Shown in pieces: positions 1 through 64,000 of a DNA stretch of 64,000 nt. The notes under the pieces were generated by a model. The model was not told the origin of the DNA, searched no databases, and saw nothing but the letters and a program-made list of their open reading frames with translations. The stretch's first letter is position 1. Every line of letters begins with the position of its first letter. Made by a program: the position numbers and the translations under genes. The stretch is taken from positions 11,904,001-11,968,000 of the forward strand of contig NC_088786.1 of the NCBI RefSeq assembly GCF_949628265.1, in the 5' to 3' direction. Source of the DNA: Cloeon dipterum (lineage: Eukaryota; Arthropoda; Insecta; Ephemeroptera; Baetidae).

Positions 1-1027
1 TTGGGAAAGGAAATTGTAGGAGGCATTCCAACCAATTAGAACTTACATGTCTATCAAGAATGAGCTCATATTTTTAGTTTATTTTCTCATGTGGTGCAAA
101 GAGGTTTGTAAGATCTATCAGCTCCGTATGTATTGTATTGCCAATTCGTCTGCAATCCTCATCATTTCATTGCTATCAATGAATCAAAGCCAAAATTTCA
201 AATCCTAAATTTGGTGAAAAATGCGTCTAAAACGTGACCTTATAATTCAAACATTGTCAATAACCATTTTAGGAACGCATATATTTGGATACTTAATGGT
301 TTCAGTTAATCGTTAACCATCTGCATTCCTTTTTTCATAGTTACGTTATTGTCGAACTTCCCTTAGAGGGAAACCCAATGCACAATTTTGATAAAAATCC
401 TTAATTATGTAGCGCTACTCCTGATTCGTAAATTTAAATTTTGTAGAAGATGAATTTATTTGCTCAGCTGGCGTCGTCCCCTCAATGTGCATAAGTGGAG
501 AAATAAATTAATGAAATAATATTAAACTTCCCATTATTGCTTAGCATTTAAGATCAGCCGTTACTTCTTTTTTTTGGCCAGTTTGTTTGCACTCTGTAAT
601 TAAATGTTTGTTTTCCAAGCACCAAAGAAGCATTAATTGGCATGTCATGGAGAGGACACCATGCAGACACGTTTCTGCGGTGGCACGCGCGACCTGTGGT
701 TTTTGCGGCACCGTTATAATGTTTAAAATCCGCAACGAGAAAGGGCCGACATTTCTCGCCGAATACCAGTATGAATGAATTGCACAAAAATACCAACAGG
801 TTGTTTAAACTTCATCGCAGCTGTGATTTTTCATGCCACTAAATCTTTTCTGCCGACTATATCTTCTCGTAAAAATGTGTCAATTAAGAAGGCCTTTCGT
901 TCAAGTTAAGAATCGCATTCACCGTTAAAATTCCCATAACCGACATTATAGCCTTTTGTCAACACGTACCATCGGCGTATCGAACGTGTTTTGTGTGTGT
1001 ACTGAGGTATGCTGCGGTGGGTTTCAG
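1..1027. other. Left-edge non-coding sequence
   Basis: This AT-rich stretch has no exon that I can support. The short open frames in it are unsupported by codon pattern or splice sites. The first recognised ephexin exon begins in phase 0 at 1028 after a usable acceptor (gtgggtttcag), so this interval is probably ephexin intron or upstream sequence, with the true first exon to the left of the window. Confidence 0.5.
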
Positions 1028-4000
1028 GTGCCAAAAGAAAGTGCCAATGGACACTGGTCGGCCAGTCCGAAGCCCAAGGTGATGCTCAAGCCGAGCGCAT
1101 CGTTCATCAGCCGCAAAGCCTCCGAACTGAGGGCAGTCACCAGCCGCAGGTCCAACCAGGTGCGGCCGACCGTCGCCGAACCAGCGTCTAAGGAAGAGAA
1201 TGTGCCGACCAAGAATAAAGAAGAGAAAAGCGACGAGCCCCCGCTGCCTCCGCCCAACAAAACGCCCAAACAAGTGCCAAATTCAACATTCCGCTCATAT
1301 TTACATTCCATAAGCAAAGGTGAGGAGATGCAATTCAATTTATCCAAAATAAGGGGCATTTCAAAAAATTTCCAATGCAAAAACCAAATATATTACGCAT
1401 TTGTTACAAAATTAATTTTCTTAGACACGTGTAAAAATTAGGGCACGCTGTCAATTGTAAAATGCCATAAAAGATTTGAACTATATTTTATGCTTGTTGT
1501 GTAACAGTTTTTCTCTGTTCCAATTTATTTTGATTGATAAATAAATCTCATCACTTTGAAATACGAAGGTTAATTTATGTTCTGAGTATCTTATTTTAAT
1601 TAAAAATAAAATTTGCTTATTTGTAGAAAAGATAATCAAATGTCATAAATTTCGCAGAGAATCTCAACGGATTGCCTCTCGAAAAAGCCGCTTTGCCTCG
1701 TATTGAAGAGACGTCCTCCGCTGTCGACTGCGATTTTAATGAGAGTGATATTGTCCAGAAAAGTGAGGACACATCTTTAGTGGAAGAAGTGTTGAAAGAA
1801 CTCGAGAGCAACAAGTTGATTGCCGAATGCAAGGTGCGACTGGATCAGTTGACAGTGGCACGGGCGCAGCCTAACGTATCATTCCTCTTCAGTAACTCTG
1901 CTGCCCAGCAAACTACGCAGGTAATTTGTCGGATGTTTATAATCGTTTCAAAATTTTTGTTGCTCAAGTGCTTGAAAAATACCAAGCTTAAAAAAGAAAA
2001 TTGATCATAACCAAAATAAAATAAATAAATATTCAATGCTTTACTTAAAATACTCGATAAGCTTAGGATTTCAAGCTGCGTGATAAGCATACAAAGTTTT
2101 AGTTTGGTTGCCGCTCAAAATGTTGGCTAATTAATTCGTCACTTTGACCATTTGGGGTTTCAGGTAAAAGTACACGTTTGTGCAGAGATAAAAAATTAGT
2201 TGCATGCAATTTACTCAATTTAAACTAACTTGTATGAAAATAAATTTATTAAATTAATGGAAAAAAATATTGGGTGTAAATTTTTCCCCCGGCAAAACCA
2301 TTGAAATAAAGAATGTTGTGCGAAAATTTAAAATTTACCATCTATATTTTGTTGATGTTATACGTATTCTTGTGCATCATATATTTGAAATTTATTATTT
2401 TGGAGGATTTGTTTGTTTGGTTTTCAAAAATATCCTGAAAGAGTAGCCTGTATAACTGACTTGAAAATTCAATTATCTTGCTGCATGTCCAGTGATCAGG
2501 AAAATTTCTTGTGTCTGTGTTATACTGAGCAAAATATTTTTTATCAAATTTTGAAATTGTGATGTCGTACAGATTTTGGAAGGTGCAACTGAGTCGTGGA
2601 GCTCCGAGGACTACGACGACGTCTACTCGTTCCAGCCAGTGGGGCAAGACAATAAGGCTGAGTTGGATGAAGAGTACGACTACCCTCTGCCGCAAGGCGA
2701 CCAGGATTACGACGATTGCGGCCCCGTCGGCGAGGGAATCTACGAAGACACGGCCACCGTGTACGAGTCCATCGGGTCGTGCGCGCCCAGTTACTTTGAG
2801 AAGAATAGTTTGTACGGCGGAATCGAGGCGCTCAAGGCTGGATTAATCAGTCCTGCCTATTCCAGCCACTCGATCGGCTCCAGGGCAGAAAGTGAGTCTT
2901 CTCCGCTCAGTTTGATTACTCGACGTTTACGAGTGATCTTCAGGCTATTAAATATGGATAGGCAAGCAGTCAAACCGAAAAGAAAAAGTCTCCAGCTCTA
3001 CTTAGAGGAAGATTCCTCTTACTCGGAATATGATCTTACACACTACGAGGATACCTCAGAATTTTCAAAATTTTTTAAATAAACTAATGTCCATCAACCC
3101 TTTTACTTTTATTTTATTTGTTTTATTTTTATGCAAGTGATATATGTATAAAAATGGTGCTGTGAGAGTACAGAATAAATATATTTTCAAAATTTTGTTT
3201 GTCTGCGTTGATATTTTTTTCATATAAGAAATTTTTGCAAATCGTTCCTTGAACAGCCATCAAAATTCATCTTTCAGAATGCACTAATATTTTGTCATCG
3301 TCAATGTCTGGACCTATTATAGTTTGGATTTAAAAGTAGACTAGTTTTCGAATGATACTTCTAGGAATTAAATAATCTGCTTTCCATAAACAGCAATCAG
3401 CTGTAACGACGGCCGATCAGACATTGAAGTCGGAAGCGAGACCAGCAGCAGTGATGTGTGGGTCGACCTGGATATCTCTGAACCTGAGGAAAAACCGGCC
3501 AGACTGATCGAAATGACGCCAGTGTGAGTCTTGTTTGTAAATATAAAAGTGCTTCCTGTGTGAATCAGCTCAATGAGAATGCGCATGCCAATCAAAAAAA
3601 GAAGGAGGTAGTTAGGCAGCGCTCGGGGGATATAATGTTACACACTTTTCTTTGTGCTTATATATGCTTCATAACTTCACGTGATAAAAAATACTCAATC
3701 AGATGAAATTTTTGTTGAGAATATCATCTGCTTAAAAATATTGATAGCGAATAATTTTTATAAAGGTGTGTCACTAGCTGAGTTTTCTGATAATTTTTTT
3801 TTAAAACAGAAGTTTTGGTTTTCCCACTCTTGTTGATTTCTTATTCATATACTGAAAACAATATAATTTACAATTATTGAAAATTGATCAAATAGCAATG
3901 GATGGCAAGCAGTGTTACTTCATAGATACAAAAATTAATTAACGTGCGACGAATTTGAATAAGCACTTACCAGAAAACAAATTTTAACCCCTGTTTGCAG

Positions 4001-7000
4001 TTATCGTGAGAAAGCAAAAAACAGACGCAGTCCGAGTTGGTCGCTCAAGGTTCGGCGCCAGTGGACCCATTCAGCCAAAAAGAGATTTATCAACTACAGT
4101 GAGTACCGTGTCTTAAATTTTTCCACCAAGCTAGAAGTTTTGGAATTTTCAAATGGTTTAAATAATCTTTTTTAATTTGGAGCATTCAGAGATTACACAT
4201 TGAGATGTTACGCATCTCTGAAAATCTAAAATGGCCTTCCAATCCAAAGCTACGTTTTGCTGCAAAAGAGTTAATAATATTGTTTTTTTCTAAATTTATA
4301 TTTTTCGACAGATTTTACAATTTTAATTGCAGTGAAACTGTAAAAACATCAAAGAAACGATAAAGAAAATGGTACATCTTCAGGTTAGAAATCAGACTGA
4401 TTGCATGCACTGATGGCAACAGTACAGTAAAAACTTTCCTAAAATACCTTAGTATTTCTTGTAAAAATGATGATGAACGAAGAAGACGAACTTCAATAAT
4501 GGGTTTTATTCCTTATTATTTATTTGACTTTAGCATGTCAGTGTTTCCTCCTCATTTTAAGGTGCGAAAGGTGGATAGCCATTAAAAGGTTCATTCAGCC
4601 CACCGCCTAAAAGCGACCGCTCTCGCATGTGGGCTCCGATGAATGGAAACGTCGGTGGAGTGGAGTGCTGATTGCGAGGGCAATTGCGCGCGTCAGGTGG
4701 AACAGCCAGACGGGGGCTTCCTCGTCGAGTCGCTCGTTTCCCTCCTCCACAGGGATCGCGCAGCGTGACCCACTTGCACAGCCAGTCTCTATACAAAACT
4801 CGCAACCAACCAGTCGACTTTCAGCTTGCGAGCAGGCAGCGCAATCGGCAAGGCTGCGTGTGCGGCGGTGAAAGTTTTTTCCTCGATCAGACTGTGTGTT
4901 CGATGGCCGGCCGAACGTGGCGCCGCCGCGGCCCGCTGGGCCCGACCGTCGGCCCAGCATCGACGAGTCCGGCCCAATGAGGCACATCAGCGTCAACGGC
5001 GTGTCGTCGTCGTCGGCGTCGTTCGGCACTGCCACCGCGCCCCGAAGGCCGCGGCCCACGGTCGTCGACAAAGGTTTACCTGCTTCCCCCTCTCCCTGAA
5101 CGAAAGGCGCACACACAATCTTAAAGCTCTCTCGAAATTCGTTTGTGTGGGGAAAGTAATTAGTCGTTCTCTCATCTTTGTGTCTCATTGAAATTCAGTG
5201 CAATTCGCACGGACGACAAATTTGTAATTCATTTTTATACTTTCTCCACGGCTGATGTAAACAAATTAGACAGCGGCCGCTCTTCGAGGATTAACGAGAT
5301 TGCGTCTTTGGAAGAAACTGAAAGCAGCTAGTCTGTGCCAATCTGTGTGGGTGTCACTTCATCGCTTACATCTGCACATTCCAAGCAGTTTTGCAATCTT
5401 CGAAATTTATTGTCGATTCGAAACTCTACACCTTTTTAATTTTATTGATGAGATGAGTCATTTTGTAAAATTACATCTCATTACACTAATTCGAAATTCA
5501 ATTTCTCCGTCATTATGCCATCTCATTTTCCTCGTAGAGCGCGTGCCAAAGACAGAAAAATTAAAAATATTGCGTAATAGCTCGGGTGAAATTAGATGAT
5601 AATGTTGGGCGTGTGCCTTTCGTGCAAGAGAGACGGCCTTTTGTTTATTTCTTTTTCCCTGAACGGGTTTTTCTGGCGTCGCAGTCTTTGTGGACACACG
5701 GCACTCGGTGGTTTGCTTTGTGCTGCCTGAAGAGCAGGCGGAGGCGAGGCCGCGGAGGCCGGCGCGGAGGCGGCCACCGGTGGTGACCTTGAGGCTGCTC
5801 GGGGAACACCGCGAGACGCAGGAAATCTGCGTTTTCTTCAAAGAAGGTAGATAGCCAGCTATTTGGATTTGGACGACGGCGCTCTCATTTCGCCTGGTGT
5901 AACAAAGAGTATCACGCAGCTTTTAACATGCGCCTCTAATCGGGTTTTTACTGCTCGCCGTACGACTCACGCATTCGCAATCGGCTTCCTATTTTATTAT
6001 TTACTCGCATAAGTGGTTTGATTGTTTTGCGTTGAGCGAGCGCGAGGCATTATGCAAGGTGCGGAAGAATTCAATCAGATTTCGTCGCGCGCCGAGCCGA
6101 GCGAGCTTCCTGGCTATGGGCGGCGCATTGCACTTGTTATTTCTCTGGAGAAAATGAGGATGCATCTCTCTCTCTTGATCTACATCGGCGTCAAACACAA
6201 AAGAAAATGAATGAGCTAAGCGAAACAGCTTTTTAATTAGTCGGCTTTCTGTATATTGTTTGCGATAATTGTATCGCTTAATAATCCATTAGCAAAATTT
6301 GGATGGATGGAAGAGCCTACTTAACTGAATAAAATTAATGCTTTTGTAATTGAAGTGAAGGGCAACGAGGAGATTTTTTTTTACAAAATATGATGCTTTT
6401 TATTTTGTGTATTAATTTTTTCTGTGATATGACTAAAAATACTTTCTGCCTCTATCCAGGCCCCTCAAACAGTGCCAGCGATGACAACTTGTACGAGCCT
6501 CTTTACGAAATGCTGCCTCCTCGGCAGGGCGCGGCAAAAGAGGTGCCGACAATTGCTCCACCACCACCCCCGCTTCTAGATGAAAATTATGACAGTGATA
6601 TAACGGACTCCAGCTTCGATTCCGACTCGGATGTTAAGCTGGAAAATGTTACACTTCGGGTAAGTAAAAGTTCTAAAAGTACAAGTGTAGAGCCTAAATA
6701 TAATTAAGCCATTAGAAAATTTAAATTTATAACATTGTCTATTTGCGTACTTTTTAAAATTAAATGAGATGAAAACTAAAAAGAGCTTACAGTTACTTTC
6801 TTTTTATGGGCATTGGACCTTGCAACTAATGATTTTCATTGTTTGCAGCGAGATGAAGTGCACCTTCCGGAGCTTCCACCTCCACCGACCGGCCAGACGG
6901 GTGGCATCACCAAAATCGCTGAAGCCGCGTCCAAGAAGATGAAGGACATCAAGCGCACTTGGAAACGCGGAATCAGCGACAAGTTGCGTCGGCTGAGCAC

Positions 7001-9457
7001 ACCCAACCCGGCGGCTATTTATGAGGCGCAGCAAAAAACGCTTCAAGAGATTTCAGGTTAGATCTTGTGAAGAGTTTTGCAACATTTATTGCTTACTGTT
7101 GACCTTCTATTGCAGTTGCCGAAACCAGCCCGCCAACCAAAGAGCCGACCAAAAACAAATACTGGACCTTTAGAAAAAATAGCAAATCGGGCCAATCGCC
7201 GCGGTTTTCCACACAGAAAAGCACCGACTCATCCAGCAGCATTTTCTACGTCTCGCAGGAAATCGAGCCAGTTGATAGACTGGCGGAGCTTATCAACAGG
7301 TTTGTACTTTTTGAGTTAAAATTTCCCACCAATCAAACCTCTTGTCATTTTTTAATGAATTAAATTCACGTCTCTGTTAATTTTCTAGCTGCCACAGACA
7401 TTCGTCTGGTCCTTCCAGCAGCTCAGCAAGCCTGGAGAGCGATGTCGGACCAAAGCGACACAGCAGTAGCATCATTCGACCCAAGACACCGCCTCCGCCA
7501 CCCCCGACCGAGTCCAATTACAAGAGGCTGAGCGAAAACAGGCCCAAGGAGATGTACGCCGAAATTGAATTTTCTAGTCTAGAGCAGCACAACAGTTTCT
7601 CGGAGAATGGTGAGAGGCAGAGATGCTTTCTTATTATTTTTTCGATATTATACCAGTAAAATCTAGTTTGTAGTAAGTATTTTTTTAAACAAAATGAATA
7701 CACGGTTATATTATTCATGAAACATATCTTTTAACACAAAGTTTTATCAGTCACGCTCCAACGTTTTCCGTCATATCTCCTGCCCAAGTAGCCATGAAGG
7801 AGCGATTTAGGGAGTTTAACTAAACTTTGTATCATCACTGCTCAGCACTTTTCGCTGAGTAAATTTTACATCGCATCAATTATGATTAAATTAGGCGACT
7901 CAACCAAATTTCCCCTCCTCGCGAGCTTTTGCTGTGTTGCATTTTTAGCTATGCCATATATATTATTTTTATTGTGCGACGACGACTTAAATTGGCCTTG
8001 AAGTGTCCGTCGCGCAATATATTTCTAACCAAATACTTTGACAGATTTATGGAAAATTATCCACAAAGATAGTAAAACCGCAAATCAATTGTTACAGATT
8101 CTCAAAGCCAGAAAACCGAGTCCAGTGAAGAAATCGCGGGCAACGGGAAGGGTACTTCGGCCTGCTTTGAGGACGAGCCGCTCTACCAATTTTACGCCGA
8201 ATCAGTTCTGCAGGTAAGCCCGGTTTGATCCTCTCAGCTATGCACGCTTAACGGACTATTCACAGGAGGCACAGAGGCAGCTGAACGAGGAGTCTGACTC
8301 TGACGGCTACGAGGAGATCGGCGAGAAGATGATGATGCTGAGCTCAAGGCCGAGCGCCATGGAGCTGATCAAACCGCACGCGCACACGGGTCAAAGGTCG
8401 CTGTGGTGCGAGGTGCCCGACGTGATCAACAGCGGCGTGCTTGGTACAGCGCTTCTCACAACCTTGAACTCTGCGGTCTTCTCTAAACGCAATTCCTATT
8501 TGCTTGCAGACCGACTGAGTCAGCAGCAGCGAAAGCTGCAGGAGGCTAAGTTCGAAATCATCACCTCGGAGGCATCGTACATAAAGTCGTTGAACGTGCT
8601 TATCATGCACTTTGTGCTCTGTCCCGAGCTGCAGGACGACCTTGTTCTTTCGAAGACTGATAGAGATATTCTCTTCTCTGGCATAAGGCCAGGTGAGGAT
8701 CGAGAAAATTAAAAAAGTTAAAATTATGAAAATGAATAATTTTCTATTTTTTTAATTTTTAAAGTTAAAAAACGTTTAATGTAATATAGGTTTTATAAAA
8801 TCTTTTAAAATTTTTAAATACGGTTTTTTTGCGATATATCTGCAAACTCAATTTTTTGATATTTTAAAAGGGGAGCAATTTAATGTGAAGTCAGAATTTT
8901 TAAATTGCTTTCAGCGTGAAATTTATGAAATTTAATAAAACCAATGAAAAATAATATTTACAGTGAAATCCTGCTCGGAACATTTTCTGTCCGACCTGGA
9001 GAAGTGCTGGCAGGACAGCATCCTGCTAACCAACATCTCCAGTATCATGGAGAAGCACGCAGCCAAAAACATGAACGTCTACATCAAGTATTGCTCACAA
9101 CAAATATACCTGGACCGCACGCTGAAGCACCTGCGCGAGACTAACGCGTCGTTCGCCTCCGTGCTGAGCAAACTAGAAGGCCACCCCGAGTGTCAGTCGC
9201 TGTCGCTGCACTCGTTCCTGATGCTGCCCATGCAAAGGGTCACGCGCCTGCCGCTGCTCTTCGACGCCGTGCTGCGACGCCTCTCAGCCAACTCAGACGA
9301 ATACACCTCATGCAAAAATGCCCTAATGATGGTCAACAAGGTATTTAAAAAAATATTATTTCAATGAGAATGGACAATGGATATTTTTTTGGTTCTCACG
9401 TTGAGAAAAATCGATCAAAATCGCATTAGGTATCCGCATACCATAAAAAATGGGTTG

Positions 9458-9521
<64 letters not shown>

Positions 9522-10883
9522 ATTTACGTTTTAAACGCACAAACTTAGCTTTTGGTTAAGATAAAATAAAAATTTGATTTTTTTTGCGATGTGGGACATA
9601 TAAATAATACTGTTAGAATTTATGAATTTTTAAACGTATGGGACTAATTTAAATAAAAAATGAACAGCTTTCAAGCAGACTTAATTTTACCTCGGGAAGG
9701 AATTAGAGATTTTTTTAAATGAGGCGTTTTAATATACTCCTCGTATTTGTTTCAGTTGGTGCAGGATTGCAACGAGGAAGCGAGGAAGATGGAGCGTATG
9801 AAGGAGATGATCGAGCTGTCGCGGCAGCTCGAGTTCCGCAGCGAGATGCGCGCCGTGCCGCTGATTTCCAGCTCACGCTGGCTGGTCAGGTCGGGTGAAA
9901 TGACGCAGCTGCTGACAAGGGACGAAGCCAAGCTCACCTTCGGACGCCGCATCGCCAAGCAGGTTGTCAATGTCTTCCTCTTCACGGACCTGCTCGTCGT
10001 TGCCAAAAAGAAAGGGTGAGTGTTTGGATTTCGACGCAACGAAATCAGTGCTGACGATAAGTGATTTTCTTGGCAGAGATGAAGGCTATCACGTCATCGA
10101 CTACTGTGCCAGGAATATGATTGATGTGGTCAACCCTGAGGAGTATGCCGAGGGCACCATCAATTTGCCGTGGAAAATTCACGATATCTCCTCCAAAAAT
10201 ATGCTCATTCTCACGCTTTTGCAAAACCACGAGAAAAAAACTAACGAAATGGTAAGTTGATAGAATGATTTTTTTTTAAACAATTATTGCTGATAATGAG
10301 CTAAAATAATTCGTTGCCTTAGGTTCTGTCTTGCTCGCTTGAGTCAGACAAGCAACGCTGGTTGGCCGCTATCACAACGCCGCAAATCAACCAAAACAAC
10401 TCAGAGGAACGGGTTTACGAGTCGTGGGACTGTCCGCAGGTGCAGGCTATCCACGCGTATGTCGCCCAGCAGCCGGACGAACTGTCACTTGAAGTGGCTG
10501 ACGTCGTTAATGTGCTCAGGAAGCTGCCTGATGGTGCGTCTCTCGAACTAGAATTTACTGAAAAATTCAGATATCATTCAACAGTAAATTTATCGAGCTT
10601 TAATTAAAAAATATTATATTTAGTTTTTAAATATTTTATCTATTAATTTTCAGGTTGGTACCAGGGCGAGCGGATTAGGGATGGCGAGTGCGGCTGGTTC
10701 CCCGAAAACTACTGCAAGGAGATCTTGTCGAGCCACGTGCGGGCGCGCAATCTGCGGCAACGCTACCGGCTGCTCGCGCTCACCAGCGAGTACATCGACG
10801 TGCAGCGCAAGGCTGCGCGCGTCGGCGGCGCCAACTCTAGCAAAATCAAACTCACGTCCAGTGAAAAACTAGAAGTACACTAA
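1028..10883 (+). CDS. Exn: Ephexin-type Rho guanine nucleotide exchange factor (DH-PH-SH3), 5' end incomplete
   Basis: Eighteen exons join in phase: 1028-1319, 1658-1920, 2573-2891, 3394-3523, 4001-4098, 4891-5073, 6460-6659, 6849-7056, 7116-7299, 7389-7609, 8098-8213, 8266-8443, 8510-8692, 8964-9340, 9756-10015, 10077-10251, 10323-10533 and 10654-10883, giving at least 1275 residues. The first ~800 residues are low-complexity, with acidic and Ser/Pro-rich stretches and polyproline runs (PPLPPP, PPPPPP). An ephexin-like EPLYQFY motif follows. The DH domain is at about 800-1010 and includes the signature LHSFLMLPMQRVTRLPLLFD. The PH domain is at about 1025-1150 and the SH3 at about 1165-1225 (AIHAYVAQQPDELSL ... 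GWFPENYC). This order is that of ephexins (NGEF, ARHGEF5/15/16/19/26 and fly Exn), which activate Rho GTPases, classically downstream of Eph receptors at growth cones and synapses. The family is clear; the exact orthologue and the N-terminus are inferred. Several introns are very short (52, 59, 61, 66 nt). Confidence 0.9.
2892..3179 (+). other. Possible alternative terminal exon and polyA signal of the ephexin gene
   Basis: If the donor at 2892 is not used, the exon 3 frame stays open to a TAA at 3080-3082. This adds about 63 residues rich in Lys/Arg, then Glu/Asp/Ser/Tyr (for example YLEEDSSYSEYDLTHYED). The composition matches the acidic N-terminal part of the gene rather than random intron translation. 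An AATAAA lies at 3174-3179, about 95 nt after the stop. Together these suggest an intronic polyadenylation product that ends long before the DH domain. It remains an inference without transcript data. Confidence 0.4.
4560..4890 (+). promoter_or_regulatory. GC-rich block before ephexin exon 6, possible internal promoter
   Basis: Intron 5 is AT-rich until about 4560, then becomes GC- and CpG-rich up to the exon 6 acceptor at 4890 (gttttttcctcgatcag). Exon 6 contains an in-frame ATG at 4977 that could start a shorter ephexin isoform. A CpG-rich island immediately upstream of an in-frame ATG fits an alternative promoter or first exon. Exon 6 also splices in phase from exon 5, so both uses are possible. 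A second GC-rich patch lies in intron 6 near 5690-5790. Confidence 0.3.
9459..9517. repeat. (TA)n microsatellite in ephexin intron 14
   Basis: This is a pure TA dinucleotide run of about 59 bp, lying between the DH exon ending at 9340 and the exon starting at 9756. The Tyr/Ile open frame across it is only a translation of the repeat. Confidence 0.98.
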
Positions 10884-12175
10884 CACTCAGCCATGCTCCA
10901 AACACGCTCCATTTGGTTAGCCAAGCACGTGATTCTCTGGAAATCTGATTAAAAGTTCAACATTAAGAGAGTTTATAAATTAACATAATATTTGTGATTA
11001 AAACCTTAAGTGTTAAGTTATATATCTAATATTGAGCATTTTATTTAATCTTCACCAACATAACGAGTGTGAATATAGGGACAGTCTGCTGTCGCCCGTG
11101 GTGTAAACTTGCGGAGCCTCAATGCTAACAATTGATAAATAACGATTTTCCCATTTCTTCACGTTCTTGCAGAAAGATCGCAGGACTATTATGCTCTAAA
11201 CGTATTTGCCCTGGTTAAATGAGGAAAGCTCAAAACAATTATTTTCTGTCTATAACAGCTTTTATCATTCCTAAAGATAGAAAACTAATCAATAATTTGA
11301 CCTTAAAAATATTGACTCTTATTAAGTTTCCATTTTGCATGCAACTTTCTTTACTTAACATAATTTCAAGTTTTTGAGTGGAGAGCGCGGAAATTATCTT
11401 GTAAATTGTTGCTTGTCTAGGTTAGAAGAAAATATATAGTTTAAATGACCGAGTCAATCAATAGTCTGTAACGTTATGAATTTTGAAAGCGTGCAGAAGG
11501 TTTAATATTAAATTCAAGCGCAGTCGGAATATGGTAAAAAAGGGATGCATCGAAGAAAACGTGAGAGCAGAAAGTATTATGCAATATAGACACCAACTTG
11601 AGTTATATAATGCAGATGAGTAATAAGTTCAAAGTTGAACTTGGAGTCGACCGGAAAAGTCAAGCGCGCGGCGGTTGCTTATCTTTCATCTCAGTTGAAA
11701 TCTCTCAAATGAAAAGCAATCTCCGAAAATAACTTAATTAATATTTGGGTGAGTTTGGGATATTAGAAAACACAAATTAAAAAAGACAAAGATTTTGATT
11801 TCTATTGTTCATTATAATGAACAATAGAATACAATAGTATTACTCATCCTCAAACATATTGAGCATACTAATGAATAAATTTTGTTGATCTAATACTATG
11901 TGAGACAATGCAATGTGAAATTTTGGTCCTTAAATGGTCAATTAAGGGCCTGAATCCAAAAACAGCCGAATTGGCACGATCTTGCAACATGCGTGAAAAA
12001 TAAAAGCGTATGGCAATTTCAAAATTGCATGAACTCTTCATCGAGAGGCTAGTGTAAAAGGTCAAGGATTAGATAGAATAAAAGTGACAAACAAGAAAAG
12101 CGATCAAATGCGCGTGGAACAATAACTCTATGGATAAGAAGGCAGCTAGTGTCGTCCCCTCGGTCAGTCTTCGTC
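10884..12175. other. Ephexin 3' UTR and intergenic spacer
   Basis: The stretch after the ephexin stop is AT-rich, with ATTAAA polyA-like hexamers at 10948 and near 10995. There is no coding signal. It contains the 30-bp palindrome at 11800-11829. The P450 start follows at 12176. Confidence 0.6.
11800..11829. repeat. Perfect 30-bp palindrome
   Basis: Arms of 15 nt (ttctattgttcatta and its exact reverse complement) meet without a spacer. It lies in the spacer between ephexin and the P450. It is AT-rich and could form a cruciform or act as a dimeric binding site; no function is evident. Confidence 0.95.
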
Positions 12176-15100
12176 ATGGCGTTGAGGAGCTGCAGGATCC
12201 TGGTTTCGGCGCCGCAGCGACGATCCTCAAGCGCCCTAGCCTCCGTGTCAGCGCACAATAACGCCGAGCAAAATGTGAAACCGTATTCTAGCATCCCTCA
12301 ACCCACTAAATTGCCGATTTTTGGACACACTCTGCTTTACAGTGCATTAGGTTCGTATAGAAGTTTTTGCTTTATTTTAAATATGGAAAACACTGTAGTA
12401 TTTTGCAAGTTAAACGTTTATTAAAAACGAGTAGAATGATTTTTTAGACGCTCCCATTTTCGAACGCAAAAAACTTAATTAATTTATCAAAGTTGAAAGA
12501 AATTTGAGCCAGAATAGGAACAAAGCTGCGAGAGTTTTTAGTGCAAAGAAGGTAGGAAGCATTTAGAGCGTCAATTATTAAAACAATCGCTTTTTTTCTT
12601 TTTTTAATCGAGACATTTCCAACTAAAAATTTATAGCGCTTCTTATTCGCTTTTCCTTACCTTTGACATAAGTTTGGGACATATCATTTTACGCTCTTTT
12701 CTGCTAATTCAAATCTATTGTTTGTGCAATTCGATTTTAAATAGTACTCTAACTCGCTACTTAATGGTTTTGGTTTTAACACCTTTTCAACATGCGGGGG
12801 GCTAACTTCTCTAGATGTGTCTAATGTTTCGCTCGAATAACTCAATACGGTTAATACTAAAAGATAATTATGTAAAAACGGTGTGACACGCAATTTCTGG
12901 TCAGAAAAATGAACCCAAATCAATGCTGAGCCTAGTTTTCCCATGTTCTATATCCATTTGCGTTTTTTTCCTTTCCACTGGTTTTAAGCTATCAGGAATA
13001 AATCTTAAGTATATTAATTGCAAACGAAAATAAAAAAATCGTGTTATATATATTAATCCTTTTTCCGTTCATCAGTCTTTCTACTTTGAACCAAATGAAA
13101 AATGCATACATGCAAATTTTTAGGTGGTATGTACTATAAATTGCATTGTGAAGTAAGAAAAGAGACTCTTGGGCATAATTATAAAGCAGCTAAAAATTTC
13201 AACAATTGATTTTGTGGTACGCATACAGTGTTCAAATAAATACATATACAATTAAATTGTTAAGACAATCCTTAAAACATTAGAAAAATTTACGGAAAAT
13301 TTGATGGGCCTTCTACAGTGTAGACAGACTAGAAATTATTTAGGTGTATTTCGAAAAAAAAATGACGTTTTAGTAATTCTAATTAGAAGTCTTGAGTTTC
13401 TTAATGCTCGCTCGGCTGCTCTTTCTCCATCCTCCATCCATATATGAGCACCAGATTTTTTACTCAATCTTAAGGATTGGAGAAATAAATGTTTTTATAA
13501 TTCTACGTCCCACTTTCGAGCACAGATTAAATGCAAGGTTGAAAATTAGGTCGAATCATATTATAGGTCCTTACGATATCAGCAAATACCTAGACGCTCT
13601 GAAAGACATGCACCAAAAGCTAGGACCCATATTCCGGCAGCAGCTGCAGGGCGGCGCCCAGGGCGAGGTGGTGCACTTGTCCCACCCTGAGGACATCAAG
13701 AAAGTTCTGGCCGCCGGAGGCACGACGCCCTTGGTGCCGCCCATCCAAGAGGGCTCCCGCCTCTATCGCCTGATGAGGGGCTACGCTGTCGGTCTTGGAA
13801 ACATGTACCTCCCGTTCAAATTTGATTATGGCTTAAATATGAAATTGGACACTATGACAGGAATGGCAAAGAGTGGCAAGTAATGCGAAAGGCTTCACAA
13901 CAGCAACTCCTGAAACCGGGGCACGTTATGCGGTTTTTACCCAGCGTCGAAGACGCAACGCAGAGTCTCATTGACGAGATGCGCACTCGCAGAGACAAGG
14001 AAGGTGTCGTGGAAAACATTTACACGCTTATTGCCCGATGGTATTTAGAGAGTGCGTATACCGTAATATTTTTAAAACCAAATTTTTATTTATAGATGAA
14101 TATATAGTAACAATTAATAATTGACTATACTGTAAAACTCTCAAATTGCAGTTTCTGGTTTGATTGTGTGCGAAAAACGCCTCGGCGCTCTGAATGGCAG
14201 CGTTCGGGATCAGGAAGAGGGGTATGAATGCGTGCGGGCCAACATCGAAATTTTTAAGCTTAATTCCAAGCTAAAAGTGGCGTCGCCGCTCTTCAGGGTC
14301 TTTCCGATCTCCACCTGGAGGCAGCTGGTGCGCTTTGAGGACACCCTCCATGAGTAAAATATAAAAAAATATGTTGGGTCCTAATAATCCAAGTTACTTA
14401 TTGTTAGTTACATAGAAAAACATCTAACAGATGCACTGAGAAAAATGGAAGAGCTTATCAATGCGGGAGGACTGGAAGGGAAATATGAATTTTTAGCAAC
14501 AATGTTGTCTAGAAAAGAAATCACTCGAAATGACATGTTTTTCTTCGTGCATTCCATGTTTTCGGACGGACTCGCAACGGTTAAAACTAAAATTACTTTG
14601 GAAACAAAATGTTTAATGTTAAATGTTTATTCAGGTTCCATCAACAATTCAAAGTTGCATTTATAGCCTGACAAAGAACCCCGATGTGCAGGAAAAACTG
14701 TATCGCGAAATTCAATCGCACGGATTGTCCATCACAAAGGAACTGACCCCTGAAGTGCTGGACCGCTTGAGCTACACGAAAGCTGTCATCAAAGAGACCT
14801 TCAGGTGATCTTGCTAGAAAAGTGTTCTGAAATGCTGTCTTTACTTGTTACTGAATTTGACAGAATGTTCACGTTGGGCTCTGAGGTATCGCGAGTTTTA
14901 CCAAATCGAATGATACTCAGTGGCTATGAAATTCCGGCTGGGGTAAGTTCATCAAGACATTAAAATTAGTTTTAGAAATGCCTGTGCTTTTTGGAGAGAT
15001 GAATGAGCGAGCAGGCCAAACTCTCGTCTGTGCGCCTTGCATGCTGAAGAAACTGTGCCGCCACACAGCTCTTCCAGTTTAAATGGTCATCATGCCTATT

Positions 15101-15814
15101 TTAGACTCATTTTATTTTTATCATTCTCTTTTTAAGCAACTATGTGACATCACGTCACATATTAACCTTGGTGAATTATTTTTATCTTTGCAAGGAATTT
15201 TTATTACTTTTTTACTACTTCCTCAAAAAAAAATAATAATAATAAATAACAAATAAATAAATATATAAAAATCCTATAAAATCTTACGGATCGTATGATA
15301 AATATTTTTAAATTCCAGACTGTAGTTGATGTTAACAACTCGGTGTTACTTCGGAACGAAAAGTACTTCCCACAGCCGGATAAGTTCATTCCTGAGCGAT
15401 GGATGCGCGGCGACGACCTGGCTTCAAAAAATGCATTCCTATTGACACCCTTCGGTCACGGCGCCCGCATGTGCGTTGGTAGGTAACCCTGATTCAACTT
15501 CGTGGATTGAAGAAAAAAGCATTGGTTTAAAATTTAACCAATCTGGCTCGAACAGAAAAATTGCCTGACAATGCGCATTTGGCAGCTCAAAGAAATATTA
15601 CAAAGAGAAACATTAAAAAATATTAGTTTACTATCAAACAGGTCGACGCTTTTCGCAACAAGCCCTGCACGCCGGACTGGCCAGACTGGTGCAGCGGTTT
15701 AAATTTACCGAGGTGGAGAGCGACGCTGATCTTGAGTACGGCCAGGTGTACCAAACCCTCTTATTCCCAAACCGGGAAATCAGGGTGCAGATCGATTACC
15801 GACCCCAAAACTAA
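12176..15814 (+). CDS. Cytochrome P450, mitochondrial clan-like, atypical I helix
   Basis: Nine exons join in phase: 12176-12350, 13567-13804, 13861-14051, 14152-14353, 14408-14579, 14635-14804, 14864-14942, 15319-15478 and 15642-15814, giving 519 residues, normal for a P450. The N-terminus is basic and Ser/Ala-rich (MALRSCRILVSAPQRRSSSA), like a mitochondrial presequence rather than an ER anchor. Next come a proline-rich hinge (IPQPTKLPIFGH), the helix C sequence NGKEWQVMRKAS, the K-helix ExxR as ETFR (about 380-383), LSGYEIPAGT, PERW and the haem loop FGHGARMCVGRR with the ligand Cys at about 460. LSGYxIPxGT and the presequence fit the mitochondrial clan (CYP12/301/302-type), but I cannot name the family. 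The I helix reads DGLATVPST instead of the usual (A/G)Gx(D/E)T(T/S), so the acidic residue of the proton-relay pair is replaced by Ala. Intron 2 is only 56 nt; intron 1 (12351-13566) holds nothing recognisable. Confidence 0.88.
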
Positions 15815-15883
15815 CCACGAGGCTCCTGAACGATGAAAAGACTTGTATAATAATTTAAAACAATATTGTTCTGCTTCCGTAAG

Positions 15884-15889
15884 AAATAA
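15884..15889 (+). terminator. PolyA signal of the P450 gene
   Basis: AATAAA lies 70 nt after the P450 stop, within a run aaataaataaataattt. Spacing and strand fit 3'-end processing of that gene. Confidence 0.6.
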
Positions 15890-16336
15890 ATAAATAATTT
15901 CATCTCCTATGTATTTTGCATGTTTTACATAACATGCATCATATGGAACATAAATAACTCTGATATCAGATTTTGAATCGAGCAACAACAAAGCAAATAA
16001 AACACATCTTTGAAGTGCTTCCAAGCATGCAACCACGCCAGTGCCTTCAAAGACGAATTTGCATCTTGGCACACACAATAACCTCTGATTGGCCGTGGTG
16101 TGCACGCGTGAAAAAATCACGCGGCCTTGCCGGTATTAGCGCCAATGATAAAAAAAGCGAGAGAGAAGATGCGATCAAACTGACAGAGCCGTGGTCGGTT
16201 TTTACGCCAAAGCGGCTATTTTTCTTTGTTTTGATGTTGATGCGGTGCGCGCGAGAAAAAAAGGAGAAGATTCACTGCTGTGTGCGCGAGAAATAAGGAA
16301 GAATGGGCCGCCGCGCGGTGCCCTTGAAAGCGGTTG

Positions 16337-16370
16337 TTTAAAAGACGCGAGTGCAATTGCTGCTCGTCAC
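16337..16370 (+). promoter_or_regulatory. Core promoter of the 16.4 kb secreted peptide gene
   Basis: A TATA-like TTTAAAAG at 16337-16344 is followed 32 nt later by an initiator-like gTCACAC (A at 16369). The ATG at 16392 would then have a short 5' UTR of about 23 nt. The spacing is that of a standard TATA-Inr promoter. Confidence 0.45.
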
Positions 16371-16391
16371 ACTCGACAGCCAAACACCAAC

Positions 16392-17009
16392 ATGCACAGA
16401 CTTGTCGCACTGCTCGCCCTGCTGATGGCCTGCGTGGTCGCCCTGACGATGGCCATGCCGTCGCCCGATGGAGAAGACGTCGTCATCCAACCTGCTGAAC
16501 TGGTCTTCGAGGAGCACCTGCCCAGCGACGGACAGCAGAGCGACAAGACGCTGGCCAAATTCGTCGAAGAGCTGCTCGCTCTCAGAAACAAACGTAAGAT
16601 TAAATTAACAAGAAATATCACTGTAAATTTATTAAAACCACTGCAAAGATTTTTTTGTTAGAAAATAATTAAAGATGGTTGATAATTTTTTAAAGAAATC
16701 ATTTACAAACCGAAACATTAAAAAACTATTTAAATTTACTACACTAATATGTTTCTTAAAATAGTTATTCATAATCAAATCGCGTAAAATAAATATTTTG
16801 CTAACAAAAGCGTCTCTTTTGTTCAGTCGTTACCTTTTCAAAAATTGGTAGTGGGTCAAATTTAATTTTTAATGGTATTTATTTTATATCTTCTAAAATA
16901 TTTTTGTAATTGTTGCGACTGAAGTTATCTTTTTTCCTTTTCAAGTCATGTAAATATGTTGTTTTTTATAAGTTTGTAACGATTTTTTGTGTGTGTTTCA
17001 GCTCTGTAA
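16392..17009 (+). CDS. Small secreted peptide, EEHLP-family short member
   Basis: Two exons, 16392-16593 and 17002-17009, encode 69 residues ending Pro-Leu. The second exon supplies only the last split codon, one Leu and the stop. A clear signal peptide (MHRLVALLALLMACVVALTM, cleavage near AMA/MPS) precedes an acidic mature segment. It contains IQPAELVFEEHLP, then T-x3-FV-EELLALRNK. This segment is collinear with the start of the secreted protein encoded at 51610-55277. Both genes have an intron of phase 1 just after the ELL motif. I do not recognise a known family. Function is unknown; the size, signal peptide and compact promoter would fit a hormone-like, antimicrobial or structural secreted peptide. 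Confidence 0.7.
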
Positions 17010-17182
17010 ACTGCTCAACTGACACTGGATCAGAATGAAGATTCGACTCTGGTTGTGAAACTCCCACAAAATATTATAAGAGCATTATGTATTCCTTTAC
17101 AACAATACAATTAATACTGAAAAAATGAAGCGAGTGTGTGCAAATGTTTCTACGAAATGTGAAACTGTTTAATTGCTAGAAA

Positions 17183-17188
17183 AATAAA
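17183..17188 (+). terminator. PolyA signal of the small secreted peptide gene
   Basis: AATAAA lies about 175 nt after the stop at 17009, with no competing downstream exon. This supports a complete two-exon mRNA. Confidence 0.55.
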
Positions 17189-17209
17189 AAAGTAAACAAA
17201 ATAGCAACA

Positions 17210-17797
17210 GCTTCTTTAATTAAGCACCTCATTACTAAGCTTTGCTTAATTTTACCACGGTACCAAAGCAGAGCGCAGTTATTATTTTCTTATCTTTTGT
17301 AATCTAACACAGCGTAATGATTGTTCCTTCTCACAAACGCAGCGTGAGTAAATCGCTTTGAGCGTAAACAGAGAGACGCGCGTGGAGAGGGACACGCAAA
17401 AACCAGAATCACACCCAAAATTGGAGACCAAATATTTTGAAAGCTTGTTATTAAGTGAATATAATATATCTCCTCCCATTTTTCATTCTTTGCGTCTTTA
17501 ATTTGGCAGTTGACCTTGGAGGAGCGTCTTCAAATTCCTATCACGTCTATTTTCAGCTCTCTTCCTGGTTGATGACGATCAGAACTGACGAAAATACCCA
17601 TTATAATTCCCCAACTTAAAAAGTGTTTGTAGAAGTAAGAGACAGAACACAATTTTAAAGAAAAAATTTATGCATAAATTAACTCGTACAATTCAGTCCC
17701 AAAAGTGCACTGCTGCTCTTGAGGTTGACATTATACATAGAAAAAACTGATGGATATACTTTTGTGAAAAAATTTGCGCAGATCGAGATCTACCCGA
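17210..17797. other. Short intergenic spacer between convergent genes
   Basis: The spacer lies between the 3' ends of the plus-strand peptide gene and the minus-strand cuticle-like gene. I see no coding or RNA gene in it. Confidence 0.5.
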
Positions 17798-19072
17798 TCA
17801 ATAGTTGTTGCCGTTGAAAAGATTGAAGTGGACCTTGGAAGCGGGAGGACCACGTCGTCCCTTAGGCTTTTCGTAATGGTAACCCCCGTTGTCGTCTATG
17901 TCGGATACGTGCTGCACCGGTCTCTGCTGCGGTCTTTGCGGCTCCTGCTGCTGTTGCAATCGGTTGCCTCTATCGTCTAGGTTTGCTAAAATATTAAAAT
18001 TAATGAATCTCGTATTGATTATTGAAATTTCTTTCAGGCGCTCACTGTTTGATCGGTAAAATACTCTCTTGCTAGTGTCGCCATACGTGTAGTTAAAAAA
18101 GAATTTCCTGTCGTCAGGGTAGTACTCACGAAACTGATCCACGAAAGGTCGATCTGCAACGGAAGCGTGAAAGGAAAATAATAACTTCTTCTTATTTTTT
18201 TTGCATTAAAAATCAATAAAAAATATTACTCTATTGGCACTAATATTTGACAATATTTCATATAGTTTATAATACGAAATTTCGTCTGTTGAAATAAGGG
18301 AAATAACTAAAAAATGTCCTGAATTTAAAATGATAATTTCCATCTCGACGAGTAAAAACTTTGCACTCTGGATTTTAAGGTACAAAAAGCAATATCTCAC
18401 CAAAAGGTTACACAATTATTGTGCTCTCTGTTGAGAATATTATTTATTGATATTTTTGTAGTGAAATTGTTTGCAAAGAAATTTTGATATGGAAAAAAGA
18501 GCTGTTAGTGCACTGGCTTTTCCTTTCTTTCATCTACGATATACGATACATGAATGAATATAGTTTGAATTTAAAGAAATGTTCCGGATTTCAGAAAGTA
18601 AAACAAAACTTTTAGTAAAGCAAAAAAATTTTTAAAAATATTTAATGTTATAAAAGCAAATGCTTTGTGTCTTCGTGAAAAATGCTCTCGACAAAAAATG
18701 AAAAAAATGACCAGTAAAAACCGGCAGCAAAAACAAAAATAGATTTACGAGAAATAAAACGCCAGAGGAAATAATTCGGAAAATTTAAATGCGAAATTTC
18801 CCATGGGAGTGTTAAATAGTAAATATGAATGAAAAATGTTTAGTTTTTTCAAATGAGACAATCTTGAGAGTTTAAATGAAGGCCTGTGATAGATTCTAAT
18901 AATTATTATTAATTTAAACCAAAATAAGTTTTATCCGCCTGCTTTGCGGCATTACTGAGAGTGAAACTGAAACGGTCTTGCCTTGCGGGCGCTGCTGCGG
19001 CATGGAGGAGACAATGCAGACGGTGGCCAGCACCACGACGGCGGCCGCGTGCGCCCAGGTGGACGTCAGCAT
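17798..19072 (-). CDS. Small secreted cuticle/matrix-like protein
   Basis: Three minus-strand exons are supported. Exon 1 (19072-18956) starts with a signal peptide, MLTSTWAHAAAVVVLATVCI, and continues to ...SSMPQQRPQG. Exon 2 (18153-18046) encodes DRPFVDQFREYYPDDRKFFF. Exon 3 (17985-17798) encodes a Gln/Pro-rich stretch, NGGYHYEKPKGRRGPP and the C-terminus NLFNGNNY. Exons 2 and 3 join cleanly in phase 1. Exon 1 ends in phase 0 at the best donor (GTAATG) while exon 2 needs phase 1. Either a short exon lies in 18160-18950, or exon 2 starts at the inner acceptor giving FREYY. The GGYHYEKP motif resembles GYxYxKP-type motifs of insect extracellular proteins, which hints at cuticle or matrix; that is inference. 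A TATA-like tatttatt at 19139-19132 lies about 60 nt upstream of the ATG. Confidence 0.6.
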
Positions 19073-20604
19073 CTTGGATCGCTGCTTTGGTGGTTGAACG
19101 ACGAATGGCGCCCTGTTTGCTCAGGCCACGCAATAAATAGAGCTCATGCGGCCCCAATTGTGAATTCAAGGATCGCACGACTGCACCCCTGGCGATATTG
19201 CCGCGCGTGCATGCCCATTTGCGTAATCACGTTTCCTTTATTCGCCTGCGAAAAACGGTCAATTTGCGTGGGCGTGAGGTCCGCGGCTGCTCGATTTGCG
19301 TGCGGCGCGTGACGCTTGAACCCGGATTCGCTACACATTCGCAAAATATTTTCTAGCAAAAAACAATTTGATTAATGTAATTTGGTACTAAAGCCACTTA
19401 GCGTGCCAAGCAGCTGTCAGTCTCCGCAGATGAATGGCGAAGCGGAATTTGGACTGTTACAGCATTTTGACAGATTCGAGTTAACGTGCTCCGGTTGCAT
19501 GTAATATAGTTATATAATACAAGGGCACACAGACGGGAAAATAGCAGTATCGGCCGGTCATAACAATAAATGGAAACTGCTTGAAATGAAGAAACTAGCA
19601 TTCTTCACAAACTTTTAAAGAATTCCAATTGCTTATTTAGTGGATAAGGCAGGGTCTGAGGACACCTATTTTCCCTGTTAAACCTGCAGGCAGTTTTCTA
19701 ATAGCGAAAGGAACAAAAGATTTTAGATGCATTAGTTGTAGACAAAAGGGTACGGTTAACAATAAATTTTTATGGAATATTAAGTCTTAATATAGTTCAA
19801 GTTTTCGATTGTCCGCCGTACTGCTAAGTGTGTACAAAAAATAAATCGTAAATTTAATTCTATCTTAAACTTTTAGGCTCTTTGATAGGAATAGATTTAA
19901 CTGCACCTTGCTGATGGCTTTTTTGAGTTACACGAAAAATTACATCCAGTTAATTCTCACTCATAAACGCACTTTTTCCATACCATAACTTCAACGGTTA
20001 TAGCTTTAGCTAATTCGTAAAATAGCACCTTTACCTATGACAATATACGTGTACTGTACCCAGTGGTTATAGTAATCAATAGCCTATCAAATCTTCAAAA
20101 AGTTAATATTCATGGAGGTAAAATTGATGGAATAAATCAAACACGCAAGTTGAAATTCAAACATTATATTGATTAGTTTATTCACTATAATTTCAATAAT
20201 GGAACTTGTTTGCAACAGAAGCATAAAGAGAAATCAAATAAAATCTGATCCATAATTAAAAATCACAAAGTAGTGGAAATGAACCAGCGAACTCACTAAA
20301 TTTGCCAAAAGAATCCAGAAACGCACACTCAATGCTTGGTAACATTTTGACTGAAGATGTGGTCTCTCAGACGTTACATCACGCGGCATTTTCCAATCAT
20401 GCGTACAGAACAAAATAGTACATTAGAAAATAAGTATGTGTATACTTTTCGGCCGATCGTCAAGTCCCGTGGCCGTTGCAGCTAATATGTTCATTCAATA
20501 AATCAATCAATCAATCACCAACAACGCAATTTGGCCCGCCTACTTTTTCATAAAACCCTTTTTTCTTTCTTTCCTCTTTCCGAAATTCTGCGCCAAGTTC
20601 ACAG
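19073..20604. other. Intergenic spacer plus AMPK beta 3' UTR
   Basis: The right part is probably the 3' UTR of the minus-strand AMPK beta gene, with a minus-strand AATAAA as tttatt at 20178-20183, 422 nt past its stop. The left part carries the presumed promoter of the secreted gene starting at 19072. No other gene is visible. Confidence 0.45.
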
Positions 20605-23347
20605 TCAGATCGGCTTGTAGAGCAGAGTGGTTACATACTTTTTGCGGTAGCGGTGTGTCGCGCTGAGCACCATCACGCCGTCCTTGATCGACAACGCGTA
20701 CAGGTGGTTAAGCATCACGTGGTTTGGCTCAGGAAGCAAGGTCGGCTCACACTGCAATCAATCAAAGTGCGTTTGGAGGATTAGCGACACGGCCCTTGAC
20801 CTTTCTTACAAAATCAATCGTGGCACTTATCCAATAAACTTATTCCCTGTAAGGATGTTATTTTCATTTAAATTTATTTTTCACGTAGGTTGATAAAAAT
20901 TTCTAGGACATTGCAGGTTTGAAAGTGTAAAAGTACCTGAAAAGTGCTTTCAATCATCTGCTATCGCTTATGGAACAATTTTATGCCGAATATGAGTGTA
21001 AAATAAAACTGCAGTGATATTAAACATAAATTAACACTAACGTTTTTAGTGTCGTATTGAGCTGACTGATCTTTTCCCTTTGTCCAATTGATAATGTAAT
21101 GTATTCAAAATGGAAATGTATGGGCTCTGCTCTCTGCTGACCCGCAATAAAATTTCTTTGAAAGTTAAAAGACTTAAACAAAGAGGGTCGTGCGAGACCA
21201 GTCTTTTCTATAAGAAATTCTAATCTTACTTTGAATCCTGACTTCTGCTCAACACTTTTGCCACTTATTGTTAGTCTGAATATAATGAGACGTAAAGAGG
21301 AATATTCAGACTTTTGGCCAACCCAGCAATGGCGCTCCTACATTAACAATAAATTCTATACACCACGGGAAATGTTAAGAAAACGTGTAAAAAAGAGCTA
21401 ACGATTGCAAGTTTGCTCCATCATTTGTTTGCATTTTTGGCTTTTAGAGGTTTGAAGCCTGAACATTTTGCAACACTGTACATCATCAAGTGCAAGTAGT
21501 TCTCGTGCTGGAGCGGGCTTTAATTTCAATTAATGTTTGTATAGTATAGTTATGGAGGCAGAGATACACCAAAAGGGATAATTATTTCAGAATCAAATTA
21601 CACCATTTTTATTTATCACTTCATAGTTCCAAATATTTGAAATATGCATTGAACTAAAATTGTTTCACAACAAAATATTTTTAATTTGCCCTTAAAGATA
21701 ACTAACAGTAGAAAAATCACAATTTCAATAAAATGGTACTTTTATATAGGATCCCAAAATTATTATTCAATTTTTAAATCCTATTTTCAGGGAAATTATT
21801 TACCTCAAATGAATTCTGAGCCAGAATCGAATTAACAGGGGTAAACTATATTAATGCCTAGTTGATGAAATGAATTTTAAGTGATACCACTTACAGAAAG
21901 AGGAGTGTCCTTGTTGAGAATGACCTGCAACAAATGCGGAGGCAGAACAGGAGGCGATGGCACTTTTTCCCAAGGCTTATTCACAGGAATATCTTGAGAG
22001 TATTCACCTACAAGACCATTCAAAAATTACACCCTTTAAGTGCTGGAATAAATTTGCTGACTTAAACTCACTCTGCGTATGTGACTCAGAAGCTTCGCTA
22101 TCAATTGCTAGAGCTTCAAACACTTCAAAATCAGAGTGTTTCACATACACGAGGTTGGTTTTGCTGCCTTCTTTGCCTTCTTTGCTGTTGGTGGTGATGG
22201 TCTGAATTTTAAACTTTAGAGCTGTCCATTTTGTATTTGTTAATAAACTTACTTTTCCTGAGTCATGTTTCCACTCGCCATCCACCAGGAATTTGTACTC
22301 ATGTTCTCCCTCCGGCAGATCGACAATTGTTACAAAGTCTCCCTGACTGAAATTTTAAATGCAACGATGAATTAGAAAAAGTAAATTTTCTTCAGGTTCA
22401 AAGTTTCAGACATTATGGTATTAAGAAATGATCAATGATTGCTGTCAAGTTTTTTCTTAGTGACAATGACAATAATGCATTAAGTCATATTAGACAAGGC
22501 AAAAGCTGATAATACTCTCCTGGACATGTAATGTTCCATAGTTTAGAATAATTATTAGACACCTCGTGATGTAATTTTATCCATACATACTATACAAATA
22601 TATTTAAAATATTTCCCTGTTTAACTGATTCTCATCATTTTGTGCATTATTGATTGTTCAGAGGAGTAAGAAACCTCCCAACTAAATTTGACAATTTTTC
22701 AGCTCATCCACAACTCTACAACTTATTTGAGTTACCTTTTGTGCCGTTATATTTTCTTTTTAATTAACTAAACACACAAGAATTTATTTATAATTATAAC
22801 ATTTCCTTGATCTTTGATGAAAAAGTTACAACCCCCTAAGCCAGTGAAATTCTCGCGAAAATAAATTAATTGTCATGTTGAAGAAACCATGATAAAATCA
22901 ACAATACCTCTTGACCATAGGCAGAGTTTTCCAGTTGGAAAAAGTGCCGCTGACATAGACCTGCTTGCCTCCTCCCTCCCACTTAAACACCGTCGGCAGC
23001 GTCTTCTTTCCTTTGTTGTGGTTTGATCCTTCAGAGACGGTGGCCGACCGCTGCCTCGTCTCCATCTGGAACTCAGGGTCCTGGAAAATCAAAGGCACCA
23101 TATATTTCTGCACAACATTGGGATTACTTTTGGTGAAGACAACCTGAGGGTGTGACGATGTGGGCGAAGGCTTTGTGAAAAAGGGTGCTTCGTCATCATT
23201 GGAGTGTTGTTGCGCGATTTGGATTCGGTTTGGGGGTTTTCGGTCGAATGTGAAAGCATTTCCGTCGATTTTTCCTGGAGAGCAAGGTGGCAAACTATCG
23301 CCAGATTTATGTCTCTCCCTGGAATTGCTGCTTGATGCGTTCCCCAT
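20605..23347 (-). CDS. AMPKbeta: AMP-activated protein kinase beta subunit
   Basis: Five coding exons on the minus strand, 23347-22908, 22346-22253, 22201-22072, 22007-21895 and 20751-20605, give 307 residues in consistent phase. The protein begins MGNASS, so Gly2 is available for N-myristoylation, as in the family. A carbohydrate-binding module (CBM48) spans about 118-195 (FKWEGGGKQVYVSGTFSNW ... LPEGEHEYKFLVDG). It keeps the Ser equivalent to mammalian Ser108 in KSQGDF. The C-terminal alpha/gamma-binding domain is nearly canonical: PPHLLQVILNKDTPLS, LPEPNHVMLNHLYALSIKDG and HRYRKKYVTTLLYKPI. The subunit scaffolds the AMPK heterotrimer and senses glycogen. An acceptor at 23355 just before the ATG implies an untranslated first exon further right. 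It is divergent from NR2C2AP and probably shares its promoter region. The fly orthologue is alicorn. Confidence 0.97.
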
Positions 23348-23355
23348 CCTCAAAC

Positions 23356-24318
23356 CTGGGAGAGATAAAGTATAATCAAATAGATTGCACAGTCTTTTGT
23401 CTTTCCTTGACGTTGCATAATCTAAATTAATCTTCCTGATTGTTAAAATCCAAAATTAGCAAAAGCAATGATCAAATTTTCCTCATGCCATATCTACGCA
23501 AAATAGCAAGAGAATTCAATTAAAATGCAATGACAGTTCGAATCACACTAAAAATAGAAACCAAAAATAAATTCCTCACTACACAGACTACAGACTCATT
23601 GTCAGTGCAAACAAAGGAAAATAATCAGCAGCGAGGAAAAAATGAAGTGCGCAAAGAGCAAAATCAACAAGGGGACGCAATAAACACTATAAGCCCTGAT
23701 TTCAGCATTAATTTGGGCATGTACGTCTCTCACCCTATATTTCACGTGTTTGGCAACGAAGGAGTGCGAGCTGATCACGCGTTTGATGTGGAGAAAGTGA
23801 CTAAAAGTGGTATGATTTGCGAATAATTGTTGTCCGTCGATTAAAACAAATAAAAAACAGATGGGTCACGTTCATTTCTCCAGATCGCTATTGGGGCGCT
23901 ACTGTCGCGCCAAGTTTATCAAAAGCGTGGAGCGTAGTGAAAGTGAAAATAGGGGAAAACCTAATGCGGGATGATATATTAAAATGCTTACCAAGCAATT
24001 TAGAATAATTTGCTTCAATGGATAGCCTTTAAAGTGCTTTAAGATTTGATTAAGGAGCAGAAAGAGTAAAAACCTTCAATTCGGCTCTAAAAATAAAACA
24101 GGGAAAGCTAAGTTCCAGATGAAACTTCCTCTCCTCATTCATCATCCCACTCATTTATAAGAAAACTCACAGGGTACCTTACCACCCAGCGAGCCCGCTC
24201 TCGTGTGCTCGACAGTCTCGTCACACCTGGTACGCACGCATGTAGTAAATATACGAACACAAACGCATTGCGATCAGTTTTTTATCCTCTTTTCTCTGAA
24301 GTTGCCCGGCAAATTATG
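23356..24318. promoter_or_regulatory. Divergent promoter region, AMPK beta / NR2C2AP
   Basis: This 1-kb interval separates the AMPK beta coding exon (minus) from the first, untranslated exon of NR2C2AP (plus). The latter ends at 24318 with a strong GTGAGT donor. The right end (about 24170-24260) is GC-richer, as expected for start sites. The open frame at 23530-23826 has no supporting features and I do not call it. The untranslated first exon of AMPK beta should lie here; its position is not resolved. Confidence 0.45.
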
Positions 24319-24601
24319 GTGAGTATTTTGTGATATTTTCTTTGATCAACAATATTATAACCTCGATGAGAGAGACGCGTTTTATTTTTTGGATAATTTT
24401 GCTTATGTATATTTTGTTTTATTTTGATACTTATTATAAAATAACAAAATTGTTGGGATCAGATATCAGATTTGATCATTGTATAATGCGTTTGTAACAT
24501 TATACATTACAAATCTATGTATGTACGTAGTAAAATTCATAATAAAATATTTTGTCGCTTGTTCCAGGATACCTGCCAATCTTGAAGAAAAATTAGGAAA
24601 T

Positions 24602-27600
24602 ATGTCCAATATTTTGACGATGACCCAGTTTAACTGCAGGTGTCTATTTTGCTTTGCCTCTCTTATTTTCTGTATCTGAACTCTGAACACAATTGTGGAT
24701 TTATGTATGTACATTTTCAATGGGTGTATTTTGCAGGGTCAGTTCCACTCTGAACAGAAATGTAAAGGAATACGGGAAAAAATTTATGTTTGATGGACAA
24801 GAAGACACCTGTTGGAATTCAGATCAGGTACCAATAAATAGTTAATTAACATTTCCTCTAAACCACCATTAGAAATATTTGATCTTGTTGCTCTACACGT
24901 TATCACGCTCAATTCCTACTAACTGTCATACTTTTTTTTCACTTATAAGTAACCAAAATGGATGAAGAAAGGTGTGTGCAAGTTGTTCAACTGCGCCATT
25001 TGCCTGAAGAGTTCGACCTTCTGACAGGCGTGCATATTCTGCCTCATGGGGACGGCATTCACCTGCTAATTTGGAACAGCAGCCACGTTTTCGTCTTCAC
25101 CGGAGCTGACCTCGAAGAACTCGAACACAGACAGCCTGCTGTGCTAAATGTGTCACATATCTGTCAAGTAGTCGGCAATGACGACTCAGACATTGTGTTG
25201 CTGCTGGACAGCAAAGGCTCCCTCTACGAATGGAGAGAAGTGGTGGTGGAAGACCTTTTTCAAGACGACGAGCCCAATCAGTCCCAACCGACCCTACTGG
25301 CCTCTGGCTTTCTGGCCGTCTGTAGCAGCAGCATATCCAATGTCTTTTACGGTTTAACCTCGACCGAAGAGAAAGTAAAACTCGTTACATTCACAGTGAC
25401 CATGGATGCTTTGCAGGAGCACTCGAGTCTCGTCATTAGCCGAACTGTGCCAGGAAAATGTCTCCTCAACGTGTTCCAGAGCGAGGTTTGTCCTTCGGAG
25501 CTGCTGTCCCTGCTGTGTCCCGACTTTGACTTGAGTGACACTGCCTGTGACGTGGCATTTGCTAAGCTCGGCGGCAACGTTGTTTATTTTTGCCCCCTCG
25601 TCCCGGACGAAAGCGAGAGGCGAGTGTCTGAGGTGTCTACTTTACACGAAATTGAGCACATAGCTCTTGCGAGAGAGGACGGAAGTGCCATCTTGGCTTT
25701 TACGGACGCTGCAGTTCTCACGGTGATGGAGGCCGAGGGCGGACTGATTAAGCGGACGGATGTGCCTTGCGTGCAGAGCCAGGTGGTGTGCCAGGTGTCC
25801 ATGGACTCGTTCTTCGTGGCAGACTTGCTCTCCTCATCCAAAATCACTGTGGGGCAGCAGTCCAAGCCTCTGGACCTCCGGGGATGCGTGGCCGCCGCTT
25901 GCCTTGAGGAAAATGTTGCCTTGGCGCTGACGCTGCACGGTGTGTTGTACAAAGTGGACCTCGCTGCTGATCGGGGGAGCATCACGAATGCGCAACGGGA
26001 TAAACCAGATGGACTGTTGGATAAGATTGGCAAAACGAATGAGCTGATCCGACAGACTGAGCGTGCCATCAAAGAGGAAAACGCCAAACTTAAAGAACTT
26101 GCTGTGATCGGCTCGGCTGAAATGCTGAAAGACACCTTTCGGCTGCAGGTCAAAGTGCATGACCTTCTCGAACCTGAGTTTTGCGCCTTTGACGTGCTGG
26201 TGCTCAACAATTCCAAATACGTTTTCCTCGAGCAAAACTGGAATCTTGTATTGTGTCTAACGTGCAAGGACTCTATCCAAACCTATAACCAGAAGCTGAC
26301 CAACACGCTCAAGGTCGGCGAAGTTGTCAAGGTTGTGGCCAAATTCAAGGTCAGTGAGCTGAGCCTCCCAACGACCCTACAGTGCCAGATGCTGAAGCTG
26401 AGTACCGTTCCAAGCAGTAGCAGCGTCTTCTCTATGGAATTGCCACTGGGGCTGTTCCCCTTTGACGTTGCCAGTGTCGATCTGGACATCACGTATTTTT
26501 TGACTCCCACCTCTGTCGACCCAGTCACTGAATACAGACAAGGCCACCCTCTTATACAAAGTTGTGAAGACAGGTACACTTTCTTGAGTCTCAAAAATCG
26601 TGTATTACCCATTTTTTACATAGTTGTATTATAGCCATTTTTATTCTAATACTGTGAGAAGTTAATTTTTGTGGTCAAAAAATGGAAGATATTTTTGTTA
26701 AAATTCTTAGGACTTTAAAATGTGATACAAGCATTCTCTGCACCTTACCAATCTTCTTTCGGAAAACTGAAGCTAAAAAAATACCGTTGAATTTCATTAA
26801 GAATTGTAAAACTAATTTTGTTTTCAAAAAAGGCGGGAAATTTTAAAAGTCTAAAAACCTATTAAAGATATCAGTGGCTAAGGTAATCCTATCACTAAAA
26901 ATTGAGGTAAAACACGCCTTATTTATGCGTTATTGAGTATGAATTGAAGTATTGAACCTAGTTGATTTGTGCTATCTTTTTTACTCTCATAAATCATTTG
27001 CTCATATTTTTTTAAAACACTTATCGCTAGCAAATGAGCCAGATTTTCCAGTTAAATTATTGTTTTTTATTCCGCGTCACTGGTTAAGTTTACCAAAACA
27101 GATAATAATAGTTCTCTGAAAAATATTCTAGAAAAATATTTATTTCATGTCTGTTAGTCTTAACAATTTTTTACAACCTCGTGCTTCAGGCCGCTTGGTA
27201 GAAAACTGCATTCCCGGCAGTGGGAAACAAACATGGATCTGGATCAAGTGTGTAGGTTGCTTTCGCAGAAGTGTGCTCACCGCGCATTTGGCGCTGTACG
27301 TGCTGGCGTCAGGGCCGCCTTTGCGGTGGCAGGCAACAGGGTGGACTTAAACTGGGCTGACGGCACCCTGACTGTCTCCAGCGCTGACCTGCCGCTCATC
27401 CTAGACGTCCTTTCGCACCTACAGAATTGCAAAGATGGTGCTGACACCAAGAGTGGAATGCAGCTAATGGCTTCATTCTCTTCAGACTTTTTTGCTCAGG
27501 CTGAAAACGTTGGACTGGCCCATGAATACGCTCTGCTAACCAACACCTGTAATGAAGAACTCGAACTCGAGTTGCAAGAGCAGCTAAGGAAACTGGTCGT

Positions 27601-28071
27601 TGCTCAATTTGAGCTGTCAGACTAATGATCCTCGTGCCAATTTTGTTAGTTGATTTTTTATCCTTATCTGTAGTCCCTCAATTTAATTTCATAACTTGAA
27701 AAGCAACAAGATCAAATTTTATTAAAACAGAAAATTATTAACACAAAAATATTGTATTCATCTTTACTGAAATTTGCTCTTTTTTGTTTCAGGGTCTTCC
27801 CCAATGGGTTGATATTGAATTCAGCACTGATGTGCCTCCAGTCACCGCAGTGAAGATTCAGTTCCAAGGAGGCTTTGTTGGTGAGGAGTGCAGGCTAGAG
27901 GCAGGAGAGCCTTTGGAATTGGTGCAGAACGTCTATCCTGAGGACATCAACACGGTACAGACATTCAGCCTAACTAAGCCAGTAAATGCGAAGCACATGA
28001 GATTGACATTTTCTAAAAGTTCGGATTTCTTTGGTCGGATAATAATCTACAGTTTAGAGCTGATCTCTTAA
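24602..28071 (+). CDS. NR2C2AP: NR2C2AP (TRA16) orthologue, galactose-binding-like fold
   Basis: Coding exons 24602-24639, 24737-24827 and 27793-28071 give 135 residues, close to the ~139 of the vertebrate protein. An untranslated exon ends at 24318 (ATG|GTGAGT) and splices to 24568. Family hallmarks are RVSSTLNRNVKEYGKKFMFD, DTCWNSDQGLPQWV, KIQFQGGF, YPEDINTVQTF and DFFGRIIIYSLEL. NR2C2AP is a small protein known as a repressor partner of the orphan nuclear receptor NR2C2/TR4 and has a discoidin/galactose-binding-like beta-sandwich. The third intron (24828-27792, about 3 kb) contains a complete unrelated same-strand gene (24958-27625). Splicing of the first exon to 24568 creates a six-codon upstream ORF (ATG at 24316) that stops before the main ATG. 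Confidence 0.9.
24917..24949 (+). promoter_or_regulatory. Branch point, pyrimidine tract and 3' splice site before the FAAP100-like ATG
   Basis: A perfect TACTAAC branch-point sequence at 24917-24923 is followed by a run of eight T within cttttttttcacttataag, ending in AG at 24948-24949. This lies only 8 nt before the FAAP100-like ATG at 24958. This complete 3' splice site argues that the nested gene is spliced to an upstream exon, most simply the first exon of NR2C2AP ending at 24318. Confidence 0.65.
24958..27625 (+). CDS. FAAP100/FANCB-like Fanconi anaemia core complex protein, nested in NR2C2AP
   Basis: Two exons, 24958-26573 and 27190-27625, join in phase 2 and give 683 residues. The first ~345 residues form beta-strand-rich repeats as in a propeller. 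A coiled coil at about 350-385 follows (LLDKIGKTNELIRQTERAIK), then LVLNNSKYVFLEQNWNL, a beta-sandwich region and PLGLFPFDVASVDL. After the intron come DRPLGRKLHSRQW and a helical C-terminus ending in an amphipathic ELELELQEQLRKLVV. This domain order and several motifs resemble vertebrate FAAP100, which with FANCB and FANCL forms the catalytic module that ubiquitinates FANCD2/FANCI during crosslink repair. Similarity is recognised by pattern only and is divergent; FANCB is the main alternative. A weak polyA signal ATTAAA lies at 27721, just before the last NR2C2AP exon at 27793. Confidence 0.55.
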
Positions 28072-28179
28072 AGCACGCTACATTTCCTTTTGTACTTTCC
28101 AAATATTCCGCGTACATGCAAATATATTATTCTGAAGAAGAAGTGTCTACGTGAGTTGCATTTAAAAGAGAAAAAAACA

Positions 28180-28185
28180 AATAAA
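28180..28185 (+). terminator. PolyA signal of NR2C2AP
   Basis: AATAAA lies 109 nt after the NR2C2AP stop, on the right strand and at a usual distance for 3'-end processing. Confidence 0.55.
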
Positions 28186-28902
28186 AGTTGTTAAACAAAC
28201 TTTTTAATAAAATAAAAGCAGCATAAATCAAAATATTGAAATCTATTCTGTGAGTCTCCCTAGGTTTTGCTTTCTGAGCAATATTGAATGGTGTGTGTGG
28301 CGCAGCTTTAGATTAATAATTCATAAAGAATGGTAATGTTAGCTATTTAAATGTGCGCGATGAAACCGTATTTGCTTACTCGCGCGGCGGTGTAGTCGCC
28401 CGCCTGCTCGCGCACCATTCTGTGCGCGCATTTGCAATTCAATGACGCTGCGCTGACAATTGGCTGTAATTTGTGCGCGCGCGAGCCAGCCGGCTGGAAA
28501 GATCAATTAGGGAAGGAAGCTGCATGCGCAAATTCGATTCCGCGAGGCGCGCATCGCCACCATAACGCAGCACCACTCGCTCAGGGTGCTCTCCTCTTCT
28601 TATCGCATTATTGTCGGCAACTTTAGTTGTGGATAATGCTCTGGCTCGATGAAGTTGATAAATAATTTTCTTTGCAACCTGTGAGCTAGCCTGGCTGGAT
28701 ATCAGAAAAATAAACCGTCCCTGTTCTGAAAACCAGCATATAGGAATAAAAACGAAATGTAAGACAAAAAATACTGTCGGAACTATTTTTATGAGCTCTA
28801 TTTCTATTCATCTGATACAAAGATTAATAGCAGAAAACAGAAGTATCAAGCAGCCGTAAAAATGATATGCTTTAGAAAGGAGTGATATTGTGAAGCTCAG
28901 CA

Positions 28903-29172
28903 GCGGGGGTCAGATTTGCGATAAAATTGGTTCGACTGCGCAGATTCAAGATGGCGTCTAAATGTGGGAAGCTAAAAGCTCTTTGGATTGCCGTACGAGT
29001 GTCAAGAGTTTGTTTTTAACGATCCAAAAGAAACAATTTAGTACAAGTAATGCAAATTATGTCAAAAAATTGACCAAAAGTTGCTTCTTTTCGCGCATTT
29101 TCACGTGACCGTTTTTCGCGCCATACTCCACCGGACGCTATATCTACGCGTCGTACGAATCTGGACCCCGCT
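28903..29172. repeat. Possible inverted-repeat (MITE-like) element
   Basis: The left end agcgggggtcagatttg (from about 28902) and the reverse complement of the right end, agcggggtccagattcg (ending about 29172), match at roughly 14 of 17 positions. The ~270-bp interior is non-coding. No target-site duplication is obvious, so this may be chance or an old non-autonomous DNA element. Confidence 0.2.
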
Positions 29173-30267
29173 TAAGCTCAGAGGATTACTTTAATTAGTA
29201 CTTGAGGATCCAGTTTAAGATAGATCTCGTCGAATACTGCCAATTGCCACGAATATATAATTTGGTAAATTTATGAAAAAAAAATTGAGAAAAATCCAAT
29301 GTTTATTTTAGATCCTCATTTGATAACTGCATGTTATAGCATCCGATGTTTAATTGTTTAAAAGTTCAACTCAAAAACGACCACTTTCTGAACCTAACAT
29401 TCCTAAGTATCATTGTAAATTTTCTTAGAATATTCCACATAAATTATTTTTGTGCTGTTTATTCGAGTTGAAATCTGTATTTTTTTTTTTGCAAAAATAT
29501 ATCCAGAAAAAACAAATTAAATTTTTTAATCATCATTGAAGAAGAGTACGAAAACAAATTTTTATCCTGATTATGTGTTTGCACAACACTAGAGTACAAT
29601 ACAAGTAAAATGTGGTGCCTATAATAAATAAGTGGAAAAGGTTTAGTCCGTGTTTTCCGGGAGTGGGTGAGAGGAGAAAGTGGTCCGCTCTCTCACTCGC
29701 ACTCGTCGGCGAGGGGTGATATTTCTTGGATTGCAACAACCCCCATCCCGCGGCACCCAGCATATATCATAGGGCTAGACAGAATTATGGCCGGTCATGA
29801 ATTTTGGATCGCGGCAGATTGAATTAAAGGGCCGTTAAGCGGCAATCCAATGCAGTTTGAGCGCGCGTGTAATGCCTAAACAGTTGTATATCACTCCTTG
29901 TCTTAATAAAACGCCATAAAAAGCTGGGCGCTAGCACTCGACTGATCGCTCCGCCACCGTCTGTAAGTGGATAAAAGTGGACGCGAAGCGACAAGGGTAG
30001 TCGGCATTTGGCGATCCAATCCTAAAAATATATTTTCCATAAATTATAGGTTCAAAACCAATTCATATTGGATGTTTGGGTCAAATTAAATGCAAATCAT
30101 CTTATTATTACTATCTGTTATTATTTCTGTGCTTTTTGTTACACGGCTTCTATATTTTATGCATATTTTCGTTAATCTGTTAACGAATGTCCTGTTTACC
30201 AGTGTTTGATTGAAAATATTGTTCTGGTGTCACATCAAATATCCTACTTTTTACAGACATCAGAACT

Positions 30268-31341
30268 TTAACTTGAATCAGAATCAGTATTATCTGAATC
30301 TGAATCAGCATTATCTGAATCAGCACTATCTGAATCAGCTCCGAAAGAAACAACATTGTGCGTGTCATTTAAGGAACCCGAGTAGCTTTCAGCAAGCTTA
30401 TCGTAGTAACATTTACAATATACGCAGGTACATTTGAGTTCTTGGACAGCATTTTCGTTTCTTCTTTTTATGCTAAAAAGTTCAGGTAGTTTAAAATAGC
30501 AAGACGAGCTCATAGCCAGACCTATTGATTTGATTTCCTCAGCTGTTAAAACGTAATCTTCCATGAGAAAACCTGACCACGCGATAGCGAACTGGTCTGG
30601 TGTCATTGACATGAATCTAATTCCGTCAATCAGCTCTTCATAAATCGCCTCGCGAAGGACATCTTCACCTGTCAAGCCACGTCTGCTAACTTCGGATTTG
30701 CCCCAAAGAATAAGAGCCTCCAGCATGTTCAATTCGCTCACGTTTAACTTGTCCTGTGCCAGTATTTCCCTAACCATAAGTCTGCTGGCGTTGCACCACA
30801 CTTTGTTCGGCAATTCGTGAATTTTACGCAAGATTGCGTGTAACATCCTTTTCCTCAGCAACGGGAAGTCCACGAACATTTTCTTGCAAAGCATGAAATC
30901 GTAGAGCTTGAAAATGTCCTTTATTGGGCACACTTTTAAAATGAGTTTTTTCGTTTTTGCAATTAGGAATCGCAAGTTAAGTTTTAGCGCCATTTTGAAC
31001 ACTTGTATTATATTCGCTGAGGTGATGGCGTCCAGATTATCATAGTGGAGGCAGTCTAAAACTGTCTTGTAGATGAAAATATTCTCCAAACGTTTCTCGA
31101 AAAATCCGACAACTCTTCTACACTTGCCAAGACCATTGAAAACAGCTGAATGCCTCTTCATGACTTCTGTATTAATCTCAAATATAGCTGCTGGTTTTAA
31201 CGTTTTCCTGCAATAAACTATAAATTTCAAGTTGGGTTCCTTGTCCTCGACGACATATGACTGTATGAGAACGCTGTTGGCCCATGCATCTTTTGCTTTC
31301 TTGCGATGTTTGTTTCTATGAGGTACTTGCAAGGTGGCCAT
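30268..31341 (-). CDS. BTB-BACK domain protein with Asp/Ser-rich tail, single exon
   Basis: One uninterrupted frame of 357 residues. A divergent BTB/POZ domain lies at about 22-120 (FIVYCRKTLKPAAIFEINTE ... VLDCLHYDN). A BACK domain at about 125-275 includes LNVSELNMLEALILWGKSEV and FMSMTPDQFAIAWSGFL. The second part resembles BTBD1/2/3/6 proteins, adaptor-type partners of Cullin-3 ubiquitin ligases. The PHR domain that follows BACK in those proteins is absent. Instead there is a Cys cluster (CTCVYCKCYY, about 308-317) and a tail of SD/ADSD repeats encoded by short TCAGATT-type DNA repeats. The start is the first ATG. A candidate 5' UTR acceptor (tgcgtttcag) lies about 20 nt upstream. The intronless structure is unlike its neighbours and suggests retroposition or a fast-evolving expansion; function is inferred only from domains. 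Confidence 0.75.
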   Translation of the reverse strand: MATLQVPHRNKHRKKAKDAWANSVLIQSYVVEDKEPNLKFIVYCRKTLKPAAIFEINTEVMKRHSAVFNGLGKCRRVVGFFEKRLENIFIYKTVLDCLHYDNLDAITSANIIQVFKMALKLNLRFLIAKTKKLILKVCPIKDIFKLYDFMLCKKMFVDFPLLRKRMLHAILRKIHELPNKVWCNASRLMVREILAQDKLNVSELNMLEALILWGKSEVSRRGLTGEDVLREAIYEELIDGIRFMSMTPDQFAIAWSGFLMEDYVLTAEEIKSIGLAMSSSCYFKLPELFSIKRRNENAVQELKCTCVYCKCYYDKLAESYSGSLNDTHNVVSFGADSDSADSDNADSDSDNTDSDSS

Positions 31342-32621
31342 TACTGGTTTTCCGCTCCTCGCCTGAAACGCAGTCTAAATTGCTGTCTCACATGGTAGAA
31401 TAAAAACAGTGATTACTTACAAAAAAACTAAATTAATTGTCGTGGAATAGCTTGTCCGCGAGGAGTAGATCGGCCTGCTGCTTATGTAGAACTGAACCAA
31501 CGATTGCAGGTGGCCTACACTGCATCCTTTTCCCCTTGCTGCACCTTATATATCTGTGCCGTGGCCAGCCAACGACCCCTAAAAAGCACAATAGTAAGCA
31601 ACCGTTTCTTCACCCCCACACGTTGAGCTGAAATATTTCAACATTCATCCTATGTCCTCATAGAATTCCTCCCCCATTCAACCAAAGTATTTCTCATGAT
31701 TTCACACAAAGAAGCTCAGTATTTCTTTACCTGCTAGAGGTTCTTGCTTTGATGGTCAGGGCGATGAAATGCGTCTACGATTTGAAGCGGGTGTCTTGGG
31801 ATAAAATAGTTTTTAGACTACATAACTAAAACCTTGCATTGTCATAGTATCACCCAAATATTTTTAAAAATGTTAACATTATGCGACAGAGTGCATTTAA
31901 AACCAAAATATATTATTTATCTAATGCATTATTTTCGTATATATCTCTATTTTTATTTTTTTTTTGAGCAATAATATTATTTTTTGAAGAGCTTTACTCT
32001 GTTAATTCAATAATAAATTGTTATTTAAATTGCGTGGCAATACGTTCAACGTTTAAGATAAACTAATTCATAATAGGTGGTTTTGGGAAAGGGCTAGAAA
32101 ACGAGTTCGTTCTTGGTAAACAAAGTTTGTATTGTTATATCTACTAGCACTTAAAAATAGATTGTACAAAGAAAATAATATATTTTCCCCCACAATTTGG
32201 AAACTGCGTGTCCCAATAACATCGCGAACGAATAAAATGGGCGCAGCCAATGGCTTGTTTTTAGAATTTAGAACATGACTTTTTGCTGATGGTGAGTATT
32301 TTTTTTTTAATTCGAGCTTAAATATAGCGTATATTTTTAAAGCCGGTCGGAGCGTGGTTTAAATTACCTATTGTCAGCAGAGATTGCTGCTAAGCATGAA
32401 AAATAGATTTTTAATTCGATTAAAATCTCATTGTTTTTTTAGAAAATTGAGCAATCACTCCTAATATATTTTGGAACTTCTCAAAAGCTAGTCAACCATA
32501 TTTTCCCGAAAAAAATATGTGGAAGGGAGGGGGTGAAGATTATAAATGTCTGTCACGTGTCTCTTTAAAATTTTAATGAATCACAAAAAATTAAAAGTGT
32601 TTAATCATTGTATTGTATCAG

Positions 32622-32716
32622 GGCTTGCACCCGACACTCCTAAGCACTTCCGGGGCAGCCTGCAAGGCCACGCATGCGTATAGACACGAAGAATTTAAGA
32701 GTGTCAGGTGCAAGCC
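32622..32716. repeat. 18-bp inverted repeat around a 59-bp loop
   Basis: The left arm ggcttgcacccgacactc (32622-32639) pairs with the right arm gagtgtcaggtgcaagcc (32699-32716) at 17 of 18 positions. The loop contains a palindromic acgcatgcgt. It could be the end pair of a short mobile element or a folded transcript; neither is shown. Confidence 0.6.
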
Positions 32717-34050
32717 ATGGTTACTCTTAGGTCAATTTAATACAAAGAAATCTATTGTTATTTCCCTGTACTTCCCAGTGAAACATTTTTATAGCTGTCG
32801 GAATAATTCCGGAAATGAAACTGAATCGATTAGCGATCGCGTAATGCGAAGCAGAGCGGGCAGGGCTTTAATCAGGTAAAGGAACATAGGATGGGACGTG
32901 CCGACATGAGACGGGCTGCTATACGGATGCGGAGTCGAATAAAAAGCTCTCGACTAGTGTACACTCGCAGACTTTCTCATTAATAAAGCAGCAGCGGAGG
33001 AGGTCTGAGGGGGATTCACAGGTGTCAGTGGCGGATTAAGAGCAAGCAATCAACCAAAATGCACTCATGCCGGACCCCGCGCGCAACGCTATTTTTTGCG
33101 CTCCATATAATTCCATTAGCTCGCGATTATCTCTACGAGACGAAAAAACGACTCGTGCCCCGAGAATATGGGGTGCGTCTGCCACGCGGACCGTATTTAT
33201 TGCTGACCAGTTACGATGGACGCGTTGCGCCTCCAGATTTTTGCCGCCGCCGCCTCCTCCGCAAATTTTTTCCCCGAGCAAAATCGATCTAATTTTATTA
33301 TATTTTTCCAACAGCCCTGGGGTGAATAATTTATTTGCTTTTCGCGAACAGCTCTGATATCAAAGTTGCGACACGGGAAAGCAATTCAATCACGCATTGA
33401 CGACTGCACCGCTATGGAAAAGTACGTCCAGCCGACAGAGCTATTCTGCCGTCAGCTAAGTGGAACACGTGTTACTATGTTACGTTTGCCCCGGGATAAT
33501 TTGGATTGGAGCAGGCACGGCACTCCTCGCAGCTCGCAGCATCAAATGCGATTTGCAGCGCAATTATTCAGCCGAGAGGTGAAATTGAATCTGCAGCGCT
33601 GGGGCTGCGGCCATTCGTCTCTGGCGCTCGCAAATAATTCCGCCCCTGTCACCCGCGCGCGCGACACACGTATTAAGCCTGGCTCCAACAGCGGACAAAC
33701 TTTGAATTGCAAAAACAATCGGGTGCGGTGGTGGAGGGGATGCGTCCGGCCGCCGCTCTAATTAATGGAGGGTAATTGGATTTCGCTCAACGGTCGCCGA
33801 CCACTTTATTTATATTCCTTCTGTCTCTCCCGCACTGTATCTGCTTTCAACAAATATACATATTGTGTTCTCGTGCTCTCACTTTGCTGGAAGTTTGTGG
33901 AGGTGCACTGCATTCGCCATTTTAAAAATTTTAGTGGAAAGGATTAAAAACAAAAATACTATGGAGTCAGTTTCGTGATTTAAATCGTTTTTGTTGTTTA
34001 GGTGGAAATAAAATCAATATTTTCTTTTAGTTTCCTAAGTATATAAATTA

Positions 34051-34056
34051 TTTATT
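34051..34056 (-). terminator. PolyA signal of Shox
   Basis: A minus-strand AATAAA (tttatt on plus) lies 284 nt beyond the Shox stop at 34340. It is the nearest full hexamer in the 3' region I examined. Confidence 0.4.
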
Positions 34057-34339
34057 CATTTTCCAATGAATAAACTTTGCCGAAGAAAACAAAAAATGTT
34101 CATAACATGCGGTTTTCTTTTTAAGATTTTTAAGCAGAAAAGAGATGCATTTGATATTTCCATTTTCGCCACTTTGTCTCTTTTTGCCGGACGTGCACAC
34201 CAATCGCAGCTCGTCCAGCGGAATTTCCGCGCAAACAACAAATTTCTTTATGCAACGTAAAATTAATGTTGAGATCCTGGTGCACTAGGCGACGAGTCCA
34301 GCAGTAAGATTCACAGATTCTGAAACGGGTCCGCGGGCC

Positions 34340-46153
<11,814 letters not shown>

Positions 46154-48275
46154 CGGCACCGACCCCAATTGATTTGCGGCAGGCTGGCAGGAGCCGCGGA
46201 GCGCGCGGCGGGGGCGGCGCCACTCGCTCCGCCCCCAGCAACCCCGCGCACGCACCCCTGCCCCTCGTGGCGCCCGCCAAAGCCACTCCTGGCCGCCGCG
46301 TGCCGCAAGGGCGAGATTCCTCGGCGTCGGCGGATCGGGGGCGGCGCCGAAACGCCTCTGATGGACTGATCCCTTCGCACGGCCGAACGAGCGGGCAATT
46401 AATTCTCTTAACAGCCCTCCGATTAATGTGGCCGATTTCGGGGACTGTGCGCGCTTAGACTAAAAACTATAAATGGCTGATGGCACACGGCTGCGCGTCG
46501 ATCCGTGCGTTTGCCAAAGCCTACGGTGAGCGTCATGTTGTTGTCAGGACATGCGTTTCCCTTCATGAATGCTGCGATTAGATTTTAATTTAGGTTGTCA
46601 GCATTAATCCAGTATTTGCTGCCATTAATCTGTTCAAATGCTTTTGCATTAGCATCTGTTGTTTATTTGTGTAAAATCAGTTAAAAATTATATCATTAAA
46701 TATGGTCATTATTACCTAAATTAGATAAAATTTTTATTAATTAAAATTAATATGATTTGTTGAAATTGAAACGTTTTACACTTCATAATATATATGTATG
46801 CCGGAAAATATTAAACTGTTGCAATGGACAGGGAGTATGGTTTTCTATGTAATCTTCTGTAACGATTGAACTCTTAAATTTAATTACTTGCACATTTCGT
46901 GAATTTATGAAATAGTGCTTCAAATTCTAAACGGAAACTATTGCATGGTCCGGATGACAATTTTGACCCTTGCCAAACTAGGAATGTGTCCACGTGTCCA
47001 GATGCTATATTGCTGCAAAAGGCTAGTGTAATTTAACTTTGATCTGAAAGTGCATGACTTTTGCTGAAGTTTTTTTAATATTGTGACAGAAAAATATTTT
47101 GTATTATTTAGAATTTTTGAGTAAGTCTACGAATGTTTTTGAGTATATATCGAAGATTTGCTACTTTAAAACTACATTGAACTGCACCTCTCTATATTGC
47201 ATTGATTTTTACCATTTTTTCTATTTTTGTCATTCAGGTATGTACAAATGGGGCAAAGTTGCTCTGCTGCGGCCCACTAACGATACTGTAATTTCTATCT
47301 TAGAATGGATAATAATTAATCACAATAATAGGTAAGATTTTCTCTAGATTAACAGATTTCTTCTTAGCATTTTTTAGAAAATTACTGCAATTAAATTTTA
47401 TAATATAATATTTAGCGTTTAACACAAAAGCAGTTTCACAGTACGTTTAATCAATTAGTATGTGATATTATTTATATAAGAAGATAGATGTGCTATTTTT
47501 TCGAGTACTTCATACATTATGAGTAGTGCCACATACACGTCGGGAGGAAAGGTGCGCTCCAGTGTATCAATGAGGGAGCATGGAAAAGTTCAAAAGCAGC
47601 GACTGCGTGCGCGCTCCTCTCTCTCTCTACGTGTGTGTTTGCACAACGTATTTTATTCGGCGCTGCAATTCGATTAGAGTAACGAGTAACTCGATTACCT
47701 ATTCATTCTTAAATCAGTTTAGCTAATCGTTTAACATGCTCACGGAAAAGGGATAACCTCGTTAGCGAAGGGAGCAATTGTCGTGTTGGTCTGTGTAAAC
47801 AAGCATGGGCGACCACGCAGCCAGCGCTCAGGCAGGCAGCAGCGGCAGCAGAGAGGCGCGCAGCGTGTGCTGTGCACGCTGGAGCTGACTCCCCCGCCCG
47901 TTTGCTCGAGTTAGGGCCCAAATTAGGTGGAGCATCGCTCTAATGCACTTAGCTGATCAAATCAGTCGGGATAGGCACGGCATTATATACATCTCTCTCC
48001 GGCTCGGTCCTCTGCTCTTGCCGGTGCTGATTTTCGAATGAACTGAATTGCCATTTGGCCAGAATGATTTTTTCCAACGACCTTTTTCGCCGTAAAATAA
48101 ACAGTGTAAGATACTTTTTTTGAATTTTATTGAAGTCTTGAGCTGTTTACAGCGTCGCACGGGGCAACATCGTAGTCAGCATTGATTCCATGAGATGATA
48201 GGAAAGCAGAGTTTTGGCAGAAATATTGCAGGAACTATTTGGTGCGGTGAACTCGCCAGGTGAGCTCTGCCCCGC
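46154..48275. other. Spacer between Shox and the DUF745-like gene, with Shox 5' UTR/promoter
   Basis: The first ~300 bp (to about 46450) are strongly GC/CpG-rich and should hold the Shox 5' UTR and promoter. The rest is AT-rich to about 47500, then mixed. A single short frame at 47238-47335 (YKWGKVALLRP) follows an acceptor-like tcattcag but has no partner exon. No RNA gene is visible. Confidence 0.5.
48126..48131 (-). terminator. PolyA signal of the DUF745-like gene
   Basis: A minus-strand AATAAA (tttatt on plus) lies 145 nt past the stop at 48276, a standard position for 3'-end formation. Confidence 0.5.
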
Positions 48276-49384
48276 TTATTTCTTCCATCCGCCGTGGCCT
48301 CCGGAGCCGCCAGCATCACCTCCGTGCGCGCCAGCGGCAGCACCCGCAGCGCCCTCAGCAGCGATCTGAGCGCCGAGCTTGGCAGCGTTGGCGGCGGCGG
48401 CGGCGGCCAGGGAGGCAGCGCGATCAGCCTGGGCCTGGGTCTGGTGAAGGTCGGAGATGGCAGCAGCCAGTTGGTTGGAAGCCTGCTGGGCGCGCAGCTT
48501 GGCCATCTGAGGGTCAGAAGGGGATTAATGGAAGCTGTACGTGTCTTTCAAAATAATTTGATTTGGCAGCAAGCGTCAGGGTTATTGGGATTTGGTAATA
48601 TTTCTTGGACACTTACGGCAACCATGCGCTCTTGGGCTCCAACCTCCTGTTGGGACTCACCGGCGGCCTTCTCGGCAGCGTTGGCAGAGTTCTGGGCAGC
48701 GTTGAGGGCAGCGGTCAGGGAAGCGGTCTGCTGGTTGGCCTGTTGGGCGGCCTGCTGAGCGGCCTGGGCGGCACGGTTGGCCTGGTCGAGCTGAGCGATC
48801 TCGGCGCCGATCTGAGCTTGCGCGTCCTGGGCAGCCTGGTGGAGGGCGTTCACGATGGCCTGCTTGCCGGCGAGGGCAGCACGGGCGGTCTGGGCAGCCT
48901 GCTTGGCGTTGGCGGCCAGGGCAGACTTAGCCTGGTAGGCGGCCTGCTGAGCGGCCAGGCCCTGCTTCTCGATCGAGGCGTGCGCCTGGTCGGCGGCGCT
49001 GCGGGCGATGGAAGAAGCTGATCCGCTTCCGCCGCCTCCGTGTCCACCGCTGCCTCCTCCGTGTCCACCGCCACCGCCGCTGCCTCCGTGTCCACCACCG
49101 AATCCACCACCGAAACCGCCGCCGAATCCGCCTCCGAAACCGTGGCCAAAGTCTCCTCCAAAACCGCCGCCGCCGAATCCACGCTTAACCTGTCAATGCC
49201 AAATTGGTGTAATTTTCCATTAAATACTATTTTTATGAGAAACTTACCCTGGTGTCCTGAGCAAAAGCGAAAGCGGCAAGAGCTGCAAAGGGAAAACGGT
49301 TGTGCATAAGATTTGTACTCAAGCTTATCAAGGTTCTGATATCTTACCCACGAGGGCGAAGGTGACAATCTGGAATTTCACCAT
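48276..49384 (-). CDS. Secreted Gly-rich, Ala/Gln coiled-coil protein (DUF745-like)
   Basis: Four coding exons on minus, 49384-49348, 49282-49248, 49189-48617 and 48506-48276, give 291 residues with matching phases. A signal peptide (MVKFQIVTFALVALAAFAFA) ends before QDTRVKR, a likely processing site. Then comes a Gly-rich block of GGGFGG and GGH/GGS repeats (about 27-75). A ~180-residue Ala/Gln-rich helical region follows, with repeats such as ALAGKQAIVNALHQAAQDAQ and QQAAQQANQQTASLTAALNA. It ends in a short Gly-rich tail, GGSGGHGGWKK. The Ala-rich coiled-coil pattern strongly recalls insect DUF745 proteins, secreted structural proteins of unknown function. The combination of Gly-rich and coiled-coil parts fits a matrix, cuticle or adhesive polymer. 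An additional 5' UTR intron is predicted: donor near 49539, acceptor tttgtctcag near 49411. Confidence 0.8.
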
Positions 49385-49599
49385 AGTGACCGTGGAGGTT
49401 TTGGACTGAGACAAAAGTTCTGTGGAAAATCAGATTTTTCCATTTCAGTATATTTCAACAATTTGAATAAAATGTAAATTGCAAAAGTTTGATAAAGACT
49501 ACTTTAAGGCAGCGTTGGCCAGGCTGGATATCTCTTACCCTGCAAAATCCTGCGAAGATCTCCAAGTGCTCCAATTGCTTAGAGGACCTAAGAGATGAG

Positions 49600-49641
49600 G
49601 TGAGCGGAATGATTTGACCATCTACAGGCTCAGCATTTATA
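49600..49641 (-). promoter_or_regulatory. TATA-Inr core promoter of the DUF745-like gene
   Basis: On the minus strand gggTATAAAT (49641-49635) is followed about 31 nt downstream by TCATTC, the arthropod initiator consensus. The first exon would be untranslated and end at the gcagg|gtaaga donor near 49539. A strong TATA-Inr promoter is typical of highly and specifically expressed structural genes. Confidence 0.55.
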
Positions 49642-51609
49642 CCCGAGCTGGTGTATCTGCAGAGTGGAGGAAGAATTGTTCCTTCTCCCGACGAAATCCA
49701 TTCAAACAAAATCCTCGTCGGGGGTTTTGGCGCCCATTTGTTTGCTTCAAATCAAACTTTCCTCCTCGTGGCCATCGACAATAATTGCATTAAGCTGCGA
49801 TTTTTTCCGCTCTAAGCCAGCGTGAATTTACTGGAAGCGAGAAAACCACAATAGCTCGCTGTCCGTCGCGAACACCGTGGAAGCAGACGTCGAACTCTAT
49901 TTCGCTTCATGCTGTATGGAAATTAGAGAGAATGAATGCATCTCGCGAGCATCATTGTTTGTCTTGCGGCGAAAAACCAGACTCCGTTGCAAGCCAACGA
50001 GCACATTAATTAAAGCGCAGAAATCCTGTAATTAAAACGTTATAATATTTTAAAAGTGTGTTTCCGCTTATTTAACATTCAAGCAGTATGTTAAATTATT
50101 AATTTTTTCATAAGATGCTTCAAATAATTTAAAAGATGTCTAATACATTGTATCGTGTTTTAAAATGTGCTAGCATTTTATTGCAGCTGCAGTAAAATTA
50201 CACGCATAGATTACTCAATTTTGGTCAAACTACCTGCTGGTTCTCTATTCATGAAATAGAATTAAAAATCTCGTCCGCTGGAGCCGAAAATAATAACAGC
50301 TGAGACTATATTTTAAGTTTCAAAGTTTGATCAAATATTCTGCAGTGTGAACACTTTCAAGTCATAAAATCTACTAAAACCTGTATAGCAAAGTTTTTAC
50401 GTGTTCACCTTATGATTTAACAACCTTTATGGCCACGCTTGATTCCCTGCTATAAACTTGTCCAGAGTTCCTACACTCAGAAATAATCTATAGATAGATG
50501 ATGCATGAATAAACACAATCGTTTCGGGATGGCCATTGTGACAAAAATGATAATTGAAAGCAACTGCGCACGCTGCGCACGTTCACTCTTTTAATCTGAC
50601 GGTCAGTATCAGTGAGCGCAGTATTTAGTGCGCATCTCATCGCTGAAAAATAATTCATTGTTTCTCATTCATTGTTCTAGCTCTCGGCAGCGGCAGATTG
50701 GAAATATAGCCGCTCAGTGCGCACCTCAAACAGATGCCGTCAAAGGAAGTCATTTTAACTGTTGAAACTGTGACAGGGAGCGAGTGGACTTTGTGAGAAG
50801 TAATCTCTCAAGTGATCACCAGACTGATAAAATGAAAGGTTGCTTCAGGTGCTGCTATGTGCCCTGAAAATGTCAATTCTAAATATTAAAATCCGATTTC
50901 GGTGTCATATTCCAGAAGCGATTATTCCAATCAATCAAAATTGTCATGAATATTTTGGAAATTTTCTTTTTTACAATAATGTGTCACGACTTATAATATA
51001 TTTAAACAGCAGAAAATCTTCACGGTGAAAACAAAGATGGAAATAATTGTTTTTGTAATCTGTCACGCTTTTACCATAATCATTGTTTTTAAGGAATAAG
51101 TGGTTCTTTTTTCTAGCCTTTCGACCCAAACCAAGATGCTCTCTAACGCCTTTTAGGTGAAAATATGTTAATAATAAACTGGTGCTTTTCGCGCTGCCAA
51201 TAATTAGCTTTCCTCGCTAAAATGAATTCAGCCTTTTTTGTCTCTAGTGTGAAACAATTTGCAGAATTTAGCTGGGAATCTGCCGAGTGCTATAATCTTT
51301 TTTATTGCCAAAGTTATTATCAAGTCTCTTATTGCGTGTGTGACATGTGCCTGTGGAGCGAGTCGTTGGAAATTATGCTGCCGCGAGGGCATTAATTTTC
51401 AAAAGCAGGATTGCGCCAGGTCGACTTCTTTTTCGGGCTCATCTCACGCGTGAGATAATTTCGCCTGCGCGCCAGCAGCAGCAGCACCCACGATTTGCTT
51501 AATTGCACACACGCGGTATATTCAGTCTCTCTGCAGCAGTGCGTGTGTGTGTTTCACCTTTGGCGGCGCGGCATCGGTCTCGCGGGTCTCAGTTCGTTTT
51601 GTGCAGGTC
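49642..51609. other. Divergent intergenic region
   Basis: The region lies between the promoters of the minus-strand DUF745-like gene and the plus-strand secreted gene. It is AT-rich with no gene found. The right end (51430-51600) is GC-richer and probably contains the promoter/5' UTR of the gene at 51610. Confidence 0.5.
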
Positions 51610-54600
51610 ATGCAGCCGGGCATGGGCGCCTCCGTGCGGCCGCCACCGCTGCTGCTGCTTATTTTGCTCGCCCTCGTGCCTCTGAGGGTGGTTGCCAGGG
51701 TGGACATTGTGCCTGCGTTGTTGGTGCACGAGGAGCATTTGCCGCCCATCAGCCACGAGCCGACGTACACGGTCTCGCGATTCGTCAATGAGCTGCTCCA
51801 GATGCAAGGCGGTAAGAAAAATAAAACAAATAATAAAAGAAAAATAAATTGTGATATTTATAATTCTTTTTTGTATATATAAAAGGAAGTCATCATTTAA
51901 AATATACGTGTGAGCGAGCACCCCAATCGTAATCAGAGAAAATTTTCAAGGAGACTCTCTTTTGCTATTAAACTGATTTTAAATTACAAAAATAGCTTTT
52001 TCATATTTCTTCTTTGAATGTGTGGGGAACTATGAGATAAACAACCGTGAAATTTTAACTGCTACCTCTTTTAATATATTCCTTTTATTTTAAAATACAC
52101 GCAAATGGTTTCTTAGCAGAAGAGTAAGTTTTTTACATGGCGGAGGTATTGGAGAATTAGATCATATTAGTGTTTGTGTAACAGATAACAGCTGCAGCGC
52201 TATTTCAATTAGATTTAAATCTATTAATAATAATTCACATTTATCTATCAGCAAATAAAATAAAACCAGAAAAAATCAGGATGAATTTCAAGATTTTTAT
52301 TCTTTATTTAGTTTGAAACAAAACAGCCCACCTGGGCACGTTATGTTCCACTGACAAGTCGGTCAGATCCGAGTTCTAAGCATAAAAAGCTAAATTTTTT
52401 CATTTATTTGTTATCAAAAGCAACGTCAATAGACATTTTCAGTTGTCATTTCTGTATACGCAAAATCTTTGAAGTTTCTATTTGACCTTTATTAGAAATG
52501 AAACACCTGGCAGACCGAAATTCTGAAATTTCATCTATTTTAAAATTGACTTTCACGTTTGATTACAACCACAGTTGTTCTCACTTTTGCAGCAGCAATC
52601 AGGTTATAATGCGAGATGAACTCCCGTGGCTCACGCATATCAAATCAAAAGCAGGGAAATGGACTGCGTGATCCCCGTGCGCGCGGTGCCACATAACAAT
52701 CGGTGCGCATCTCAAACATTTCCCACGATTTAATTCGGAGAGACGCGGAAACATTTTTATACGTATCATATCTCTTCTCGAAATTGAAATTCAGTTGCGT
52801 AACCAAGTTCATTAGAATTGAAAATCGGGTGACTTTGTGCTTCGCAGACGAAATCTACGGCGGCCGGAACCGACTTGCGGGCACCTTCGGCAGGTACGCT
52901 GCCAACAGCGTGCAGGAGAAGTCGGCAAAGCTAGTTGAGGAAAAATCAGCAAAGCTGACGACACAGTACAAGGAGCCTGTAGTGGATGGCAAGAATTTCG
53001 GCTCGTACAATATCAAGCGGAAGCCGAAGGACCCCATTCCGACGCCGTTCACCAACGTGCGCATTAACAACAGCTTCCGCCAGCTGCGCCTCCTATTCCC
53101 CAGCCACACGCAGGCCATCTTCAAATCCGGGCCCAGGGCGGAGAGTCTGGTTGCCCAGCCGTCCAGCACCGCGAGCAGCAGGAAGAACCAGGAGCAATCA
53201 ACCAGTGCCTTTGTCACTACCACAAACGCCCCCATCACGATGACAACCACCGCTACTTTGAAGGCAACTACTTCAGGTAAAATGATTATTCAGGCAGTGT
53301 TGAGAAAAAACAAATGGAAAAGTAAAATGCAATTTTATTTTAGACTTAAAAAACTTTTTTGCGAAGTCAATAAATAGTTACTTCTCACAAATTACAGGAA
53401 AAGTAATAAAAATCCGGAATATAAAACAAAATATTAGCTAACTTTATACGGTGAACATGGGTCAGTGCAATAAATTTAAAATGGGGAAATTAATGGAGAC
53501 GTTAGATGAGTTTTCACTGTAGGTGCCTATTTTCTACCAGTAATTCGAAATATTTTTTTTTATTCTTGGTAGATTCCAACGAAGGTAGAAGCACATGACG
53601 TTGTCAAAATTTTCAGGAGAATTTAATTTACACGCCGAGGAAGCTGTATTTAATTTATAATTAATAAATTTGAGGAAATACAAAGTGTTTCAGAGAATAA
53701 ATCACTTCTATGGTAGGCAACTAGATCCTACTAAGGAGAACAAATCCTGAGTGAGTTAATTGTCAGATTGCGCAATAAAATCTTACCATGCGCCTTGCAG
53801 AGGGTCGGAAAACTACCGCTGAACAGTGTTTCCTTGCAAATATTTTCCTTTTGCACTTTGCAGATAATAGAAATTGCATAATTTTCAGCATATTCAACAG
53901 TTGATTTTTTCAAAGACTTGAACTTGACAAAAAGAAAATAAAAATCTTAAAATTTGGTGGCAAAATCGCAATTTTTATCTGAACCGTTTTTACGAAACAA
54001 GAAAAAATGTTAATGAATTTTGCTTTTGGTAGAAAATTATGCCATTATATTGGATATATTATCAACATAATTATAAAATATTTTCATTTAAAAAATATTT
54101 ATTTGAGAACAACATAATGTTTACAATGCATGCAAAAGATTTCCCAGAGCTGAATTTTCAAGTTAACACAACAAGTTCAAAGGTGAAATAAATCCTGAGA
54201 ACTATTGAAATTTTCCAATCCACTTTATTAAGAGTTGTCGAGAATACGAAACGTGAATATTCAATTTGGCTCTTTCACATTCATAATAAAATTTCCCTCA
54301 GATATTTGTAAACGAAGATCAACTTTGTATACATGCCGAAATTGTTCTAGCTTTATTTTTATTACCTTGAGGTGACCCGAGTCCTGGGAACATCTTGGCA
54401 CGTCGTAATATAATAATTGCCCAATTACTCTCGTTCTCGAGGCGTGCATGCGAATTTCAGCGCCGCGTGCAAAAGCATGTGTAGTTGAGGAGCAGTTAAA
54501 CTGTGATGCAATTATTCAAACAGACGCGTGCGCTCCCTGAGAAAATTTACTTTGGTCCAAATGATGCAAAATGCTCACTGCCAACTTTCATTTTTCTTTC

Positions 54601-55277
54601 TTTTTTTTCTTGCAAAACGGATGTGCCTGTCCAAAATTTACATATTCTCACGGCGTCGTGCGTTATCGTCTCAGTTATAACCAGTGTATCTCTCCTCCAC
54701 ACTTCTGTTCTGAGAAACAAAATGCGATATGTTTATAATATTCGAGACGCAAGAAAGTTTTTTGGCCTTCGCTTCAACAAACATTGCGCAGGAGAAAATT
54801 GTAGCTTATTTTTATCAAAATTTATGAGATTCACAGTCACGACTCATCGATTTATTGCTGGCTAATTCGATATTTATTGAGCATGTTAGCTAATCGATTG
54901 GAGTAGTTCATAAAATCAAATAACATGCCTTTTCAGAGAGGAATGCCGCTTCCGCGGAGGAGGAGAGCTCGAGACCAACTGAACCAGCCAAACTGACTGT
55001 CGAAAGTCTACTTGCGGAATTTTTCAGCCGACCAGCCTCGCCGGCTGCTTCATCTTTCCGACTTCCTTCGGCGAATTCAGTCGTTGCCGACCCGACGACG
55101 ACGTCCACCACCTCCGCTCCAACGTTTTCTAGCACAACCCCGGTGGAGATGACGACAGTCGACGTCGTGGATTTGATTAGAAAAGAGCTGAAGGCGCTGA
55201 AGCCGTCGCCGCGTCCTTTCGGCCTGAGAAAGGCCTCTAAGAAGAGCAGCTCGGAAAAAGCCAGTTTTGTCAAGTGA
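51610..55277 (+). CDS. Secreted EEHLP-family long protein, function unknown
   Basis: Three exons, 51610-51811, 52848-53276 and 54937-55277, join in phase 1 and give 323 residues. After a signal peptide (core LLLLILLALVPLRVVA, about 13-30) comes DIVPALLVHEEHLP, then T-x3-FVNELLQM. This is collinear with the mature peptide encoded at 16392. Exon 2 adds YGGRNRLAGTFGRYAAN, a near-repeat EKSAKLVEEKSAKL, and GSYNIKRKPKDPIP, which has dibasic sites. It then gives INNSFRQLRLLFPSHTQAIF and a Ser/Thr-rich stretch likely to be O-glycosylated. Exon 3 encodes a Thr/Ser/Pro-rich linker, VDVVDLIRKELKALKPSPRP and a basic C-terminus ending SEKASFVK. I do not recognise a named family. The basic sites allow a prohormone or a matrix protein; neither is established. 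Confidence 0.75.
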
Positions 55278-57449
55278 TATAATTTATACTTTAACGTTTT
55301 ATGTAAATAGAAAAATGTATCTGCCAAATACATGTGTACTCAGTTGGCTTTAAGAGCCTTAGATTAATATTGGAAATTTTAGAATGTATTGCAAAATCTG
55401 AATGTCATACACCATAAACACACTCTATTGGGTTAAATTTATTTTTGAGAAAACAAACTGTTCTTCGCAAAGTTTATTGGCAAAATTTCTAGAGTGCAGA
55501 CAGTAATTTAAATAGATATAACCGCTAAAACATTGATTTTTCTCTTACGTAATATAAATACCATATTATGAAAGAAACGGACTCCATAGTATGGAACAAC
55601 GAACAACCAACCTCGAGTGTTGACTTCTTAAGTTATATGGTATACTGCGCCAGTGAAAATAATTTTAACCATTTAAACACAAATTTTCCGACCTCTAAAA
55701 CGTCTAAAACTGCATTTTGTGTATGTAAGAACTAAGAACATTCAAAACCTAAAACTGCATAGTGAAAAGGCAAATTTAAAAATGAAAACGTAACACGCAC
55801 GTTCTAAGCTTTGCCAGAATATTTGCTCCCGCGAACTGGATAAGAAAATATTATGAAAAAAACCTCTCGGTCTAAGAACCTTTTAACGTAAAAAATTCGA
55901 GCCTTATGACAGGACGCGACAGCTTATGTATAACAGGTGTGCTTCTTGAGAAGGTTTTTTATGGACTGATGTTAAAATATTGTGCTCTGAACAAATAATA
56001 TATTATTGTTGGTGTATTCAAGAACACAATTTTCAGTATAGAAAAAATATTTTTTAATTTAACCTCCGGGTTATTGTTATGCAAATGTGAAAATATCAAT
56101 AAAAAGCGACTTTTTGCCGATAATATAATTTTTGTGTTCTTATAAACTGTAAATATATATCATATTAATTATTAAAAGGGACGTCTGAGAAGTGTTTTTT
56201 TCCTATAATGTTTGTCTCGAGTTGGCACCCATTGCTGCAATAAATCTCAATTGAAAATAATAATCAAAGCAGTTTGCAAAAACTTCCTGCAATATTTCAA
56301 TAGGAGGGCATTTAAATTGTTAATGGATCTCCAGCAGCTGCGGCTGCTGTTGCAATTATCAACACCTTGTTGTTCCGTCCTATTTTAGCAGCTATTTGCA
56401 CAAAATAAAATGGAAAATCGATCGGCCGGTGTGAAATTATTTCATGCGGCTGCAACACACAGCATCTCAGCAGCAGCTGCGAGACAACAACGACTTTTAC
56501 TCCCTTTGTGCTTGGCGCGCTCGTGATTAATTCGGAAAGAGATGCGATTTAAAATCGGTCACGGTGGACGTGGCAAGTCATCGTCGCTGCGATTTCCGCT
56601 CGGCTGCCCCCAAGCCGAATGATCAATAACGACGAATCATTGCACCGAGAACATCCGTCAGCGCGACGCAACCCCCGAATCCGCCAGACCGCCAGAGCTG
56701 ACGTGCTGCAAGAAATGGCCTCGCACCAAATTGTTCAGCACTCGCTTTTGGTTCTTTTGCGGTCGCGCTGCTGCTCACTCACCATAGAGTAAAGAGCTGT
56801 TCTTACAAAGCGAGTAAATTGTCTCTCACGTAAAAACGGAATCCTGGGCTTCCCCCAGGGCCACGTCTGCATGCACTCTCAATAAAGGGGCAAATTACGT
56901 ACGTGCAATTTTAGCGTTAATTTGCACCGGAAATAATTGAATAAAGGTAAAAATCGTTGAAATTTAAACTAAGAATTGTGGAAATAAAGAGACACATGGC
57001 GGTTTTTAAATCTGACTTCCTTCGCTCCGCCACCCTAAATAGCCGTCTTTAGTGTATGAAGACAAAATTATAGGAAGAATATGGACAGAAACTTTTAGTT
57101 GGAAAAGAGTGCTCCTTTTTTCCCTCTATAATCTTTGATTTCTTATATACGTACTGCAAAACTCGTAACAGTTTTCGAGAATTTTCGAGATTTTCCCCAA
57201 ACAGGAAAGCTTGCCATGTTAGCTTGGATAGCTCCTTGTTCCCTCTCTATAATTTTTTTGATAATAATTTTTTTTTAAATTTCAGTTATATTTACTAAAA
57301 AAATCAAAATTAATTTATAAAAAATATTAGCAACTTGTAGAATCGAGCAGAGATCTACGATTTTACTGTGTCGCTCTGCACACTGCTAGCAGGCTCATCT
57401 TCCGCTCGTCCCGCACAACTTGCATTCGGCTGGTGGCGCCACTGAACAG
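55278..57449. other. Intergenic spacer
   Basis: AT-rich to about 56280, then GC-richer at 56340-56800 with no convincing exon. The GC-rich part could be the promoter or an untranslated first exon of the gene whose exon begins at 57450. No RNA gene was seen. Confidence 0.45.
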
Positions 57450-59696
57450 GTTGCGGCCAAGTGGGTAACTCAAGCCAAAACAAATCCGTGTCCCAGAACC
57501 GCGGAGAGCAGCAAAGAAAGACGTCCGAATCTCCTCTGAGCGGCGACGGCGCGTGTCCGAATGAAGAATGTGAAGAGGACAGCTTACGGACAAGCATAGC
57601 AGGTGACCGAGGCTGCGATTCTTTTCGTTTTTCTCCTATTTAAGATCGCCCACCCAACCGAAACGAATGATCTTGTTAAATCAAAACATTTTGCTTTTGT
57701 ACATAACTACTCTTTTCCTCTTTAGGTTCTTATATTAATTACAAAAGCGTTCCTGACCAAGTTGTATAATTTTTTAAACTGATGTTCATTTTGTATAGTA
57801 GGTTAGGAAAGATGCAAAATTATTGTCACCTCTAAAAGTCAATGACATTTAAGTAGGTTAGAAATAATTTGCAAAGCATGAGAGGTGCTGGGTGGCACTT
57901 CTTGCTTATTTATTATAAATAACTCTTTAAAGTCATCAGTCGATTTGTGACTTCGTTCAATAATTTCCACTAATGTCATTTTTTATCGCTACATTGTCTT
58001 GCGTACACAAGTCATCAAGTGAAAAAAATTATTAAATTTTTAATTGATATAGCATTAATGAACAACATACACATGACATTGCAAACAGATGAATGCAGAA
58101 AGTGATTCAAAACAGAGCATATTATGTACACATACAGTCATGAGCTATTTTAGGTGCACACTAACAATAAGCCGCACGAATTAATGATACAGATTTGTAA
58201 AATTAATATTCTCCCATTTTTTAAAATTTTAACATCACGGCAACGGCACCAAAATTTATGGTGATTGTTTCGTATAAAATTCATGTTATTTTCTTGAAGA
58301 GCTCTGTGGAAAAAAGTATGATATTCATTGCAAACGCGTCACGATTAAAATGATTTTAGGTATGTATTATGTATTATATTATTTCATACACAACATGAAA
58401 TTCATAATTAATTTTGTGAATGGGGTTTTTTACATCTGGTGTCATATGTTAAACTCTTCTTCTATATCGTTTTAAATTTATTTTTTTGCTCTTTGATTGC
58501 AAAACAGGAGGAAAGGTGAATTTAAAATTTAGATTAAATTATTTAGCACATACATACATATCTACAAGCGCCATAATAATCCCACTATCTAAAAGTCACC
58601 ACAAGTTCTGTATCAATTGATAAGCGCGCAAGTAAACGCAATTGATATCACAATCGCGGAAATGGATAAATTAAATTGGTTTACCTATCAATGTTTTTTT
58701 TCTAATCTGTAATCTAGCTGGGCTCACTTCGGCTTTGTCCTCCTGGATAGGTGGACAGGTTCTTATTGTTAGCTCAATTGAAATTTTTCTCACGTGATTT
58801 TGATGTTGACCAGAATATTCTTTCCCCTCTACAAATTCGATAGTAAGTCCATAACAAGCTTGACATTGTTTCATAAACACAATTATTTATGTTATTCAAG
58901 GTGAAGACGGATTCTTAAACTTTGTTCAGCCATTGCAACGCGTGCATAAATTGTAGATATTTTTGCCACATTTAATTGAATTTATTCGAAATTGTAAATC
59001 ATATTAAGTCAATTTAAAAATGCCTTAAATACGACATTCCATTTGAAAAAAACACTGTCTAACGCTTACTGCTTAATCATTTGAACTTCTCCCTGGTTCC
59101 TGGTTGTGTGCTCTTCAGTGTGTAAATTGTGTGTGTTAATTGTCTGGGTAAATTTATACAAATCACCGGTTATAATTAACACTCCAAGCAGGCCAAGTTC
59201 ATGAACTTGAGGCGCGATCGTTTTCAAAATATTCGAGTATGATTAAGGGAGGTATAGCTCCTCACATTATTTTTGAAATAACGATACGCATAGTAGTTCC
59301 CATGTTCTAAAGAATTGAACTTAAGAAGATGTTTTTCAGCCAATTTTTCTTAAACTGAAACAAAGATAAATATTACATGAACTAAAATAGAGTAAGATTT
59401 TGGTATTTTGGTAGGAGGAGGCGGTGCGAGGAAGGTAGCGATGCAGCAGCAGCATCGGCATGCTCACCATCATGCGCACCGACACGTCCATCGGCAGGTG
59501 TCGATGAGCGGCAGGTACGAGGGGCGCCGGCCAAAGCACTATGCCGCCGAGTGGGCCCTGCTGTGCACCCTGCTCGCGGGGCTCGCTTACCTGATGCTGC
59601 GGGGGCAGGTCCATGCGGCCCACCACTTCACCGAGGCCGACCTCTGGCTGCAGGAGAGCGATCTCCAGCACCTCCAGCACTCCTTCAGCCAGGCTG
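57450..59696 (+). CDS. Type II-like single-pass membrane protein, partial model
   Basis: Two exons are proposed. Exon 57450-57602 follows acceptor cactgaacag and encodes a polar, Ser/Glu-rich segment (VSQNRGEQQRKTSESPLSGD). It ends in phase 1 at gcag|gtgacc. Exon 59415-59696 starts in the matching phase after ggtag and ends in phase 1 at gctg|gtgagt. The second exon has an ATG at 59441, a His-rich stretch (QQQHRHAHHHAHRHVHRQV), basic residues, one membrane segment (EWALLCTLLAGLAYLML) and then an acidic/His extracellular part (HHFTEADLWLQESDLQHLQH). Basic residues before the membrane segment suggest a cytoplasmic N-terminus. Neither a 5' start exon nor downstream exons were found, so the gene is incomplete. 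The 57.4 kb exon may belong to another gene. Type II topology occurs in TNF-like ligands and glycosyltransferases, but nothing identifies it. Confidence 0.4.
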
Positions 59697-63853
<4,157 letters not shown>

Positions 63854-64000
63854 ATGGCGGCCGCCAGGGGCAGCGTTGTGCTCCGGTGATGCTGGCCGCC
63901 GAGTCGCCCGCCGCCCCCTCCCCGCTCCTTCTTCTCGATCCTTCCGCTCACGCCGAACCCCCTGGACCCCTCCAAACCCCACCGACCCCCCAGCTCCTGC
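63854..64000 (+). CDS. Possible 5' end of a gene running off the right edge
   Basis: A GC/CpG-rich block starts about 63600. An ATG at 63889 opens a frame to the window end (37 codons, Pro/Ala/Leu-rich, beginning MLAAESPAAPSPLLLLDPS). An overlapping short upstream ORF begins at 63854 and stops at the TGA just before it. Low-complexity Ala/Pro starts are common in arthropod regulatory proteins. The opposite strand is also open across this block, so strand and coding status are uncertain, and it may be only a 5' UTR. Confidence 0.25.

Follow-up and report, generated by a model that had tools for sequence, protein, structure and literature searches.

A FAAP100-like gene nested in an NR2C2AP intron of Cloeon dipterum and its possible use of the host's first exon

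Organization of the locus

In a 64,000-nucleotide stretch of the Cloeon dipterum genome (NC_088786.1, positions 11,904,001 to 11,968,000; hereafter the window), one protein-coding gene lies inside another on the same strand. The host encodes an NR2C2AP of 135 amino acids from the coding exons 24602-24639, 24737-24827 and 27793-28071, which are in frame when joined, and one of its introns (phase 0, 2,965 bases) contains a two-exon gene for a protein of 683 residues (24958-26573 plus 27190-27625, with its stop codon at 27623-27625). The features are listed below in window coordinates, with slashes marking exon boundaries.

24276..24318, + strand: putative shared non-coding first exon, ending ATG/GTGAGT; donor 9.3 bits
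24568..24639, + strand: NR2C2AP exon 2, with a short leader, the end of a six-codon upstream open reading frame (uORF) and ATG at 24602; acceptor 24567, 10.2 bits; in frame
24737..24827, + strand: NR2C2AP exon 3, phase-0 end CAG/GTACCA; in frame; donor 5.6 bits, a score not exceeded by 9 of 34 trained donors
24828..27792, + strand: NR2C2AP host intron, phase 0, containing the inner gene
24917..24923, + strand: TACTAAC, branch-point-like; only copy in the window on either strand
24932..24949, + strand: T8 tract (24932-24939) and acceptor-like AAG (AG 24948-24949); 4.5 bits
24950..24952, + strand: TAA; would form ATG-TAA via donor 24318, or end a 43-codon NR2C2AP fragment via donor 24827
24958..26573, + strand: inner (FAAP100-like) gene, coding exon 1; open frame, middle stretch similar to human FAAP100
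27190..27625, + strand: inner gene, coding exon 2 and stop; frame kept by the join of CAG/GTACAC to CTTCAG/GCC; acceptor 27189, 6.6 bits
27721..27726, + strand: ATTAAA, a consensus match only; the interval from the inner stop to the last NR2C2AP exon has no other ATTAAA and no AATAAA
27793..28071, + strand: NR2C2AP last coding exon; acceptor 27792, 14.3 bits; AATAAA at 28180, 28206 and 28211

The original prediction, that the NR2C2AP exons are phased around a same-strand two-exon gene, was borne out by these in-frame joins. The host intron is longer than any of the 34 introns used to train our splice-site model (55-644 bases), and its acceptor at 27792 is among the strongest in the window, where 2 of the 6968 AG dinucleotides, itself included, score as high. 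Searches of the genome for a second copy or retrocopy, made with inner exon 1 and with 24230-24957, returned the locus itself only.

Identity of the encoded proteins

The host product aligned over its full length with human NR2C2AP (58 identities in 137 columns, E 1e-38; the human sequence used is approximate), and its F5/8 type C domain was detected slightly below the cut-off of 28.2 bits (27.4 bits, E 3.9e-6). The assignment of the inner protein to FAAP100 was supported only for its middle part, in which residues 322-478 (157 residues) aligned to human FAAP100 421-602 with a similarity beyond that of shuffled sequences. The whole protein scored 71 against human FAAP100, a value reached by none of 500 shuffles (42.3 +/- 5.1, best 70), and residues 341-500 against 441-640, a part chosen after alignment, scored 70, again reached by none of 500 (29.9 +/- 4.9, best 54). 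Shuffles did equally well in 295 of 500 cases for the first 340 residues and in 491 of 500 for the last 183. The assignment found no backing from Pfam, which returned no family for the 683-residue protein at E up to 10, FANCAA (PF15146) included. A search of the genome with the FANCAA family likewise gave nothing at the locus and a single sub-threshold place on another contig (15.8 bits, E 0.65). With phmmer against the PDB, the best matches were windbeutel proteins both for the inner exon (E 0.77; E up to 1 searched) and for the middle part (E 0.1; E up to 10 searched), and FAAP100, for which the chain of a solved structure is 7kzp_P, was listed in neither search. The protein is thus best called FAAP100-like on its sequence, orthology to FAAP100 not being proven. 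FANCL was the only Fanconi subunit searched for as a candidate partner; its FANCL_C domain was above the cut-off at one of the four places listed in the genome (42.1 bits).

BLASTP between NR2C2AP and the inner protein gave a best E of 2.4 with inner exon 1 and an E of 0.033, over 14 residues, with inner exon 2. These values indicate no convincing relation, in agreement with the earlier view that the two proteins are unrelated.

Splice sites upstream of the inner ATG

Splice sites were scored with a model trained on 34 introns of the same genome (CLTC 11, VCP 6, PRPF8 12, EEF2 5), each taken as the GT-AG or GC-AG pair best fitting the protein, with a penalty of 5 for GC; every row found entered the model, even where the margin was low (4, 5 and, at a GC donor, 11), and the set left out short introns inside one tblastn piece.

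A full 3' splice site had been proposed directly before the inner ATG. Its elements are present in order, namely TACTAAC, the T8 tract and the AG, followed by TAA and the ATG, and it is the strength of the acceptor that falls short of the proposal. TACTAAC occurs once in the window, both strands considered, against 4.9 +/- 2.4 copies in dinucleotide shuffles, and is therefore a rare word whose sole copy is rightly placed: the likely branch A at 24922 precedes the G of that dinucleotide by 27 nt, and the 75 nt before that AG hold no other, a spacing matched by 2.05% of those between AGs in the window. The same word was found in the last 50 nt of 2 of the 34 trained introns, against six copies in 138,688 unique bases on both strands. 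Besides the candidate, three of the six precede an acceptor scoring 4.3 bits or more; two of the three are training introns, so that one of three independent copies does so. The acceptor at 24949 (AAG/T) scores 4.5 bits, as do or better 520 of the 6968 AGs of the window, itself included, and 6 of 34 real acceptors are as low; A at -3 was seen in 1 of 34 trained acceptors and T at +1 in 4 of 34. An earlier model of 29 introns gave 4.3 bits, and 5 of its 29 real acceptors scored no better. By its score, then, the acceptor appears usable but below average.

Three donors could reach this AG. The strongest is 24318 (9.3 bits, a score not exceeded by 28 of 34 trained donors), followed by 24639 (6.3 bits) and 24827 (5.6 bits, at a distance of 122 bases); the latter two had been overlooked when the prediction was made. 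The candidate first exon ends exactly in ATG, and the TAA starts eight bases before the inner ATG. In-silico joins, with the exon built from 24277, reproduced both predicted outcomes: 24318^24950 yields ATG-TAA, and 24318^24568 yields a six-codon uORF (MDTCQS). The ATG of the first exon was accordingly rejected as the start of either protein. Ahead of the ATG at 24958, the 24318^24950 leader contains one upstream ATG, and the 24827^24950 leader contains six.

Promoter signals

A consensus scan for initiators found TCAGTT at 24274, from which the 5' end of the first exon was guessed, a second TCAGTT at 24739, which is inside the middle NR2C2AP exon, and, as a looser match, TCACT at 24939. The strict initiator TCAKTY had no match in 24828-24957 or 24640-24736, and 24828-24957 also lacked TATAWA and ATG. 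A TATA-like TATAAG at 24944 was discounted as a promoter, as transcription would begin beyond the inner ATG. CpG dinucleotides were depleted upstream of the inner gene (24640-24957; 3 found, 9.0 expected) and not over the presumed promoter (24150-24400; 14 found, 10.3 expected). In the control genes CLTC, VCP and PRPF8 (n = 3, start sites approximate) the CpG pattern gave no clear promoter mark, and hence the depletion was not used as strong evidence. In a presumed AMPK beta gene next door, by contrast, the gene body does look CpG-depleted.

Proposed origin of the inner transcript

We infer, with a probability of roughly 0.4, that the two genes are driven by one promoter and that the inner mRNA is formed by 24318^24950, acceptor 24949 being used with donor 24318 as its partner. 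RNA polymerase would start near 24276. Some of the transcripts would have their first exon spliced to the weak acceptor at 24949, and the FAAP100-like protein would be translated from the ATG at 24958 after a short leader bearing the start-stop ATG-TAA. In others the NR2C2AP exons would be joined in order, the very strong acceptor at 27792 drawing donor 24827 across the entire inner gene. The placement of the sole TACTAAC within the AG-free stretch ahead of the acceptor argues for the shared first exon, as do its occurrence near the end of two trained introns, the missing strict initiators and ATG and, subject to the control genes, the CpG pattern; donor 24318 is favored as the strongest of the three and as the one giving the cleanest leader. 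Against the shared exon, the weak acceptor must outcompete that at 24567 for donor 24318, donor 24827 is close by, possible start sites lie at 24739 and 24939, the CpG pattern of the control genes is unclear, and few independent TACTAAC copies precede an acceptor.

Two rivals are serious. The first, which we consider somewhat improbable, is an ordinary nested gene with its own promoter inside the host (24640-24957), the motif being unused or serving a short local 5' exon from near 24739. The initiator matches at 24739 and 24939 and the below-average acceptor suit such a promoter, and nested intronic genes are not rare; in a ctenophore they are reported to hold 12.24% of exonic bases, a share like that in primates and some arthropods (PMC8527503). 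It is weakened by the lack of a strict TCAKTY or TATAWA match in 24828-24957 and by the CpG-poor stretch, the meaning of which is unproven, and it would make the window's only TACTAAC a coincidence unless that word served a local intron. The second rival, an unlikely one, retains the same promoter and splices in order, 24827^24950, removing an intron of 122 nt. Its mRNA would carry the 43-codon NR2C2AP fragment, with its TAA stop 5 nt ahead of the ATG of the FAAP100-like frame, and the inner protein would arise by reinitiation or leaky scanning, unless the mRNA were a non-productive NR2C2AP form. This is the nearest donor-acceptor pair, with a length inside the trained range, and the join places TAA directly in the NR2C2AP frame; on the other hand, its donor ranks last among the three and six upstream ATGs make a poor leader for a 683-residue protein. 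Trans-splicing of a spliced-leader RNA to AG 24949, by which the inner gene would need no donor of its own, fits an acceptor 8 nt before the ATG and is very improbable, as we know of no spliced leaders in insects. Apparent shared first exons in a ctenophore did turn out to be leader sequences (PMC8527503).

Returning to the shared first exon, acceptor choice at donor 24318 may possibly decide which protein is made, as originally proposed. It is quite doubtful that this one choice also sets how well each unrelated protein is translated, the splice building either the six-codon uORF (NR2C2AP) or the start-stop ATG-TAA (FAAP100-like) and so linking a DNA-repair subunit with a receptor-associated protein by way of a translational brake that splicing itself creates.

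Comparison with known systems

If correct, the arrangement is one more instance of same-strand pairs with a common first exon, a kind already known from ChAT/VAChT and CPNE1/RBM12, and its novelty would lie only in the particular genes paired and in an ATG-TAA built by splicing. It would offer a clean case of a strong distal acceptor skipping a whole gene, with a Fanconi core-complex subunit and a receptor-associated protein as products, a clean case of an upstream ORF that changes with the splice chosen, and a warning to annotators that inner genes may be without promoters of their own. ChAT and VAChT serve one common pathway; we know of no functional link between NR2C2AP and the FAAP100-like protein, and the literature searched contained no paper naming both FAAP100 and NR2C2AP. 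The cholinergic locus is, to our knowledge, the only arthropod pair with a shared first exon.

In the tick Ixodes, RT-PCR confirmed that the ChAT and VAChT mRNAs carry one 82 bp first exon (PMC7524744), and such sharing is cited also for Drosophila, C. elegans and mammals (in PMC3469465). The present locus resembles this one in having the inner gene within a host intron, although a first exon common to both mRNAs is here a prediction. Moreover, the intron that houses VAChT is the first of ChAT, whereas the inner gene here lies in the third, with two host exons between the putative shared exon and the inner acceptor. CPNE1/RBM12 is among 24 human pairs selected for having different coding sequences with a promoter and 5' exons in common on one strand; its sharing, predicted only in our case, was demonstrated by cDNA, EST and RT-PCR and is reported from human, mouse and zebrafish (PMC2568002). 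In unc-60 of C. elegans, a single first exon can be followed by either of two sets of downstream exons, and use of the second set requires skipping the first set (PMC3469465), but the products are homologous ADF/cofilins, unlike the pair described here. The Hoxa11 leader contains an ATG followed directly by a stop codon, at which the 80S ribosome stalls (PMC8172242). In the part of that account concerned with this element, a stable downstream stem-loop plays a major part and the start-stop is not described as splice-built, whereas here the splice itself would make ATG-TAA.

Organization of the nested locus

Within the genome of Cloeon dipterum (190 Mb in 10 contigs, five of which, at 33-43 Mb, make up ~187 Mb), the exons of NR2C2AP were predicted to be in frame around a two-exon gene of 683 residues on the same strand, and this nested anatomy was confirmed from the exon frames:

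24602-24639, 24737-24827 and 27793-28071, plus strand: NR2C2AP coding exons (single frame, 135 aa)
24828-27792, plus strand: NR2C2AP intron holding the inner gene (phase 0)
24958-26573 and 27190-27625, plus strand, as NR2C2AP: coding exons of the inner gene (683 aa)
27623-27625, plus strand: inner stop codon, read from the sequence and open frame
27721, plus strand: ATTAAA, a consensus match between the inner gene and the last host exon

The host protein is 42% identical to human NR2C2AP and has a weak F5/8 type C match. As read from the sequence, the inner message could end at the ATTAAA, ahead of the last host exon.

Identity of the inner protein

The designation of the inner gene as FAAP100-like stood for the middle of the protein only. 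Human FAAP100, identical to PDB chain 7kzp_P, aligns over residues 421-602 with inner residues 322-478, and a segment pair chosen after the alignment was seen (inner 341-500, human 441-640) gave a local score of 70 against 29.9 (SD 4.9, best 54) for 500 shuffles. The whole proteins scored 71, the best of 500 shuffles being 70. No signal was found in the first 340 or last 183 residues (295/500 and 491/500 shuffles, respectively, equally good), the inner protein had no Pfam match at E up to 10, a FANCAA family search returned nothing at this locus, and FAAP100 was not among the matches listed when PDB sequences were queried with the middle part. FANCB has a layout similar to that of FAAP100, and a FANCL domain is present in the genome. 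The inner gene is likely to be FAAP100-like, a fair label for a resemblance and not for proven orthology.

The candidate acceptor ahead of the inner gene

Splice-site models were trained on 34 introns of this genome located by protein fit (CLTC 11, VCP 6, PRPF8 12, EEF2 5), and gave these scores:

24567, 24736, 24949, 27189 and 27792, plus strand: acceptors of 10.2, 10.4, 4.5, 6.6 and 14.3 bits
24318, 24639 and 24827, plus strand: donors considered upstream of the inner acceptor, of 9.3, 6.3 and 5.6 bits

A complete 3' splice site had been claimed directly before the inner ATG. In its favor, TACTAAC occurs once in the window over both strands (4.9 expected from dinucleotide shuffles), and the 75 nt ahead of AG 24948-24949 hold no other AG, a spacing as long being found for 2.05% of window AGs. 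Against it, the site is a weak AAG/T (A at -3 in 1/34 and T at +1 in 4/34 real acceptors), and its score is matched or beaten by 520 of the 6968 window AGs, itself included, and is as low in 6/34 real acceptors. Of six TACTAAC copies in 138,688 unique bases, counting both strands, four are followed by an acceptor scoring 4.3 bits or more and two are not, compared with 591/3659 places for all 210 arrangements of its letters. This enrichment is partly circular, because the four comprise the candidate, two copies from introns of the training set, and a single independent copy outside the window whose acceptor scores 11.8 bits; with the candidate and training introns set aside, independent support is therefore 1/3. 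Acceptor 24949 is plausible and probably real, yet weak.

Choice of donor and promoter

A shared promoter, with the putative first exon ending at 24318 joined to 24950, would be the leading reading at a probability of roughly 0.4, less than even; this figure and the weights given to both alternatives are judgement, not computation, and the breakdown of the TACTAAC copies did not shift them. Joined in silico, 24318^24950 leaves a single ATG upstream of ATG 24958, that of the predicted ATG-TAA start-stop. Donor 24318 scores best, but 24639 and 24827, overlooked in the original prediction, are also possible. The 24639^24950 leader holds three upstream ATGs (ORFs of 6, 17 and 11 codons). Translatability points to 24318 and neighborhood to 24827.

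Candidate start sites were as follows:

24274, plus strand: TCAGTT, initiator-like, just ahead of the presumed first exon
24739-24744, plus strand: TCAGTT initiator match within the middle NR2C2AP exon
24939, plus strand: TCACT, a looser initiator match (motif scan)

That the inner gene has its own promoter is somewhat less probable than the shared promoter. TCAGTT 24739-24744 is a possible internal start site; the motif scan found no strict initiator in 24828-24957 or 24640-24736. Neither TCAGTT match proves a start site, since the strict motif occurs 1.6 times per kb on the plus strand. CpG is depleted over 24568-24957 (4 observed against 11.3 expected), and 24150-24400 shows no such deficit (14 against 10.3); this was given little weight because three control genes (CLTC, VCP, PRPF8) had no clear promoter pattern. 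Still less probable is in-order splicing from 24827, the nearest donor (122-nt intron), as its leader carries six upstream ATGs and a 43-codon NR2C2AP fragment ending in TAA 5 nt ahead of the inner ATG, and the donor scores only 5.6 bits.

The host message has to span a 2,965 nt intron, all 34 training introns being shorter (55-644); acceptor 27792 is in the top 2 of 6968 window AGs, a strength in keeping with its having to win out over the inner acceptors.

Minus-strand open frames 22898-23455 and 22004-22354, putatively the 5' portion of a gene for an AMPK beta subunit, run away from NR2C2AP, and both genes may share a two-way promoter region at ~23500-24280.

Comparison with known loci

Sharing of a first exon by host and inner gene is established elsewhere: ChAT and VAChT in ticks have a common 82-bp exon, confirmed by RT-PCR (PMC7524744); C. 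elegans unc-60 is a further case, whose authors cite the cholinergic locus of mammals, Drosophila and C. elegans (PMC3469465); and 24 human pairs, CPNE1/RBM12 among them, have the first exon, not coding sequence, in common (PMC2568002). Hoxa11 exemplifies a start-stop upstream ORF (PMC8172242). A literature search found no paper naming FAAP100 together with NR2C2AP. If real, the locus would add to the known host/inner-gene pairs with a common first exon.

Other features

C5 DNA methylase (PF00145) matches had identical scores and equal in-frame stop counts at five places on contigs C1-C3 and C5:

C1:5729557 (adjoins repeated open frames)
C1:37796866
C2:34367368
C3:6665545
C5:31830998

Further sets lie on C2, C4 and C5, bringing the matches listed to 35. 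This looks like a DNA methylase gene that has spread through the genome, possibly along with a mobile element; the stops may be due to introns. In the window, 60648-61138 is a simple GA/CT-type repeat, visible as RERERE and SLSLSL open frames, and 48551-49192 (minus strand) is a glycine-rich open frame, judged on its first 60 residues.
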